Positions 1 to 64,000 of a stretch of DNA of 64,000 nt are shown one piece after another. Source of the DNA: Candidatus Poribacteria bacterium (lineage in GTDB: Bacteria > Abyssobacteria > SURF-5); contig JACRIR010000135.1 of assembly GCA_016215705.1 (NCBI GenBank), forward strand, positions 1-64,000. Direction: 5' to 3'. Below the pieces are notes generated by a model. It had not been told where the DNA came from, searched no databases, and saw only the letters and a list, made by a program, of their open reading frames with translations. Each line of letters opens with the position of its first letter. Positions within the stretch are counted from its first letter, which is position 1. Position numbers and translations under genes: made by a program.

Positions 1-374
1 GAAAAAGGGGGACAAAGGGGGATTTAGGAAGTCGCAGAAATCCTTGGAAAACAAGAGTCTTAAATCCCCCCTTCCCCCCTTTGCAAAGGGGGGAACGTCG
101 CCGAGTTAAGTGCATGTTATTTAGGAAACGCGGTACTAGGAGGCGACTGACGCGCTGTGGCGTGGTTAATTGTCGAAGAAAAATGATGCTGACGCTGTTG
201 AAGAATGGGCGCATTTGTAGGCGTGATCTTGTCAGGAAATGGGTTTCGCTTTCAGGAGAATAACATGACATGTTCGCCTTCTGTTAAGTTCAACCCTAAA
301 CCCTAAACCCTAAACCATAAACTATGAACTATGAACCATAAACCATGAACCGAGTTTCCTAGGAGGATGCAGTA
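1..374. other. Intergenic region with G-rich/C-rich repeats
   Basis: No convincing gene. Bases 6-34 and 62-98 hold the dispersed C-run/G-run element (aaatcccccc followed by ttccccccttt and a matching ggggg run) that recurs near 42.93, 46.03 and 63.91 kb. Bases 292-351 are the heptamer array listed separately. The 60-codon Arg/Cys-rich reading frame at 81-263 has no protein-like composition and was not called. Confidence 0.6.
292..351. repeat. Degenerate 7-bp tandem array (telomere-like heptamers)
   Basis: About eight tandem 7-bp units beginning with three CCCTAAA units and decaying into CCATAAA, CTATGAA and CCATGAA. It ends 23 bases before the phasin start codon. Related arrays lie at 26684-26703 (opposite strand) and 51356-51402. 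The unit matches the plant telomere heptamer by chance or convergence; the flanking genes are clearly bacterial. Confidence 0.8.
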
Positions 375-773
375 ATGGCTACACGAAAAGCAAAGAAGAC
401 AGACCCGAAGAAAGCCGCGGCAAAAGGCAGCGCCAGGGATCCCAAGTGGACCTGGATAGATGTCCTGAGAACCCCGATTCTGGCGTCAGTCGGCGCATTC
501 TCGATTGCGGAAGAGGGAATCGAGAAGTTCGTGCGTGATCTCGTCGAGCGCGGAGAAGCCTCGGAGAAAGAGGGCAAAAAGATAGTTAGCGACTTCCGCA
601 GGCGCACGCAGAGAAACCGGAAGGACCTCGAGAGCAGCGTCGATGAGAGAATCGAGAAAGCGCTGAAGAGCTTCCGTCTCCCGACAAAAAAGGACGTCGA
701 GGAGCTCTCGAAGAAGATTGATCAACTCGAGAGAAAGATCGCCCGGCTGCCGAGGAAGGTCGCCGCTGTGTAG
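375..773 (+). CDS. Phasin-like granule-associated protein
   Basis: A 132-residue, highly charged helical protein. A Lys-rich N-terminal tail (residues 1-22) precedes a segment with the phasin-style pattern of a short hydrophobic helix (ILASVGAFSIAEEG, about 35-48) and a long amphipathic helix. The C-terminus (about 105-128) has heptad leucine/isoleucine spacing typical of the PhaI/PhaF-type phasins that coat polyhydroxyalkanoate or lipid granules. The start is fixed by an AGGAGG ribosome site 8 bases upstream. It lies upstream of an SDR/ParA/acyltransferase operon but is separated from it by a repeat pair and a promoter. No PHA synthase is in the window, so the granule role is inferred from family resemblance. 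Confidence 0.65.
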   Translation: MATRKAKKTDPKKAAAKGSARDPKWTWIDVLRTPILASVGAFSIAEEGIEKFVRDLVERGEASEKEGKKIVSDFRRRTQRNRKDLESSVDERIEKALKSFRLPTKKDVEELSKKIDQLERKIARLPRKVAAV

Positions 774-845
774 GATTGTCTCCCGCAAATGCCTCGGAGA
801 ATCCTTCTTCGAAACCGATGGGCCTTTCGGAGGCCGACACGGAAA

Positions 846-982
846 GTCGGGGACATGATGCCTCATCGTGTCCCCGATTTTCCAGCCGCATATTTCTGAA
901 TAGCGAGATATCTGTTTCGTGGGGACATGATGCCTCATCGCATCCCCCATTTTCCGGTTTTGTATCTCTAAATAGCTAAATC
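846..982. repeat. Two direct copies of a palindrome-bearing repeat
   Basis: Two copies of a roughly 65-70 bp unit. Each contains GGGGACATGATGCCTCATCG with a complementary right side (first copy ends tccccgattttcc, second catcccccattttcc) followed by a related tail ending in ATCTG. The core belongs to the GGGGACAC palindrome family found at 19.2, 44.8, 45.5, 46.35 and 63.75 kb. The second copy is more decayed. Confidence 0.75.
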
Positions 983-1017
983 TGCGGTTCTTGGTCTGCT
1001 GTCGCAATCATCATCCC

Positions 1018-1047
1018 TTGACAAAGTTTTTCGGGTGATGGTAGATT
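1018..1047 (+). promoter_or_regulatory. Sigma-70 type promoter of the SDR-parA-acyltransferase operon
   Basis: TTGACA at 1018-1023, an 18-base spacer, and TAGATT at 1042-1047. A start of transcription near 1054 would leave a leader of only about 18 bases before the ATG at 1072. Confidence 0.6.
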
Positions 1048-1071
1048 ATATGAGAATGGACGGCCCATTGA

Positions 1072-2133
1072 ATGAGTGTTGCATCGGCAGTTTCTGAAAG
1101 GGGTCTGGTATTGGCCAGGAAGCAAACCGGGCGACAGGCGGCTCCAATCTCCAGTAGTATTGCAATCGTGGGCGTGTCAAACTTTGTGGGTGTGCGCCTT
1201 GCCGACACGCTGGCAAAAGACCCAAAATTCGGGAGGCGGGTCATCGCGCTCGATTCGCGGGAGCCCGCATTCTCTTCTGAGCGCGTTCAATTCCTCAAGG
1301 TCGACCTCACTCAACCGACTGCGGATTCAACCATCGCGGAAATACTACGATCGCACAATTGTGACACGGTCGTCCACGTATCGTTCTTCGGGCAGCCGAC
1401 GCGCGACGAATCATATGCGCATGAATTGGAAGTCATCGGCACGATGCATGTGCTCAATGCGTGTGCGCAGGCGGGCGTAAGAAAAATCATCATAGCGAGT
1501 TCCACTGCCGTATATGGCGCTTCCCCCCGGAATCCAAACTTCCTCACCGAAGAGCATCCCTTGAGCGGCAGTAAGAACTACCGCTATATCCGTGACAAGA
1601 TCGAGGTTGAGAACCTTGCAAAGCGCTTTAGAGAAGCGCATCCGGAGATTATCATGACCGTGCTCCGGTTCGCAATGATCCTCGGACCGACGGTTGAGAA
1701 CCTTGCCACGCAATACTTCCGCCGGCTGTTTGTTCCAACGCTGCTGGGGCATGATCCGCTGGTTCAATTCCTGCACGAAGACGACGCCGTGCGCGCGTTC
1801 CGACTTGCCATCGAAAAGAATTGCTCGGACGCATACAACGTTGTGGGCAAGGGCGTGCTTCCTCTGAGCACCGTAATCAGCCTGATGGGGCGAGTCAATC
1901 TGCCTCTGATGCACAGCTTCGCATATCCGATTATCTCCGGACTCTGGCTCCTTAACGCCGCCGACGCGCCGGGTCAACATCTTGACTACATCCGCTACCT
2001 TTGGGTTGCCGACGGAGAGAAGGCAAAACGGGAACTGGGTTTCGAACCCCGGTATTCCACCAAAGAGGCGGCCATGGGATTCGCCGGAGCAGAACGCCTC
2101 CGGAGAATCCACCTTGCCGTCCCCGAACCGTGA
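1072..2133 (+). CDS. NAD(P)-dependent epimerase/dehydratase (extended SDR)
   Basis: A 353-residue extended short-chain dehydrogenase/reductase, presumably acting on a nucleotide sugar or lipid-linked substrate. The Rossmann dinucleotide motif reads GVSNFVG (about residues 34-40), a relaxed form of GxxGxxG. A catalytic YIRDK (YxxxK) lies near residue 172, and Ser/Thr residues (IIIASSTAVYG) precede it. About 28 residues come before the Rossmann strand, so the true start could be slightly downstream; no strong ribosome site is visible at the ATG. Its TGA overlaps the ATG of the ParA gene (TGATG), so the two are translationally coupled. Substrate is unknown. Confidence 0.8.
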   Translation: MSVASAVSERGLVLARKQTGRQAAPISSSIAIVGVSNFVGVRLADTLAKDPKFGRRVIALDSREPAFSSERVQFLKVDLTQPTADSTIAEILRSHNCDTVVHVSFFGQPTRDESYAHELEVIGTMHVLNACAQAGVRKIIIASSTAVYGASPRNPNFLTEEHPLSGSKNYRYIRDKIEVENLAKRFREAHPEIIMTVLRFAMILGPTVENLATQYFRRLFVPTLLGHDPLVQFLHEDDAVRAFRLAIEKNCSDAYNVVGKGVLPLSTVISLMGRVNLPLMHSFAYPIISGLWLLNAADAPGQHLDYIRYLWVADGEKAKRELGFEPRYSTKEAAMGFAGAERLRRIHLAVPEP

Positions 2134-2909
2134 TGCGGAAAATCGCTTTCGTAAATGAGAAGGGCGGAACGTGCAAGACCACGCTTGCAGTCAATGTAAG
2201 CGCGTTTCTTGCGCTTGAGAAACGACTCCGCGTCCTCCTCGTGGATATGGATCCCCAGGGGCAGGTGGGAAAAGCGCTGGGCATCGACGTGCGTGATTGC
2301 GGGCGCACCGTTCATGATTTGTTGTCAGACCCGAAGCTTCGGCCGACCGACGTGATTCAGCCCAGCCGGATCAGTGGGCTCGATCTGATAATTTCTAATA
2401 AGGCCCTCATCGATTTTCCGGTTACTGTCGCGAGGGAAGTCGCGCCCGAGCGAAAACTGCAGCAGAAGTTTGACGGTTTGGAAGGCTACGACTACCTGAT
2501 ATTCGATTCTCCACCTTCACTCGGACTCACTACAATCAATATTCTGCTTGCCGTCGACGAGATTATTATCCCTGTTGCACTCACGTATTTTGCCCTCGAT
2601 GGATGCTGCGAGATAGTGGAGACCATCAACTCCGTCAGCGAAAGCTTCGAACGACCCGACCTCCGCGTAAGCATGGTCATTCCGACATTCTACCGCAACA
2701 CGAGACTCGCGGATGAGATTCTTGAAAAACTGAAAGAACACTTTGGCGGCAAACTCGCCAGGACTGTCATCCGTTACAACGTCAGGATCGACGAGGCCCA
2801 GAGCCACGGCCTGACAATATGGGAATACGACCCGGCCAGCGCGGGGGCGGAAATGCTCCGGGAAGTCAGCCAGGAGGTTTTGAGAAATGCCAAGAAAGGT
2901 TCTCGGTAA
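2133..2909 (+). CDS. ParA/MinD-family ATPase (orphan, no ParB neighbour)
   Basis: A 258-residue ParA-type ATPase. The deviant Walker A KGGTCKTT lies near residues 10-17, DMDPQGQ (Walker A-prime) near 41-47 and the Walker B region FDSPPSLG near 122-129. Such proteins bind DNA non-specifically in the ATP state and move or space cargo over the nucleoid. The start is the ATG overlapping the SDR stop codon; an upstream in-frame extension runs inside the SDR gene and was discarded. No parB or centromere-like repeat is adjacent. The next gene overlaps it by 23 bases and encodes an acyltransferase with a ParB-like N-terminal peptide, which suggests a cargo-positioning role rather than chromosome partition (inference). 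Confidence 0.85.
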   Translation: MRKIAFVNEKGGTCKTTLAVNVSAFLALEKRLRVLLVDMDPQGQVGKALGIDVRDCGRTVHDLLSDPKLRPTDVIQPSRISGLDLIISNKALIDFPVTVAREVAPERKLQQKFDGLEGYDYLIFDSPPSLGLTTINILLAVDEIIIPVALTYFALDGCCEIVETINSVSESFERPDLRVSMVIPTFYRNTRLADEILEKLKEHFGGKLARTVIRYNVRIDEAQSHGLTIWEYDPASAGAEMLREVSQEVLRNAKKGSR

Positions 2910-4263
2910 AGACCCCTTTGAACGCTCCAAGTCGTCAGCGCCGAAAGAGGGGACGGAAGCGGCAGATGCGCGCGCCGCTGACGCAGGCGGAATAAAAAAA
3001 CAGGAAGCTACGAAGAAAGCACCGGCCAGGGCGCCCAAGAGAATCAAGCTGCTTGAGCCCTCGCAGAAGCCGGCGGCCGTGGGAGCCACGGAACAGATAA
3101 TTGAAAAGAAGATCGAGAAGCGGATATCAGAGTTCGAGAACCGACTCGGCAAGCTGTTGGAGGAAACGGAAGATATGAGTAAACAGGCCAACCCGTCAAA
3201 ACGAACTCGCAAGACGGCAAAGGAAAAAGCAGAAGCAAAAGAAAAGGTGAAAGTAAAAGTAAGGAAACAGAGCGAGGACAAGAAAGAGACTGAAGAAGAC
3301 GCTTCTTCTTCAAGCGCCGAATCGGAAAGCACAACTTCTTCAGAGGAAAGCGTCAGCTCCGACAGCGAAGATAACTCCGTGAGCGAAGAGGATGACGGCG
3401 CGGGGTTGTTCCGTCAGCTTATCGGCATGGCTTCTCCTCGCAAGATGGGAAAACTGTTCGGCTCATTATGGCTTCGAACACACTCCGATGACGTGGACGA
3501 GTTCGGAAAAGACCCGCTTTATGTCGAGAGGTTCGAGCCCCTGTTCGAATGGCTCTATAGGAATTATTGGAGAGTCGAAGTTGAAGGCATCGAGAACATT
3601 CCGGATAAGGGACGGGCTCTCCTTGTGGCGAACCATTCCGGCATGCTCCCATTCGATGGGATTATGATAAACGAGGCCGTCAAGTCCGAGAGCCGCACGG
3701 AACGTGAAGTTCGGTTCCTCGCCGAGGATATGTTCAGCACGCTGCCGTTTCTCTCGCCTTTTCTCACGCGCATCGGCGCGGTCAGGGCATGTCAGGAAAA
3801 CGCGGAGCGGCTGCTCGGAGAGGATCATCTCGTGTGCGTATTCCCCGAAGGCGTCAAAGGTACGGGGAAGACTTTCAGCGAAAGATACAAATTGCAGAGA
3901 TTCGGCAGGGGCGGCTTCATAAAGCTGTGCATGAAAATGAAGACGCCGCTCGTGCCCGTTGCGGTGATTGGCGCCGAGGAAATATACCCGATCATGGCCA
4001 AGTTCGAGTGGATCGGAAAGCCGTTCGGCCTTCCCTATGTGCCCGTCACACCTTCTTGGCCGCTGCTGGGCCCCCTCGGGCTGATTCCACTGCCGAGCAA
4101 GTGGCGCATCAGATTCGGAAAACCTGTTCGTTTCGACAAATATGGCCGCGAGGCGGCGCAAAACGACGTCCTGGTCAACAAGCTGAAGGAAGACGTTCGG
4201 AGCAAAATCCAGAATATGGTGGATGACTTGGTGAAGAAACGCAGGTCCGTCTGGTTCGGCTAG
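2887..4263 (+). CDS. PlsC-like lysophospholipid acyltransferase with long disordered N-terminus
   Basis: 458 residues in two parts. Residues 1 to about 185 are low-complexity: a basic start (MPRKVLGKDPFERS), a short predicted coiled coil (about 59-98), then Lys/Glu- and Ser/Glu-rich runs. Residues about 190-458 form a membrane-associated glycerophospholipid acyltransferase domain with NHSGMLPFD (about residue 249, acyl-transfer His/Asp with spacing longer than HX4D) and FPEGVKG (about 319, acyl-acceptor motif). An AGGAGG-type ribosome site lies inside parA, 9 bases before the ATG. The N-terminal (R/K)xLGK resembles the ParA-stimulating N-terminal peptide of ParB proteins. The stop codon lies in a CTAG shared with the opposing gene. 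Confidence 0.8.
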   Translation: MPRKVLGKDPFERSKSSAPKEGTEAADARAADAGGIKKQEATKKAPARAPKRIKLLEPSQKPAAVGATEQIIEKKIEKRISEFENRLGKLLEETEDMSKQANPSKRTRKTAKEKAEAKEKVKVKVRKQSEDKKETEEDASSSSAESESTTSSEESVSSDSEDNSVSEEDDGAGLFRQLIGMASPRKMGKLFGSLWLRTHSDDVDEFGKDPLYVERFEPLFEWLYRNYWRVEVEGIENIPDKGRALLVANHSGMLPFDGIMINEAVKSESRTEREVRFLAEDMFSTLPFLSPFLTRIGAVRACQENAERLLGEDHLVCVFPEGVKGTGKTFSERYKLQRFGRGGFIKLCMKMKTPLVPVAVIGAEEIYPIMAKFEWIGKPFGLPYVPVTPSWPLLGPLGLIPLPSKWRIRFGKPVRFDKYGREAAQNDVLVNKLKEDVRSKIQNMVDDLVKKRRSVWFG

Positions 4264-4610
4264 CCGATCTTGACTTTTTGCGGCCGTTTTGCCTTGCTCT
4301 GCTTCTTGGAGCCCATCTCTTCCATCTCGCGCTCGAGCACGGAGATGACTGCCTGAAGCACCTCCACCTTGGCTGTGCCGACGGGCGTGGCTGCTTCTTT
4401 CTTGCTCACGTGCTCCAACTCGGCCTGAAGCGCCTCGATTATGGTAAGGTAAGTCTCTTTCCTGACGTCGGTCCGGCGGTTCCGTTCTGCCTCCTCCATT
4501 CTCTCGATGAGCGCGTCGAGAATCGAGCGAAGGATGACAAACCCGTTCTTTACTAGCGGCAGAATCTCCTGAACAAAACCGTCGCTGACAGCCGATGTCT
4601 TCGGGCGCAT
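4260..4610 (-). CDS. Small helical protein of unknown function, cotranscribed with ArsA ATPase
   Basis: 116 residues, predicted almost all helical (two amphipathic helices at about 10-70 and 80-98) with a Lys/Arg-rich C-terminal tail. It begins 4 bases after the ArsA-family gene, so the two form an operon, and ends tail-to-tail with the acyltransferase gene inside one CTAG. It has a loose resemblance to phasin- or GvpK-like helical proteins, but no diagnostic motif, so no function is assigned. Confidence 0.7.
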   Translation of the reverse strand: MRPKTSAVSDGFVQEILPLVKNGFVILRSILDALIERMEEAERNRRTDVRKETYLTIIEALQAELEHVSKKEAATPVGTAKVEVLQAVISVLEREMEEMGSKKQSKAKRPQKVKIG

Positions 4611-4614
4611 GGGG

Positions 4615-5778
4615 TTATTTCCCGAACGTTATGTTGAGCGAGTCCCCCTCGAACTTGGCCTCGACAATCTGGGTCTGGGCCAAGCTTCGGGGCAATAGAA
4701 TATTGCGGCGGTAATTGCTTACCTCAACTATGAGTTCCTCTCCGAGCACCCAGATATTGAGGTCCTTTTTCTCGGTTCCCGGCAGATGAATCGACATCAT
4801 GTATCGTTCGTTCGTTTGCTTCGTCTTGATCGGAGGCTCTTTATAGAACACCTGGGATGGGTCCGTGTCGCCGAATACGTTGTCTGCGAAAGCGTGTAGC
4901 AGTTTGAGCCCCACCATCTCTCGGTCAAAGAGCTTTCCCATGAACATCGGGAGCGGATCAAATATCGTCTTCGCCTCAGCGAGATACTTCGCCTGCACGG
5001 CCCGCCAGCGCTCGAAGTAGGAATCGGCGATCTCCGCCGGATAAATCCGGTTTGCTATTACCGCGTCGACGGTGAACCCGAAAAGGTTCAAATAGCTGTA
5101 AGCCCGCTGGGATTCTTTGATGACCATTTTTTCGGGATTGAACACGAGCCTTATCGAGGAGTTCTTGGGATTGGTCAGGATTTCCTTCATACCCTCGACT
5201 TTATGAAAGAGCTCTTCGACTGAACTGTAAACGTCGTCGGTGGGAAGCGGCACTTTCACAATGCGCTCCGCAATGGGCCTCACGGTCCTGACTATGCGGC
5301 GTTCGATGTCGAAGAAACGATCCATGTACCAGCGGATGACGTCCGGCATGCTCAGCATACGCACCGTGTTCGCTGTCGGCGCACAGTCAATTATCGCAAC
5401 GTCGTACGACTCATTCTCAAAATACTCCCTTAACTTCAGCAGGCTGAATAGCTCTTCCATACCCGGGAAAACCGCAAACTCCTCGGCCACCAGGTCCTCG
5501 AAACCACGACTCTTCAGGAACTTGGTCACATATTTTTGTATGCGGCCCCAATTCTTCTTGAGCTCCTCGTTTACATTGATCTCTTCGGCCGTCAGGTTGT
5601 CGGATATCTTCTTGGGTTTTGCCCCAATCTTGCAGTCGAGCGAATCCGCAAGGCTGTGAGCGGGGTCGGTGCTCATGACGACGGTCTTCTTGCCCAACTC
5701 GGCGCACCGCACTGCGGTTGCCGCCGAAACTGTCGTCTTACCTACTCCACCTTTGCCTGTATAAAGAATTATTCGCAT
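4615..5778 (-). CDS. ArsA/GET3-family ATPase with C-terminal HSP20-like domain
   Basis: 387 residues. The P-loop GKGGVGKTT lies at about 8-16, STDPAHS at about 41-47, and the switch motif DCAPTANTVRML replaces the classical DTAPTGHTLRLL. The final about 80 residues (ISIHLPG...LNIWVLGEELIVEV) look like the all-beta ArsA_HSP20 domain seen in the bacterial GET3-like subgroup. These enzymes act as ATP-driven chaperones for membrane or hydrophobic proteins; arsenite pumping is not supported because no arsB or arsR is nearby. The start was moved to residue 29 of the longest frame (MRIILYTGKGG), where the family begins. A promoter lies 76-104 bases upstream. Confidence 0.85.
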   Translation of the reverse strand: MRIILYTGKGGVGKTTVSAATAVRCAELGKKTVVMSTDPAHSLADSLDCKIGAKPKKISDNLTAEEINVNEELKKNWGRIQKYVTKFLKSRGFEDLVAEEFAVFPGMEELFSLLKLREYFENESYDVAIIDCAPTANTVRMLSMPDVIRWYMDRFFDIERRIVRTVRPIAERIVKVPLPTDDVYSSVEELFHKVEGMKEILTNPKNSSIRLVFNPEKMVIKESQRAYSYLNLFGFTVDAVIANRIYPAEIADSYFERWRAVQAKYLAEAKTIFDPLPMFMGKLFDREMVGLKLLHAFADNVFGDTDPSQVFYKEPPIKTKQTNERYMMSIHLPGTEKKDLNIWVLGEELIVEVSNYRRNILLPRSLAQTQIVEAKFEGDSLNITFGK

Positions 5779-5853
5779 TGTTTCGCCTGTTGAGAACCGA
5801 AAGTTTGGGGGGAGGATGTCTTCTCGCCCCCGGTTGACCTCAGCAAATAAATT

Positions 5854-5882
5854 ATTATACACGCTTCTGCTTCAATCTTCAA
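5854..5882 (-). promoter_or_regulatory. Promoter of the ArsA-family operon
   Basis: Reading leftward: TTGAAG (5882-5877), exactly 17 bases, then TATAAT (5859-5854). It sits between the mfd stop codon and the ArsA gene. Confidence 0.6.
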
Positions 5883-5888
5883 ACCGAG

Positions 5889-8800
5889 TCAGGCTTTCAC
5901 TTTTCTTAGTTTCGCGATATGGCGCACAATCGCTGTCGCCGAGTCCAGCGACTCATCGAACGATGCTTTTCCAATCGGCATGAGTAACTTCACGCCGCCT
6001 TCGATTTGGACTCGGAGCTTCTTGCCGAAAGCATTCGACAAACTCACTAGCTCGGGTGACGCAAATCCCTTGTCGGGTGCGGGACGGAAGAGAACGTCGC
6101 CTGCAAGTTTCCCGATGAATTCGAGGCCGGCGGCGGCGCCCAGCACCCGGAGACGAGCTATCTTGAGGAGGTTCTCCGTCTCAAACGGGAGGGGGCCATA
6201 GCGGTCTGCTATTTCGTCCGCAATCGCACCGATGTCCTCCTCAGTTTTCGCAAGTCCTATTTTCTTGTATAGGTCAAGTTTCTGAGCGGGCGAGGCGACA
6301 TAGTCATCCGGAATAAAACAGTCCACGTCGAACTCCGCCGTCGGCAGCAACAGTTTCTCGGGTTTCTGCCCTTTGAGTTCGGCCACGGCCTCTTCGACAA
6401 GCTGGCAGTACATCTCAAATCCGACTGCCGCGATGTCGCCGTGCTGCTCAGCCCCAAGGATGTTGCCAGCGCCGCGTATCTCGAGGTCGCGGAGCGCTAT
6501 CTTGAATCCGGACCCGAGTTCCGAAAACTCCTCTATAGCCTTGAGCCGTTTTTGGGCCACTTCGCTTAGAGCCTGGCGGCCTGGGATCAACAGATATGCG
6601 TATGCCCTGCGCGTGTAACGGCCGACTCGGCCCCGCAGTTGATATAAATCGGCCAGGCCGAATTTGTCGGCCCGATTGATAAGCATTGTGTTCACATTGG
6701 GGATATCGAGGCCGGATTCGATAATCGTGGTGCAGACCAGAACGTCAATTTGCCGCTCGAGGAATTGCAGCATAACCGACTGGAGTTCGCGCTCGTCCAT
6801 TTGACCGTGCGCAATCCCGAGCCGCGCCTCGGGGACAAGCCTCCGCAGGAACGCGGACATCCTGTCTATTGTTTCCACCCGGTTGTGGACAAAGAAGACC
6901 TGGCCTTCCCTCGCCATTTCTCTCAAGACAGCGTCACGGATCAGCTTGTCGTTGAACTCCGTTACGACCGTGATGACGGCAAGCCTGTCCTCTGGAGCAG
7001 TGTTTATCACGCTCATGTCGCGTATGCCCATGAGCGCCATGTGGAGCGTCCGCGGGATGGGGGTCGCCGTTAGCGTGAGCACGTCCACCAGCTTGCGGAG
7101 CTTCTTCAGCCGCTCCTTGTGCGCGACCCCAAAGCGCTGTTCTTCATCAATAATGACGAGTCCCAGGTTCTTGAAAGTGACATCATTCTGTATCAGCCGG
7201 TGGGTGCCGATAACTATGTCCACCTTGCCCGCGGCAAGGTCTGCAATAGCTTTCTTTTGCTCGGCCGCGGTTCTGAAGCGGCTCAGCATCTCGACGCCTA
7301 CTGGGTAATCAGCAAGGCGCTCGCGGAACGTTGTGTAGTGCTGTTGGGCCAGTATCGTTGTCGGAACAAGGACGGCGACCTGCCGGGCCTCCATCACGCA
7401 TTTGAACGCGGCCCGGAGCGCGACTTCCGTTTTGCCGTAGCCCACGTCTCCGCAAATGAGCCTGTCCATGGGCGAAGGCTTTTCCATGTCCAGCTTTACG
7501 TCTTCAATTGCCTGGAGTTGGTCTTCGGTCTCGCGGTATATGAATGCCTCCTCGAACTCGGCTTGCCAGGGCGCATCGGCCGAAAACGAGATGCCCGGAA
7601 GGACCTGCCGCGAGGCGTATAGATCAAGCAGTTCGCCGGCCATGTCGCGGATCGCGCGTCTCACTCGTTCCTGTACCTTGAACCAGGCTGTCCCGCCGAG
7701 TTTGTACAGCTTCGGCGGCTCGTCGTCCGAGCCAACGTATTTCTGCACAAGGTTCATCATGTTGACCGGGACATACAGCTTGTCGCCGCCGAGATATTCG
7801 AGCATGAGGAACTCGCTCTTCTGGTCGGGCAGATAGGAAAGTCCCCGATAAATCCCGATGCCATGGTTCACGTGAACGATGTAATCGCCCACGCGCAGGT
7901 CGGTGAAATGAGAGATGGGTGCGCCTCCCTTGAACTTCCTTCGAGGGCGGCGATGTCCGTAGCGTCTGAATATCTCCTGATCGCTTGCGACAACCAGGCT
8001 GGTTTCGTCCGCCGCGAATCCGCTGCGCAATCTGCCAATGATAACCGACAACTGATGTTTCTCGTCAAATCGCGGGCCGGAGTGCGGGTTCATAGCAGCA
8101 TCCTGGAGAATCTCGAGCAATCGTTTGCTTTCGCCCTCGTTGTTGCACACGAGCGCGACCTGATATCCTCCGTCGAGCCATTGCCCGAGTTTACTCATGA
8201 AAGTGTCAAGCTGGCCGGCGACAGGGTCGAGCGAGTTGGAATGGACCCCATAGTAATCGAACCGGCGAAAAGTTTCTGAACTCTGTTCGAACCGGCTCAG
8301 GCATACCGTCGGCCCTGTGAATTTGCCGAGAACCTCGTCAAGGGTGGCCAGTGACTCGCGGGCCAGGTCGTACAAAGGAGCGAGATGCTCCTGGCTTGCT
8401 TCTTGCTCTATCAGAAGAGGCTCATCCCACGCGATAATTGAGTCTTTCGGCAGATAGTCGAGCAAAGAGGCATCACCGGCCGAGTCGACCCACCTGTTGC
8501 GCGGCATCATCTCCAGGCGCTCGAGATTCTCAAAGGAACGCTGCGTCACAACGTCGAATACCCGGATGGATTCGATTTCGTCTCCGAAGAATTCGAGACG
8601 CAAAGGGTCTTGCGAGCAAATGGGAAAGACATCCACAATACCGCCGCGAATGCTGAACTCGCCGCGCGTCTCCACCATAGTGCATCTGTGGTATCCTCGT
8701 TCAACAAGAGTCAGGCTAAGGTCCTCAAGCGACCATGTGTCGCCGACTCTTAGGCAGAGGACCGCCGGGGCTACGAGCGCCGGCCTCGGGAGTTTCTGCA

Positions 8801-9179
8801 GAATTGATCTGATGGGCGCCACTATGATCGGCCGCCTGTTGTTTTGATCCGGTCTTAAGAGAGCCCGAAGGGCGACGAGTCGTTCCGAGACGCTGGTGTC
8901 CGGCGGCAGCACTTCGGCGGGCGGCAGGTATTCCCTTGGCGGAAAGAGGAAGAGGCCGGCCGAATCGTGGAAGCTCTCGTAGTCACCCAATGCCGTTTCA
9001 GCGGCTTCCACTGTCGAGGTCACGTAAAGCATTGGTCGTTCGAGGATGTCTGCCAGTTCGCCCGCAAACAGACGCGGCAGAGCGCCGCACAACCCGTGTA
9101 TCCACACGTTTGTGTTATGGGACCGACATGCTTCGACGGTTTTCCCGAACGCTGAGAGTTTCCGTATTCTGCTTAACAT
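5889..9179 (-). CDS. mfd: Transcription-repair coupling factor Mfd
   Basis: Mfd displaces stalled RNA polymerase from DNA lesions and recruits UvrA. The 1096-residue product has the family layout: UvrB-homology N-terminal region, RNA-polymerase-interaction domain (DYIVHVNHGIGIYRG), and a RecG-like superfamily 2 translocase with Walker A GDVGYGKTEVA and DEEQRFG (DExx box), followed by TRCF C-terminal domain. The start is the ATG at 9179 (MLSRIRKL); an upstream extension in the longest frame is Cys/Pro-rich and runs into dxs. A C-rich/G-rich hairpin lies in the 79-base gap before it. It is the last gene of the leftward xseA-xseB-ispA-dxs-mfd cluster. Confidence 0.95.
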   Translation of the reverse strand: MLSRIRKLSAFGKTVEACRSHNTNVWIHGLCGALPRLFAGELADILERPMLYVTSTVEAAETALGDYESFHDSAGLFLFPPREYLPPAEVLPPDTSVSERLVALRALLRPDQNNRRPIIVAPIRSILQKLPRPALVAPAVLCLRVGDTWSLEDLSLTLVERGYHRCTMVETRGEFSIRGGIVDVFPICSQDPLRLEFFGDEIESIRVFDVVTQRSFENLERLEMMPRNRWVDSAGDASLLDYLPKDSIIAWDEPLLIEQEASQEHLAPLYDLARESLATLDEVLGKFTGPTVCLSRFEQSSETFRRFDYYGVHSNSLDPVAGQLDTFMSKLGQWLDGGYQVALVCNNEGESKRLLEILQDAAMNPHSGPRFDEKHQLSVIIGRLRSGFAADETSLVVASDQEIFRRYGHRRPRRKFKGGAPISHFTDLRVGDYIVHVNHGIGIYRGLSYLPDQKSEFLMLEYLGGDKLYVPVNMMNLVQKYVGSDDEPPKLYKLGGTAWFKVQERVRRAIRDMAGELLDLYASRQVLPGISFSADAPWQAEFEEAFIYRETEDQLQAIEDVKLDMEKPSPMDRLICGDVGYGKTEVALRAAFKCVMEARQVAVLVPTTILAQQHYTTFRERLADYPVGVEMLSRFRTAAEQKKAIADLAAGKVDIVIGTHRLIQNDVTFKNLGLVIIDEEQRFGVAHKERLKKLRKLVDVLTLTATPIPRTLHMALMGIRDMSVINTAPEDRLAVITVVTEFNDKLIRDAVLREMAREGQVFFVHNRVETIDRMSAFLRRLVPEARLGIAHGQMDERELQSVMLQFLERQIDVLVCTTIIESGLDIPNVNTMLINRADKFGLADLYQLRGRVGRYTRRAYAYLLIPGRQALSEVAQKRLKAIEEFSELGSGFKIALRDLEIRGAGNILGAEQHGDIAAVGFEMYCQLVEEAVAELKGQKPEKLLLPTAEFDVDCFIPDDYVASPAQKLDLYKKIGLAKTEEDIGAIADEIADRYGPLPFETENLLKIARLRVLGAAAGLEFIGKLAGDVLFRPAPDKGFASPELVSLSNAFGKKLRVQIEGGVKLLMPIGKASFDESLDSATAIVRHIAKLRKVKA

Positions 9180-9258
9180 GGCTCCGAACACACCAATACC
9201 CCACCTCTTCCCCCCAGATGGGGGTGAGGAAGGGTATGCCTTGTGGCAATTGATTATT

Positions 9259-11175
9259 TCAGTTCTTCCGGGGGTGTGTCTCGATTCTCGTGCCCAACAG
9301 CTTGTTGGCGGCATCGATCACACCCTGCGCGCTCAGCCCGTATTTCCTGAGAAGCGCCGAACGCGGGCCGTGCTCGATAAATCTGTCAGGGAAACCCAGC
9401 GTGGCAAAACTGACGGCCTTCTCCGGCTTCAGGCGCGTTATGAGTCCCATCAACCCGCTGCCGAATCCACCGGCAACAGTGCCGTCCTCAATGGTTATGA
9501 TGCTTCGGGCCTTCTCAATGATCCGGCAATATGACTTCTCGTCGAGCGGTTTTGCGAAACGCGCATTGACGAGGCCCGCATTTACGCCTTCGCGCGCCAG
9601 TTTTTCCACTGCCTGCAAACCGACGTCCACCATGGCTCCCAGCGCGACGATCAGCAGGTCGTCGCCCTCCCGGATAACCTCGGGTCGGCCCATTTCAATC
9701 GGCAGGATAACCCCTTCCTGTGGAACTGATGCAGATGAATCACGGGGGTAGCGGATGGCCACGGGATGCGGCTGCTCGGTAGCCCAATCCAGCATTGACT
9801 TCAGTTCCACGCCGTTTTTAGGCGCCATGATAACGATATTGGGAAGGCTTCGGAGAAACGCGACGTCAAACATTCCGTGATGCGTGGGGCCATCCTGGCC
9901 GACGGCGCCCGCCCGGTCAATGGCAAATGTCACTGGCAGGTTTTGCAGGCAAACGTCGTGGAATATCTGGTCGTAGGCTCGTTGCAGAAAAGTGGAATAG
10001 ACCGCAAAAACGGGGCGGAACCCTCCGGCGGCAAGCCCTGCCGCAAAGGTTACCGCATGCTGTTCGGCGATGCCGACGTCAAAGAAGCGATTCGGGAATT
10101 TCTCGGCGAATTCTTTCAGTCCCGTCCCCTCGGTCATTGCGGCCGTAATTGCGACTGTTTTCGGATTCTTCTTTGCAATCTCGACTATGTGTTTGCCGAA
10201 GACCTCGGAGTAGTGGGGGCAATGCTGCGAATCGCCAGGCGGAGGCAGTGGCTCGCCTGTTTCTATCCGGAACGCGGGAATGCCGTGAAAGCTGCTGGGC
10301 TCTGCCTCGGCGTATTCATATCCTTTTCCCTTCTTCGTGAGAACATGGAACAAGATCGGGATTCTGAACGCGGCAATTTTTTGCAGGGTCTCGATCAGGA
10401 TGTCGAGGTCGTGCCCATCGACGGGGCCGACGTATTTGAATCCCAACTCCTCAAATAATGACCCCGGCTTGAGCAGGCTGGCCGCGCTTTTCTGCAGGCG
10501 TTTGGCGGTCTGGAAGAGTTTGGAGCCGACCGCGGGTATCCGCTTGAGGATATACTCCACGTCGCCTTTGAATCTGTTATATGAGGAAGCAGTTATCAGA
10601 CGGCTCAAATAGAGCGAGAGGGCGCCCACGCTTTGGGATATGGCCATCTCATTGTCATTCAAAACGACGATCAGGTCTTTCCCCATGTGGCCGACGTGGT
10701 TGAGCGCCTCGAATGCGAGGCCGCCGGTCATCGAACCGTCTCCGATGAGCGCGATCGTCTTGAAATTCTCTTTTGCGATATCGCGCGCGCACGCCATGCC
10801 GGCCATCGAGGAAATACTTGTGCTCGCGTGTCCGGTGGTAAAGCAGTCAAACTCGCTTTCATCCCGGTTGGGGAACCCGGCCAGCCCGCCAAGTGTGCGG
10901 AGCGTCTTGAAATCCTGCCGTCTGCCTGTGATGAGTTTGTGCGCATAGGCCTGATGGCCTACGTCGAACACTATCTTGTCGTGCGGACAATTGAACACGT
11001 AATGGATTGCGAGTATGAGTTCTACTGCTCCGAGGCTCGAGGCAAGATGTCCGCCGCGGCAGGAAGTCGTCGCGATTATCTCCTGCCTTATTTCTTCCGC
11101 CAACTGCCGGAGTTGACTTACCGAAAGAGCCTTGAGGTCTTTGGGACTGTCTATTTTGTCGAGAAGCCTTTCCAT
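9259..11175 (-). CDS. dxs: 1-deoxy-D-xylulose-5-phosphate synthase
   Basis: Condenses pyruvate and glyceraldehyde-3-phosphate to DXP, the first step of the MEP isoprenoid pathway. 638 residues, normal family length. Visible features are RGGHLASS near 40-47, the thiamine-diphosphate motif beginning GDGSMTGG near 145 and closing NDN about 30 residues later, and the transketolase pyrimidine-binding region (DVGIAEQHAVTFAAGLA, whose Glu activates the cofactor). It sits 25 bases downstream of ispA, the usual order in many bacteria; ispH of the same pathway is at 39 kb. Confidence 0.97.
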   Translation of the reverse strand: MERLLDKIDSPKDLKALSVSQLRQLAEEIRQEIIATTSCRGGHLASSLGAVELILAIHYVFNCPHDKIVFDVGHQAYAHKLITGRRQDFKTLRTLGGLAGFPNRDESEFDCFTTGHASTSISSMAGMACARDIAKENFKTIALIGDGSMTGGLAFEALNHVGHMGKDLIVVLNDNEMAISQSVGALSLYLSRLITASSYNRFKGDVEYILKRIPAVGSKLFQTAKRLQKSAASLLKPGSLFEELGFKYVGPVDGHDLDILIETLQKIAAFRIPILFHVLTKKGKGYEYAEAEPSSFHGIPAFRIETGEPLPPPGDSQHCPHYSEVFGKHIVEIAKKNPKTVAITAAMTEGTGLKEFAEKFPNRFFDVGIAEQHAVTFAAGLAAGGFRPVFAVYSTFLQRAYDQIFHDVCLQNLPVTFAIDRAGAVGQDGPTHHGMFDVAFLRSLPNIVIMAPKNGVELKSMLDWATEQPHPVAIRYPRDSSASVPQEGVILPIEMGRPEVIREGDDLLIVALGAMVDVGLQAVEKLAREGVNAGLVNARFAKPLDEKSYCRIIEKARSIITIEDGTVAGGFGSGLMGLITRLKPEKAVSFATLGFPDRFIEHGPRSALLRKYGLSAQGVIDAANKLLGTRIETHPRKN

Positions 11176-11200
11176 GTAACGCTTACCTTATTTATTCCTC

Positions 11201-12145
11201 TTATGCCTTGCGATTTCCGACGATATCAGCGATGGCCTCCAGCATACCGGCGCGAGGGCCGAAATCGGCCAAATGCTTCTTCGATTGCTCGATCAAGCTG
11301 AGGCAGCGCCGCCGCGATTCCGCCACTCCGAAAAGCCTCGGGTAGGTTGCCTTGTTGAGCGCAACGTCCGAGCGCGAGTCTTTTCCGGTTATTGATGAAT
11401 CTGATTCCACGTCCAGAATGTCATCCGCGATCTGGAACGCGAGGCCGAGGCAGTGTCCGTATCCCGTCAGGCTCTTGAGTGTTTCCGTGTCCGTTCCTGC
11501 GATTATCGCCCCCATCCGGACGGAGGCGGTAATAAGCGCGCCCGTCTTGTGGGAATGAATGTACTCGAGCGTAGGGAATTCCACTTCCTTTCCTGCCCAC
11601 TCGATATCTGCAACTTGTCCGCCGATCATTCCCATTGTGCCGGCGGCATGGGCCATCTCATACACGAGCTTTGGAACGACCGACTCGTGACAGTTGGAGA
11701 GAGCCTCAAAGGCCAACGTGAGCAAAGCGTCACCGGCCAATAGCGCGATGGCTTCCCCAAATTTCTTGTGAGTAGTTGGTATTCCCCTGCGAAGCTGGCC
11801 GTCGTCCATCGCCGGCAGGTCATCGTGAATCAGCGAATACGTGTGCACCATTTCCAGCGCGCAAGCGGCCGGCAAGGCTTCGGTTGTGTTGCCGCCGCAA
11901 AGCTCGTTGGTTGCCAGGAGGAGAACGGGCCTGATTCTCTTGCCGCCGGCAAAAACACTATAGCGCATTGCCTCACAAACCGACTCCTCCAGACCTTTGG
12001 TTTCGGGGAGCAGCCGACGGAGTTCCTTCTCGACCATGAGGCCCCGGTCTTTCAGGTATTCCTCAAGGCTATTCGTCGAAGAGAGAGTCGGTGTGAGCGC
12101 CTTCTTTCCCTGATTGCTTCGACGCTTCCTGTCCCTGTTCGGCAA
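11201..12145 (-). CDS. ispA: Short-chain polyprenyl diphosphate synthase (farnesyl/geranylgeranyl type)
   Basis: 314 residues. First Asp-rich motif DDLPAMD at about 108-114 and second DDILD near 240 bind the Mg-diphosphate groups; GGKRIRP near 68-74 is also conserved. The best start is TTG at 12145: it is preceded by AAGGAG with normal spacing, although this places 77 bases of overlap inside xseB. The next Met (12037) would remove the conserved LEEYLKDR helix. Product chain length (C15 or C20) cannot be read from the sequence with certainty. It supplies prenyl chains together with the adjacent dxs. Confidence 0.92.
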   Translation of the reverse strand: MPNRDRKRRSNQGKKALTPTLSSTNSLEEYLKDRGLMVEKELRRLLPETKGLEESVCEAMRYSVFAGGKRIRPVLLLATNELCGGNTTEALPAACALEMVHTYSLIHDDLPAMDDGQLRRGIPTTHKKFGEAIALLAGDALLTLAFEALSNCHESVVPKLVYEMAHAAGTMGMIGGQVADIEWAGKEVEFPTLEYIHSHKTGALITASVRMGAIIAGTDTETLKSLTGYGHCLGLAFQIADDILDVESDSSITGKDSRSDVALNKATYPRLFGVAESRRRCLSLIEQSKKHLADFGPRAGMLEAIADIVGNRKA

Positions 12146-12356
12146 ATTGAATCTCCTTCAAATCACCATGCTCGTCCCGCGTGAGCATGGCAACCTTTTT
12201 CTGAGCCTGTTTAAGTTTCTTGTCACAGAAACGCGACAGTCGTATGCCTTCCTCGAACTTCTTGAGAGTCTCTTCGAGTGGAAGATTGCCTGCCTCCAAT
12301 TGTTCTACGATCTTTTCGAGGTTGTCAAGCGCTTCCTCAAAGCTGGGTTCCGGCAC
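12069..12356 (-). CDS. xseB: Exodeoxyribonuclease VII small subunit
   Basis: 95 residues with the family signature PSFEEALDNLEKIVEQLE followed by LEETLKKFEEG and a coiled-coil tail. XseB binds XseA to form the single-strand-specific exonuclease VII. The start is GTG, 4 bases after the xseA stop codon, with a GGAGG ribosome site inside the end of xseA. The last 77 bases also encode the start of ispA. Confidence 0.95.
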   Translation of the reverse strand: MPEPSFEEALDNLEKIVEQLEAGNLPLEETLKKFEEGIRLSRFCDKKLKQAQKKVAMLTRDEHGDLKEIQFAEQGQEASKQSGKEGAHTDSLFDE

Positions 12357-12360
12357 TGAC

Positions 12361-13707
12361 CTAACCCTCCACTGTTTCCACGGCGCACCCCATCGAACCT
12401 TTATGGAGTCTCACACGCACGCGCTCACCCACCTTGGCCGTTGCGCTGTCCCTAAGAATTTCTCCAGTGGACGTACGATAGGTTATCGAATATCCTCTGG
12501 CCAGAACCGCCAAGGGGCTCAAAGAATCCAAATTTGCAGCCATCCCGGCAAGGTTCGCCTCGCGGGCCGCCAGGATATTGACCATGCGTTCTTTGAGCAT
12601 CCGGGTGGCTGCAGAGAGACTTTCCAGTAGCGACACGACCGTTCTGTCCGGCCTTACGGCAAGCAGCCTTTTGGATGCCGTCGATAACCGGATCAAAAGG
12701 TCACCTAGCCTGCGCTGCTGCAATTCAGTTACTCGCTCGCACAAGTCGTCTAATTGCTGCTGATATTGAACCAGCATATCCGGCGCTCGCCGGAACCCGA
12801 AACTCGAGATTGCCAGGTCGAGCCGGTGCTCAAGCTCCGAGAAATGAGAATCGACCGCGCGAAATATCCGGTCGCGAATCTGCGCTATCTCGGAAATAAC
12901 CGACTCGCGTTCTCTCACGACAAGCTCTGCGGCGGCGCTCGGTGTCGGCGCCCTGACGTCAGCGACGAAGTCGGCAATAGTGAAATCCACCTCGTGGCCG
13001 ACGGCGGAAACGATGGGTGTCTCACACGCATAAATCGCACGCGCCACCATTTCCTCGTTGAATGCCCAGAGGTCTTCCAGGGATCCGCCTCCACGGCCGA
13101 CGATTATGACATCGCAGTCACCTCGAGCGTCAAGCGTCTCGATACCGGCGGCTATTTCCGAGGCTGCCCCTTCGCCTTGAACGGCGGAAGGATACAATAT
13201 CACTTCAACGGTGGAGAAGCGCCGGTCGATAATGTTAAGGATATCGCGGATTGCCGCTCCGGTTGGTGACGTTACAACTCCGATCCGCTGCGGGAAACGG
13301 GGGAGAGGTTTCTTATGAGTTTCATCGAATAGCCCTTCCTCGCCGAGGCGCTTCTTGAGTTGCTCGAATGCGAGCTGGAGCGCTCCATAGCCGACGGGCT
13401 CGGCGGTAACGGCGACAAGCTGATAGTTTCCCCGTTTCTCATAGACTGTCAAGCGGCCGGCAATATTTACCTGTAGTCCGTCCTCAAGCCTGAATTTTAG
13501 CCGCGAAGCATCGCTCCGGAAAAAGACGATGCTAATCTGACTTTGGTCATCCTTCAGCGTGCAGTATACATGTCCCGAACCGTGCAATTTGCAGTTTGAC
13601 ACCTCGCCGCACACCCAAACGTGTCCGAAATTCTCCTCGAGCAACGCTTTGACAGTGCGCGTGAGTTCGGTAACTGTATAGATGCGCTCCGCGTCAATAA
13701 ATCGCAT
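12361..13707 (-). CDS. xseA: Exodeoxyribonuclease VII large subunit
   Basis: 448 residues. The N-terminal OB-fold (VWVCGEVSN...HVYCTLKD) is followed by the catalytic domain with GVVTSPTGAAIRDI, IVGRGGGSLEDLWAFN and SAVGHEVDFTIADFVAD, and then a long coiled-coil C-terminus. First gene of the xseA-xseB-ispA-dxs-mfd operon. The ATG at 13707 (MRFIDAERIYTV) was preferred; an in-frame TTG 15 bases upstream is possible. A strong promoter lies 34-62 bases upstream. Confidence 0.95.
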   Translation of the reverse strand: MRFIDAERIYTVTELTRTVKALLEENFGHVWVCGEVSNCKLHGSGHVYCTLKDDQSQISIVFFRSDASRLKFRLEDGLQVNIAGRLTVYEKRGNYQLVAVTAEPVGYGALQLAFEQLKKRLGEEGLFDETHKKPLPRFPQRIGVVTSPTGAAIRDILNIIDRRFSTVEVILYPSAVQGEGAASEIAAGIETLDARGDCDVIIVGRGGGSLEDLWAFNEEMVARAIYACETPIVSAVGHEVDFTIADFVADVRAPTPSAAAELVVRERESVISEIAQIRDRIFRAVDSHFSELEHRLDLAISSFGFRRAPDMLVQYQQQLDDLCERVTELQQRRLGDLLIRLSTASKRLLAVRPDRTVVSLLESLSAATRMLKERMVNILAAREANLAGMAANLDSLSPLAVLARGYSITYRTSTGEILRDSATAKVGERVRVRLHKGSMGCAVETVEG

Positions 13708-13740
13708 GTCGATAAGTCCCAACCCTCTGAGGTTTCATAA

Positions 13741-13769
13741 ATTATAGCAGATTCAACGAACTTAAACAA
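13741..13769 (-). promoter_or_regulatory. Promoter of the xseA-xseB-ispA-dxs-mfd operon
   Basis: Reading leftward: TTGTTT (13769-13764), 17-base spacer, consensus TATAAT (13746-13741), then the xseA ATG at 13707. Confidence 0.65.
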
Positions 13770-14179
13770 GCATCGGCGACAGCAATGATTTACGACATCA
13801 GGGGCTTCCGCCGGCCATGACGCAGGTGAGTAATACGAAGTGTAAAGAGTGAAGAGTGAAAGGAACCCTACCAATCAACGGAGTAACACTGATTTTCACG
13901 GATTAAGAAAAAGAAAGAGAAGGGTCCTTTCCGAGGTTTCTAATGGAAATGGCTTGTTCTTTTCCTTTGCCAACGATGTCAGTACATGCGTCTTGACAAA
14001 GATGAGTGCTTGGCGGTAATAATAGTAACCTCGCTGCGACCGGCTCGCAGTCGCAGGGGACAACAGGATTTTTTCAGGGTGTCCCCATTTCTATTCGATT
14101 TCATGTTTTGGCGACGACTATATTGTGAAGAGTTTGGCGGACGCGTCCGACTGAACAGCACCAACCAAAGGGAAGTTTC
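13770..14179. other. Intergenic region between divergent operons
   Basis: No gene recognised. It holds low-complexity fragments (gtgtaaagagtgaagagtgaaagg, and taacactgatt with tcacggattaag at about 13885-13907) that resemble the dispersed cacggattaacactgatt sequence at 17.4 kb, and the sigma-factor promoter at 13993-14022. Confidence 0.5.
13993..14022 (+). promoter_or_regulatory. Promoter upstream of the ECF sigma factor gene
   Basis: Consensus TTGACA at 13993-13998, 18-base spacer, TAATAA at 14017-14022. It is about 160 bases before the GTG start of the sigma factor and looks sigma-70 dependent rather than an autoregulated ECF promoter. Confidence 0.5.
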
Positions 14180-14704
14180 GTGGAGCAACGGACCCAGGAT
14201 ACTGCAGGGGCCTTAACCCGAATTGTGCGTGAACACCGGAAAGCGGTGTTTGCCGTGGCTTATGCGAAACTCCGGAATAGTCACGACGCCGAGGACATCA
14301 CGCAGGACGTGTTCGTCGAGGCGTATCGGAACGCTCATAAGCTGAAGAATCTGGAGAAAGTCGCCTCGTGGCTCTATAAGGCGACAGTCTACCGTTGCAT
14401 AGACCACGTGCGCAAGAGTTCGAGGCGCGAGAAGCGCGAAGCCACATTCATGGAGTTTGCTCTTGCTGAGCCGCCGCCCGACCCGCAGATCGAAGATGAA
14501 AAATATTCCGCAGTTGTGCGGGCCATCGATAAGCTTCCGGAAGACATGCGTGTGGTTATCATGCTCAAGCATTTCGCCGGGCTCTCATATGACGACATCT
14601 CGAAGATGACCGGACTCTCGAAAACTACGATTGACGGCCGTCTCCGCACCGGGAAGAAGCAGTTGAGGCAGCGGCTTGCCGAAATAATGGATGAGTTAAG
14701 GTGA
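14180..14704 (+). CDS. ECF-type RNA polymerase sigma factor
   Basis: 174 residues. Region 2 (SHDAEDITQDVFVEAYRN and WLYKATVYRCIDHVRK) binds core polymerase and the -10 element. Region 4 (LPEDMRVVIMLKHFAGLSYDDISKMTG and TTIDGRLRTGKKQL) is the helix-turn-helix for the -35 element. GTG start with an AGGGA ribosome site. Its stop overlaps the GTG of the next gene in a GTGA, and that gene encodes a zinc-finger anti-sigma factor, so the pair forms a classic regulatory module responding to an envelope signal. Confidence 0.92.
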   Translation: MEQRTQDTAGALTRIVREHRKAVFAVAYAKLRNSHDAEDITQDVFVEAYRNAHKLKNLEKVASWLYKATVYRCIDHVRKSSRREKREATFMEFALAEPPPDPQIEDEKYSAVVRAIDKLPEDMRVVIMLKHFAGLSYDDISKMTGLSKTTIDGRLRTGKKQLRQRLAEIMDELR

Positions 14705-17331
14705 GTAAGATGCCGAGTTGCAACGAAAGAATTTACCGGATACACAGACTCGTCGAAGGGGAATTGGGCCCGGACGAAACCTCCCGTTTGAATGAGCATC
14801 TGGCAGGGTGCCCGTCGTGTTCCGAGCAAGTTCGCGAGTTCAGTCAGATGAAGACGCTCATCGAGGAGAGCCTCGCGTCTAAGTTTGTCCTTCCCGCTGT
14901 GGACGAGCTTGTGGCTGGTTGCGAGTCAAGGGTCAGGCATCGAATATGGCCGAAGAGGGTCGAGCGTGGGTTATTCAAGAGGGCTCTCATCGTTGCGGCT
15001 GCTTGTCTGGCAGTGATTCTTCTCACGGGCTACATCTCCGGCCGCATATATTTCCGGAAGACGTTTTCGTACCAACTCAGCAGTATGGTCATAAGGTGTT
15101 CGGACGGCATCGAGAAAATGAGTCCCGATGGCAAATGGGAGAAGTTGCATGTCGGCGACCGCTTAAGAAAGGGGACCGTTCTCAGGACACCGGCTGGGGC
15201 TCAATCATTCATCTCGTTTGATGGAATCAGGCTGCTGACTGAGGGTGAGGCGCAAATCGAAGCGGAGGGGAGCCGGAGTCTGTCACTGAAGGAGGGGACG
15301 CTGTTTGTAGCGACAGCGGAGAGAAAGAAATCCGCCAGCGTAAGTTCGGCCAAGGTGGTTGTTCAATCGAGCGGTGGCGCTTTCGGGATTGGTCGCTCTC
15401 CGGACGCGACCACGATTGCGGTCGCAGCCGGTCATGTGAAGCTGACGGCGCCTGACGGAAAAACGCACAAGCTGGCGGAGAACCAGGTGGCTACTCTTCG
15501 GGACAGAACGAGCGCGTTCGAGCTAGCCTCTGCCAAAGTGCTTGACCCATTTGCCCGATATAGAGAGACCGTGATAGAGCGGATCAAGCAGCGGTTCGCG
15601 AAAATTATGTCGAGGTACGTGCCAAACTATCAGTTCACGCGGCGGATGATGAATCGTCTCGATGGGTCTTCCATTCTCGGCATGTGGGCTCAGCCCAAGG
15701 GGATGTTCCAGTTCGCCTCGTATACTCCGGCCGCTCCGCTCCGGTATGCCCAGGCTGACATGAGAGCGATCAGCGAGTATTACGAGAGCCTTTTCGTCCC
15801 GAGCAATCGCTCGATTTCCATTGGGAAGGAAAAGATTGTGTCGCTCGATCCGGGCACGGGCGCAGGTTTTCCGAGATGGTCGAGTGACGGCTCAATGATA
15901 GCGTTCATAGAGACGCATCTGATGGCTTTGACCGGCATCGCGCGCGTTGTGAGAGTGGACGATCTGGAGAATCCGTGGGATGTTTCACAGGAGTGGTCTA
16001 ATTCCGTGCGGTCAATGTTCCCGCTGACGTGGACACCGGATGACCGACATGTCTTGTTTCAGGTTGAAACGGGGCAAATGTGGGATGAACGCGGGCCCAC
16101 GAACAACGTTAAAATCAAGATTGCTCCAGTTGACCCCGGCGAAGGTCCTCTTGTGGATTTTGACAGCCCGTTCCGTGACATTCCGTTGCCGCTTCCGCTG
16201 CCTGTAGGCAAGACTATTTCTCCGGGAATCGCCAAACTCCCGTATGGAGATGCGATGGTTTGTTCGAATTGGGGCAATCTGGCGTATATTCCAGTGGAGT
16301 CCGACGGCCAGGCGGTTCCGGCGGTTCCCGGCCTGTTCCTGACAAATTTCAATCCGCGCGAAATGTTCGTAATGGGAGGCGGCCTATCGCCATCAGGCAT
16401 TTATGCCGACTTCACGGGTGTTGCAGGCCTCAATTTCAGTCAGATGGGGACGTACATACTCTACGGAGTCGAAGACATAATCGACGGATTCACGCAGCCG
16501 CCTCGCTCACTCAACGACCCGAGGATCAAGCGCATCGCGCCGAGCACGAATATGCAATTCACCGGGGGCTTTTCCTTCGACGAATCACTCGTGTTCTTCC
16601 ACGAAGACGTAAATCATGCGTTCAACGCTTTCTATCCGACCAATATCTATCCCTGCGATTTCGACGTCTTCTATGCAAATGCGCTGCCGGGCGAGCCGGG
16701 AAAGCCGACACAGATTCACCTGCCGGGCAATCAGATGTTCATGCAGCCGTCGCCGGAAGGGAATCGTCTGGCGTACAGCAATTTTGACGGCGACAATCTT
16801 GAGCTTCGCGTGGTCAGCTTTGACATCGAGGCGGACATTGATGCAGACCTCGGCGGCGTGCTTATAGACAACAGCGGCACCAATCTAATCGTCCCGCCGG
16901 GCGCGTTCGAGAGAGACTTCAAGGTCAAGATAAGCACCCCATTCAGCATAGGAGAGGAGGCGGAAATGCCGGAGGGGGAGAGCCGGTTCTTTGCAATGCG
17001 GCTCCTCGATGCGCAGGGCCTGGAAAAGCCGAAGTTCATCGAGCCGATGACTCTCACCATCCGATATACCGATGACGAAGTCTCTGGATTGGATGAGGGA
17101 ATGCTCGAGATTTACTATTATGATGACATTGACGCAGCGAACCCGAAGTGGGTTCCCCTCGGCGGAACTGTTGATCCGGAACACAACGAGATAACCGTCG
17201 AAATCAGGCATTTCTCGAAATTCTCAGTCGGCCAAAAGGCCACAGCCGGCTTGAACCACAAAGGGTCGCAGACCCGAGGCGCAAAGAGCGCGGCGAAAAA
17301 CAGACCTGCCGTCACGAATGGCGCGAATTGA
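14701..17331 (+). CDS. Membrane anti-sigma factor with FecR-like, propeller-like and ZU5-like extracytoplasmic domains
   Basis: 876 residues, far longer than usual anti-sigma factors. In order: a zinc-binding anti-sigma domain with His33, Cys37 and Cys40 (HxxxCxxC); a single membrane helix at about 95-114; a FecR-like beta domain (about 140-265, LRTPAGAQSFISFDG...EGEAQIEAEG); a large TolB/WD40-like region with repeats such as FPRWSSDGSMIAFIE and LTWTPDDRHVLFQVE; and a ZU5-like module near 715-850 (VPPGAFERDFKVKIS). It would hold the sigma factor at the membrane and sense something outside. The last roughly 25 codons come from a dispersed intergenic-type repeat (17259-17331), so the original stop was probably earlier. 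Confidence 0.82.
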   Translation: MSKMPSCNERIYRIHRLVEGELGPDETSRLNEHLAGCPSCSEQVREFSQMKTLIEESLASKFVLPAVDELVAGCESRVRHRIWPKRVERGLFKRALIVAAACLAVILLTGYISGRIYFRKTFSYQLSSMVIRCSDGIEKMSPDGKWEKLHVGDRLRKGTVLRTPAGAQSFISFDGIRLLTEGEAQIEAEGSRSLSLKEGTLFVATAERKKSASVSSAKVVVQSSGGAFGIGRSPDATTIAVAAGHVKLTAPDGKTHKLAENQVATLRDRTSAFELASAKVLDPFARYRETVIERIKQRFAKIMSRYVPNYQFTRRMMNRLDGSSILGMWAQPKGMFQFASYTPAAPLRYAQADMRAISEYYESLFVPSNRSISIGKEKIVSLDPGTGAGFPRWSSDGSMIAFIETHLMALTGIARVVRVDDLENPWDVSQEWSNSVRSMFPLTWTPDDRHVLFQVETGQMWDERGPTNNVKIKIAPVDPGEGPLVDFDSPFRDIPLPLPLPVGKTISPGIAKLPYGDAMVCSNWGNLAYIPVESDGQAVPAVPGLFLTNFNPREMFVMGGGLSPSGIYADFTGVAGLNFSQMGTYILYGVEDIIDGFTQPPRSLNDPRIKRIAPSTNMQFTGGFSFDESLVFFHEDVNHAFNAFYPTNIYPCDFDVFYANALPGEPGKPTQIHLPGNQMFMQPSPEGNRLAYSNFDGDNLELRVVSFDIEADIDADLGGVLIDNSGTNLIVPPGAFERDFKVKISTPFSIGEEAEMPEGESRFFAMRLLDAQGLEKPKFIEPMTLTIRYTDDEVSGLDEGMLEIYYYDDIDAANPKWVPLGGTVDPEHNEITVEIRHFSKFSVGQKATAGLNHKGSQTRGAKSAAKNRPAVTNGAN

Positions 17332-17335
17332 AAGA
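17259..17335 (+). repeat. Dispersed repeat forming the 3' end of the anti-sigma gene
   Basis: Sequence containing gacccgaggcgcaaag and cacgaatggcgcgaatt. It matches the non-coding copy at 24288-24350 (gacccgaggcgcaacggg, cacgaatggcgcgatt) and fragments at 47975-47995. Here it is translated as the Ala/Lys/Asn-rich tail of the anti-sigma factor. Confidence 0.6.
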
Positions 17336-17606
17336 ATGAAACCACGGATTCGAGAAGAATTCACCACCAAGTCACCAGGAAGAAGAACAGGAAGAAGAAA
17401 AAGAAAAGAAGCATTTTAATCACGGATTAACACTGATTAACTCGGATTTAGGGGAAAAGAAGAGAAAGAAAAAGAGATTGTAACACGAATTACGCGAATT
17501 GCATCACGAATGGATGTTCGGTAGGAACATTTTTGCTGTTATCAACCGGAGACATGAAACCGGAAACCGTAGGTATAGCCTAAGACACGAGTGGGAGGGT
17601 AGGGGA
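17336..17606. other. Purine-rich intergenic stretch with remnants of dispersed repeats
   Basis: Long AAGAA-rich runs flank two common-looking remnants: accaccaagtcaccagg (about 17362) and the sequence around 17419-17448 combining cacggattaacactgatt with aactcggattt. An AGGG-rich ribosome site precedes the ATG at 17607. No gene seen. Confidence 0.5.
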
Positions 17607-19100
17607 ATGAAAACGATTACCTCAATTCTGTTTGTTATCGTACTTGTTGTTCTTGTTGCGCCGGGTATGGCCGCTGCTTCTGTTTATTACGTGCCCGACA
17701 ATTATGCCACAATGCAGGCGGCAATCGACGCTGGAGTTTCCGGCGACACCATTATTGTCCGCGACGGCATATATAAGGGAGCGGGTAACAAGGACATCGA
17801 CTTCAAAGGGAAAGCACTGACACTGCGCTCGGAGAACGGTCCCGCAGGTTGCATCATCGACTGCGAGGCCAGCGGCAGGGGGTTCTACTTCCATAGCGGT
17901 GAGACATCTGCATCGGTTCTGGATGGATTCACAGTAATCAATGGATTCGCCACCGAAGTCTCGCCGGACGACAACAGCGGGGGTGCGGTCAAATGTGTCG
18001 GCAACTCCAGTCCGACCATAGAGAATTGCGCGTTTAGCGGTAATTCGGCCTATCGTGGAGGCGCTATTGCCTGCTGGTTTTCCTCTCCAAGCATAACGTA
18101 TTGCTACCTGAGCGACAATTCGGCTGATCTCGACGGTGGCGCAATCTATTGCGCGCAATCTCTCGCGGACGTCGCCGACTGCGTCTTCTACAGCAACTCG
18201 GCGCAATATGGCGGCGGGATTCATTTGACCAATTACTCCTATCCGACGATCACTAATTGCATCGTAAGCAGCAACGAGAGCGATCTCGATGGGGGTGGCA
18301 TTTATTGCTGGTACTCCTCGCCGGCCGTTGCGAACTGCACTATTGCGGGAAACTCGGCTCTCGACGAGGGTGGCGGGACCGCCTGCTATTTTTCTTCGCC
18401 GGTTGTCACTGACTGCATACTCTGGGATGATTCCAGCGCCCATGGAGCAGAAATAGCGCTCGTATACATCTCTCAACTCACGATCAGTTACAGTGACGTC
18501 GAGGGCGGAAGCTCGAGCGTCTATTCGCAGCCGGGCAGTGTTCTGAATTGGGGATCCGGAAATATCAACTCTAATCCGCTGTTTGCGGCCGGGGCGCTTG
18601 GCACATATTATCTCAGCCAGACGGCTGCCGGACAGAACGCGAACAGCCCTTGCATGAATGCAGGCAGTGACACTGCCGTCAATGTTGGAATGGACTCGTA
18701 TACTACGCGGACCGACGGCGTGGGTGACACCGGCGTGGTTGACATGGGATATCACTACGGTTTGTTTGTGCCAAGCGGTCTCACACAGATAAACCTGCTG
18801 TCGCCGGCGAATCAATCGGTTTTGTCCTCGGCTCCCACGTTCACGTGGACAGCCGACGGTGGCGCAAGCAGCGTCTATGCAGTTGATTTGAGCTATTCTG
18901 CCAATTTCTCAAGCTACTGGTCCACATACAACAACATGCATCAACTTATTGATCAAACCTCGTGGACTATGCCAGCCTCGATTTGGAACAAAATTCCACA
19001 TGGGAAACTAGTGTATTGGAAAGTTCGTGGCGCTGATTTGGATCATACGCCGCTCGAGGTCATCTACAGTGTCGAGGTTCGGTCATTCAATAAACAGTAA
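17607..19100 (+). CDS. Secreted right-handed beta-helix protein with shared C-terminal domain
   Basis: 497 residues. A clear signal peptide (MKTITSILFVIVLVVLVAPG, cleavage near AAA-S) is followed by VYYVPDNYATMQAAID, the opening of the pectin-lyase-like/polymorphic-membrane-protein fold, and repeated rungs of the type SPTIENCAFSGNSAYRGGAI. This is the family of exported repeat-rich proteins common in Planctomycetes and candidate phyla; no catalytic residues are recognisable. The last roughly 100 residues (about 393-497) form a separate domain with TFTWTADGG and VYWKVRGADL that ends RSFNKQ. It is closely similar to the C-terminus of the sugar dehydrogenase at 52.4 kb. Start chosen at the ATG before the signal peptide, with a GGGAGGG ribosome site. 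Confidence 0.85.
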   Translation: MKTITSILFVIVLVVLVAPGMAAASVYYVPDNYATMQAAIDAGVSGDTIIVRDGIYKGAGNKDIDFKGKALTLRSENGPAGCIIDCEASGRGFYFHSGETSASVLDGFTVINGFATEVSPDDNSGGAVKCVGNSSPTIENCAFSGNSAYRGGAIACWFSSPSITYCYLSDNSADLDGGAIYCAQSLADVADCVFYSNSAQYGGGIHLTNYSYPTITNCIVSSNESDLDGGGIYCWYSSPAVANCTIAGNSALDEGGGTACYFSSPVVTDCILWDDSSAHGAEIALVYISQLTISYSDVEGGSSSVYSQPGSVLNWGSGNINSNPLFAAGALGTYYLSQTAAGQNANSPCMNAGSDTAVNVGMDSYTTRTDGVGDTGVVDMGYHYGLFVPSGLTQINLLSPANQSVLSSAPTFTWTADGGASSVYAVDLSYSANFSSYWSTYNNMHQLIDQTSWTMPASIWNKIPHGKLVYWKVRGADLDHTPLEVIYSVEVRSFNKQ

Positions 19101-19176
19101 TCTCCAAAGAGCGTGAAAGGGAGAAAGGGGTGCAGGGGAAAGCAGAAGAACACAGCGTGGCAGAGCCGCAACGCAA

Positions 19177-19221
19177 GGTTAAATTGGGGACACCATGCGG
19201 CATGGTGTCCCCAATTTAACC
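19177..19221. repeat. Perfect 22-bp-arm palindrome, GGGGACAC family
   Basis: Arms of 22 bases around a single G. The core GGGGACACCATGC is shared with the family; the outer nine bases (GGTTAAATT) are specific to this copy but still perfectly matched on the other arm. It lies between two tandem rightward genes. Confidence 0.9.
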
Positions 19222-19373
19222 GGTGTCTGCCGGACAACTTACGAGGAACACCGTATGAGAACCATGACAGGAATTCGCGATTTCGAACGTGAGTAGTACA
19301 GCAAACAAGAGACCGAAAGCCGAGTATTAACGGGGGCACAGGGAAAATTGAGAAACACTTTGACCTGTGCCCC

Positions 19374-19403
19374 TTGACTCAAGACTCAATATGGGCATAA
19401 TAT
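19374..19403 (+). promoter_or_regulatory. Promoter upstream of a small membrane protein
   Basis: TTGACT at 19374-19379, 18-base spacer and TAATAT at 19398-19403 (or CATAAT with 16). It supports expression of the short reading frame at 19452. Confidence 0.45.
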
Positions 19404-19451
19404 TATCGTTGTGGTAAAGAATCAAAATGGAGGGGAAGAGACTATATTCTT

Positions 19452-19664
19452 GTGGCAATTGCCATAGGCTCGTTAACCATTTCGGTGGTGTACAAATATT
19501 TCTCAAGAGTTACCTTGCGAATGGCGTGGTTCATGGTGGCGCCTATTTTCGTTTCTGTTTACTTCGTGGTTGGTTTTATCGTGGGAGATCTTTGGGGAGT
19601 TATCGGCGGCAGAATCCTACGACCCACTCTATCCAACCTCTTGATGTGGTTGTCTGGAAAGTAG
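19452..19664 (+). CDS. Small two-helix membrane protein, unknown function
   Basis: 70 residues from a GTG start. Hydrophobic helix-like segments run at about 1-12 and 24-46 (WFMVAPIFVSVYFVVGFIVG) followed by a basic amphipathic tail. A GGAGGGG-containing purine run lies 13-25 bases upstream and a promoter lies 50 bases upstream. The competing frame starting ATG at 19427 has an unlikely composition. No family recognised. Confidence 0.45.
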   Translation: MAIAIGSLTISVVYKYFSRVTLRMAWFMVAPIFVSVYFVVGFIVGDLWGVIGGRILRPTLSNLLMWLSGK

Positions 19665-19750
19665 TGCTGAGATGTCACCGTAGCGGTTCACGAAAGGCGA
19701 GAATATGCGCGAATCATGCGTCAGTACTCTGACATGGAGGAAAGGCAGAT

Positions 19751-20896
19751 ATGAACTGGAAAAAGGTTGCGCTGGGTTGCTCTATTTCCTCTGCGGTTCT
19801 TGTCGTCATCATTGCCGTCGGTGGTTACTTTGCGTTTCGACATTTCCGAAAATTCATTCCCGGTCGCATGGAAATACCAAAGAATCTCATCGACGCCTCA
19901 GTCCTTACGGGCTCGGACTTGCTTTCAAAGAAGACCTTTTTTGAGGATAGCCGACTGGGAAAGATCACTGATATTGAACTCGGGGAACTCGATCCGAGCC
20001 CGGGCCAGGAAATCGGGATTGCAGGTTCGCGCGGCGCAGCGTTCCTGGACGAAGAAGCGAGGCTGAAGTCAACAATCATGTTCAGCGGAGAGACAGATGA
20101 TGTTAATATTATCGAGATCAACGCTGACGGCGTTTGTGAATTCCTAAATCGGGGATCATGGGGTGTCAGCGCATCTTTGATGGACCACAAGGGCAATGTC
20201 ATTTGGACATACAGCGATGAAACGGGCGTTGACGACATGGATTCGGGCGACATGGATGGTGACGGCACGATGGAGTTCGTGGTTGGCTTCAACGGCGGTG
20301 GAGGCGTGCATCTTGTTGACATCAATGGGAAGAAGAAGTGGAGCGAGTCCGATGGCAACGTCTGGCACGTTGAATTTGTGGACACCAATGGCGACGGCAT
20401 TCTTGAAATAGTGCACAGCAACGCCGGCGGACAGATGACGATAAGAGACCAAAACGGCAAGGTCGTCCGGCGAACGCATCCCGGCCCGTATTTCTCTCAC
20501 TTCTCTCTCTGCAAATGGCCGACCCAAAAGGATCATGAATACGCCCTGCTGGCCGAAAATGACACCATCTGGATTTTTGACTTCGACGGTAAAACCGTTG
20601 CGCAATTTACAGCGCCCAAGTGCGGCACGCTTGGACACGCCAGAGGCACACCTGTAAAGCTTATGGCTGACCAACCCGAATACTTCGCTACGCTCGTGGA
20701 GTTCAGACATTGGAATCGCGCAATTCTATATGTACATGATCGCGACGGCAAGCTTATGTACCAGGAAATCCTGCCGGAAACCTGTGCATCAATCGCAGCG
20801 CTATCTCTCAGCGACTCCAAGACAGACACGCTTCTAGTGGGCGGAGATGGCAAAGTGTGGCAGTACAAGGCTGGCAACAATTCTGATAAGCATTAG
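19751..20896 (+). CDS. Membrane-anchored FG-GAP/VCBS-like repeat protein
   Basis: 381 residues. One N-terminal membrane helix (about 8-28, SISSAVLVVIIAVGGYFAF) precedes an extracytoplasmic domain with Asp-rich calcium-type loops in a beta-propeller context: DMDSGDMDGDGTMEFVVGF and VDTNGDGILEIVHS. Such repeats occur in integrin-like and surface proteins and often mediate binding rather than catalysis. A GGAGGAAAG ribosome site precedes the ATG. The ligand is unknown. Confidence 0.75.
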   Translation: MNWKKVALGCSISSAVLVVIIAVGGYFAFRHFRKFIPGRMEIPKNLIDASVLTGSDLLSKKTFFEDSRLGKITDIELGELDPSPGQEIGIAGSRGAAFLDEEARLKSTIMFSGETDDVNIIEINADGVCEFLNRGSWGVSASLMDHKGNVIWTYSDETGVDDMDSGDMDGDGTMEFVVGFNGGGGVHLVDINGKKKWSESDGNVWHVEFVDTNGDGILEIVHSNAGGQMTIRDQNGKVVRRTHPGPYFSHFSLCKWPTQKDHEYALLAENDTIWIFDFDGKTVAQFTAPKCGTLGHARGTPVKLMADQPEYFATLVEFRHWNRAILYVHDRDGKLMYQEILPETCASIAALSLSDSKTDTLLVGGDGKVWQYKAGNNSDKH

Positions 20897-20999
20897 GGTT
20901 TAGAGATGTCTTGCAGGGGCAGAACTTGTGGTTATTCGCCTGTCGGTCCGATTCTGGCACTATGGAAACTGTCTATGGCCCTCTTAGGGAGGAAAACGA

Positions 21000-22763
21000 A
21001 TGAAGAAGCTTTTCTTGGGAAGCCTGCTCGCGCTCATGTTGGCCCTCGTGCATCCGCTTGGTTATCTTAAGGCCGAATACGAGTCTTCGCGCGTCCCGTC
21101 CGTCGAAACCTCGGTTGCGAAGGGCTTCAAATCTTCCAAAATGTCTCAGGAACAGAGTCTGATCATGGGCGCGATGAAGCGCGAGCTTGATCGCTCCATG
21201 GCAAAGTTATCTCTCGACGACTATCCGTCACCCTATTTCATCAGCTACCTTATTAGAGACAAACGAGAGGTTTCTGTGACTGCAAGATATGGAGCGATCT
21301 TTTCATTCAGCGACAGTAAGTATCGTCCCAGTCATATAGAGGTGCGCGTCGGCACCCACGAGCTCGACAATTCCGACAAACCTTCATCCGCCTGGCGGCT
21401 GGATCATGGATTTCCGGTCGACAATGACGCAGCCGTGATAGAGAACAGGCTATGGATTCTTACTGATCTTCTTTACAAGAAGGCCCTGGCGGAATATATG
21501 AACAAGAAGGGGAAGCGGGCGTTCAAGGCAGATGAAAAAGTGAAGGTCAACGATTTTTCTTTTGAGGACAAACAAGACTTCGTCGGAGCCAAGGCAAGCC
21601 TTGCTTTTGACAAAGAACACTGGTTTGGAGTTCTTCGGCGCGTCTCGGAAGTGTTCCTGAAACACCCCGAACTTGTGTACTCCCAGATTGAATTTGACGC
21701 AACCGAGGATACGAAATATCTCGTAAACAGCGAGGGCACTACGGTCGTCGAAGGAAACACTTACTATGCAATCGAGGTATGGGCCGGCGCATGGTCGGAA
21801 GATGGGATGCCGCTGGCTCATTCGGTGCGCTACTCATGTCGAGACGCCGGGGAGCTTCCTTCCGAAACCAAAATGAAGAGTGACATCGACGAGATGATAT
21901 CGGAGCTGAAGCTGTTACGGCAGACCGAAGAAATAAAGCCTTGCACTGTGCCTGCGATCTTTGATCCTGAAATGAGTTCGGTTCTCTTCCACGAAGCAAT
22001 GGGACACCGCCTCGAAGGGGATCGGCAACGGGAAGACAAGGAAGGGCATACGTTCAAGAACAAAGTCGGCGAGAAAGTGCTGCCTGAATTCTTGACGCTT
22101 ATAGATAATCCGACTTTGCCGGAATACGCAAATACGACGCTCTTCGGCCACTATCTGTATGACGATCAGGGGGTTCCCGGGCAGAAGACCATCCTGGTGG
22201 AAGATGGAGTTCTCAAGAACTATTTAATGTCAAGGAGGCCGATAGAGAATTTCGATAATTCCAATGGACACGGCAGGGTTTGCGCGAAATCAGGTATTGG
22301 AGCGTCTCTTTCGGCGAGGATGGCAAATCTGCAAGTCCACTCGAAGAATGAACTATCCAGAACCGATCTGGAGCAAAGGCTTATCGACGAATGCAAGAAA
22401 CGCGGGCTTGATTGCGGTCTGATATTCGTGGGAACATTGGGCGGACATACGAACACGGACACATATAATTATCAGGCGTTTCTTGGGAAACCGAAGCTTG
22501 TATACAAATTGAACGTCAGCGACGGCACACGTGAGCTCGTAAGAGGCGTTAACATAGTAGGCACGCCGTTGAACACTTTGGAGAAAGTCATCGCAACAGG
22601 AAACGACTATGCCGTCTACAATGGCTATTGCGGGGCGGAATCCGGTATGGTCCCGGTGAGCGGGATTGCTCCGAGCATCCTCTTGAGCGAAATCGAAATT
22701 CAGCGGATTCCGGATGAGAAGTCGAGGCCGCCAATTCTTCTGCCTCCGGCGTTTGACCGCTGA
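21000..22763 (+). CDS. Secreted TldD/PmbA-family metallopeptidase homologue
   Basis: 587 residues, longer than cytoplasmic TldD (about 480). An N-terminal signal peptide (KKLFLGSLLALMLALVHPLG) is followed by the TldD fold. The zinc-binding motif HEAMGHRLEGD lies near residue 330 and matches the HExxxH of TldD rather than the metal-less TldE. Canonical TldD works with TldE in the cytoplasm to degrade or mature peptides; here no TldE gene is adjacent and the protein appears exported. The substrate is unknown. Confidence 0.85.
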   Translation: MKKLFLGSLLALMLALVHPLGYLKAEYESSRVPSVETSVAKGFKSSKMSQEQSLIMGAMKRELDRSMAKLSLDDYPSPYFISYLIRDKREVSVTARYGAIFSFSDSKYRPSHIEVRVGTHELDNSDKPSSAWRLDHGFPVDNDAAVIENRLWILTDLLYKKALAEYMNKKGKRAFKADEKVKVNDFSFEDKQDFVGAKASLAFDKEHWFGVLRRVSEVFLKHPELVYSQIEFDATEDTKYLVNSEGTTVVEGNTYYAIEVWAGAWSEDGMPLAHSVRYSCRDAGELPSETKMKSDIDEMISELKLLRQTEEIKPCTVPAIFDPEMSSVLFHEAMGHRLEGDRQREDKEGHTFKNKVGEKVLPEFLTLIDNPTLPEYANTTLFGHYLYDDQGVPGQKTILVEDGVLKNYLMSRRPIENFDNSNGHGRVCAKSGIGASLSARMANLQVHSKNELSRTDLEQRLIDECKKRGLDCGLIFVGTLGGHTNTDTYNYQAFLGKPKLVYKLNVSDGTRELVRGVNIVGTPLNTLEKVIATGNDYAVYNGYCGAESGMVPVSGIAPSILLSEIEIQRIPDEKSRPPILLPPAFDR

Positions 22764-22887
22764 ACCGGGCCAGGTAATCCTAACGAGAATGACACTGAGG
22801 AGTATGTGTTTGCGGCCTTACCGTGCACAGGCTCTGATCTCTCTGTGCAGGAATTAGCTTGTTGTGGAAAGTAGGAGTTTCAAGAGA

Positions 22888-24264
22888 ATGAAACATGTTC
22901 GGAATGTGTTGTTTGTGATCCTCTTATTGGTACTTTTGTCAACTTCGGCCCTTGCCCAGCAAGAGAAAACGCGCATCGGCGTCTGGAATTTCGATGCGGG
23001 AGAATTGATCCCGCTTGATGCGAACGTTGCATTGTCGGATGTGCTGAGGTCGGAGCTTTTTCTCACCGGCAAATTCGCAGTGATCGAGCGCAGTGACATG
23101 GACCGCACTTTGCAGCAGCGGCGCTTTCAGCAGGCGGAATGTGTATCCACCGAATGCGTTGTTGAGGCAGGCCGGATTCTCGGTGTTGAGAAAATGGTTA
23201 GCGGAACCATTGGCAAGGTCGGGGTCACGTATACGATCAATCTGCGGCTTATCGATGTCGGGACGGGCAATGTCGAGAGAATGGCAAAAGAGACTTGCCG
23301 GTGCGAAATAGACGACTTGATATACGTGGTCGGCGCGGCGGCGAAGGCTCTCGCCGAATCTGAAACCAGAGCGGAGCGGCAAGCTCGCATCGAGCGTGAA
23401 AGAATCGCTAAAGAGGAAGAGGAGAAGAAGAAGGCAGCGGAGAAGAAGGCGCGTGAATTTACGGCGGAAGGCATGATATTGATTCCGGCGGGCAAGTTTC
23501 TCATGGGCAGTCCTGAAGATGAAGGGGCTGATGTCGAACATCCGCAACACACGATATACCTGGATGCTTTCTACATTGACAAATACGAGGTCACAAACGC
23601 GCAGTTCAAGGAATTCGTGGAAGCTGCGCATTATGTAACCCAAGCCGAGAGAGACGGCTGGGGCAAAGTGTGGACGGGCAAGGGATGGCCAAAAGAAAAG
23701 GGCGCAAATTGGAAGCATCCGTATGGCCTGGAAAGCAGCATAGAGGATATCATGGACCACCCGGTGGTACAAGTGAGCTGGAACGACGCGAACGCATACG
23801 CCCGATGGATCGGCAAAAGACTGCCGACCGAGGCAGAGTGGGAGAAGGCCGCGCGTGGAGCAGATGGCAGGAAATTTCCATGGGGCAATGCGGCGCCGGA
23901 CGGCAGCAGGTGCAACTTTGCGGACAAGAATACTGATTTCGAGTGGAGTTACAAGGGGGCAAATGACAAATACAAGTACACTGCGCCCGTTGGAGCGTAC
24001 GAAGCCGGCAAGAGCCCATACGGCGTGTATGACATGGCGGGAAATGTGTGGGAGTGGTGTTCTGACTGGTACGACAAGGACTACTACATCAAGAGTCCGA
24101 CAAGTAATCCCGCTGGTCCATCATATGGAACTGCCCACCCTACTCGCGGCGGCGCTTGGAGTGTTAACGTGGACAACCTGCGGGCGGCGAACCGTTACTA
24201 CTCCGCCGAGGCCGATTTCAGGGTCAACTACCTGGGGTTCCGGCTTGCGCACGATGCGGAGTAG
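22888..24264 (+). CDS. Exported FGE-like (SUMF1) domain protein with CsgG/LpoB-like N-terminus
   Basis: 458 residues. Signal peptide (VRNVLFVILLLVLLSTSALA), then a CsgG/LpoB-like domain (KTRIGVWNFDAG...RSELFLTGKFAVIERSDMD, about 22-160), a charged linker, and a formylglycine-generating-enzyme-like domain (about 195-458). That domain shows MILIPAGKFLMGS, YIDKYEVTNAQFKEF, RLPTEAEWEKAARG and YDMAGNVWEWCSDW. Both catalytic cysteines of true FGE are absent from the C-terminal region (RGGAWSVNVDNLRAANRYY), so sulfatase activation is not expected. The start at 22888 follows a GGAG ribosome site. A second FGE-like gene lies at 26.8 kb. Confidence 0.85.
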   Translation: MKHVRNVLFVILLLVLLSTSALAQQEKTRIGVWNFDAGELIPLDANVALSDVLRSELFLTGKFAVIERSDMDRTLQQRRFQQAECVSTECVVEAGRILGVEKMVSGTIGKVGVTYTINLRLIDVGTGNVERMAKETCRCEIDDLIYVVGAAAKALAESETRAERQARIERERIAKEEEEKKKAAEKKAREFTAEGMILIPAGKFLMGSPEDEGADVEHPQHTIYLDAFYIDKYEVTNAQFKEFVEAAHYVTQAERDGWGKVWTGKGWPKEKGANWKHPYGLESSIEDIMDHPVVQVSWNDANAYARWIGKRLPTEAEWEKAARGADGRKFPWGNAAPDGSRCNFADKNTDFEWSYKGANDKYKYTAPVGAYEAGKSPYGVYDMAGNVWEWCSDWYDKDYYIKSPTSNPAGPSYGTAHPTRGGAWSVNVDNLRAANRYYSAEADFRVNYLGFRLAHDAE

Positions 24265-24279
24265 CTCGAATTGAGCCAG

Positions 24280-24450
24280 GAATGTACAGGGACCCGAGGC
24301 GCAACGGGCGCAAAGGAAGAAGACCCTGATCACGAATGGCGCGATTGGCTTTATTGGTGTGGATTCCCACCCCCGATCAGAGCTTGTCCCCAACTTGATT
24401 GGGGATCGAGGGCAGGCTTTTCGCGGGAATGACGGATTGTGATGGCTCTC
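24280..24450. repeat. Mosaic of dispersed intergenic repeats
   Basis: Contains the gacccgaggcgcaa / cacgaatggcgcga repeat (see 17259) followed by an inverted arrangement built on ttgtccccaacttgattggg and a ttcgcgggaatgacgg tail. The latter resembles the attcccgcgaa / gcgggaa sequences at 58.82-58.85 and 63.82-63.84 kb. Confidence 0.5.
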
Positions 24451-24503
24451 CTCGGTGCGTAAGAACTCTTGAAGCCGTGCATATTTCACGCAGGATAGGC
24501 GGA

Positions 24504-26657
24504 ATGAAATCAAACGTGAAGGCCCCGGTTCTCTCTCTTGCTCCTCTTGACTTGCTCCTCGTCGATATTCTCCGTTTTGCTCCCCGTGTCCACCGTGGTT
24601 TGGTTTCTCTCTTTCGTGTCTTCGTTCCTTTGTGGTTACTGTCCCTTCCTTTCTCGTGTTTCATATTTCCGCAGGAGGGGCTCGCTGCCGGAGACACGGG
24701 CAATGGGTCTTCGCGCCTTGTCGCGCAAGCCCAGCAGTTGAGAGATACTTCAACAATTGTAATCACGGAAGGAATCGGATTCGATGAGTTTGCTGTCGGC
24801 GATCCGCGATGCACCAAGGAGTTCATAAAGGAGCGGCTGGGTCCGCCTGAAAGAGAAACAAAGGATGCGCTCTCCTATTCCGGCAAGCATGGGTTAACCT
24901 TTGTCATGGCGTCCGACGCAGACTTGCCCATAGAAATTCGCTTGACCGATGGATTCAAAGGGAAACTGAGGTCGGGCATCACGATGTTCTCTTCGCAGAA
25001 GGACATATTCAAGGTTTACGGTGAGCCGACCTCTGTAGAACATGTGGATGATTTCCCCGTTTATCGCGGCGACAGGACATTGTACGTGAAGGGGAACGAC
25101 AACCAGATAGGTTATTTATACCTGGGACTGCGGTTCGTATTTGCCGGAGACCGAATACGCGAGATAAACATTGTCAGGAAAACAAAACCTGACGCCTCAC
25201 AGGAATCTCCGCCGGTCTCACATCAACCGCAGCCCGTTACGGAATACCGGGGGACAATAGATACATCGACGATTGTTGTCGAAGAGGGACGCGGATTCGA
25301 CCAGTTCGTTGTGGGCGACCCTCAGTGTACGAAACAGTTCATAAAGTCCAGATTCGGGCGGCCAGCCGAAGAGACTGATCATTGGTTGAATTACAAGCCT
25401 CAATACGGGCTTGATTTCCTTACGACTGCCGACAAGGACATGCTCATCGAAATCCGCTTGAATCCGGGGTTCAGAGGAAAGCTCGGTTCGAATGTCTCAA
25501 TGGACTCTCTCATGAATGACGTGTTTCAAATCTATGGGGGCCCGGTGGCGGAGCAAAGTGTCGATGACTTGGGTCCTCATTTTGAGAACAGGACATTATT
25601 CAAGAGGGGAACGTTTAGTAAAATATTCTACAATGAATACGGAATGTTATTCTGGTTTAACGGAAATAGAATAAATCAGATAGTCATTCATAGAAAACCG
25701 CCAGGTTCTCCCGCGCCGCCTCGCCCAGTTGTGGCATCGCCTGGGGCGCCGCAACCGCTCGACATTCAGATTGACCGCCGCTATCCTCGGTGGGGACCGC
25801 TGGTGCGCATCGAAAAGCTTTGGGAGTACGTGAAGATGCTTTGGATTTACTGGTACTATACACTGGCAATTTTAGCGCTTCTTCTCCTTCTCCTGAAAGA
25901 CATCATCTTGAGGCTTTATTACCGCTGGCGTCCGCTTCCCGATGGGCGTCTGCTCAGTATCACTAACCCGACCGGTGAGCAGTCGACCAACATTAACCTC
26001 TGGCTCGAGGCACGACGGTTGAAGAAGAGACATCTCTTGATAGGTTCCGGCGCAGGCGTCGACATCCGCCTGCGGCACAAGTCCGTGGACTACCATCATG
26101 CGCTGATATCGGCGTACAGGACCGAGGGCGGCAACGTCACATATATCGAGCAGATGGGAGACGGACAGGTGATCGTCAATGGCGCGCACGGCGAAATCAT
26201 GCCGCTCGGCCAGAAGGCCGACGTGCAGATCGGCGAATTTCGGTTCCAGTACGAGAGACCAACCGAATACCGGCAAGTGCAGGCACGGTACAAAGACGGC
26301 AGGACGGACGAGGGAGTGCCTGCCACATGGGATATCAATGCCGCCGGCTTTGTGCTCATTCCGAGCGACGCGCTCTCATGGAATGAGGCGAAGTTCATTC
26401 GCTTCAACAGACTAAAGGGCGTGTATTTCATGTGCGATTGGGATGAAGACATTCGAAGGGAACTCTTGAAGAGCGGCGACGAGATGCGCAAGCATCCGGC
26501 TACGATCGACTTTACGGATGGCCAAACGCTGCCCGGCTACATGATCGGGTACAACGATGAGAAGAACCAGCGATTCTATTTTTTCCCCGAGGATCAGTCC
26601 GGCGACACCGTCTACATTCTCCTCGAGCGCAGCAGCGTCAAAGCCGTCAAGCAATAG
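24504..26657 (+). CDS. Transmembrane protein with two extracytoplasmic repeats and a cytoplasmic FHA domain
   Basis: 717 residues. An N-terminal hydrophobic segment (about 32-56) is followed by two copies of a roughly 135-residue domain, each opening DTSTIV(I/V)xEGxGFDxFxVGDP and ending in a GxRIxxIxIxRK strand. A membrane helix follows (YWYYTLAILALLLLLLKDII), then an FHA-like domain: LLIGSGAGVDIRLRHKSVDYHHALIS, with the expected Gly, Ser and His positions. The C-terminal roughly 130 residues (from about 590) are of unknown type. FHA domains bind phosphothreonine, so this may connect an outside signal to Hanks-type kinases such as the one at 48 kb. Start at the ATG with GGATAGGCGG upstream. 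Confidence 0.75.
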   Translation: MKSNVKAPVLSLAPLDLLLVDILRFAPRVHRGLVSLFRVFVPLWLLSLPFSCFIFPQEGLAAGDTGNGSSRLVAQAQQLRDTSTIVITEGIGFDEFAVGDPRCTKEFIKERLGPPERETKDALSYSGKHGLTFVMASDADLPIEIRLTDGFKGKLRSGITMFSSQKDIFKVYGEPTSVEHVDDFPVYRGDRTLYVKGNDNQIGYLYLGLRFVFAGDRIREINIVRKTKPDASQESPPVSHQPQPVTEYRGTIDTSTIVVEEGRGFDQFVVGDPQCTKQFIKSRFGRPAEETDHWLNYKPQYGLDFLTTADKDMLIEIRLNPGFRGKLGSNVSMDSLMNDVFQIYGGPVAEQSVDDLGPHFENRTLFKRGTFSKIFYNEYGMLFWFNGNRINQIVIHRKPPGSPAPPRPVVASPGAPQPLDIQIDRRYPRWGPLVRIEKLWEYVKMLWIYWYYTLAILALLLLLLKDIILRLYYRWRPLPDGRLLSITNPTGEQSTNINLWLEARRLKKRHLLIGSGAGVDIRLRHKSVDYHHALISAYRTEGGNVTYIEQMGDGQVIVNGAHGEIMPLGQKADVQIGEFRFQYERPTEYRQVQARYKDGRTDEGVPATWDINAAGFVLIPSDALSWNEAKFIRFNRLKGVYFMCDWDEDIRRELLKSGDEMRKHPATIDFTDGQTLPGYMIGYNDEKNQRFYFFPEDQSGDTVYILLERSSVKAVKQ

Positions 26658-26683
26658 GCGAAAGGGGGCCGCGCAGGGCGCGG

Positions 26684-26703
26684 GGTTCATGGTTTATGGT
26701 TGG
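26684..26703. repeat. Short heptamer repeat (GGTTCAT/GGTTTAT)
   Basis: Three 7-bp units read on the other strand as CCATAAA/CCATGAA, the same heptamers as at 292-351 and 51356-51402. Located between two convergent genes. Confidence 0.5.
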
Positions 26704-26809
26704 AGGTTGGAGAGAGGAAGCAAAAGGAAAGCTACGGAGCAGAAATGGCTTTTCCTCGTGCTCTCCCTGCTTCCCGTCGTTGAAGATAATTGGAGTTCGT
26801 TCGGCTTGG

Positions 26810-27889
26810 TTATTGCATGTCTTTTACGCAGCGGAATCCGATGTCGGCGCTGCTTCCAACAGGTCTGAAATACATTCTGCGAGAGGTTCTCGCTCCGTCG
26901 GCGCTATAGAACCATGAGCCGCCGCGGATGACCTTGAACTCACCGGTCTCGGGGCCTGTAGGGCCCGTGGGAGGGCTGACCTTGTAGTAGTCTTTGCCCC
27001 ACCAATCGAAGCACCACTCCCACACATTGCCGGCCATGTCCTCGACTGCGTAGACGCTTCTGCCGCCGGCAAAGCTGCCCACCGGGGCGGCCTTCTTCTG
27101 GTTGTCGCTGAGGGACGCATTGCTCCACATGAGGCCGGCGCTGCTATCGGCCACATTTGCCAGCGCTATGGTGGGCTCGGCGTTTCCCCACGGATACACC
27201 CGGCCGTCGGTTCCTCGCGCCGCTTTTTCCCATTCAGACTCGGTAGGCAGTCGCTTTCCGGCCCACAGGGCATATGCGTTTGCATCATTCCAACTTACGC
27301 AGGCCACGGGATAGTTGGACATGTTATCTGCATTCGAGTCGGCGCCGTAAGGATGTTTCCATGTGGGCAAGGAGGCGTTTGAGGAGGCAGCCATTTCGGC
27401 GTCAGTGATGTAGCCGGTGGCATCCACGAACTTCTTGAACTGCTCGTTTGTAACTTCATATTTGTCGATGTAGAACCCGCGAAGACATACACCGTGAACG
27501 GGCGACTCATCTGGCTGCCCCGCTTCGGGCGTATTCCCCATGGTGAACGGGCCTGCTGCCACGTACACCATGCCCTCGGGAGCGGCCGCCATGCGCGCCT
27601 GAATCACTTGTGGCGCATCGACGGCGCACTGGCCGGTGGAAGGAGGAGGCGCCGGGGGAGCTGCAAGCGGCTCGGTTCTGACGGGAGCGGACGGCGCTTG
27701 CGTCGCCATCTCGCGACGTTTAGATTCGGCTTCTTTCGCGATCTTTGTTTGTTCGGTAGTCTGTTGCTCTTCTTCGCTCTTTCGTTCTTTATCAATGGAT
27801 CTCTGGTAGAAGAGACCACCGATGACCAAGAGGACGATGACTACCGCGATCGCGATAACCGTGGACTGCTTGCCTTGTTTTTCTTCCAT
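26810..27889 (-). CDS. Membrane-anchored FGE-like (SUMF1) domain protein without catalytic cysteines
   Basis: 359 residues. An N-terminal membrane helix (about 10-27, STVIAIAVVIVLLVIGGLF) is followed by a charged helical linker and an Ala/Pro-rich stretch, then an FGE-like domain from about residue 92: MVYVAAGPFTMGN, YIDKYEVTNEQFKKFVDATG, RLPTESEWEKAARGTDG and VEDMAGNVWEWCFDWWG. The terminal RGGSWFYSADGARTSRRMYF lacks the two active-site cysteines of FGE. It is paralogous to the 22.9 kb protein but with a different N-terminus. Convergent with the FHA gene. Confidence 0.85.
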   Translation of the reverse strand: MEEKQGKQSTVIAIAVVIVLLVIGGLFYQRSIDKERKSEEEQQTTEQTKIAKEAESKRREMATQAPSAPVRTEPLAAPPAPPPSTGQCAVDAPQVIQARMAAAPEGMVYVAAGPFTMGNTPEAGQPDESPVHGVCLRGFYIDKYEVTNEQFKKFVDATGYITDAEMAASSNASLPTWKHPYGADSNADNMSNYPVACVSWNDANAYALWAGKRLPTESEWEKAARGTDGRVYPWGNAEPTIALANVADSSAGLMWSNASLSDNQKKAAPVGSFAGGRSVYAVEDMAGNVWEWCFDWWGKDYYKVSPPTGPTGPETGEFKVIRGGSWFYSADGARTSRRMYFRPVGSSADIGFRCVKDMQ

Positions 27890-27993
27890 GGTCGAATCCC
27901 CTCAAAGTTTACCCGGACCCCCAGTGCAACTGTACTATCTATACTATCCGCAAAAATGCGGAATTGCAAGTGAGAGCGCTCGTAAGGGTCAAA

Positions 27994-28287
27994 TCAATTT
28001 GGAGAGAGGAACTGTCCCGTAATTCCGCAGACGCGAATTCGCAGGAGCAAGGCGAAAATGGGGCGCAAACAGAATCTCCGGATGATCGCGAAATCCACGT
28101 GGGCGCGGAATAAGTACAGCTTGAAAGCGTTGTTCAGCAAGTGCACGATCGCCACCATTAGAACCGCGAGTTTCACGTCATAGAAGATTGCGAACACCGG
28201 GGTCAGTGCGGTGCCGAGTCCGAAGCCTGTGAGAAGAGTCAGCACGGCCACGGGAAGCGTTACGGCAACGGTGACAATCGTCTCCAT
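27994..28287 (-). pseudogene. Truncated TauE/SafE-type permease
   Basis: The first roughly 72 residues (LTGFGLGTALTPVFAIFYD, then LKLAVLMVAIVHLLNNAFKLYLF-like helices) match the N-terminal half-repeat of the sulfite-exporter TauE/SafE family. The frame then continues into unrelated Arg-rich sequence and stops at 97 codons instead of the usual about 250. No continuation exists downstream before the FGE-like gene. It follows the PadR gene by 21 bases and was presumably its cotranscribed partner. Confidence 0.7.
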
Positions 28288-28308
28288 AAGGTATTTTATC
28301 TCCTCGCT

Positions 28309-28617
28309 TCATTGTGCCTTTTCCTCAAGCACTTCTTCAACCAGTTCCCGGATTTTTTCTTTGGCCTGTTCGAGGGCCCGCTTGCCTTTGGGCGTTGCGG
28401 CGTAATACTTGCGTATTTTGCCGCGAACAATCTCTCTCTCACAGGAAAGAAGTCGCTCGCGCTCCATCCGGTGAAGCAAAGGATAGAGCATGCCCGGGCT
28501 CAGGCGATATCCGTGCCGCCGCAGTTCTTTGAGCAAGGCGACCCCGTAGACTCGTTCCTTCGAGGCATGATAGAGCACATGGACTCGCACGGACCCTCGC
28601 AGGAATTCTTTTATCAT
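28309..28617 (-). CDS. PadR-family transcriptional regulator
   Basis: 102 residues. Winged-helix core VHVLYHASKERVYGVALLKELRRHGYRLSPGMLYPLLHRMERERLL with the PadR hallmark YxLLHRME, followed by KIRKYYAATPKGKRAL (wing) and a C-terminal helix. PadR proteins are usually ligand-responsive repressors of an adjacent transporter; the neighbour here is a truncated TauE/SafE gene. Three evenly spaced GATATY sites overlap its own promoter, which suggests autoregulation. Confidence 0.9.
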   Translation of the reverse strand: MIKEFLRGSVRVHVLYHASKERVYGVALLKELRRHGYRLSPGMLYPLLHRMERERLLSCEREIVRGKIRKYYAATPKGKRALEQAKEKIRELVEEVLEEKAQ

Positions 28618-28641
28618 CTTCTTGCTTGCCTTTCTTGAATA

Positions 28642-28697
28642 GATATCTGAGTCCGATATCGTAAACTGATATTACCATAGCATTGACATTATGGCAA
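28642..28697 (-). promoter_or_regulatory. PadR promoter with operator array (GATATY every 13 bp)
   Basis: Reading leftward: TTGCCA (28697-28692), 17 bases, TAATAT (28674-28669). GATATC, GATATC and GATATT start at 28642, 28655 and 28668, a strict 13-bp period. Neighbouring units form two dyads of the form ATATC-N7-GATAT. The third unit overlaps the -10 box. Confidence 0.65.
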
Positions 28698-28777
28698 GCA
28701 GATTCCTTATGCCGGTCACGGGGTTCCGACGGAGGAGTCGATGTTTCCGACAAGGTTCGACTTGCGCTCGCAAGGCC

Positions 28778-29953
28778 TCAATACCTGCAGTGTTCCTGAA
28801 ACGTTTCCCACATGGCGCGAAGGTTCTCGGGAGGAACGTCCGCCTGAACGTTATGAACTGCGGTGAACACGAAGCCACCGCCCGGCGCCAGGTCCTCGAT
28901 CCTGTGTTTGACTTCATCTTTGACCTGGGCCGGTGATCCGTGGGGAAGAACGTCCTGAGTATCGATTCCGCCTCCCCAGAACGAGAGCTCTTTCCCGAAC
29001 TCCCTTTTCAGGTCCTTTGTATCCATTCGCGCCGCGCTCACCTGAATCGGATTGAGGGCGTCGATTCCGGTTTCGATAAGGTGGGGAATTATGGCGCGTA
29101 TGCTTCCGCAAGAATGCAAGAGTACTTTCACTTCGGTCTTCGCTGTTTTCTTGATATGTGAGAAAAGTTTGGTGTGGCGCGGTTTTAGGAGTTTGCGGTA
29201 CAATTCCGGCGAGAACATCGGGCCGTTTTGTGTGCCGAGGTCATCACTGTGCAAGCAGACATCGATGTTTCCGCCAACTGTTTCGAGCACCCTTTCCCAC
29301 AATTGCATCTGGAATCCGTTAATGCGATCAAACAGGTCTTCCATGAGTGCAGGATTCAGCATCATGTCTACGAGAGTGTCTTCAATACCGTGCAGCAGGA
29401 GGGCCATATCGAATAGTCCGAGGCCGTACAGACTGAATACGACGGCGCAGCCCGTGTCGCGAAGTCGCTGAGCTTCCTCGCGGAGTCCCATAAATCTGCC
29501 GGCCTGTGCCGGGTCGGGCCACGGGAAGGCGGCCAGTCGCTGAGGAGTGAGGTCCCCCTTGAGCGGATGATCTACCGGGTCCATGTAGAGGCTTGAGGGG
29601 GGCTTTGCCCATTTGATGCCCCACTCGTCATGGACCACCATAGTTTCGTCCTCGAATTCGACTTTTGCTTCCGGTTCAGAGGGCAACTGGACGAGCGCTC
29701 CGCGCACGTCCACGCCGAGATGTCTGAGGATATTTTCGGGAATCTGCTTGAAGCCGCCAGCCTCCACATAGAAATTGTACAATGTATCGTCGGGCGTTTC
29801 TGCCAGCCCCATCAATTGGATCAATCTATCATACGCCTGAACCGTGATCCCAGTTTCGATTGAACTTCCGATGTCGAAGGGGATTTGGTCAGGCGCTCGG
29901 TGGTTGAGCGTGTCGAGCACTCTTTGTCTGGATGTAAAGGGGGTGACGTTCAT
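28778..29953 (-). CDS. Uroporphyrinogen decarboxylase-like methyltransferase (URO-D superfamily)
   Basis: 391 residues. RQRVLDTLNHRAPDQIPFD near the N-terminus and the HSCGSI...DALNPIQVSAARMD segment near 278-315 (metal-binding His/Cys) are typical of the MtaA/CmuA-like branch. These enzymes move methyl groups between corrinoid proteins and thiols rather than making haem. No corrinoid protein or methyltransferase partner is adjacent. It is the third gene of a leftward group with a PreA-like dehydrogenase and an amidohydrolase. Good GGAGGAAG ribosome site. Confidence 0.8.
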   Translation of the reverse strand: MNVTPFTSRQRVLDTLNHRAPDQIPFDIGSSIETGITVQAYDRLIQLMGLAETPDDTLYNFYVEAGGFKQIPENILRHLGVDVRGALVQLPSEPEAKVEFEDETMVVHDEWGIKWAKPPSSLYMDPVDHPLKGDLTPQRLAAFPWPDPAQAGRFMGLREEAQRLRDTGCAVVFSLYGLGLFDMALLLHGIEDTLVDMMLNPALMEDLFDRINGFQMQLWERVLETVGGNIDVCLHSDDLGTQNGPMFSPELYRKLLKPRHTKLFSHIKKTAKTEVKVLLHSCGSIRAIIPHLIETGIDALNPIQVSAARMDTKDLKREFGKELSFWGGGIDTQDVLPHGSPAQVKDEVKHRIEDLAPGGGFVFTAVHNVQADVPPENLRAMWETFQEHCRY

Positions 29954-30008
29954 TTCTTCCTCCCGACAGGTTGTACTGAGCAGATTGAAGCCTCACAGCG
30001 CGGCATAG

Positions 30009-30112
30009 CCGCAGCCAAACAGCACATATCGGGCGCGATGAATCGCGCCCCTACAGAATCTCTTGATTTATGTTTGTAGGGGCGCAATTCATTGCGCCCT
30101 CGTGATTTCCAT
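30009..30112. repeat. GTAGGGGCGC inverted repeat (unoccupied copy)
   Basis: Sequence around gggcgcgatgaatcgcgccc, ctacagaatctcttg and tgtaggggcgcaattcattg. A second, inverted copy at about 46315-46434 carries the same flanks, including the ccgcagccaaacag leader, but is interrupted by a GGGGACAC palindrome. Confidence 0.8.
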
Positions 30113-30164
30113 GTAGGGTGTCGTGCGAAATCACGACAAGAATTCACGATTTCAAACGTGAGTA

Positions 30165-31013
30165 CTACAGGTTCAAAACCTCATGTGCGGTTTTCCAGAG
30201 AATTCTTTCCTTATCCTCGTCGCTCAAGTTTGTGCATAGGAGCGTTTCAATGGCGCTTCTGGGTTTGATGAATGGAAAATCACTGCCAAACATCAGTTTC
30301 TCCGCGCCGATCTTCCTTATTATACACGAAGCGCTGTCTGATCCTTCAATTTCGATGAAAAAAGAAATGTCCGCAAACACGTTTTGGCGCCTTTTCATGA
30401 CATCTTGAGCCTCGTCAATGAAAGGAGTTCCGAGGTGGGCCATTATGATTTTCAGGCCCGCGAACTCGCGCGCCACGTCATCGACGTCTTTCGGATGTCC
30501 ATAGATGTCCATTCCCGGAATAGGGTCGAGGCCCGTGTGGAAAAGCACAGGGATGTTGCATGCCTGCGCTCTTTCATAGACCGGGAACATTCGCTTGTCG
30601 TTGACGTGGAACTGCTGCATACACTGGGGGAGTTTCAAGCCGGATAGTTCGTACACGCCGGCCATTCTCTCGAACTCTTCGAGTCGATCATCTTCCTCGG
30701 GGTGTACTCCTCCGAAACAGACAACGTTCTTGTGCTTGCGTTGAAGCTCCGCGAGCCATGCGTTGTATGAATAGAAATAGTAGTCGTCAGGTTTGGCCAT
30801 CAGCTTGAGATTCCTGGATTTGAACGGTATGGTGCTTTGCCATTCTTGAAGGATGACAAACTTGAGAACGTCGATATTGCGATACTCTTCAAACACGCTG
30901 TCGAGCGTCGGTCTGCAAACGGCCTTGAGGTTGCTGTGCGAACCGTAGTTCTCGATATATGCGTCAGCGACGTCATCCGGAAAGACATGAATGTGGACGT
31001 CTATCAGTTTCAT
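30165..31013 (-). CDS. Amidohydrolase (amidohydrolase_2 / ACMSD-like TIM barrel)
   Basis: 282 residues. The metal-binding DVHIHVF lies at the N-terminus (residues 4-10). A conserved His in VLFHTGLDP and another in IIMAHLGTPF follow, with GSDFPF near residue 240 completing the active site. This subfamily performs hydrolysis or non-oxidative decarboxylation of ring-derived acids. Start at the ATG preceded by GGGAGGAAG. It lies 29 bases after the PreA-like dehydrogenase gene, so the two are cotranscribed. Substrate unknown. Confidence 0.85.
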   Translation of the reverse strand: MKLIDVHIHVFPDDVADAYIENYGSHSNLKAVCRPTLDSVFEEYRNIDVLKFVILQEWQSTIPFKSRNLKLMAKPDDYYFYSYNAWLAELQRKHKNVVCFGGVHPEEDDRLEEFERMAGVYELSGLKLPQCMQQFHVNDKRMFPVYERAQACNIPVLFHTGLDPIPGMDIYGHPKDVDDVAREFAGLKIIMAHLGTPFIDEAQDVMKRRQNVFADISFFIEIEGSDSASCIIRKIGAEKLMFGSDFPFIKPRSAIETLLCTNLSDEDKERILWKTAHEVLNL

Positions 31014-31042
31014 AGGTGCTTCCTCCCGCAAGTCAGATAGCG

Positions 31043-32413
31043 CTAGACCAATCCCCATTTTTTCATTTGTCTGATGAATAAAAGGGCGTCAATCCGTCCT
31101 ATCTTCTTCTTGTTCATAAACCCTTTAAGTGCGCTTGCCTTTTCTGAATGTTTGTACTTGTCCATCAGCTTCTCCAATTCAACGATGTTATCCAAACTGA
31201 TGGCTTTAACGGGACACTTCAATACGCATAGGTTGCACGCCCTGCATTTTGCCTTTTCAATTACGGCCTTCTTATCTTTGACGGTTATGGCGTTTTCCGT
31301 GCATACCCTCGCACACGTTTCACAACCTGTGCAGAGGCCGGCATCAACCGCTGCGCACAAAACGCCGTAAAGGGTGTCTCGCGCGAGCATGAATTCGCCC
31401 AGAACGGAGGCGGGTATGCAATCCTTGCTTCCAATGCCAACTATTTGATCGAGGCGGGATAGCCCTCGGGCATCAAGATAGCTGTTTAGGTCCTTGAGAA
31501 TCTTTGAGATGACAGCGGGACCCTTGTCAAGAATCGCCGTCTGGAATTGGACGGTTGTCGCCCCGAGCGCCATGGCCTGCACGACGCCTTGATAGTCCCT
31601 GATCCCGCCGGAGGCCGAAAGCGCCGGATTCGTAGTGCCCAATGCGCTGCTGAAAACGGCCAATGCGGAATACGTCAACCTGTGGAGTTCGCCTTCCCAT
31701 CCGAATGAGGGTATGTGCGGGATCAACGGTTTGAGGGTTTCGAGGTCCACACCGGGGTTTTGATCGAGCTGACCTACGACGGTCAGGAAGTCGGGCAATC
31801 TGTTTGCGAGCTTCGAGCGGATCAAGCCGTTCAGTATCCGGGGCGAAACGTAGAGAGACACGGTTGACTTGACGCCCACCGGAATCGAGACAGCCTTCTT
31901 AGCGCACTTTATTATTTGCGCGTACACCTTCGGATCCAAGCTCGCGTTTTGGCCCGCGTATCTGTACAAGGTCGTGAATTCGGGCAGCGGGCAACAGAGG
32001 TCGAGTTCGATTGCGTCTGCGCCGGCGTCTTCAACGATCCTGGCGCTTTCCCGATAGCCGGCAAGGGACAGTCCCATGATACTCGCGATTATCGGGATAT
32101 TGAGATCCCTTTTCATTCTTTCGATCCGCTTTGCGGTCTCTGAGACGGGGACGTCCGAGAGAGTGGGCAGGCAAAGGAGAGTCCCATCCTTCAAGCTCAT
32201 GTATTTGTACGCGGGCTTGTAGGGGAATATGTCACTTCTGCCAACCCATCTCTCGTATTCCTTTTTCGTGAAGCCGGTTTTGGTGACAATGGCTCCTATC
32301 CCTGCCTCTTCAAGCTTCTTGATGTGCTCTGCGTTGGCGGTGATGGGTCCCGCCGATGCTATGAGCGGATTCGCCAGTTGCAGTCCCGCAAAATTCACGC
32401 TTAGGTTAGCCAT
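31043..32413 (-). CDS. Dihydroorotate dehydrogenase-like flavoprotein with two 4Fe-4S clusters (PreA-like)
   Basis: 456 residues. The FMN-binding TIM barrel (VNFAGLQLANPLIASAGP...LSASGGIRDYQGVVQAMALGA) resembles dihydroorotate dehydrogenase and the PreA subunit of dihydropyrimidine dehydrogenase. The C-terminal ferredoxin region contains CTGCETCARVC and CRACNLCVLKC. The combination suggests ferredoxin-coupled oxidation or reduction of a heterocycle rather than pyrimidine synthesis. Start at the ATG after AGGAGG. First gene of the MarR-linked operon, about 220 bases downstream of the tandem operator. Confidence 0.8.
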   Translation of the reverse strand: MANLSVNFAGLQLANPLIASAGPITANAEHIKKLEEAGIGAIVTKTGFTKKEYERWVGRSDIFPYKPAYKYMSLKDGTLLCLPTLSDVPVSETAKRIERMKRDLNIPIIASIMGLSLAGYRESARIVEDAGADAIELDLCCPLPEFTTLYRYAGQNASLDPKVYAQIIKCAKKAVSIPVGVKSTVSLYVSPRILNGLIRSKLANRLPDFLTVVGQLDQNPGVDLETLKPLIPHIPSFGWEGELHRLTYSALAVFSSALGTTNPALSASGGIRDYQGVVQAMALGATTVQFQTAILDKGPAVISKILKDLNSYLDARGLSRLDQIVGIGSKDCIPASVLGEFMLARDTLYGVLCAAVDAGLCTGCETCARVCTENAITVKDKKAVIEKAKCRACNLCVLKCPVKAISLDNIVELEKLMDKYKHSEKASALKGFMNKKKIGRIDALLFIRQMKKWGLV

Positions 32414-32632
32414 TTGTATTCCTCCTTCTGTTGTCCAAAACAGCTTTTTTTCACCGCAGAGGGTGCGGAGGAGCGCAGAGAAAAACGGCAAAAAGCCAAT
32501 GTGTTCAGTGCGCCCTGCGCACTCTGCGGTTAATGATTTGTGCAAGTTGTTTCGCCTTTGCAGTTCACGACAAAGAGGTTTCCTGGTTTGCATATGTCAG
32601 TGTTTCTCGATTCTGTTCGCTTTTTTTTAATA

Positions 32633-32672
32633 TAGAGACTCTAATATATAGACACTCTATGTATATGGCCAA
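32633..32672 (-). promoter_or_regulatory. Promoter with two tandem TAGAGT-TCTA operators
   Basis: Reading leftward: TTGGCC (32672-32667), 18 bases, TATATT (32648-32643). Two near-identical 11-bp palindromic sites occur on this strand: TAGAGTGTCTA (32659-32649, inside the spacer) and TAGAGTCTCTA (32643-32633, at the expected transcription start). Their start-to-start distance is 16 bp. The site lies immediately after the MarR gene and ahead of the PreA-like operon, so MarR is the likely repressor. Confidence 0.6.
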
Positions 32673-32679
32673 AAAAAAG

Positions 32680-33123
32680 TTATTTCTGAAGCGCGACGGC
32701 GGCGATCTTTTCCATTATATCCAGCAAGAACTTCTGTTCTTGTTCGTTCAGGACGTGGAGCCAGTTTTTGGTTACTTCCCGATGCACGTTTTCGTGTTCC
32801 CTGTATGCGAGTTTGCCTTTGTCTGTAAGCTTTGTGCTCACTACTCTTCTGTCCGATTTGCTTCGCGTCCTTTTGACTATGCCCTTCTTGACCAGCTTAT
32901 CTATCATGGTTGACATTGTGCTTTGCGCGACCTTTGCCTGTTCCGCGATTTGGCTGACCGTGCCTTCTTCCATGTTCCCGATGATTTCAATCGTGTGTAT
33001 TTCATGGAAGGTGAGGTCCTTCATGCTCCCGTTCTTTATCCCGTCGATCTCGCGAAGCATCAGATTCGAGTACACCACGGCGAGCAGCGCGTTGTATTTA
33101 TCTATTTTGTCGATGGGAATCAT
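32680..33123 (-). CDS. MarR-family transcriptional regulator
   Basis: 147 residues. Helical dimerisation termini flank a winged helix: LTFHEIHTIEIIGNMEEGTVSQIAEQAKVAQSTMSTMIDKLVKKGIV, then the wing RTRSKSDRRVVSTKLTDKG, which has the MarR-typical DRR motif. It probably represses the downstream PreA-like/amidohydrolase/URO-D operon in response to a small aromatic or heterocyclic ligand (inference). Its own promoter is consensus and carries no copy of the TAGAGT site, so it may be expressed constitutively. Confidence 0.92.
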   Translation of the reverse strand: MIPIDKIDKYNALLAVVYSNLMLREIDGIKNGSMKDLTFHEIHTIEIIGNMEEGTVSQIAEQAKVAQSTMSTMIDKLVKKGIVKRTRSKSDRRVVSTKLTDKGKLAYREHENVHREVTKNWLHVLNEQEQKFLLDIMEKIAAVALQK

Positions 33124-33156
33124 GAACCTTCTATCCTCAATTGTTTCGATGGTCTA

Positions 33157-33185
33157 ATTATATCATCCCATTGAATGGCTGTCAA
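33157..33185 (-). promoter_or_regulatory. Consensus promoter of the MarR gene
   Basis: Reading leftward: TTGACA (33185-33180), exactly 17 bases, TATAAT (33162-33157). This is a perfect sigma-70 consensus 34 bases before the marR ATG. Confidence 0.75.
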
Positions 33186-33382
33186 GGCCAGGCATTGATG
33201 AGTGATGACGAAAGAAGAGTCACGAGTCGTGGGTCGCGGGTCAAAGCAGAAGGGAAGCCAGTGACTGTTCTTAGATTGTCCGAAGCTTTGGCGAAGAATA
33301 CTTGGATTCGTCAGATTCGTGTTCCCACGCTTCTTAACTTTCGCCTTGCTCCTCTTGCCTTTCTCCTCGCGGTCGCAGCGAC

Positions 33383-33613
33383 TCAGCCGATATCAGCGAC
33401 CGAGACAACTTGTTTCTTGAATGGGCTCTTCTGCAAATCGTCGTAAAGCTTTCGGTCGGCGGTGACCATTTTGCCTTTTAGAAGGGCTGCTAATGCGACG
33501 TATAAGCAGTCGTAAATGCTCTGCCGCGTCCGGACGGCGATTGCGAAAGCGGAATCGAGGAACAATACGAACGAGTGGTCGTTCCTGTCGTTCCTTGCTC
33601 TTCCCGCCGGCAT
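33383..33613 (-). pseudogene. VapC/PIN-domain toxin, C-terminal remnant
   Basis: The 76-codon frame contains RQSIYDCLYVALAALLKGKMVTADRKLYDDL, the second half of a PIN-domain RNase with the conserved Tyr-Asp and TAD motifs. The N-terminal half, carrying the first catalytic Asp, and the antitoxin gene are missing. The upstream bases instead run into a Arg/Asp-rich stretch. Probably an inactive relic of a toxin-antitoxin locus. Confidence 0.65.
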
Positions 33614-33753
33614 CTGTTATATTATTCGGCATGGAATCTCTCTACCTTTTTGTGAAATTACGGGTGAATCGAGAGAGTTTGTTGAAAACCATGAAACAAA
33701 CCAGTGGCTAACGGCAGAAGCGGAACAAGACAAGGTAAAGGGAGGTAGATAGC

Positions 33754-34968
33754 ATGTTGAAGAAGCTGGTGGCAGGTGTGGGGACAGTGTTTCTAGTTGC
33801 CCAATTCGGCTGCGCTTCAACGGGGTCGTGGCCAAAGGAGAATCCGTGGCCGTCGTATCCGCCACCGGGCGCATATCCGGGGGTGGGCAGGCACGCCAGC
33901 GGATACTGGTGGATGCCGTCGAAGATCGGCCCGGCCAAAGGAACCGTGATTGAGCAGGGGAACAGGGGCGTTATTTTCTATGTGGGAGAGGCCGCTCCGG
34001 CGCCTGTGGCGGAAAAACCGAAGCCGCCGGAGGCCAAAGTGGTCGAAAGGATAATCTACAAGCCCATCCCGGTGAAGAAGGAAATCCAGGCTGATCGCTA
34101 TATTTTCCCCACGATAACCTTTGACGAAGGAAGCGCGGAACTGAAGGCGGAGCGCCTGAGGTTCGACGAGAAGAGAGGAAAATGGGGAGAGCTGCTTGCA
34201 AGCGGAACACAGATTGAGTATGCAGCCGAGCTTATAAAGAAGACCGGGTGTGAGATGATTTGGGTGGAGGGCAATATCGACTCCGCCGAGTCGGCGCAGA
34301 ACGCGAGCTTGGGCCAGGCGCGGGCCGAAAATGTGAAGAAGGCCATCGTGGAATTGGGAGTGAAGCCGGAAGTTCTGATTGTGAAGGACTACGGCCCCAC
34401 AAAGCCGATGGCAACCTCCGACACAGAGATTGGCCGAAAACTCAACCGCAGAGTGACCTTCACAATCATTCCACGGGGCGAGAGTCTCGAGCCTGAGACT
34501 TTGGTTCAGCCGCCCGCTCCGGAAGTCGGTCCGGGCGTCAAGGTCGTTGACAAGATAGTGGAGAAGGAAGTGGCAGTGCCTGAGTTGGTCATCACTGACC
34601 ACATCATTTTCTCCAACATCCATTTCGAGTTTGACAGGGCCAGGCTGACTCCTGAAGGGCTCGATAGCACCAGGAAAGCCGCCAAGCTGCTGAAAGTGGT
34701 CGAGGACGTAAACAAAGTGACTGTCGAAGGCCATTGCGACTTCAAGGGTACGGATGAATACAACGACAAGCTCTCGATGCGGCGCGCAAATACCGTCAAG
34801 AATGAGCTGGTAAAAGAGGGCGTGGCCGCTGAGAAGCTGGAAGCGATAGGATATGGCGAGAGCCGGCCAATCGCGGACAACGGCACAACGTTGGGTATGG
34901 CCCTCAACCGGCGGGTTGAATTCAAGCTGGGATACACAAAGCCGGAAAGCGAGAGAACCTGTAAATAA
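33754..34968 (+). CDS. OmpA-family envelope protein with two OmpA-like domains
   Basis: 404 residues. The signal peptide ends in QFGC near Cys20, a weak lipobox. A Pro-rich segment is followed by two OmpA-like peptidoglycan-binding modules: a divergent one (about 110-245, ITFDEGSAEL...NASLGQARAENVKKAIVELG) and a canonical one (about 285-395, FSNIHFEFDRARLTPEG...LSMRRANTVKNELVKEGV...NRRVEF). The second carries the Asp and Arg that bind diaminopimelate. It links outer membrane to cell wall. Strong GGGAGG ribosome site; a perfect terminator follows 25 bases after the stop codon. Confidence 0.88.
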   Translation: MLKKLVAGVGTVFLVAQFGCASTGSWPKENPWPSYPPPGAYPGVGRHASGYWWMPSKIGPAKGTVIEQGNRGVIFYVGEAAPAPVAEKPKPPEAKVVERIIYKPIPVKKEIQADRYIFPTITFDEGSAELKAERLRFDEKRGKWGELLASGTQIEYAAELIKKTGCEMIWVEGNIDSAESAQNASLGQARAENVKKAIVELGVKPEVLIVKDYGPTKPMATSDTEIGRKLNRRVTFTIIPRGESLEPETLVQPPAPEVGPGVKVVDKIVEKEVAVPELVITDHIIFSNIHFEFDRARLTPEGLDSTRKAAKLLKVVEDVNKVTVEGHCDFKGTDEYNDKLSMRRANTVKNELVKEGVAAEKLEAIGYGESRPIADNGTTLGMALNRRVEFKLGYTKPESERTCK

Positions 34969-34993
34969 GAAAAGGCAATTGTTGGATGAACCT

Positions 34994-35022
34994 AAAGGCC
35001 CCCTGATGAAGGGGGCCTTTCT
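34994..35022. terminator. Rho-independent terminator
   Basis: AAAGGCCCCC, a seven-base loop (TGATGAA), then GGGGGCCTTT followed by CTT. The 10-bp stem is perfect and begins and ends with A/T runs, so it may also serve the convergent rel gene. Confidence 0.9.
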
Positions 35023-35084
35023 TGTATCCGAGGAAAGGGCTCTTTGCCCTTTCGCGTTGCTCCTTTCGTCGCCTGCCTATTTTC

Positions 35085-37076
35085 CTATGGTGTTTCCTTG
35101 AGCGAACTGCGTTTCACGCTATAGACCCCGTCAACTTTCCGGATGGCAATGATGATGTTGTTGAGTTCGCTTTGGCCGGTCACATCAATCGTGAAATCGC
35201 AGATGCCCGTACCGTCCTTGCGCCCATAAGCATTGGCCGTTTGGAGATTCACATTGAGCTCACGTATCGAGGCAAGTATATCGGCGAGAAGGTTGGGCCT
35301 ATCCGTGGCCTTGACCCGGATGCCGGCCGGATATGTCGCATGCGTCTTGTCGTCCCAGTTCACGTTCAGCATACGCGCCGGGTCGTCATTCGGCACGTTC
35401 GGACAGGCTTCACGATGGATCGACAGTCCGCGCGAACGCGTGATATATCCCCTAATCTTGTCGCCGGGCAAGGGATTACAGCATTTCGCATATCGCACCA
35501 TCATGTTGCTTATGCCGGCAACGCCTACACCGGGAGCCTCCTTCGCCGGCGCCTGCCGCGGCAATTCCGTCGGCGGCTGCGGCTCAGGCTGTTTCTGAAC
35601 GCGAGGTTTCTCTTCCTTCTCGGCTGCGTGCCTAAGCTCGTCCTCCTGCACCTTCAGCCAGTGGCGTATCTTGCTGCGCGCGCGAGAGGTTTGCACGAAG
35701 TCGAGCCAGTCGCGTCTGGGAGTCTGCTTCTTCGATGTTACTATCTCGACAACGTCGCCCTGTTTCAGGCGGTATCTCAAGGGGACCATTCGTCCGTTCA
35801 CCTTGGCGCCCCGGCACTGGTTTCCGATGTCGCTGTGGATGGCGTATGCAAAATCGACTGCGGTCGAGCCTGCCGGAAGCTCGATTACCCTTCCCTTGGG
35901 CGTGAATGCATAAACCTCTCCCGAAAAAAGGTCCAATCTCAGGCTCTGCATGAATTCCTTCGGGTCCTTGAGGTCTTGCAGCCACTCGAGTAACTGCCGC
36001 AGCCAGACAAGCTTCTCATCGAATCGCTCCTTGGGTTCATCGCCTGTCTCTTTGTAAATCCAGTGAGCGGCAATCCCGTTCTCGGCGGTCCGATGCATTT
36101 CGCCCGTCCGTATCTGAACCTCGATGCGCTCGCCGAGCTTGCCGAGAACCGTTGTATGGAGCGATTGATACATGTTCATCTTGGGCATTGCGATATAGTC
36201 TTTGAATCTCCCCGGGACCGGCGTCCACAATGTATGCACGATTCCGAGAGCAGCATAGCAGTCGCGCAGACTGTCTGTGATTACCCGGAGCGCCCTCAAG
36301 TCGAACAACTCGTCGAAACTTTTGCGCTGATCCGCCATCTTGCGATAAATGCTGTAGAAATGTTTGGGCCTGCCCGTAACCTCGGCCTTTATGCCGGCCT
36401 TCTTGAGCTCGGTTTGGAGCAGAGCGCAAAAAGTCTGAATCTCCTTCTCGCGCTGCGCCTTCTTCTCTGCAACCCGCTCCACAAGATCGTAATATACCTT
36501 CGAGTTGAGAAAATGAAGAGAAAGGTCTTCGAGCTCCGACCGGATTTTCGCGATTCCCAGCCTGTGGGCGAGGGGAGCGTATATTTGGAGAGTCTCAGTG
36601 GAGATCGATTGAATCTTCTCGGGAGGCAGGTACTTCAAGGTCTGCATGTTGTGAAGTCTGTCGGCCAATTTGATCAGAATCACGCGGATATCCTTGGCCA
36701 TCGCGATGAGCATCTTCCGGATATTCTCCGCTTGATGTTCTTCGCTACTATGGTATTTGACGCGGCCTATCTGGGTGACGCCTTCAACAAGGGTAGCGAC
36801 TTCTTCGCCAAATCGCTCCGCCAGTTCCGCTTTCGTATGATGGGTGTCTTCGATAACGTCGTGGAGCAGACCTGCCGCAATGGTGGTCGTATCGAGATGG
36901 AGTTCCGCAAGTAATTGGGCTACTTTTATGCAGTGCGTCAGGAATGGATCGCCCGAAAGGCGCATCTGGCCCGAGTGAGCCTGTTCAGCGTACGCAAATG
37001 CCTGCTCGACGAGCTTCAGGTCACCCTTCCGGTTGTAGCTTCTTATCTCTTTCAGAAGAGCCGCAAGTTCATTCAT
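35085..37076 (-). CDS. rel: Bifunctional (p)ppGpp synthetase/hydrolase, Rel/SpoT family
   Basis: 663 residues. The HD hydrolase domain shows LLHDVIEDT near residue 70 and LADRLHNMQTL near 138. The synthetase domain shows GRPKHFYSIYRKM and DLRALRVI (about 235-270). A TGS domain (VYAFTPKGRVIELPAGSTAVDFAYAIH) and a C-terminal ACT domain follow, the latter ending VDGVYSVKR. Both HD and synthetase motifs look intact, so it should make and degrade the stringent-response alarmone. A TATAAT box at 37101-37106 without a good -35 lies upstream on this strand. Confidence 0.95.
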   Translation of the reverse strand: MNELAALLKEIRSYNRKGDLKLVEQAFAYAEQAHSGQMRLSGDPFLTHCIKVAQLLAELHLDTTTIAAGLLHDVIEDTHHTKAELAERFGEEVATLVEGVTQIGRVKYHSSEEHQAENIRKMLIAMAKDIRVILIKLADRLHNMQTLKYLPPEKIQSISTETLQIYAPLAHRLGIAKIRSELEDLSLHFLNSKVYYDLVERVAEKKAQREKEIQTFCALLQTELKKAGIKAEVTGRPKHFYSIYRKMADQRKSFDELFDLRALRVITDSLRDCYAALGIVHTLWTPVPGRFKDYIAMPKMNMYQSLHTTVLGKLGERIEVQIRTGEMHRTAENGIAAHWIYKETGDEPKERFDEKLVWLRQLLEWLQDLKDPKEFMQSLRLDLFSGEVYAFTPKGRVIELPAGSTAVDFAYAIHSDIGNQCRGAKVNGRMVPLRYRLKQGDVVEIVTSKKQTPRRDWLDFVQTSRARSKIRHWLKVQEDELRHAAEKEEKPRVQKQPEPQPPTELPRQAPAKEAPGVGVAGISNMMVRYAKCCNPLPGDKIRGYITRSRGLSIHREACPNVPNDDPARMLNVNWDDKTHATYPAGIRVKATDRPNLLADILASIRELNVNLQTANAYGRKDGTGICDFTIDVTGQSELNNIIIAIRKVDGVYSVKRSSLKETP

Positions 37077-37347
37077 AGCAAGGCGTTATATGTGTCCTAT
37101 ATTATAAGATTTACAGCCTTTTGGGCAGTCGATGGTTCCTCAGAGTAAGGGCGATTCGCGAACCGCCCAAGACTCCATGAAACCCAAAATTATCATACAC
37201 CTTTGGGTGAGGAGTGTCAAAAAGAAGGCGAAAGGCGATAGTCGGCTTACTGCATACAGTTCGTGGTTTACAGTTGCCGATTAGTCAGTCTTGAAGATTG
37301 TGAGAGGTTAGTAAGACAACCCGGACTGCGGGCCTTGAAACCGTCGA

Positions 37348-39042
37348 CTAACCATTCTGTCGTATGTCGCGCAAGGACAGTTGAATGGATGTTGTTCCTT
37401 TATACGTGTTGAGTTGGGGAGTGTACGTGATATCCAGCGAAGCGCAGTTGGATACCATGTCCGCATATTGCCCCATCTTGAATCCTATGACCGGAAGCAT
37501 TTTGTCCGCTTGCCGGACGGCGAATTTCAGGTGGTCGCCCCGGAGGACGCGAACCGTTCCGACCGGTTTGACGCCGAGCGAAGCAAATATGGGAGTCGGG
37601 TTGGCATTCCCGTGCGGGGCGAGCATCTCGAGCTGCTCAAGGAATTCGCCGGTGATCTGAGAGAGGGCCATATCCGCATCGATCCTTACCACAGGCCGCA
37701 GATCATCCTGAATTAGTTGCTCTCTGCATATCTGCTCGAATGCAGCCCGGCACGCATCCACCTTCGAGCATTCAATTGTGAGGCCGGCGGCGTATTTGTG
37801 ACCGCCAAAACTCACCAGATGCTCCTGGCATCTCCTCAGCGCCTCATATATGTGAAACTTATGGATGCTTCTGGCGGAGCCCTTGCCGGTCTGTTCGCCC
37901 ATTGCCACAAGTATTGCGGGTCTATGGTATATCTCTACAAGCTTTGAGGCGACAATCCCGATGACGCCCGGATGCCACCGGCAGTCGTGCAGCATAATAG
38001 AGAAATCGCGTTCCGGGTCGAACTCGCTCTCTATTTTGGAGAGCGCCTGGTTCAGTATCTCGTCTTCGATTGTCTGGCGGTTCCGGTTCTCTTCGTCCAG
38101 CTTTCTCGCGATTCTTTGAGCGAGCGCCTGTGAAGTCGTCAGCAGGAGTTGCACGCCCAGTTGGCCGCATCCCAGTCGGCCCGCCGCGTTCAGTCTCGGC
38201 GCAAGCTGAAACGCAACATTTCCTGAATTCACCTGGCGGCCTTCGAGGCCGGAAACCTTACAAAGCTCAGGGAGACCGGGCAAGGGGTTCTGGTTTTCGT
38301 TTACCATTTTCAGGCCGGCCCTCGCCAGGATTCGGTTCTCATCAACAAGGGGAACGATATCAGCTATTGTCCCCAGCGAGGCAAAATCGAGCCTGTCAGG
38401 CAGTCTCCCGAGCAATGCCGTCGCCAGTTTGAAGGCGACTCCCGCCCCCGAAAGGTCGCGAAACGGATATGTGGAATCGCTTCTTTTCGGATTCAGCACT
38501 GCGAGCGCAGCCGGCAACTGGCCTTCGGGCTCGTGGTGGTCGCACACGATCACGTCGATACCATGACTCGAGGCAAGCCTGATTTCTTCATGGCTCGATA
38601 CGCCGTTATCGACCGTTATGATGAGAGTAACCTTTTCGTCGCGCGCTCTGCACACCCGTTCTTTGTTCAAGCCGTAGCCTTCGACGAGACGGTTCGGGAT
38701 GTAGTAATAAGGCTGGCAACCCAAAGCATGAAGCTCATGCACAAGCAGCGCCGTGCCTGAAATGCCGTCCACGTCATAGTCTCCAAACACCAGTATTTTC
38801 TCGTGGTCATTGACGGCTTGCTTGAGCCTGTATACGGCGGTGTCCATGTCCCTCAACAGAAAAGGATCGTGCAGCCTCTCGAGGACGGGGTTCCAGAAGG
38901 CGAGCGCTTGCTCGACGGTCTCTAGCCCGCGATTCAACAGCAACTGCCCGATGACAGGTGAACAGCCGACCCCCTGCGAGATATGCGTGACAAGCTGGGG
39001 ATCAGATTCACAGAATACCCACTTCTTCTCATCTAAATCCAC
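37348..39042 (-). CDS. recJ: Single-stranded-DNA-specific exonuclease RecJ
   Basis: 564 residues. DHH-phosphoesterase motifs: VFGDYDVDGISGTALL (motif I), VDNGVSSHEEI (II) and CDHHEP (III), then the DHHA1 domain (GSARSIHKFHIYEALRRC, SFGGHKYAAGLTIE) and an OB-like C-terminus. RecJ processes 5' ends in recombination and repair. The GTG start at 39042 is preferred because AGAAGGAAG sits at the right distance; a longer TTG-started frame would begin inside ispH. Confidence 0.94.
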   Translation of the reverse strand: MDLDEKKWVFCESDPQLVTHISQGVGCSPVIGQLLLNRGLETVEQALAFWNPVLERLHDPFLLRDMDTAVYRLKQAVNDHEKILVFGDYDVDGISGTALLVHELHALGCQPYYYIPNRLVEGYGLNKERVCRARDEKVTLIITVDNGVSSHEEIRLASSHGIDVIVCDHHEPEGQLPAALAVLNPKRSDSTYPFRDLSGAGVAFKLATALLGRLPDRLDFASLGTIADIVPLVDENRILARAGLKMVNENQNPLPGLPELCKVSGLEGRQVNSGNVAFQLAPRLNAAGRLGCGQLGVQLLLTTSQALAQRIARKLDEENRNRQTIEDEILNQALSKIESEFDPERDFSIMLHDCRWHPGVIGIVASKLVEIYHRPAILVAMGEQTGKGSARSIHKFHIYEALRRCQEHLVSFGGHKYAAGLTIECSKVDACRAAFEQICREQLIQDDLRPVVRIDADMALSQITGEFLEQLEMLAPHGNANPTPIFASLGVKPVGTVRVLRGDHLKFAVRQADKMLPVIGFKMGQYADMVSNCASLDITYTPQLNTYKGTTSIQLSLRDIRQNG

Positions 39043-39055
39043 GTGTTGCTTCCTT

Positions 39056-39901
39056 CTAGGAACCAAGCTGTTCCAAAGCGGCCCTCACTGCGTCAACATG
39101 AGACCGTGGCGTAGACGCGCCTGCCGTAATCCCGATCCGTTCCTTGCCGCGAACCATTTCCGGAACGATTTCGTCAGCCGATTCGATGTGGTACGTCGTT
39201 GCGCCGCTTGTGCGACAGAGCTCGGCGAGACGCGCCGTATTCGCGCTGTTCTTGCCGCCTACAACGAACATGACATCCACGGCGTTCGCCATCTCTACGG
39301 CGGCCGTCTGACGCGACTGGGTGGCCTTGCAGATAGTGTTATATATGCGGCACTCATATGCCACGGTCAATAAGGCTTCAACGACCTTTGCGAAGTTTTC
39401 CTGAGCCTGCGTCGTTTGGGCAAGCACACCGACCTTCGGACCAATCTCCTTGTTCTTCAACTGTTCCGCATTGCTCACGACAATCGGCTCTTTCATGCAA
39501 TAGCCCACGATTCCCTTTACTTCCGGGTGCGCCTGCTCGCCGACTATTACCACCTGATACCCGTCTTCCGAAAGTTTTTGCGCCAGTCTCTGCGCGTTTC
39601 TCACAAAGGGACAGGTTGCGTCAACGATTTCAAGTCCTTTCCTGTGAATTTCATCGAGGAGCTTCTTCTCGACTCCGTGAGAGCGTATCACTACAACGCC
39701 TTCCTCCACGTCATCGAGTGTGTTGACGGTTGCCAGCCCTTTTTTGCGGAGTTCTTCCACTACCTCGGGGTTATGGATTATCGGGCCGAGCGAATAGACT
39801 TTTTTCGTCTTTTCCGACAGGTAGTCTTTTACCATGTCGAGGGCGCGGCGAACGCCGAAGCAATAGCCGGCCTGGTCCGTCACCTGAATGGCCCTTTTCA
39901 T
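39056..39901 (-). CDS. ispH: 4-hydroxy-3-methylbut-2-enyl diphosphate reductase
   Basis: 281 residues. The three Fe-S cluster cysteines are visible as Cys14 (GYCFGVRRA), Cys97 (VDATCPFV) and Cys191 (NTICKATQSRQ), with the substrate-site sequence VVGGKNSANTARLAE. It catalyses the last MEP-pathway step to IPP and DMAPP, complementing dxs and ispA at 9-12 kb. Its start overlaps the cmk stop in an ATGA, so translation is coupled. Confidence 0.97.
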   Translation of the reverse strand: MKRAIQVTDQAGYCFGVRRALDMVKDYLSEKTKKVYSLGPIIHNPEVVEELRKKGLATVNTLDDVEEGVVVIRSHGVEKKLLDEIHRKGLEIVDATCPFVRNAQRLAQKLSEDGYQVVIVGEQAHPEVKGIVGYCMKEPIVVSNAEQLKNKEIGPKVGVLAQTTQAQENFAKVVEALLTVAYECRIYNTICKATQSRQTAAVEMANAVDVMFVVGGKNSANTARLAELCRTSGATTYHIESADEIVPEMVRGKERIGITAGASTPRSHVDAVRAALEQLGS

Positions 39902-40593
39902 TCTTTCATCGCTTCCTTGCGGATTGTGTGTACGTGTTCAACAATTACTTCAACTACTTGCTCTATGGACATCGCAGTAGTGTCAATCACGAGGGCATCC
40001 TCGACTTTTCGGAGTGGTCCCACTGCGCGTGTCATGTCCCTGCGGTCACGCGCGACCACTTCGCGCTCCAGGTCTTCCAATTCAACATTGTGGCCGGCGC
40101 GTTCAAGGTCGTTCTTTCGCCTGCGCGCTCGCTCGCGGCTCGAGGCGTCCAGATAGAATTTGAAGGGCGTGTCAGGAAAAACCACCGTTCCGATGTCGCG
40201 TCCCTCCATCGCGACACCGCGGGTGCGCCCCATTTCCTGCTGCTGTCTGACGAGCACTTCCCGAACCGCTCCGATGGTGGCGATCCTGGAGCTTGCCTCG
40301 GTCACCTCGGGCTCACGGATAAGATGAGTTATCTCCTTGCCGTCGGCGAACACCCGCGCCCCCCGGTCTGCCGGAGCGAGTTCGATCTTCATTTGTCTCG
40401 CCAGTTCCGCGACTATTCTCGCGTCCGAAATATCCGTTTTCGTCGTGAGCGCCTTCCATGCGACAGCTCGATACATGGCGCCGGAGTCAATGTATAGCAG
40501 CGAAAGCCTGCGCGCCACCAGTTTGGCCACCGTGCTTTTGCCCGCTCCGGCGGGTCCGTCAATGGCGACGACTATATGGTTTCTTTTGTCCAT
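39898..40593 (-). CDS. cmk: Cytidylate kinase
   Basis: 231 residues. P-loop DGPAGAGKSTVAK (about 12-24), YIDSGAMYRAVAWKAL nucleotide-binding region, GRDIGTVVFPD, and the lid region with RARRRKNDLERAG. Phosphorylates CMP/dCMP. It begins 2 bases after the deoB stop codon and overlaps ispH, so it is part of one operon. cmk next to ispH is a conserved arrangement in many bacteria. Confidence 0.96.
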   Translation of the reverse strand: MDKRNHIVVAIDGPAGAGKSTVAKLVARRLSLLYIDSGAMYRAVAWKALTTKTDISDARIVAELARQMKIELAPADRGARVFADGKEITHLIREPEVTEASSRIATIGAVREVLVRQQQEMGRTRGVAMEGRDIGTVVFPDTPFKFYLDASSRERARRRKNDLERAGHNVELEDLEREVVARDRRDMTRAVGPLRKVEDALVIDTTAMSIEQVVEVIVEHVHTIRKEAMKE

Positions 40594-40595
40594 TG

Positions 40596-41762
40596 TTAAA
40601 CGAGAGCCTCGAGAAAACTCTCTCCTTCTTCCAGCGGCGATAGATCGAGGAAATCAGCTATGGTTGCGCCCACGTCAGCGAAGGTCTCCCGCACTCCCAG
40701 GCTGATCCCCTCCCTGTGTCCCGATGACAGGGCGAGCAGCGGAACGTACTCACGCGAATGGTCGGTGCTCGGTGTAGTCGGATCATTGCCGTGATCGCCG
40801 GTGATGAAGAAAAGCTGATCCGAAGCCATCAGTTCCATATATAAGGGGATTGCAGCGTCAAATTCCATCAGCGCTCGAGCGTAGCCGGCTGAATCGTTGC
40901 GATGCCCGTATTTCATGTCGAAATCGACAAGGTTCGCGAATAGCAGTCCCTCGAACCGCTTCTGCATCTTCTCCGCGATGACTTTGATCCCTTCTGTATT
41001 TGATTCCACGTGTCTGCATTCCGTGAAGCCGCGCCCTGCGAAAATATTATCGATCTTGCCGACACCCTGCACTTCCATGCCTGCGTAGAGGGTTTTGTCG
41101 AGAAGTGTAGGGGACGGCGGCTCGACCGAGAAATCCTTGCGGTCAACCGTGCGAACGAAGCTACCCGGCTCGCCCGAATAGGGTCGCGCTATGACGCGGC
41201 TCACTCCGTAAGGCCCTGTAAGCATGGCGCGAGCGGTCTCGCATACGCGGTAAAGCTCATCCAGCGGAATTATGCTCACGTGGGCGGCCACTTGAAAAAC
41301 GCTATCGGCGGACGTGTACACTATAAGTTCCCCGGTCCGCAATTGACGCGGGCCAAGCTCATCGATTATCTCGGTCCCCGACGCGGTCTTGTTGCCGATT
41401 ACCTTGCGCCCCACCTTTTTCTCAAATCGTTCGATCAATTCGCCGTCGAACCCGTTTGGAAACAGCGGAAAGGGTTCTGAAAGTATGGCGCCCATCATTT
41501 CCCAATGACCGGCAGTTGTGTCTTTGCCGGGGGAGCGCTCGGCCATTTTGCCGTAGCAGGCTGCCGGATTCGGGGTGGGGGAGACGCCTGCAATCGGCAT
41601 TATGTTGCCAAGACCCATCCTCCGCATGTTGGGGAGACAGAAGCCGTCGAGCGAAGCGGCTGCGTGCGAGAGTGAATTCGAGCCTTCATCCCCATATAAA
41701 TTTGCGTCGGGCAGGGCGCCGCAGCCCACACCGTCGAGCACAATCAGAACCGCCCTGGCCAT
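40596..41762 (-). CDS. deoB: Phosphopentomutase
   Basis: 388 residues of the alkaline-phosphatase fold. Metal-binding motifs: VLIVLDGVGCGALPDA at the N-terminus, GKDTTAGHWEMMG (phosphorylated Thr), VDFDMKYGHRND, and TGDHGNDPTTPSTDHSRE at the C-terminus. Interconverts ribose- or deoxyribose-1- and 5-phosphates for nucleoside salvage. It starts 1 base after the mtnA stop codon, joining two pentose-phosphate salvage activities. Confidence 0.96.
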   Translation of the reverse strand: MARAVLIVLDGVGCGALPDANLYGDEGSNSLSHAAASLDGFCLPNMRRMGLGNIMPIAGVSPTPNPAACYGKMAERSPGKDTTAGHWEMMGAILSEPFPLFPNGFDGELIERFEKKVGRKVIGNKTASGTEIIDELGPRQLRTGELIVYTSADSVFQVAAHVSIIPLDELYRVCETARAMLTGPYGVSRVIARPYSGEPGSFVRTVDRKDFSVEPPSPTLLDKTLYAGMEVQGVGKIDNIFAGRGFTECRHVESNTEGIKVIAEKMQKRFEGLLFANLVDFDMKYGHRNDSAGYARALMEFDAAIPLYMELMASDQLFFITGDHGNDPTTPSTDHSREYVPLLALSSGHREGISLGVRETFADVGATIADFLDLSPLEEGESFLEALV

Positions 41763-41763
41763 C

Positions 41764-42870
41764 TTATGCGACTCCGCGTCCCGCTTTCCCGCGGGCGGGC
41801 TTCTTGTGTCCCCTGCTTGAGCCTCCGCAAAGAGCCGCTGTGATAGCGCGCTTGTAAGGCGGGCGTATTATTCCTTTTTCCGTAATGAGCGCAGTGATGA
41901 GTCTCGCGGGCGTCACGTCGAAGGCCGGATTGTAGACATTAACGTTGCGCGGAGCGGTTCGCTTGCCCATGCCTTCGGTAACCTCGTCCGGACTACGCTG
42001 CTCGATGGGGATTTCCTCTCCACTTCGCAAGGTGAGATCAAACGTCGAACTCGGGGCTGCCACGTAAAAAGGGATGCCATGCGCTCGTGCGAGCACCGCC
42101 ACGCTGTATGTCCCTATTTTATTTGCCGCGTCGCCGTTTGCGGCGATTCGGTCAGCGCCCGTTATCACGAGGTCAACCTTGCCCTCTCGCATCACCTGGG
42201 CCGCCATGTTATCACAAATAAGTGTCACGTCGATTCCGGCCTGCATCAACTCCCACGCCGTAAGTCTCGCCCCTTGCAGTAGCGGGCGCGTTTCGTCCGC
42301 AATGACGCGCACCTTCTTCCTTTTTTCGTTTGCAACGAAGATGGCTGCCAGGGCTGTGCCTACCCCTCCCGTCGCCAGCGCGCCGGCATTACAGTGAGTG
42401 AGAACCGTGGCGCCCGAGCGAATTAGCCTGGCCCCGTGTTCGCCGATCTTTCGGCAAAGATTCCGATCCTCGTCGTGAATAAGAAGCGCCTCTTCCCGCA
42501 GGGCCGACATGATACGGTCGGGCGGCTGCCCTTTCATGTTGCGGGCCACCGAACGCATGCGCTCGAGCGCCCACTTGAGATTGACGGCTGTCGGCCGCGC
42601 GGATGCGAGATAGGAGACGGCCTCGTCAAGCTTCTTCGTGAGCGCGTCTGAAGACGTGGCTTTGTTGTTCCGCAGCGCGACGAGCACGCCGAACGCGGCT
42701 GCTATTCCGATGGCGGGCGCTCCCCGCACCTTCAGTTGCTTTATCGCATCCCATACGTCCTCAACGGTGTCACAATACACGTATGACAACTCGGCCGGAA
42801 GTCTTGTCTGGTCGATTATTTTAAGTCGTCCGTCTTCCCACGCTATTGTCTCAGGCCTTGTGTCAGGCAT
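41764..42870 (-). CDS. mtnA: S-methyl-5-thioribose-1-phosphate isomerase (or ribose-1-phosphate-type isomerase)
   Basis: 368 residues of the eIF2B-like family. The catalytic Cys lies in THCNAGALATGGVGTA and the catalytic Asp in DLVITGADRIAANGDAANKIGTY. VRGAPAIGIAAAFGV is the N-terminal substrate-site motif. It acts in methionine salvage. No other mtn genes are nearby; the tight coupling to deoB suggests a role in general pentose-1-phosphate salvage, as proposed for DHAP-shunt-type clusters. The last residues form a basic Gly/Lys/Arg tail. Confidence 0.93.
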   Translation of the reverse strand: MPDTRPETIAWEDGRLKIIDQTRLPAELSYVYCDTVEDVWDAIKQLKVRGAPAIGIAAAFGVLVALRNNKATSSDALTKKLDEAVSYLASARPTAVNLKWALERMRSVARNMKGQPPDRIMSALREEALLIHDEDRNLCRKIGEHGARLIRSGATVLTHCNAGALATGGVGTALAAIFVANEKRKKVRVIADETRPLLQGARLTAWELMQAGIDVTLICDNMAAQVMREGKVDLVITGADRIAANGDAANKIGTYSVAVLARAHGIPFYVAAPSSTFDLTLRSGEEIPIEQRSPDEVTEGMGKRTAPRNVNVYNPAFDVTPARLITALITEKGIIRPPYKRAITAALCGGSSRGHKKPARGKAGRGVA

Positions 42871-42924
42871 TGATGGATCTCCTCATTCTCAGTCAGTCGC
42901 AGAGACTGGCATTATTTTATTCAT

Positions 42925-43022
42925 TGGACAAATCCCCCCTCCCCCTTTATTAAGGGGAGAAAGCGGAGGCCCTTTTATAAAGGCGGAAAGAAGACCTTTG
43001 ATGAAAGGGGATGGGGGAGTTC
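42925..43022. repeat. C-run/G-run dispersed repeat
   Basis: Contains aaatccccccct, ccccctttattaagggg and a further aaaggggatgggggag run. Same family as at 6-98, 46.03 and 63.91 kb. It lies between ilvD-like and mtnA and can fold into imperfect hairpins. Confidence 0.65.
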
Positions 43023-43034
43023 TCTTCATAGGTT

Positions 43035-44771
43035 CTACCGCATATAACCGCCGAGATTCGCAGGCGCGCAATTCTCCGTATATAAAGCAAGCAATCCGGT
43101 TCGTGCAGGCGGCCTGTGTTCGGGCAGGTTCTGCAAGCGGTCCTTCAGAATCCTATCGATTTCAGCCTCCGATTCTTCTTCACCGTCTGCGCCCACGAGA
43201 TCAAGCCGTCCGTTCTCGACGTCGATCAGAATGAGATCGTCATCCTCAATCGCTGCGATGGGACCGCCGTCCGCAGCTTCGGGGCACACATGGCCTACGC
43301 ACGGGCCCTTCGAGCCGCCTGAGAATCTGCCGTCCGTTATGAGCGCCACGCTCCTGCTGAGGATTCTGTCCGATGCTATTGCCTCTGTCACATAGTATTG
43401 CTCCGGCATGCCGTTGCACCGGGGGCCTTGATAGCGTATGACGAGGGCATCCCCCGGGCGTATTTTCTTCTCATAAATGGCTTCCAGGGCGTCCGCCGGA
43501 TTATCATACACACGGGCCTTGCCCGTAAAATGCATCATCTCTTTCTCGACGGCCGACCTTTTCATCACCGCGCCGTCGGGCGCAATATTTCCCCATAGGA
43601 CGGCCAGACCGCCGGTGTCTTTCAAAGGATCCGTGACCGGTCGGACGATATCGATCTTGCCGAGCGAATAATTCTCGAGGAATCGGGGCCTGTTCTGGAA
43701 GAATCCCTCCTTCTCGAGTTGCGCCAGATTCTCGCCGACTGTTTTGCCCGTGACCGTGAGCGCATCAAGATGGAGATATTCCCTGAGTTCGCGCATGATG
43801 GCGGGAACTCCGCCTGCCGCCCACACCATGCTCGCGGGATGCGAGCCCGTTGGGCGCACGTTAAGGATCACAGGCACGCGGTTGTTTATTTTGGAAACCG
43901 TCTCGAGCGAGAACTCGAGGTCGAGCTCATGCGCGATTGCGGGCAAATGCAGCAGAGCGTTCGTGGACCCACTGATGGCGGCGAGAACCACGAGCGCGTT
44001 TTCAATAGCTTCCTGCGTGAGTATCCTTTCGGCCGTAAGCCTTTTGTCAAAAAGTTTCAACACCGTATTGCCTGTGCGCCGCGCTATCCGCGCCTGCAGC
44101 ATGTATCCGGCCGGCAGGAGCGCCGAGCCCGGCAGCGCCATCCCGAGCGCCTCGGAAAGTATCTGCATCGTGTTCGCCGTGCCGAGAAACGCGCACGTGC
44201 CCGCGGTCGGACACGCATGGGTGCGATAGAATTGGTAGTCTTTTCGCGTCATTGCGCGTCGCCGGTAACGCGAATAATATGTGCCGACCATGTCGAGTGT
44301 CGTGTCGGACGGGCCTGCCTGCATCACTCCGCCCGGCATGAAAATGGCGGGTATTCTGAGCCTCGCCGCCGCTATGAGATGCGCCGGAACGCTCTTGTCA
44401 CAGCCCGAAATGAAAATGGCGCCGTCGAAGTGGCCCGCTTGCGCATGGAGCTCCGACGCCATTGCGAGCACCTCCCGTGAGGCAAGCGAGTAACTCATCG
44501 CCTCGGTGCCCTGGGCAATCCCGTCGCACATATCGGTGCAATAATGGATGGACGGGGCGCCACCCGCCTCGATGACACCGTCCCTCGCCACCCGCGCCAA
44601 ATCCGACAGGTGAACTGAGCATGGATGCGAATCGCCGCCCGAGCATTCAATGAGAGTCCACGGTTTCTCGAGGTCGGCCTTTGTCCAGCCGGTCCCGAGT
44701 CTGAGCGCGTCGGCCTCGGGCGCCTGCGCTCTTCGCTCGATGCTCAGCCTGTCTTTCTTCCGATGTGGCAT
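43035..44771 (-). CDS. IlvD/Edd-family dehydratase
   Basis: 578 residues. The Fe-S ligand cysteines are present: SGGDSHPC (near 45-52), SGCDKSVP (near 121) and ACPTAGTC (near 190). The CPTAGTCxxxGTANTM form and overall divergence from typical IlvD resemble sugar-acid dehydratases (xylonate/arabinonate type) more than valine-pathway dihydroxyacid dehydratase, but both remain possible. No other branched-chain amino-acid genes are adjacent. GGAGG ribosome site precedes the ATG; a GGGGACAC palindrome lies just upstream. Confidence 0.82.
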   Translation of the reverse strand: MPHRKKDRLSIERRAQAPEADALRLGTGWTKADLEKPWTLIECSGGDSHPCSVHLSDLARVARDGVIEAGGAPSIHYCTDMCDGIAQGTEAMSYSLASREVLAMASELHAQAGHFDGAIFISGCDKSVPAHLIAAARLRIPAIFMPGGVMQAGPSDTTLDMVGTYYSRYRRRAMTRKDYQFYRTHACPTAGTCAFLGTANTMQILSEALGMALPGSALLPAGYMLQARIARRTGNTVLKLFDKRLTAERILTQEAIENALVVLAAISGSTNALLHLPAIAHELDLEFSLETVSKINNRVPVILNVRPTGSHPASMVWAAGGVPAIMRELREYLHLDALTVTGKTVGENLAQLEKEGFFQNRPRFLENYSLGKIDIVRPVTDPLKDTGGLAVLWGNIAPDGAVMKRSAVEKEMMHFTGKARVYDNPADALEAIYEKKIRPGDALVIRYQGPRCNGMPEQYYVTEAIASDRILSRSVALITDGRFSGGSKGPCVGHVCPEAADGGPIAAIEDDDLILIDVENGRLDLVGADGEEESEAEIDRILKDRLQNLPEHRPPARTGLLALYTENCAPANLGGYMR

Positions 44772-44796
44772 AAAGCCTCCTGGCCATTGTTAACGT

Positions 44797-44835
44797 ATTA
44801 TTGGGGATATCATGCGACATGGTGTCCCCAATTAT
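44797..44835. repeat. Imperfect GGGGACAC palindrome
   Basis: TTGGGGATATCATGC and its nearly complementary right arm CATGGTGTCCCCAA around a short centre. Two mismatches on the left arm show decay relative to the perfect copies. Confidence 0.75.
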
Positions 44836-44840
44836 GATTT

Positions 44841-45467
44841 CTAGACTTGAATCAACACGGCTCTGCAAGGTGAGCCGTCACCCCCTGCAATGCGCAGCGG
44901 GAGACAGATAAGCTCGTAACTGCCCGGTTCTACCTCCGACAAATTCAAACCTTCAACCACAACGACCCCCGCTCCAAGCAACGCGCGATGAACCACAGAG
45001 TCAGCCGAGCCAAATTTTTCGACCGAAAGATAGTCAATTCCGACCAGCTTCACACCTGCCTGAATAAGATATCCGGCAGTGTCTTCCGCTATATAAACGA
45101 AATCCTTTCGGAATTCTTTCTCGCGCCACAACCGGGAATTTCGTGTTTTGAAGAGGACTCGTTTTTCCCCTTTCAATGGAGCAGTCGCAAGCTCCTGATG
45201 TTTGATTTCAACCGGGTCGGTAACCTCGACGACGGCGGCGCGCCCGATCAGAACGTCGGGCGGTATCTCGTCTATCGACTTGCCGCCCTTGATGAAATGT
45301 AGCGGCGCGTCGATGTGCGTGCCTGTATGCGTGCCCAGGAACAGGCGCGACACGTTGTACGGGTCGCCTTTTTCAATTGATGAAGCGGATATCACCTCGA
45401 CCGGCGTATCCCCTTCATAAACCGGCATCCCGGCGCAGATAGGCACGGATATATCATAGTATTTCAT
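44841..45467 (-). CDS. Cyclase-family hydrolase (kynurenine formamidase-like)
   Basis: 208 residues. The signature GTHTGTHIDAPLHFI (near 45-59) supplies the metal-binding His/Asp residues of the PF04199 cyclase family, which hydrolyses N-formyl or cyclic amide/ester substrates. The start was placed at MKYYDISVPI; a 7-residue upstream ATG has no better ribosome site. It stands alone between two repeat elements, so no pathway can be assigned. Confidence 0.88.
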   Translation of the reverse strand: MKYYDISVPICAGMPVYEGDTPVEVISASSIEKGDPYNVSRLFLGTHTGTHIDAPLHFIKGGKSIDEIPPDVLIGRAAVVEVTDPVEIKHQELATAPLKGEKRVLFKTRNSRLWREKEFRKDFVYIAEDTAGYLIQAGVKLVGIDYLSVEKFGSADSVVHRALLGAGVVVVEGLNLSEVEPGSYELICLPLRIAGGDGSPCRAVLIQV

Positions 45468-45490
45468 CGGTCTTTTATGATAGGGCATTC

Positions 45491-45593
45491 GTCATAATCC
45501 GGGGACACCATGCCGCATGGTGTCCCCGGATTATGACGCCCCCGCATGGTGTCCCCGGATTATGACGCCCCCGCGTGGTGTCCCCGGATTATG
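45491..45593. repeat. GGGGACAC palindrome with two extra tandem right arms
   Basis: 45491-45537 is a perfect palindrome with 23-bp arms around one C. It is followed by two further 27-29 bp direct copies of the right arm (each starting gcccccg(c/t), containing ATGGTGTCCCCGGATTATG or GTGGTGTCCCCGGATTATG). The tandem arms suggest slippage or repeated template switching. Confidence 0.9.
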
Positions 45594-45649
45594 CAACACG
45601 ATTATGTTCACGCCGCTATCCGAGCGCGTCGGCCACAAAGAGCAATTTC

Positions 45650-46024
45650 CTACCGAAGATTACGTGAGGAAGAATGTGGAGGGTGAGGTTGGCTCCATCG
45701 CTTGAGCGCTCTTACCTCGGAAACAAACTTGCGGATGTCTTTCTCCAGCCCCTCTATCATATCGTCCAGCACATTCGAACTGGGGGTCCTGATAAAACTG
45801 CCCTCGAGCAGCCTTTCAACGTCCTTCACCATCCGGTTTAGATACGGTCGAACGTTCCCTATTGTGTCACCGATGATCTTGTCGACCCGGCGCATCAGTT
45901 CTTCATCCGACGGCCTGGGGCGTGTCAGCACGCTGAACTCCTCATCTGCGCTGCATCCCAACTCTAGTTGCCTCGTGTCCGGCTCTTTCATGGCTTTCAT
46001 GAAATCCTTGGGGGACGGCCTCAC
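45650..46024 (-). CDS. Small hypothetical protein
   Basis: 124 residues from a GTG start with an AGGGGGAAAAC purine run upstream that is itself part of a dispersed repeat. Composition is protein-like: an N-terminal amphipathic segment, then two helices (about 40-70 and 80-108) rich in Leu/Val/Lys/Asp, and a His/Pro/Ser tail. Frame is open with no recognised family. Not obviously linked to its neighbours. Confidence 0.5.
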   Translation of the reverse strand: MRPSPKDFMKAMKEPDTRQLELGCSADEEFSVLTRPRPSDEELMRRVDKIIGDTIGNVRPYLNRMVKDVERLLEGSFIRTPSSNVLDDMIEGLEKDIRKFVSEVRALKRWSQPHPPHSSSRNLR

Positions 46025-46546
46025 GTTTTCCCCCTAACAAAGGGGGTAAGGGGGAATTTCTCCTCATAATCCTGCTTCTCTCGTCTGAATTATATATGTT
46101 CAAATGCCAAATTGCAAGGCAAAAGAGAGTGTCTCGCCGGAATTTATGAAATGAAAACCTTTATTTAACTGATTGCTTTGACACCACTTATAAATGTATG
46201 GGCGGCCAACGCCACCGGGACAAAAGGGAGACGGAAACTAATGACGAGTGATGAATGATGAACAAATAGGAACACGGCGAAGGGGATGGATCAAACCGCA
46301 AAGGCGCGGCGGGAGCAATGAATTGCGCCCCTACAGACAAGAATGAAGAGAATCGGGGACACGATGTCGAATCAGTGTCCCCGATTCTCTGACGCGCGAT
46401 TCATCGCGCCCGATATGTTCTGTTTGGCTGCGGCCACACCTGGCTATGCTTCCGTTTGATTCTGCCTCTTCTTCTCGCCTCCATGATCTGAATGACGTTC
46501 ATGGTGAAAGAAGCTCTTCGCTGCGCTCAGGATGACGGTCAAGGGC
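46025..46546. other. Long repeat-rich intergenic region
   Basis: No gene seen. In order: a C-run/G-run element (46030-46062), an A/T-rich stretch, and the nested composite repeat at 46315-46434. The remainder is unremarkable. Confidence 0.6.
46315..46434. repeat. GTAGGGGCGC repeat interrupted by a GGGGACAC palindrome
   Basis: On the minus strand this matches the copy at 30009-30112 (ccgcagccaaacag, atatcgggcgcgatgaatcgcgc, tgtaggggcgcaattcattg) but contains an insertion at 46347-46390. That insertion has two 16-bp perfect arms beginning AGAGAATCGGGGACAC, around a 12-base loop. The 30-kb copy shows the uninterrupted GAATC-TCTT junction. Confidence 0.85.
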
Positions 46547-47926
46547 TTAGAAGAATCCGTCCTTGCGCATGTCGGTTAGTGAGGCTTTGAAGGCGCCGAT
46601 TAGCGTGTCAACATCTTCCGGCTTGTGGGCGATGGAGAGGAAGACGACGTGGCTGTCGGGCATGTGGACGCCATGGCGCCGCATGTAATAGCTAAGAAGC
46701 TTTCCAGCCACCATGTTCGCGTTTTTCTCCAGTTGGCGCATGTCCTCGGGATCATCTTCGAGGAAATGAGAGACGAAGGCGCTCTCGAAACCCATCATGC
46801 GGAAGGGCACATTATTCTTGCGCGCAAACTCCTGCACCGCGCCGGTAAGGCGTCCGCCTTGTTCCCTGAGATAGGGATATACAGTGCCCTGGTTTTCTTT
46901 GAGATAATTGAGTTGAGCATAGCCCGCCGCGCACGAGACAATGTTGCCGGCATTGGTCCCGACGGAGTGAATTTTCGTGTTGACGTCCTCGCGGGGGTCA
47001 CCCGTGGTGACTGCGACCTCCATGATGTCGTGTCTGCCCACGACCGCTCCGAGCGGCAGTCCGCCACCCATTATCTTGCCGAAGGTCGTCATATCGGGAA
47101 CGATGTCCCACCTGTCCTGCGCGCCTCCGAAGCAGGTGCGGAATCCTGTCACCACCTCGTCGAAAATGAGAAGCACATTCGCTTCCTTTGTCACTTGTCT
47201 CAGTTTTCTCAGAAACTCGATGTTGAGTTTTGGCCAGCCGGGCCCCATCGGCTCGAGGATGACGCAGGCGAGGTCCCTCGCGTTCTCACGAATGATATTG
47301 AACGCGGCCTCGTTATCGCGAGGGAGCACCATCGTCGTATTCAGGATGTGTTTGCAGATGCCCGGTGTGTCGAGCACGCCCTCGGGCCTGTCTTTTGTGC
47401 CCCGGCGCTCAGTGCCCAGGTTTGAGCTGACCATCACATCCGGATGCGTGCCGTGATACCCGCCTTCGAACTTGGCGATTTTCTCGCGACCCATGAATGC
47501 GCGCGCTATCTTTATTGCCTGCATCGTCGCCTCGGTGCCCGAATTTGTGAATTGAAGACGCTCCGCGCACGCGACGTTGTCAATGATGAGCTTTGCGAGC
47601 TTGTACTCGAACTCGTGACCCACCACCACACTCGTGCCGAGCGTAACTGCCTCCTGCACTGCCTTGACGACGACATCCGGCCCGTGTCCCAGTATGAGCG
47701 GCCCGTAGCTCATCGCGATATCGATGAACTCGTTGCCATCGAGATCGACCAACCTGCAACCCTTTGCCTTCTTGATGATCATTGGGACAAACGGCGAATG
47801 GCGCGGCCCCTCCGTGAACCATGAAATCACGCCTGCTTTCTGCCGCTCCGCGTGCGCTTCCATGCACTTCTTCTGCTTTACAATCAGTTCTTGAATGATC
47901 GGCAATTCCTTGACCTCTTCGAGCAT
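46547..47926 (-). CDS. Class III aminotransferase, glutamate-1-semialdehyde aminomutase-like
   Basis: 459 residues, fold-type I PLP enzyme. SGTEATMQAIKIAR (cofactor phosphate binding), IFDEVVTGFR (Asp contacting the PLP pyridine nitrogen) and TTFGKIMGGGLPLGAVVGR (Schiff-base Lys) are all present. It resembles HemL but has a different N-terminus and no haem genes nearby, so a secondary metabolic transaminase or aminomutase is as likely. A TATAAT box at 48058-48063 lies upstream on this strand. Confidence 0.85.
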   Translation of the reverse strand: MLEEVKELPIIQELIVKQKKCMEAHAERQKAGVISWFTEGPRHSPFVPMIIKKAKGCRLVDLDGNEFIDIAMSYGPLILGHGPDVVVKAVQEAVTLGTSVVVGHEFEYKLAKLIIDNVACAERLQFTNSGTEATMQAIKIARAFMGREKIAKFEGGYHGTHPDVMVSSNLGTERRGTKDRPEGVLDTPGICKHILNTTMVLPRDNEAAFNIIRENARDLACVILEPMGPGWPKLNIEFLRKLRQVTKEANVLLIFDEVVTGFRTCFGGAQDRWDIVPDMTTFGKIMGGGLPLGAVVGRHDIMEVAVTTGDPREDVNTKIHSVGTNAGNIVSCAAGYAQLNYLKENQGTVYPYLREQGGRLTGAVQEFARKNNVPFRMMGFESAFVSHFLEDDPEDMRQLEKNANMVAGKLLSYYMRRHGVHMPDSHVVFLSIAHKPEDVDTLIGAFKASLTDMRKDGFF

Positions 47927-48216
47927 GATCGTATCCCCCTTTCAAAACGACCCATTCTCTTGTCCGCAAAGGCCCTCAGACCCGAGACGCAAAGGACACA
48001 AACAAAGATGCAGTTTTCTTCGCATCCCTTGATTCTTATGTTTGCATCGAAGAACTTATTATACCACTCGATGTCGGTCCTGACCTATTCGCTGCGTGCG
48101 CGTGACGCAGTCTTTGCCCACAGGTGGCGTCATGAGGTCGTCGTTGCGCAGGAATGTCTGGTAGGAAAAAACCGATAAATGCGGGATGGGGGATGGCGCG
48201 TGAAACCAGGGTGGCC

Positions 48217-49845
48217 TCAGACTTTGCTTGTGTAGGGCCCCATATCGCCGTGTCGCTTCTCATTCTTTGTGCGGTCGGAAATTTCTACGGCAAAAATCCA
48301 TTTTCTCAGCATGGTTCGCTCAGCCACGGTCAGGTCAACAAAGTCGATGCCTGCCTGAAAAGCCAGGCCGTGTTCCGTGTCGTTCTTGGATATCCACACG
48401 ACGCGTCCGGTCTTTTCACCAAGGCGAAGATCATTGAACAACTTCGATTCCAGTTTGAGTATCTCGCCGGTCTTGAGCGCCATATTGGTTGCGATTCTCA
48501 TTCCGCCTTCGCTGATATCGAGAATCTCGCTGTCCATCCTGACGGTGATCTTGCCCGAAATCGCCTTGCGGAAGAATCGTCTGCTCTCGATTGACCGTTG
48601 CTGTCCGAGCAGCGCGCCCTCAAGCTTGGAGACGAGGATCGAGGGATCGAGCGGTTCCGCGATGATATCGTTTATGCCGCTCCGGAACGCCGTTTCCACT
48701 TCCTCGCGTGAAATGCCGTGACTCAGCAAGATCAGTTGAACGGGAGGCTTCTTCTCGACGTACCTTATCTTTTCAACCAGGCGGAACGTGACTGACTTGC
48801 CCGGTTCATGGCTGAGGATCACAAGCTTTGGCATCAGTTCTGTATACTTCTTGATCATCTCGCCGGGGGTTGGAGCATTCACTATCCTGTGCCTGATGTT
48901 CCTCAATGCCGCGCTCACGGCGCCAAATAGAATTCTCTGCGGAATGTAGCAAATGACGAGTGGGGCGGTCTGGCCTGCGGCGGTCTCACGGGCCGGCTCT
49001 TTCGGGGTATCACGCGCCTCTTTTTTCCACAACTCAAGCTCATATGCGACCTCGCGCGCCGTCGTGTATCTGTCGGAAGGACTTTTTGCAAGCATCCTGC
49101 GCAGGATTTTTACGATTCTCGGCGGGACTTCCTCGCCGCTCGGGAATCTCGGTGTATCAAGCAGGTGGCCCTTGATAATCTCTGCCGGTGTCTTACCCTC
49201 AAAGGGCGGTTTGCCGACGACCATCTCGTAGAAAATGACGCCGAGAGAATAGATATCTGTTCGATGGTCGAGCACGCCCTCTCCGCATTGTTCAGGCGAC
49301 ATATAGATGGGTGTGCCGACAAAAGTCAGCGTATCTTCGGATGTGTCGCCCGAGACAATCTTCGAGATGCCGAAGTCCGCGACCAGCACGCGGCCGCTCG
49401 ATTCCACCAGAATGTTGCTCGGCTTCAGGTCGCGATGGACGATGTCATTCTTGTGCGCGCATTCGACTGCTTCGCACACCTGCAGAATGTATTCGACTGT
49501 TTCGTCAACCTCGAGCTTGCCCCTTTCCGTCAGCACACGCGAGAGGGGACCACCGTGCACGTACTCCATCGCCAGAAAAGGCATGCCATCGTGTTTTCCT
49601 ACGCTGTAAATCTGAACAATGTTGCGGTGGCGAAGCTTTGACAATGCTCTCGCCTCTTGCTGGAACTTGCCGACGAAATTCTGGTCCTCGACATATCTCG
49701 GGTCAAGTACCTTCAGCGCAACGTCACGCTCGAGGTCCTTGTCGAATGCGCGGTAGACCGATGCCATAGCTCCCCGGCCCACAAATTCAACGACGTGGAA
49801 GTTGCCGATATCCTGGTCTAATAGCGCTGTATCGAGCGATGACAT
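48217..49845 (-). CDS. Hanks-type Ser/Thr kinase fused to pseudo-receiver and PilZ domains
   Basis: 542 residues, no membrane helix. Kinase domain about 15-270: GRGAMASVY glycine loop, Lys45 in VALKV, HRDLKPSN (Asp139) and DFG (Asp157), all intact. About 300-410 follows a receiver-like alternation, but the phosphoacceptor position reads LVILSHEP, with no Asp. About 415-525 is a PilZ domain with RRFFRK (RxxxR) and DISEGG (DxSxxG), the c-di-GMP-binding motifs. The start at 49845 has a GAGGG ribosome site. This suggests a cytosolic kinase controlled by c-di-GMP (inference). Confidence 0.88.
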   Translation of the reverse strand: MSSLDTALLDQDIGNFHVVEFVGRGAMASVYRAFDKDLERDVALKVLDPRYVEDQNFVGKFQQEARALSKLRHRNIVQIYSVGKHDGMPFLAMEYVHGGPLSRVLTERGKLEVDETVEYILQVCEAVECAHKNDIVHRDLKPSNILVESSGRVLVADFGISKIVSGDTSEDTLTFVGTPIYMSPEQCGEGVLDHRTDIYSLGVIFYEMVVGKPPFEGKTPAEIIKGHLLDTPRFPSGEEVPPRIVKILRRMLAKSPSDRYTTAREVAYELELWKKEARDTPKEPARETAAGQTAPLVICYIPQRILFGAVSAALRNIRHRIVNAPTPGEMIKKYTELMPKLVILSHEPGKSVTFRLVEKIRYVEKKPPVQLILLSHGISREEVETAFRSGINDIIAEPLDPSILVSKLEGALLGQQRSIESRRFFRKAISGKITVRMDSEILDISEGGMRIATNMALKTGEILKLESKLFNDLRLGEKTGRVVWISKNDTEHGLAFQAGIDFVDLTVAERTMLRKWIFAVEISDRTKNEKRHGDMGPYTSKV

Positions 49846-50190
49846 AGTTATCCCTCGCTGATAATTGCCTATGCAACTGACGTCCGCATGTGCTGTCGCT
49901 CCGGCGCCCAATAAAACCGTGGAATGAACTCCGGACACTAATATTCGCTTGCTTGGAAAGCAAACATCATACCAAAGATTTGCGATCGTTTCCTCCGGTT
50001 ATATAACTGCTTGTTGTGACAACTACTTCCGCAAATACAACAGAGTGCCATGTTATCCCACGAGTTCGCAAATAATGTCATTCATGTGCACAAAGGGACG
50101 CGGGAATACGAGTTCCCTTTCCCGTTTGTTCCCTCCATGCTACAATATGACCAAAAACATGCTCCGAACCCACTAAGCGAGGGCAACCCT
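49846..50190. other. Divergent intergenic region
   Basis: Between the kinase and the radical SAM gene. A possible -10 (TACAAT near 50140) exists for the rightward gene, but no good -35. No repeat or gene recognised. Confidence 0.45.
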
Positions 50191-51222
50191 ATGCTTGTCG
50201 GAGAACAAACGACCTATCGGGCCGATTTCTGGAATCCGGAACGGAATAATGAAGTTGATTGTTTCCTCTGCTGCCACCGTTGTCGCATCCTGAGCGGAAA
50301 ACGTGGTATTTGCGGAGTTCGCGAGAACAGGGACGGCGTCCTCTATAGCCTCGTATACGGCCGTGTCATCGCGGAGAATCCTGACCCCATCGAAAAGAAA
50401 CCGCTCTACCATTTCCTTCCGGGCACGCGCTCGTATTCCATTGCAACGCCGGGCTGCAATTTCCGGTGCGGCTTCTGCCAGAACTGGCAGATTTCGCAGG
50501 CTCGCGGCGAACTCGAAAAATTTCCGAGGACTTACGTTGAGCCTCGCGAGATCGTGGATGGCGCGCTTCGCGCGTCTTGTGCAAGCATTGCCTACACCTA
50601 CACCGAGCCGACTATCTTCATGGAATACGCGCTCGCCGTCGCCAGGCTTGCGAAAGAGAAGAGTCTTAAGAACGTCTTTGTCACTAACGGTTATGAGACT
50701 CCCGAAGCAGTAAAGGCGATGTGCGGCCTCATCGATGCGGCCAACGTCGACCTCAAGTCATTCTCCGATACCTTTTATCGCAGCGTTTGCCACGGGCGGC
50801 TCGAACACGTGCTCAACTCCATCCGCAGCATGCACGAGGGCGGCATACACATCGAGGTCACGACCCTCGTGATTCCCTCTCAGAACGATTCCGAGGAAGA
50901 ACTCGAAAAGATCGCAGGTTTTCTTTCTGAAGTCTCGCCGGACATGCCGTGGCACATCTCGCGATTCCATCCCGATTATCAGGCGCTGGACACGATTCCC
51001 ACTCCCATCAGCACCCTGGAGCGCGCGGCGCAGATAGGCGAGCGCAAGGGGCTCCGTTATATATATGTCGGAAACGTGCATGACACCGAGCGCCAACACA
51101 CCCACTGTCCCAGTTGTGGCAAGACCGTCATCAGTCGCTCGCTCATGCGTGTGACCGCCTCTAAGCTTAAGGATGGCAGTTGCGCTTACTGCGGCTCGTC
51201 GCTGCCACTGATAACGAAATAG
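50191..51222 (+). CDS. amrS: AmmeMemoRadiSam-system radical SAM protein
   Basis: 343 residues. The radical SAM cluster motif is CNFRCGFC (Cys89, Cys93, Cys96), preceded by a cysteine-rich N-terminus (CFLCCHRC...GICGVREN), and the conserved YTYTEPTIFMEYA follows. This matches the PflA-like branch that usually occurs with Memo and AMMECR1 proteins, neither of which is in this window. Its biochemical role is still debated in the literature. C-terminal CPSCGK and CAYCGSSLP form a zinc-ribbon-like pair. Start at the ATG preceded by GAGGGC. Confidence 0.88.
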   Translation: MLVGEQTTYRADFWNPERNNEVDCFLCCHRCRILSGKRGICGVRENRDGVLYSLVYGRVIAENPDPIEKKPLYHFLPGTRSYSIATPGCNFRCGFCQNWQISQARGELEKFPRTYVEPREIVDGALRASCASIAYTYTEPTIFMEYALAVARLAKEKSLKNVFVTNGYETPEAVKAMCGLIDAANVDLKSFSDTFYRSVCHGRLEHVLNSIRSMHEGGIHIEVTTLVIPSQNDSEEELEKIAGFLSEVSPDMPWHISRFHPDYQALDTIPTPISTLERAAQIGERKGLRYIYVGNVHDTERQHTHCPSCGKTVISRSLMRVTASKLKDGSCAYCGSSLPLITK

Positions 51223-51355
51223 GGGAGAAACGAAAGGAGCGAGGCGCAATGAAACTGCACAGTGAGCGATGAACCATGGCAAATCTCAAGACGAAAGTGA
51301 AGAAATGATGAAAGATGGGGAAAGGGGAATAGAATGCTCTCACTCATAGATTGGC

Positions 51356-51402
51356 AACCCTAAACCATGAACCGTAGACCGTGAACTGTAGACCGTGAAC
51401 CA
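51356..51402. repeat. Degenerate 7-bp tandem array
   Basis: Heptamer units CCCTAAA, CCATGAA, CCGTAGA, CCGTGAA, CTGTAGA, CCGTGAA. Same unit as at 292-351. It ends 6 bases before the uracil-DNA glycosylase ATG, so it forms the 5' leader of that gene. Confidence 0.8.
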
Positions 51403-51408
51403 CATGCC

Positions 51409-51987
51409 ATGATTGCATTTGATGCAGGCGACCATTTTGCAGAACTTAAGAGGCTGCATTCGCAAGTGCGGCGCTGCCGCAAGTGTTTCCTCTGGAAGAC
51501 ACGCAAAAAGGCGGTTCCCGGTGAAGGGCTGCCCGATGCAACCGTGATGCTCATCGGTGAAGCGCCCGGAAAGAAAGAAGACGCTGCCGGGCGCCCGTTT
51601 GTTGGGCCGTCCGGAAAATTCCTCGACCAGATGCTCGAGGAAGTCGGCCTCGTGCGCGAAAACATATTCATAACATCCACCATCAAATGCATTCCTGTTC
51701 CCGCCGGCAAGCCGAAAAAAGTCAGCATCGAAGCCTGCAATCCCTATTTGCAGGGGCAACTCAAACTCGTCAACCCGAGAATCGTCTGTCTTCTCGGTGA
51801 AGTGGCGGCGCGGAACGTCCTTGGGGTTGATAAAGTCGCCGATGTCCGAGGAGAGATAATCAGGCGCAGTGAACACATATTCCTTGTCACTTATCATCCG
51901 GCGGCCGCTCGCCGATTTCCTGCCCTGCATGCGCACATGCGCAAAGACTTCCGTCTTCTCGCGCGTCGCGCCAACATACGACAATAG
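51409..51987 (+). CDS. Uracil-DNA glycosylase, family 4 (Fe-S)
   Basis: 192 residues. The Fe-S ligands Cys23, Cys26, Cys94 and Cys110 are at family positions. Motif A is GEAPGKKEDAAGRPFVGPSG (about 50-69) and motif B is VTYHPAAARR (about 165). It excises uracil from deaminated DNA. No clear ribosome site is visible before the ATG because the heptamer array abuts it. Confidence 0.92.
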   Translation: MIAFDAGDHFAELKRLHSQVRRCRKCFLWKTRKKAVPGEGLPDATVMLIGEAPGKKEDAAGRPFVGPSGKFLDQMLEEVGLVRENIFITSTIKCIPVPAGKPKKVSIEACNPYLQGQLKLVNPRIVCLLGEVAARNVLGVDKVADVRGEIIRRSEHIFLVTYHPAAARRFPALHAHMRKDFRLLARRANIRQ

Positions 51988-52118
51988 AGGAAGGGGGAAC
52001 AAGCGGAGAAAGGGTCGAAAGGGGAAAAGGGGCAAAAGAGAGCCGAGAGGAACAAACTAAAGCGGCAGTTTCGGGTCACAGGAATTTGGAAACCCACTAC
52101 CGAGAAAAGGGGCGGAAT

Positions 52119-52436
52119 ATGCAAGAACCACTGCGTGTGCCTCCGAGTGAGGCTCGAGGGAAGGTCAAATCAGGCGACGCGCTGCTCGTATGCGCATACT
52201 CAGACGCGGAGATGTTCAAGAGCATGCATTTGGAGGGCGCGATCTCGCTCCAGGAGTTCGAGTCGAAAGTGGCTGCGTTGCCGAAGACCCAGGAAATCGT
52301 CTTCTACTGCGCTTGACCCAATGAGCGCAGTGCCGCCGGTCAGGCGGCAAAGTATCTCGAAAAAGGATACACTAATGCAAAGGCTCTCGGCGGCGGTGTC
52401 GAAGCGTGGAGGAAGGCGGGTTTTCCGCTCGTCTAG
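52119..52436 (+). CDS. Rhodanese-domain protein with in-frame UGA (candidate selenoprotein)
   Basis: A 105-residue single rhodanese domain if the UGA at 52314-52316 (codon 66) is read as selenocysteine. Before it: DALLVCAYSDAEMFKSMHLEGAISLQEFE, the N-terminal rhodanese half with a HLEGA motif, ending IVFYCA. After it, in the same frame: PNERSAAGQAAKYLEKGYTN, then ALGGGVEAWRKAGFP, the standard rhodanese end, and TAG. Relatives in this subgroup typically have YCxCPxE, so UGA occupies a cysteine position in the active loop. The coding frame is undamaged on both sides, and a SECIS-like hairpin follows. ATG chosen with AAAAGGGGCGG upstream. Convergent with the sugar dehydrogenase, 11 bases apart. 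Confidence 0.82.
52331..52349 (+). promoter_or_regulatory. SECIS-like hairpin downstream of UGA
   Basis: TGCCGCC, loop GGTCA, GGCGGCA: a perfect 7-bp stem and 5-base loop inside the coding sequence, with 21 bases between the UGA and the loop. The E. coli fdhF element has a GGUC in its apical loop at 18 bases. No selA, selB, selC or selD lies in this window. Confidence 0.75.
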
Positions 52437-52447
52437 CTTGACGGGAG

Positions 52448-53932
52448 TCATTGTTTGACAAATGACCGCGCCTGGCCGCTCGTAATCACGTTGAGCGGCT
52501 GCTGGCTCAAATCCGCTCCGCGCACGCGCCAAAACACCTGCCGTCCGGCCGGAATGCGGTTCCAAATCGCCGCCGGCATCGCCCAGCTTGTCGCCGTGAC
52601 GGTCATCCGCAGATTCTCGCGCGTCGACCAGAACGGCGTGAAGGTCGGAGCGAGACTCAGGTCCACCGCGAATCCGTTGTTTGTTCCACCATCCGGCGTC
52701 CACGCAAACGTTGGGGGAGAAGTCAATACGGACAGGTCTGCCGGCGATTGGAGAGTGATTGCCGCAAGCGTGCTGACGGTCGTTAAGCGATAGATTGTCC
52801 CGTCCACCGGGGATGAGTGCCCAAGATAGAGTTCACCCGCCTCGTCCTCACCAAAAGTTGTGATCGCGAGTGCCGTGTCCAGCATCGGGACTACTGTCCA
52901 TCCACCAAGTCCGTCCGGAACCGCGCCCGAAATTAATCCCGAGCAGAAATCGGCGAAGAAATATATCCCGAAAAGGTCGGGGAAGTCGGCCCCTCTGTAT
53001 CGGTAACCGCCGGTGATGGAGCATCCGCCCGTGAGGTGGCTGTATTCCAGGATGGGCAGGGTCAATGTTCCGTCATTGCAGGCCGTTGTAGGATTGAAGC
53101 AATGATTACCCTCCATGAATCGCCACCCATAGTTCTCGCCACCCACGCTCGAGGCAGGCTGAAAATCAATTTCCTCCCACATATCCTGCCCAACATCCGC
53201 AATGAACATATCGCCGGTCAGCCGGTCGAACGTGAACCGCCACGGGTTGCGCAACCCGAGCGCCCAGGTTTCTCCACGCGCACCCTGAATCCCGACAAAG
53301 GGATTGCCGGCAGGGGTCGCATAAGGAACAGCGCTGTCGACGTCGATGCGGAGCATCTTCCCCAGGATCGTGTCCAGGCTCTGGGCGTTATTGAAAGGGT
53401 CACCCGCCGAGCCGCCGTCTCCCATGCCGATATAGAGGAATCCGTCGGGTCCGAATTGGAGCTGGCCGCCATTATGATTTGCGAATGGTTGCTGTTGCGT
53501 AAGCACAATAATCGCCGAATTCGGATTGGCAACATTCGGATTTGCCGAAACGGAATAACGCGCTACAACCGTGTCGCCGTTAACGTCCGTGTAGTCGATG
53601 AAGAAGAAACCATTGATTGCATAGTTCGGGTGGAATGCGACACTGAACAGTCCGCGCTCGCCGCCTGTCGATACAAGCGTTCTGATGTCCAGGAATGGAG
53701 TCGCCAACACTTGCGTACCATCAAAAACCACAATTCGCCCGTCCTGAAGTGTAATAAAAAGCCTGCCGGAACCGTCACCCGCATTGGTAATATATGTTAC
53801 GTTTGGCACGCCGGTAGCAATTGGCTGCAACTGCAAGACGGTTGCAGATTGCGCGCTTCCCGAAATCAGCAGAAGCGCAACACACACTGACAACCCAACC
53901 CACTTTCTCATTTCCATGAACTGCGTATTCAT
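52448..53932 (-). CDS. Secreted PQQ-dependent sugar dehydrogenase (glucose/sorbosone type) with shared C-terminal domain
   Basis: 494 residues. Signal peptide (RKWVGLSVCVALLLISGSAQS), then a six-bladed propeller domain with the family segments GLFSVAFHPNY, FANHNGGQLQFGPDGFLYIGMGDGG, GLRNPWRFTFDRLTG and WEEIDF...GENYGWRFMEG. These residues form the PQQ/calcium site of soluble glucose dehydrogenase relatives. The last roughly 100 residues (about 395-494) contain SPADLSVLTSPPTFAWTPDGG and VFWRVRGADL and end RSFVKQ. They match the end of the beta-helix protein at 18.8-19.1 kb. Confidence 0.88.
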   Translation of the reverse strand: MNTQFMEMRKWVGLSVCVALLLISGSAQSATVLQLQPIATGVPNVTYITNAGDGSGRLFITLQDGRIVVFDGTQVLATPFLDIRTLVSTGGERGLFSVAFHPNYAINGFFFIDYTDVNGDTVVARYSVSANPNVANPNSAIIVLTQQQPFANHNGGQLQFGPDGFLYIGMGDGGSAGDPFNNAQSLDTILGKMLRIDVDSAVPYATPAGNPFVGIQGARGETWALGLRNPWRFTFDRLTGDMFIADVGQDMWEEIDFQPASSVGGENYGWRFMEGNHCFNPTTACNDGTLTLPILEYSHLTGGCSITGGYRYRGADFPDLFGIYFFADFCSGLISGAVPDGLGGWTVVPMLDTALAITTFGEDEAGELYLGHSSPVDGTIYRLTTVSTLAAITLQSPADLSVLTSPPTFAWTPDGGTNNGFAVDLSLAPTFTPFWSTRENLRMTVTATSWAMPAAIWNRIPAGRQVFWRVRGADLSQQPLNVITSGQARSFVKQ

Positions 53933-54396
53933 GATGCACCCCCAACCCCTTATGCTCTAACCCCCCAATATGTCCCCGAGATTGTTTCGCCCCGCTCGCA
54001 ATGACCGCCCAGGGGGCAGTGTTTCTTTCACAATTAGCCACGTATGGCATGTGACGAGGCGCTCCTGGAGAAGGATGCGAAAGATGAAACGCCCTTCTCC
54101 TTTTTAGAAACTTGGCACAAAATCAAATGATACGCCAACCAAGCGGCAATTTCATCGCGATGTTTCAAAAACAGGCAATGAAAACGACCTTAATTGTATT
54201 ATCTTGCGACAACAAATCCGTTGCTCCGACTTGCGTCTGCAAAGCATTGTTGAGCGTCATTGCGCAACTGCCTGTGAAATAATTGCTTATGTATTCGACC
54301 GCGAAAGTCGTCTGTCCCATGATCCCATTGGCATAGTCAATGCTCTCCAGTAAAGTAAAAAAAGGAAGAAGAGAAAACAAGTAAGGAGGTACGTAA
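53933..54396. other. Intergenic region with dispersed repeats and an orphan terminator-like hairpin
   Basis: Bases 53963-54035 contain the common GTCATTGCGAGCGGGGCGAAACAATCTC-type sequence in reverse orientation. Bases 54068-54105 form ggagaagg / ccttctcc followed by TTTTT, terminator-like on the plus strand although no rightward gene precedes it. About 54165-54350 may carry a decayed coding fragment on the minus strand (IDYANGIMGQTTFAVEYI and following), too short to assign. Confidence 0.45.
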
Positions 54397-54870
54397 ATGG
54401 CTATCGTAAGACATAGAGGGGCGAGAGAGTTCGAGCCCTTTACAAATTTCTTCGATTTTCCGGAACTCTTTACGGATCGGTCTGTCGATTTCCCGTTAGG
54501 GTTCGGTGGCAGACGGCTCTTGGACATGCCTACGGTGTGGCATCCGACCGCCGATGTGTTCGAGGACGACAACTATTTCTATGTAAGGATGGACCTGCCG
54601 GGAATGACCAAGGACCAGATCGCGTTGTCCTTTGACGGCCATATCCTGTCCGTTACGGGTAACCGCGGAGAAGGCCAATATGGGGACGACACTTGCTACT
54701 GGTCCCGCGAGCGATACACGGGCGAATTCCATCGATATGTCCACGTTCCGGGGGAGGTCAACTCCGAGAACCTGATGGCCAAGTATGAAAGCGGAGTCCT
54801 CGAAGTGGCGCTGCCCAAAACCGAAAAGGCGAAAAGACTCAAGATAGCTATCGAGTCCGGAGAAAACTGA
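54397..54870 (+). CDS. Hsp20/alpha-crystallin small heat-shock protein
   Basis: 157 residues. The N-terminal arm is followed by the alpha-crystallin beta-sandwich: PTADVFEDDNYFYVRMDLPG, FDGHILSVTGNR and the conserved YESGVLEVALPK near residues 129-140. A C-terminal IxI-type motif is reduced to KIAIE. It holds unfolding proteins in a refoldable state. Excellent AAGGAGG ribosome site; no CIRCE operator found upstream. Confidence 0.93.
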   Translation: MAIVRHRGAREFEPFTNFFDFPELFTDRSVDFPLGFGGRRLLDMPTVWHPTADVFEDDNYFYVRMDLPGMTKDQIALSFDGHILSVTGNRGEGQYGDDTCYWSRERYTGEFHRYVHVPGEVNSENLMAKYESGVLEVALPKTEKAKRLKIAIESGEN

Positions 54871-55024
54871 GTGAGAGGGCTTTCCTCTTGACCCGTAACT
54901 CAGACCCGCGCGCCAGCGCACTCCAGCGCTGGCGCTTGCTTTTGACTTTCCACTTTCGGCCTGCGCAATGCCTCAACATCTAGATGAACTTCCGTGTATG
55001 GGTTCTATATGTTGTATTTTTTTC

Positions 55025-55052
55025 TTGACAAATCCCCAAAATATGGTACACT
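55025..55052 (+). promoter_or_regulatory. Promoter of smc
   Basis: TTGACA at 55025-55030, 16-base spacer, TACACT at 55047-55052. Expected start near 55059, giving a leader of about 60 bases before the smc ATG. Confidence 0.6.
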
Positions 55053-55119
55053 GTAGCCATAGTCATTCCAATTCACATCATTAGGCGGCGCGCACAGTAT
55101 CATCCTGGAGACATAACTC

Positions 55120-58100
55120 ATGTATTTAAAAGAACTTGAGCTTTGCGGGTTCAAGTCATTTGCACACAAGACTACGCTCAATCTAGAGAAGGGAATATCG
55201 GGAGTTGTAGGCCCCAACGGGTGCGGTAAAAGCAACATAGGGGACGCAATCCGTTGGGTCCTCGGTGAGCAGAAGATGCGGGTGCTCCGCGGGCAGCACA
55301 TGGAAGACGTCATATTCAGTGGAAGCGAAGACCGCCACCCCCTCGGAATGGCTGAGGTCTCACTTGTTCTTGATAATTCGAGCGGAAGGCTTCCGCTTGA
55401 ATATTCCGAAGTAAGTATCACCCGAAGGCTTTTCAGGTCGGGCGAAAGCGAATACTACCTCAATAAACTGCCTTGTCGCAGGAAAGATGTCGTTGAACTT
55501 CTCATGGGAACGGGCATCGGCGTCGATTCCTATTCTCTCATTGAACAAGGGCGGATTGACCTCATCCTCAGCTCGAAACCGGAGGAACGACGCTACATCT
55601 TCGAGGATGCCGCCGGCATTATGAAGTACAAAACCCGGAAAGACGCCGCGCTCAGGAAAATGGAGCGCGCCGACACGAACTTGCTTCGCCTCCAGGACAC
55701 CATCATCGAGGTCCGGCGCCGGATAACTTCTCTCAAACGACAGGCCAACGCCGCTCAGCGGTATCGGCAATTCCGCGACGACCTGCGCGGCCTCGAGCTC
55801 AGGCTGGCTCTCCTCAAGTACCGCGAGCTCGACGAAGAACACAACGTTCTTGCCGCTCGCGCAAAGCAACTCGGCGACCAACTGGCGGAAATCACGGCCA
55901 GACAATCGGGGGAAGAAAGTGATCTTGAAAAAGATCGCATGGGTATGCTGGAACTCGAGAAGGCCCTCTCGCAAGCCCGCGGTCATTCGCGAGACCTCCA
56001 ATCGCAGATAGAGAAGACCGAAAGCCAGATTGCCTTGTTGCGCGAGCGAATCTCGGCAATAGACGCTCGAGAGAAACGCGACATCGCCGATATCGAGGAA
56101 CTCGATCGATCGCTCGAAACACAAACGCATGACCGCGCTTCGACCGAGGAAAAAGAGCGCGAGGCCACCGGGCGTGTTTCAGAGGCTCAACGCGGTCTCG
56201 ACGAGAAAGAGGCCCAAATGGCCGGCCTCCTTCAGCAGCTTGCCGCCGGTGAGAAAGCGATAGAGGAATTACGCTCCCTCCAACTTGAGAAACTGAATCG
56301 GAAGATCAACCTGCAGAACGAGATCAATGCGACCGAGACGAACATCCAGTCGCTCTCCAAACGCATGGCGAAGTTGTCCGAACGCAAAGTTCAAGTGGAG
56401 CAGAGCGTTTCGCAGCAAGAAAACCGACTGAGCGAGACCAGGTTCATGATCGAATCCCTCCGCGCCGCCCTGGCCTCGCTCGGCTCGGAATTAACCTCAT
56501 TAAATGGAACTGTCGCTGCCAGGCATTCTGAACTGGAAATGTCAGTCACGCGTCGCGATACGGCCCGTGACTCGCTCGCGTCCGCCCGCTCGAAGCTTTC
56601 CTCGCTGGAAGAACTGCGGGACAAGTTCGAGGGCTACGAGGACGGCGTGCGCGCTATAATGCTTGCAAAACAACACGGCGATGCCCGGGCAATCGGCGTC
56701 CTGGGTCCGCTGGCCGACCTTGTCCGCGCCAATAAAGAACACGAGGCCGCCCTCGAAGCCGCGCTCGGTCAGCGACTCCAGAATATTGTGGTCGAGGACC
56801 TCGACGCAGCCCGCCTTTGCGTTCAACTGCTCGAATCAAGCCATGCGGGCCGCGCAAGCCTGATTCCCCTGGGCTCGTTTCCCACGAACGGGCATACTGC
56901 CGAGCCGCTGTCGCTCTTCGAGGCGGCGGGGACCCGGGCAATCGATCTTGCGCACTGTGACGAGCGAATCCGGCCCGTCATCGAAAAACTTCTTGGCTCG
57001 ACGTTCGTCGTCGAGTCACTCGACGCCGCCCTCGCGCTTGCGCCGTCGCTGGACCCCCGGCGCGACCTCGTCACGTTGCGTGGCGAGGCCATATCCTCCG
57101 TCGGCATTATCACCGCGGGCGATACCGGTAAAGGTCGCGGATTACTGGGCCGAAAAAACGAGATAGAAGAACTTCGTGACTCGATTGGAAAAAACACTGC
57201 TGTCGTCGAAACCGAGAACGCAAAAATAGCGAGCCTGAAAAACGACATCGAACAATGCCACGGACTCATCCAGAAACTCCGAACTTCCGTGGGATCGCAT
57301 GAGGTTGAGCTTGCGAAGGCCGAGCGAGACCAGCAGCAACTGAGCGCAGGCAAACAGCGCGATGAGCAGGAATGTGACGTGCTCGAGCAGGAGCGCTTGC
57401 TCACCGCCCATGAAAGTCAGGAGCTCGCAAAACAACAACAATATCTCATGCTCCGGATAGAGCAAGCCAGGATCGTTGAAGCCGAAACACAGGAAGAACT
57501 GAAGGGCGCAGGAGTTGCGCTCGGCGAGTTCAGAAACCGCAAAGACGTCCTGGCCGCCGAAATAGCCGATTTCAAGGTCAACCTTTCTTCACTGCAACTT
57601 ACCTGTCAGACCTTCAAGAGAGAAATTCATCGACTCGAGGCGGATATGCTGGAAACGGCGCGTCGTATCTCCGAGAAACGGAACGACGTCGCCGAGGGCG
57701 CCAGGACGCGGGCAGCTTTCGCAAATGAGATCGAGGACTCTCGTAGCGCGATCCAGCGGATATTCGAGCAGAAGCGCACACTCGACGCCGATATCGAGAA
57801 GACCGACGAGCAGAGACGCGAGCTCTTCGACAGAATGAAGGCCCTCGACGACAGTCTCAAGAAGACCCGCGCACTGGCTCACGATGTCGGAGCCCAACAC
57901 CATCAGACCGAGATTGCGCTCGCGCAGAATGAAGAAAAAATATCGTTCCTGAAGGAGAAGACAATCGCTGACTACCGCCTGTCGATGTCCGAGATTGCCC
58001 AGGAGATTACGGTCGAGGAGAACTTCGACCCGCAGGCGGCCGCCGATGAGGCGCAGCGGCTGAGGAGTAAGATCGAATCGATCGGCCCCGTGAATCTTAT

Positions 58101-58716
58101 CGCAATCGAAGAGTTTGAAGAACTCCAGCAACGCTACAACTTCCTCATTCAGCAGGAGGCCGACCTCAGAAAAGCAAAAGAGGCGCTTCTCGGGATCATC
58201 AAAAAGATAAACGAAACCACGCAGACGATGTTCATGGAAACCTTCGAGCAGATTCATGGCCATTTCCATGAGATATTCAGGAATCTTTTCGGCGGCGGGC
58301 GCGCCACTGTGCAGCTCATCGATCCGTTGAACCCGCTTGAGAGCGGCATCGAGATCAGCGTGCATCCGCCCGGCAAGAAAGCGCAAAGCATCTCCCTGCT
58401 CTCCGGTGGAGAGAAGGCGCTCACTGCGATTGCGCTCCTGTTCGCGATTTTCAAATCGAGGCCGAGCCCCTTCTGCGTGCTCGACGAGGTGGACGCGGCC
58501 CTCGACGACAGTAACATCCTCCGGTTCACCCGCCTCGTCAAGATGTTCTCGAGCGACGTCCAGTTCATCGTCGTTACGCACAACAAGCGCACTATGGAAC
58601 TGGCCGATGTGCTTTACGGCGTCACGATGGAAGAGCGCGGCGTGAGCCAGATTGTATCGGTCAAATTCAAGAAGACGAGCGCATTCGAGTTTCTTGAGCC
58701 TAGCGTCGCTTCTTGA
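55120..58716 (+). CDS. smc: Chromosome segregation protein SMC
   Basis: 1198 residues, typical length. N-terminal Walker A GPNGCGKSN at 31-39; long coiled coils at about 170-500 and 680-1020 flank a hinge at about 520-670 (IGVLGPLADLVR...GLLGRKNEIEEL). The C-terminal head carries the ABC signature LLSGGEKALTAIALLFA and Walker B FCVLDEVDAALDD. SMC with ScpA/ScpB compacts and resolves chromosomes; scpAB are not in this window. Next to ftsY, a common bacterial arrangement. Confidence 0.98.
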   Translation: MYLKELELCGFKSFAHKTTLNLEKGISGVVGPNGCGKSNIGDAIRWVLGEQKMRVLRGQHMEDVIFSGSEDRHPLGMAEVSLVLDNSSGRLPLEYSEVSITRRLFRSGESEYYLNKLPCRRKDVVELLMGTGIGVDSYSLIEQGRIDLILSSKPEERRYIFEDAAGIMKYKTRKDAALRKMERADTNLLRLQDTIIEVRRRITSLKRQANAAQRYRQFRDDLRGLELRLALLKYRELDEEHNVLAARAKQLGDQLAEITARQSGEESDLEKDRMGMLELEKALSQARGHSRDLQSQIEKTESQIALLRERISAIDAREKRDIADIEELDRSLETQTHDRASTEEKEREATGRVSEAQRGLDEKEAQMAGLLQQLAAGEKAIEELRSLQLEKLNRKINLQNEINATETNIQSLSKRMAKLSERKVQVEQSVSQQENRLSETRFMIESLRAALASLGSELTSLNGTVAARHSELEMSVTRRDTARDSLASARSKLSSLEELRDKFEGYEDGVRAIMLAKQHGDARAIGVLGPLADLVRANKEHEAALEAALGQRLQNIVVEDLDAARLCVQLLESSHAGRASLIPLGSFPTNGHTAEPLSLFEAAGTRAIDLAHCDERIRPVIEKLLGSTFVVESLDAALALAPSLDPRRDLVTLRGEAISSVGIITAGDTGKGRGLLGRKNEIEELRDSIGKNTAVVETENAKIASLKNDIEQCHGLIQKLRTSVGSHEVELAKAERDQQQLSAGKQRDEQECDVLEQERLLTAHESQELAKQQQYLMLRIEQARIVEAETQEELKGAGVALGEFRNRKDVLAAEIADFKVNLSSLQLTCQTFKREIHRLEADMLETARRISEKRNDVAEGARTRAAFANEIEDSRSAIQRIFEQKRTLDADIEKTDEQRRELFDRMKALDDSLKKTRALAHDVGAQHHQTEIALAQNEEKISFLKEKTIADYRLSMSEIAQEITVEENFDPQAAADEAQRLRSKIESIGPVNLIAIEEFEELQQRYNFLIQQEADLRKAKEALLGIIKKINETTQTMFMETFEQIHGHFHEIFRNLFGGGRATVQLIDPLNPLESGIEISVHPPGKKAQSISLLSGGEKALTAIALLFAIFKSRPSPFCVLDEVDAALDDSNILRFTRLVKMFSSDVQFIVVTHNKRTMELADVLYGVTMEERGVSQIVSVKFKKTSAFEFLEPSVAS

Positions 58717-58779
58717 GTCCGGCATCGCTTAGTGCTATACTGTTGTCCGCATGAATCTGTCCGGCGATTGACTTTTTCC

Positions 58780-58803
58780 AGGGGCGCAGCATGCTGCGCC
58801 CCT
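58780..58803. repeat. AGGGGCGC palindrome
   Basis: A perfect 24-bp palindrome, AGGGGCGCAGCA and its complement, in the smc-ftsY gap. The outer (T)AGGGGC/GCCCCT(A) matches copies at 30.09, 46.33, 62.41 and 63.88 kb, while the inner bases differ. Confidence 0.8.
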
Positions 58804-58943
58804 CGTGTTTACTCTCATTCCCACGGCTCATCGTAATTCCCGTGAAAGCGGGAATCTCTTCTCGTCGCGCATGGCGGTCCCGGCCGAGCGCCCGCTCCCG
58901 AGGGAATGACAACCCGCACATGAACAGAAAGGACTGACAAGCA

Positions 58944-59879
58944 GTGGGGGAGAAGAACCGATTTGGCATCATTGCAAGACTGAGAAGCCAACTGAGCAAG
59001 GCGAGGGAAGGCTTCGCCGCGAAGGTTCGCAGTCTGCTTCGCAGGGGCAAAATAGATGAAGGTATTTTTGAAGAGCTTGAGGCTGCGCTTATTCAGGCCG
59101 ATATGGGCGTCAATACCACTTCCGAGCTTGTCGAGAAAATGCGCAATCGCGCGAAAGATGACAAGCTTACTGACGCCGAGCAACTCTACTCAGTGCTCGA
59201 AGAAGAGCTCATCTCACTCCTTTCGCGTCCGGCCGGTGTCGAGCCTAAACCGGTTCAGCCCGTTGGTCCGCGGGTGACGTTGATGATAGGCGTCAACGGC
59301 GTCGGCAAGACCACCACTATCGGCAAACTCGCAAACATGCATCGTCAGGACGAAAAGAAAGTGCTGATCGCCGCGGCTGACACCTTCCGGGCCGCCGCCA
59401 TTGAGCAACTGGAGATATGGGCCAACCGCTCGAGCGCAGACCTGGTAAAACATAAGTCAGGCGCAGACCCGGCCGCTGTCGCCTATGACGCGCTCGCAGC
59501 CGCCATTGCAAGAAAATGCGATTATCTGATTATTGATACGGCCGGAAGACTTCATACCAAGACAAATCTAATGGAAGAACTCAAGAAGATAAAGCGCGTT
59601 CTGGGCAAGCTCGACCCCACTGCCCCTCACGAGATTCTCATGGTTCTCGACGCCACTACGGGGCAAAACGCGCTCTCTCAAGCGCGTCTTTTCACTGAGG
59701 CGCTCGGCATTACCGGCATTGTTCTGACAAAACTCGATGGGACCGCCAAAGGCGGCATAGTCGTGGCCATTCAGCAGGAATTCGGAATACCGGTCAAATA
59801 TATCGGCGTCGGCGAATCGCTCGACGACCTGAAACCCTTTCACCCCGACGAATTCGTGAAAGCCCTCTTCGAGGACTAG
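58944..59879 (+). CDS. ftsY: Signal recognition particle receptor FtsY
   Basis: 311 residues. N-terminal four-helix domain, then the NG GTPase: GVNGVGKTTTIGKLA (G1, about 116-130), AAADTFRAAAIEQL (G2), DTAGRLHTKTNLMEEL (G3), TKLDGTAKGG (G4). It docks ribosome-SRP complexes at the membrane. It lacks the long acidic N-terminal extension of enterobacterial FtsY. GTG start with AAAGGA about 12 bases upstream. Confidence 0.97.
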   Translation: MGEKNRFGIIARLRSQLSKAREGFAAKVRSLLRRGKIDEGIFEELEAALIQADMGVNTTSELVEKMRNRAKDDKLTDAEQLYSVLEEELISLLSRPAGVEPKPVQPVGPRVTLMIGVNGVGKTTTIGKLANMHRQDEKKVLIAAADTFRAAAIEQLEIWANRSSADLVKHKSGADPAAVAYDALAAAIARKCDYLIIDTAGRLHTKTNLMEELKKIKRVLGKLDPTAPHEILMVLDATTGQNALSQARLFTEALGITGIVLTKLDGTAKGGIVVAIQQEFGIPVKYIGVGESLDDLKPFHPDEFVKALFED

Positions 59880-59903
59880 AAACCTTTGCCCTTTCGCCTT
59901 TCT

Positions 59904-60191
59904 CTATCCTCCCGCTATGGCTGAAAGAACTGAAATCTCATCCCCGTCGTTCAGCTTTCGCTTCAAATCGTTGGGCAGGTCGAGACGATCTCCGTTCAGC
60001 AGAAAAGTGGCCTGCCCTCGCTTTACGACTGTGGTGAAGAATCTGCGACCAAGCGCCTTTCTCTTGTCAAGGCGAGTGAACACCGCTTGAGGGGTATCAT
60101 CCTTTGTGAATGGTTCCTCAAAGGCGGTATTTAACGACTGTTCAACGAATGCGCCGATTATTCGTACACGTATCGACAATGCGATCACCAA
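59904..60191 (-). CDS. MoaD/ThiS-family sulfur-carrier-like protein
   Basis: 95 residues, beta-grasp-like, ending in the diagnostic Gly-Gly (SAIAGG) that is adenylated and thiocarboxylated in MoaD/ThiS. It sits 53 bases downstream of an aldehyde:ferredoxin oxidoreductase gene; MoaD-like proteins there are thought to serve tungstopterin synthesis. The N-terminal start is uncertain (TTG at 60191, GTG at 60188 or TTG at 60179), as no strong ribosome site is visible. Confidence 0.8.
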   Translation of the reverse strand: MVIALSIRVRIIGAFVEQSLNTAFEEPFTKDDTPQAVFTRLDKRKALGRRFFTTVVKRGQATFLLNGDRLDLPNDLKRKLNDGDEISVLSAIAGG

Positions 60192-60244
60192 CTACGTACT
60201 TTGAGATTCTCTCCGCAATCGGGTAGGTGCAAATTCATTCGCAC

Positions 60245-62236
60245 TTACTTCATATCCTTTACGACGTTATCCAGGCGGAGGGCCATGAGTCTTGCCTTGT
60301 CAGGCACGCCCGTTTCATAGTTCCACCCCATCTTGTCATAATATCGTTTGGCCGTCTTGTCAAGATCGAGTGTGATGCCTGCAAGCGGTCCCTTACCAAG
60401 GGCAGGATGCCCGGATGCCCTGTTTCGGATACGGGTATCGGCCGGTTTGATTCCTTCCCGGACATTAAAGCAATGTCTTAAGGTAAGTATCCTTTCTCCA
60501 ATGTCGAGAAAGTCTTGTGTATTCAGTTTCCATCCGGTTGCCAGATTGATCCACTCGAAAAGCGGGTACTCTCCGACCATTAGGCCGAACATGCAAATGC
60601 CCGCACTGTTCCCTACTTGAACGTATTGACTGTTGATGGCCTGGTACTCACCCACCTTATCATAGTTGTACTTCGACGATTTCAAGGAGACCTGTTTGAA
60701 CGGCTTGACTTGCTTGAATTTCTTGTGCAATTCCATGAGCATGACATAGGTGTCCGACGAAATCGTGTGGCGACCGGGGGTAGGCTCGACCTCGTATGCG
60801 GTCCCAAACGAAGGGTCAAAAAGCGGACTGTGCATGGGTAGTTCCTGTCCGCCTGCATGAACGGCAAATTTCTCCGAGCCCTTCCCGATCTTCTCGGCAG
60901 CCTTCTTGACCCCATCGGCCAGGACATCACCGAAACCGGACCGCGTAGCCAGCATTTCGGTCATTTTGACAATCGCGTCGGCGTTTCCCCATGTCAGCTT
61001 GATGCCGTCGGTGTCCTTGTCGGTGATGAGCCCGTTTTCGTAGCACTCGATTGCGAACGCGACCGACGCCCCGGCTGAGATCGTATCGAGTCCGGTCCGG
61101 TTGCAGATTTCGTTCGCGGCAATGATTGATTCTAGATCATCGTTCAGGCACATTGTCCCGAAGGCAGCGAGGGTCTCGTATTCGGGCTTGTGGCCGTTCT
61201 CCATTGCGTATTTGCCCTCTTTCACTTTCACAATGCCGCCACAACCGAGCGGGCAAAAGGCGCAGAAGTATCGCTTCTCCTGATACTTGAGCACGTTCTC
61301 GCTGCTGATCTTGCTGGACTTGGAGTCGAGGGGAAAATCATGGTAACCGCTTCCGCCCCAGTTCTTCACAGGGGAATCACCCGATTCCGATGAGAAAGCG
61401 GTCAGCCCGGCGGTTCCGTACCGCAATATGAGTTCTTTATAGGTTGTAGGCGGTGTTGCGAAGAGGAAGGGAAAGAAGCTGCGAACCAGTTTGCCCATAA
61501 AGTTAAGGTTGTCCACCGATGCCTTATCTTTGAAAGGAGGCTTCTTCTTGAATTTCTCCAGATAGCTTTTTCGTATCTGCGAAAATGAATTAGAGTCTGC
61601 CAGCTCGGTCTTCTTATCGCCTAGCGCGGCGATAGCCTTCAGCCTCTTCGATCCCATCACCGCGCCCAGACCCGACCGCCCCGCCGCTCTTCCTCCGTCC
61701 GTTATCACACCCGAGATTAGCGAGAGCTTTTCTCCGGCAGGTCCGATGCAGGCAACCTGGTATTTATTGTCTCCCAGTTTCTCGCGGATTATGGTTTCCG
61801 TCTCGACGCAGTCTTTTCCCCAGACGAACGAGGCGTCCATAAGTTGAGCCTTGTCCTGGTTAATGACGAGAACTACGGGTTTCTGCGAAATACCTTTCAC
61901 GAAGACGGCGTCGTAGCCGGTTCGTTTAAGCATCGGCGAGAAATATCCGCCTGAGTTCGCGTCCCCCCATGTTCCGGTGAGCGGCGATTTCCCTGCAACC
62001 ATGTATCGCCCTGAAAACGGCGCGCCTGTGCCGGTCAGGAGACCGGTCGTAAAGCTGATAATGGCGTCGGGTCCGAGCGGGTCAATCTTCGCGGGCTGAC
62101 GATCATATATAAGCTTTGCGGCGAGCCCGTATCCGCCGAGAAAATCACGATAGATCTGTTCGTCGATTTTCTCGTCCCAAATTTTTCCCGTGCTCAGGTC
62201 GGCCCACAGCACCTTACCCATGAAGCCAAAAGGCAT
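60245..62236 (-). CDS. aor: Aldehyde:ferredoxin oxidoreductase (tungsten type)
   Basis: 663 residues. AOR N-terminal domain (WADLSTGKIWDEKID, then FLGGYGLAAKLIYDR, PFSGRYMVAGKSPLTGTWGDAN) binds tungstopterin. The 4Fe-4S ligands are CAFCPLGC near 316-323 plus the distal Cys in LRHCFNVREG near 600. It oxidises aldehydes to acids using ferredoxin, typical of strict anaerobes. GAAAGGAG ribosome site supports the ATG at 62236. Leftward operon with the MoaD-like gene. Confidence 0.95.
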   Translation of the reverse strand: MPFGFMGKVLWADLSTGKIWDEKIDEQIYRDFLGGYGLAAKLIYDRQPAKIDPLGPDAIISFTTGLLTGTGAPFSGRYMVAGKSPLTGTWGDANSGGYFSPMLKRTGYDAVFVKGISQKPVVLVINQDKAQLMDASFVWGKDCVETETIIREKLGDNKYQVACIGPAGEKLSLISGVITDGGRAAGRSGLGAVMGSKRLKAIAALGDKKTELADSNSFSQIRKSYLEKFKKKPPFKDKASVDNLNFMGKLVRSFFPFLFATPPTTYKELILRYGTAGLTAFSSESGDSPVKNWGGSGYHDFPLDSKSSKISSENVLKYQEKRYFCAFCPLGCGGIVKVKEGKYAMENGHKPEYETLAAFGTMCLNDDLESIIAANEICNRTGLDTISAGASVAFAIECYENGLITDKDTDGIKLTWGNADAIVKMTEMLATRSGFGDVLADGVKKAAEKIGKGSEKFAVHAGGQELPMHSPLFDPSFGTAYEVEPTPGRHTISSDTYVMLMELHKKFKQVKPFKQVSLKSSKYNYDKVGEYQAINSQYVQVGNSAGICMFGLMVGEYPLFEWINLATGWKLNTQDFLDIGERILTLRHCFNVREGIKPADTRIRNRASGHPALGKGPLAGITLDLDKTAKRYYDKMGWNYETGVPDKARLMALRLDNVVKDMK

Positions 62237-62286
62237 AGGCGACTCCTTTCAATGCTTTAGCCGGATTCCCGCCTTGCTCCACGTAC

Positions 62287-62315
62287 ATCTTACAGAGCAA
62301 TCCCGCCTCCGTCAA
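62287..62315 (-). promoter_or_regulatory. Promoter of the AOR operon
   Basis: Reading leftward: TTGACG (62315-62310), 17-base spacer, TAAGAT (62292-62287). About 50 bases before the AOR start codon. Confidence 0.5.
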
Positions 62316-62404
62316 GGGGGTCTTCGCGTCGATCAGATTGACGTGAAGCGCAATTCACCTTTCACAATTATCATGAATGCGGCGCCTTATTTGTTTGCCT
62401 CGTA

Positions 62405-62427
62405 GGGGCGACTCGGCGAGTCGCCCC
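62405..62427. repeat. GTAGGGGCGA palindrome
   Basis: GGGGCGACTC, three-base centre, GAGTCGCCCC. Outer arms belong to the TAGGGGC family; inner arms (GACTC/GAGTC) are specific to this copy. Confidence 0.75.
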
Positions 62428-62496
62428 CATGGATATTGTGTCTTAATATTTGCGAAACTCCGTACGAGTAAGCCGCTAAGCGTCGTCCTCGCATGC

Positions 62497-63714
62497 TCAA
62501 ATCTCCATTCTCTCCAGTTTCCTCTTAAGAATCTGAAGGAACTTGGCCGCAGGCGCTCCATCCACAAGCCTGTGGTCGAAAGAGAGTGAAAGCTTCATGA
62601 TCGGCGCGATTTCAATCTTATCGTTCTTGACCACTGGTTTTTTCACGATCGAGCCGACTCCGATTATCGCGGCCTCGGGCAGATTGATTATAGGGGTAAA
62701 GCAATCAATATCGTATGTCCCGAGACTGGAAACCGTGATGCTGCTGCCGGTGACATCGTCCACTTGCAGCTTGCCCGTCCGCGCTTTCTCGACGAGCGCA
62801 TTGCAATCCTTCGCTATGGCCATTAGGTCTTTCTTGTCGGCGTCCTTCACGGAAACGGTTATGAGACCTTCATCGAGCGCTACGGCCAGGCCGATGTTGA
62901 TGTCGGCGTGCTTGCGAATCGAATCGCCCTCGAGCGAAACATTGAGCGCCGGATACTCGCGCATCGAGGACGCGGTCGCCTTTATGAGAATCGTGTTATA
63001 TGAGAGGTCAGGGCCGCCGTCGCGCTTGTATGCATCCCTGTTTTCCTCGCGGTACTTGACTGCCCCGGTCATGTCGACCTCGGCGATGTGAACTACGCGG
63101 GCGACCGTATGCGCGCTTCGGGCCATGTTGTCGGCTATCGAGCGTCGCATCTTGCCTATAGGAATAGTCTCGCCCGGCCTGCCCGCGACAGCGCCACTTG
63201 CGGCTGAGCCGCTCTTGGCCGCTTCGATTGCCGCGAGGACGTCTTCGCGGATAACTCTGCCTTCAGGCCCGGTTCCCTTGATGAGCGACAAATCAAGTCC
63301 GTGTTCTCTCGCCATGCGTCTCGCGGCCGGCGACGCTTTAGCCTCGGCCTCTTCCCGGGTGGATTCCGGCTGAGGCGTCGCCTCTTTGAGCGCTTGTTTC
63401 TTTTCCCACTGCTCGCGCGTCAAGGCGACTGCCCTTGTCTCGGCGATTATCTTGTCGAGGCCGGGTATCTCTTCATTTGGTTCGGCGATAATGGCAATTG
63501 TCTTGCCGCATGGGATGACCTCGCCCTCGACGGCGATTATCTTGCGGATGACACCCGAGACGGTTGACTCTATGAGAGTGGTCACCTTATCCGATTCGAT
63601 TTCGAGGAGTTCCTCGCCCACCTCGACTCGCTCGCCCTCTTCCTTGTGCCACAGCACGACGAGTCCTTCCCTCATCACAAGGCCCAATTTGGGCATCACA
63701 ACTTTTGTAGCCAT
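62497..63714 (-). CDS. 2-oxoacid dehydrogenase E2 (dihydrolipoyl acyltransferase)
   Basis: 405 residues. Lipoyl domain 1-80 with the lipoylated Lys43 in EIESDKVTTL; a peripheral subunit-binding domain (about 128-165, ASPAARRMAREHGLDLSLIKGTGPEGRV); and the catalytic acyltransferase domain ending with LSFDHRLVDGAPAAKFL (His/Asp catalytic pair). It moves acyl groups from E1 to CoA in pyruvate-, branched-chain- or acetoin-type complexes. Start placed at MATKVVMPKLG after GAGGAAAG. The next gene leftward-reading into the window end is probably an E1 subunit. Confidence 0.93.
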   Translation of the reverse strand: MATKVVMPKLGLVMREGLVVLWHKEEGERVEVGEELLEIESDKVTTLIESTVSGVIRKIIAVEGEVIPCGKTIAIIAEPNEEIPGLDKIIAETRAVALTREQWEKKQALKEATPQPESTREEAEAKASPAARRMAREHGLDLSLIKGTGPEGRVIREDVLAAIEAAKSGSAASGAVAGRPGETIPIGKMRRSIADNMARSAHTVARVVHIAEVDMTGAVKYREENRDAYKRDGGPDLSYNTILIKATASSMREYPALNVSLEGDSIRKHADINIGLAVALDEGLITVSVKDADKKDLMAIAKDCNALVEKARTGKLQVDDVTGSSITVSSLGTYDIDCFTPIINLPEAAIIGVGSIVKKPVVKNDKIEIAPIMKLSLSFDHRLVDGAPAAKFLQILKRKLERMEI

Positions 63715-63745
63715 TTCTCTTTCCTCATAAGAAGGTGGCATTTGT

Positions 63746-63790
63746 TCCTTAATCGGGGACACCATGCCGCATGGTGTCCCCGATTAAGGA
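63746..63790. repeat. Perfect 22-bp-arm GGGGACAC palindrome
   Basis: Arms TCCTTAATC plus the core GGGGACACCATGC around a single C. The outer nine bases differ from those at 19177 and 45491 but are perfectly self-complementary. It separates the E2 gene from the upstream gene. Confidence 0.9.
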
Positions 63791-63870
63791 CTGTTTCTTA
63801 TCTTTTCCACCTTCTGTCTTTTCATTCCCGCGAAGGCGGGAAGCCATTTCCCTCGCCAAAATGACATTGA

Positions 63871-63900
63871 TGTAGGGGCACGGCGTGCCGTGCCCCTACA
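63871..63900. repeat. TGTAGGGGC palindrome
   Basis: TGTAGGGGCACGGC, two-base centre, GCCGTGCCCCTACA: perfect 14-bp arms. Best-preserved copy of the TGTAGGGGC family in the window. Confidence 0.85.
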
Positions 63901-63911
63901 AACAATTGTCG

Positions 63912-63958
63912 GACAAATCCCCCCTTCCCCCTTTTATGAAAGGGGACGAGGAGGATTT
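63912..63958. repeat. C-run/G-run dispersed repeat
   Basis: caaatccccccttccccctttt followed by atgaaagggg and gaggagg. Same family as at 6-98 and 42925-43022. Confidence 0.65.
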
Positions 63959-63959
63959 T

Positions 63960-64000
63960 TCATTCTCCCATAGCATTCCGGATAGCGGCTTCCAGCTTGT
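63960..64000 (-). CDS. C-terminal end of a protein-coding gene (possibly E1 beta), cut by the window edge
   Basis: Reading leftward from the window edge, KLEAAIRNAMGE then TGA. Only 13 codons are visible. Position directly before E2 and the helical ending suggest the E1 beta subunit of the same 2-oxoacid dehydrogenase, but this cannot be shown from the window. Confidence 0.35.
   Translation of the reverse strand, partial: KLEAAIRNAMGE

Follow-up and report, generated by a model that had tools for sequence, protein, structure and literature searches.

A gene for a small rhodanese-domain protein occupies positions 52119–52436 of the + strand of the window (i.e., the whole 64,000-nt stretch of DNA that was analyzed). 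The gene has 105 codons, with an in-frame TGA at codon 66 (52314–52316) that is predicted to encode selenocysteine (Sec). The features of the locus are as follows:

52104–52111, + strand: predicted purine-rich, RBS-like stretch 5′ of the ATG, read directly from the sequence.
52119–52436, + strand: rhodanese-domain gene for a predicted selenoprotein, 105 aa plus TAG (PF00581; NF041203, 61 bits; TGA at the same codon in homologues).
52308–52310, + strand: Cys64 (TGC), at the canonical catalytic Cys position of the rhodanese loop (aligned to Y-C in the solved structures 3o3w and 6mxv).
52314–52316, + strand: in-frame TGA, codon 66, predicted Sec, in the motif Y-C-A-U-P-N-E (paralogue and homologues share the TGA codon; Cys, i.e., CxC, in G225, a genome without SelA).
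52331–52349, + strand: bSECIS-type hairpin with a 7-bp stem, loop GGUCA, and 21 nt from TGA to loop (covariation among 15 homologues; published bSECIS model).

The ATG at 52119 is preceded by the RBS-like sequence aaaagggg. An earlier, sequence-only reading described an otherwise intact 105-codon rhodanese frame that contains a TGA and ends in TAG. This can be read directly: past TGA66, the frame is open through to the TAG at 52434–52436, giving the read-through protein MQEPLRV...EIVFYCAUPNERSAAGQAAKYLEKGYTNAKALGGGVEAWRKAGFPLV*. The read-through protein matches the Pfam Rhodanese family, PF00581, over residues 16–99 (E = 1.6e-9; 38.6 bits, above the gathering cut-off of 22.2), with the TGA inside the matched span, and the part 3′ of TGA66 completes the rhodanese domain, to GGxxAW. 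The same reading anticipated a truncated annotation of 65 residues. That length is correct for translation from ATG to TGA, but the mechanical ORF begins at an upstream TTG and has 76 residues; standard annotation would probably cut the gene short. A single-sequence structure prediction for the protein (pLDDT 54.5) was too poor for use.

Cys64 aligns with the conserved Cys that follows Tyr in the catalytic loop of the solved rhodaneses 3o3w and 6mxv, a position that we take, from knowledge of the rhodanese family, to be that of the catalytic Cys. Residue 66 therefore lies two residues past the canonical catalytic Cys, and the two would form a Cys-x-Sec pair. The proposal that codon 66 encodes Sec is retained, given the hairpin, the homologues, and the machinery described below, with the qualification that the canonical Cys64 is kept and Sec is found at the +2 position.

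The hairpin starts 14 nt past TGA66. Its stem consists of seven Watson-Crick pairs (52331–52337 with 52343–52349) enclosing the loop GGTCA (52338–52342), and the stem length, loop sequence, and 21-base distance from TGA to loop that had previously been described are exact. The fold energy of the 52 nt 3′ of UGA66 is −18.7 kcal/mol. A published model of bSECIS elements sets limits of 3–9 nt for the loop, 4–16 bp for the stem, and 16–37 nt for the distance from the UGA, with a G within loop positions 1–2 and an MFE of at most −7.5 (PMC13188914). The window hairpin, with a 5-nt loop, 7 bp, and 21 nt, falls within every limit of this model. The two strands of the window together contain 2109 TGA triplets, of which only 3 are followed at this spacing by a comparable hairpin, i.e., one with 7 or more perfectly paired stem positions and GG or GT in the loop, and a GGTC loop is found in this one only. 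A search with Rfam gave nothing at the gathering threshold in the window, and nothing relevant near the hairpin.

Conservation of the hairpin had been proposed as a check on the Sec reading, and the hairpin is indeed kept, with compensatory changes, across 15 homologues. In an ungapped alignment of these sequences, pairing in the stem holds for 83.8% of cells, and 17 cells have changes on both sides of a pair. None of 500 shuffles attained the observed value for pairing or for both-side changes, and sliding the partner by 1–3 columns lowered pairing to 28–53%. Alignment column pairs 20–34 and 21–33 show CG/GC and CG/UA/GC exchanges, respectively. The two outer stem pairs are absent in about half of the 15 sequences; hence, the conserved core of the stem is 5 bp.

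A search of 145 genomes identified TGA-interrupted homologues in the source genome itself (a paralogue on another contig, 70% identical, with its TGA at the same codon), in G001 (two genes), in G002, which belongs to the same family as the source genome, and in distant families. Searching 386 genomes with the NF041203 model yielded further homologues. The codon of U66 is TGA in the paralogue, both G001 genes, G002, G139, G086, G099, G125, and G149, and also in G172, G176, G277, G287, G354, G363, and G365. Scanning genome contigs with the protein gave six loci, with 29–59% identity. The CxU homologues can be read through, with the frame conserved on either side of the TGA. Most relatives have a CxU loop, with UxU, UxC (G096), and CxC (G225) also represented. 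Exchange between Cys and Sec at codon 66, another check that had been suggested, was found: where the homologues have TGA, G225, a genome without SelA, has the Cys form FCTCPSEA (CxC), the one clear case of such a replacement.

The source genome is an incomplete draft of 5.47 Mb in 270 contigs, and is 92% complete. All of the Sec machinery, a search for which had been proposed as a check, is present: tRNA-Sec (68 bits; ARAGORN also calls a tRNA-SeC, anticodon tca), SelB (371 bits), SelA (485 bits), which adjoins SelB, and SelD (391 bits). The SelD gene (L070:1798-3057, − strand) is itself a selenoprotein gene by sequence, with an in-frame TGA in GGUACK, the usual Sec position in SelD. Across the genomes checked for SelA, it was found in 20 of the 21 with a TGA-type rhodanese, G074 being the exception. 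By contrast, it was found in 3 of the 15 with ordinary rhodaneses only, considering strong matches, or 4 of the 15 if a 24-bit match is counted (Fisher p of 4e-6 and 2e-5, respectively; the genomes were picked from search-hit lists, share ancestry, and are non-independent, such that the p-values are a guide only).

Taken singly, a lone in-frame stop in an intact frame looks the same whether it is a recoded codon, a nonsense mutation in a dead gene, or a base-calling mistake in a normal one, and the source is an incomplete assembly in many contigs. A pseudogene or sequencing error is nonetheless very improbable, since the paralogue, a distinct gene, and homologues from many independent genomes all have TGA at this codon, and the sequence flanking it is under coding constraint on both sides. 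In the closest pairs, differences 3′ of the TGA number 3, 6, and 19 at the three codon positions, in order, between the window gene and the paralogue, and 8, 7, and 23 between the window gene and that of G002. Because the differences fall mainly at third codon positions, they indicate that the downstream half is under protein-level selection; decay of this half, which had been named as a possible refutation, is ruled out by the same bias. UGA is normally a stop codon in bacteria, and partial termination is expected at a Sec UGA. Functional termination at UGA66, with a 65-residue product and a 3′ part that is a separate or untranslated element, would be in keeping with this usage. We give this explanation equally little credence, because the 3′ frame is conserved with a third-position bias, completes the rhodanese domain, and includes a hairpin that covaries.

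Read-through with insertion of a residue other than Sec, by near-cognate suppression or reassignment of UGA, would equally give an in-frame TGA with downstream conservation. Moreover, G074 has TGA-containing genes, and SelA and SelB were not found in its 97%-complete assembly. This lack is likely due to an assembly gap or missing contig, since tRNA-Sec is present and the congener G344 has SelA. Insertion of another residue is the least credible explanation of all, given the full Sec machinery in the source genome, the strong co-occurrence with SelA, the alternation of the position with Cys, and the retention of a bSECIS-type hairpin with a G-rich loop. Based on the conservation, the covariation of the hairpin, and the presence of the machinery, we conclude that the window gene almost certainly encodes a small rhodanese in which UGA66 is recoded as Sec via SelB and the hairpin, with a Cys64-Ala65-Sec66 loop.

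Some of the relatives have two in-frame TGAs (UxU; L064:2193-2492, L065:2030-2338, L066:1827-2144, L067:2005-2307, and L102), with the motifs YUTUPGE, YUTUPSE, YUSUPAE, and YUSUAGD. In these genes, the UGAs are one codon apart, occupying the canonical Cys position and that of the residue at +2, and a single hairpin is located 21 nt past the second UGA. Two TGAs are also seen in G344 (G344:C33:2025-2339), and G074 has two UxU rhodaneses together with tRNA-Sec (L065, L067, L080). The UxC rhodanese of G096 (L075; G096:C1:1508355-1508573) has the motif YUTCPHH, which puts Sec where the canonical Cys would be. UxU is absent from the rhodanese forms tabulated in PMC13188914, and literature searches on UxU rhodanese and LYCAU returned nothing specific. 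We lean toward the view that there is a wider set of proteins with CxC, CxU, UxC, or UxU loops, in which Sec replaces either or both members of a two-chalcogen pair, and that UxU with one hairpin would be an undescribed double-Sec active site.

In the proposed mechanism, hairpin-bound SelB would bring Sec-tRNA-Sec to UGA66, yielding the 105-residue selenoprotein. Cys64 would pick up a sulfane sulfur or be oxidized, as in other rhodaneses, and the Sec66 selenolate would act as the resolving or transfer residue, via a mixed Se-S bond or a persulfide relay. Alternatively, Cys64 and Sec66 may act as a redox couple. We infer that Sec66 is catalytic and that the protein would be a fast sulfur-transfer or thiol-redox enzyme. 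The gene's neighbors encode a radical SAM protein, UDG, a GSDH-type dehydrogenase, and HSP20; gene neighborhoods differ among the window gene and its homologues and do not point to a substrate. The protein is small, single-domain, and probably cytoplasmic, and has no lipoprotein-type N-terminus. By eye, lipoprotein-like N-termini were seen in the paralogue (L059, G000:C250:62249, FAFGCAT) and in relatives in the same family (L060, G001:C140:20539, FISACAT; L062, G002:C20:56956, FGGCAT). GMC-oxidoreductase-like genes, also recognized by eye, are convergent with L059 and L060. Since the paralogue and these relatives have such N-termini and the window copy does not, the lineage appears to hold a cytoplasmic and an envelope-anchored seleno-rhodanese.

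The window gene adds a well-supported selenoprotein, with two copies in the source genome, to a sparsely sequenced lineage, and comparing the CxC, CxU, and UxU forms offers a natural way of testing the contribution of Sec to rhodanese chemistry. As stated in the sequence-only reading, seleno-rhodaneses have been reported from environmental surveys, the earliest records being from the Sargasso Sea and GOS surveys. The best NCBIfam match of the window protein is NF041203 (rhodanese_LYCAU, "rhodanese-related (seleno)protein"; 61.2 bits, 7e-17), with which it shares a rhodanese domain, the Y-C-x-U motif (FYCAUPNE), and Sec at +2 from the canonical Cys. However, the best stretch covers residues 37–104 only, and we do not call the protein an NF041203 equivalog because its score is under the curated cut-off of 115 bits. 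Members above the cut-off were found in only 4 of the 386 genomes searched, which marks the clade of the window gene as a divergent branch; the curated model misses this branch, and such genes will therefore usually be annotated as truncated. Rhodanese-like form 3 (CxU) is listed as a selenoprotein (PMC13188914), and the sequence features place the window gene as a divergent member of these already catalogued CxU seleno-rhodaneses (form 3, NF041203). Forms 1, 2, and 4 are likewise seleno-rhodaneses (PF00581), but have UxxS or UxxG motifs (PMC13188914), in which Sec probably takes the place of the canonical catalytic Cys, whereas the window protein keeps this Cys and has Sec at +2. The single-domain thiosulfate sulfurtransferases GlpE and PspE resemble the window protein in domain size, fold family, and position of the catalytic loop; unlike the window protein, which scores 29 bits against the GlpE model (cut-off, 102), they have one catalytic Cys and no Sec.
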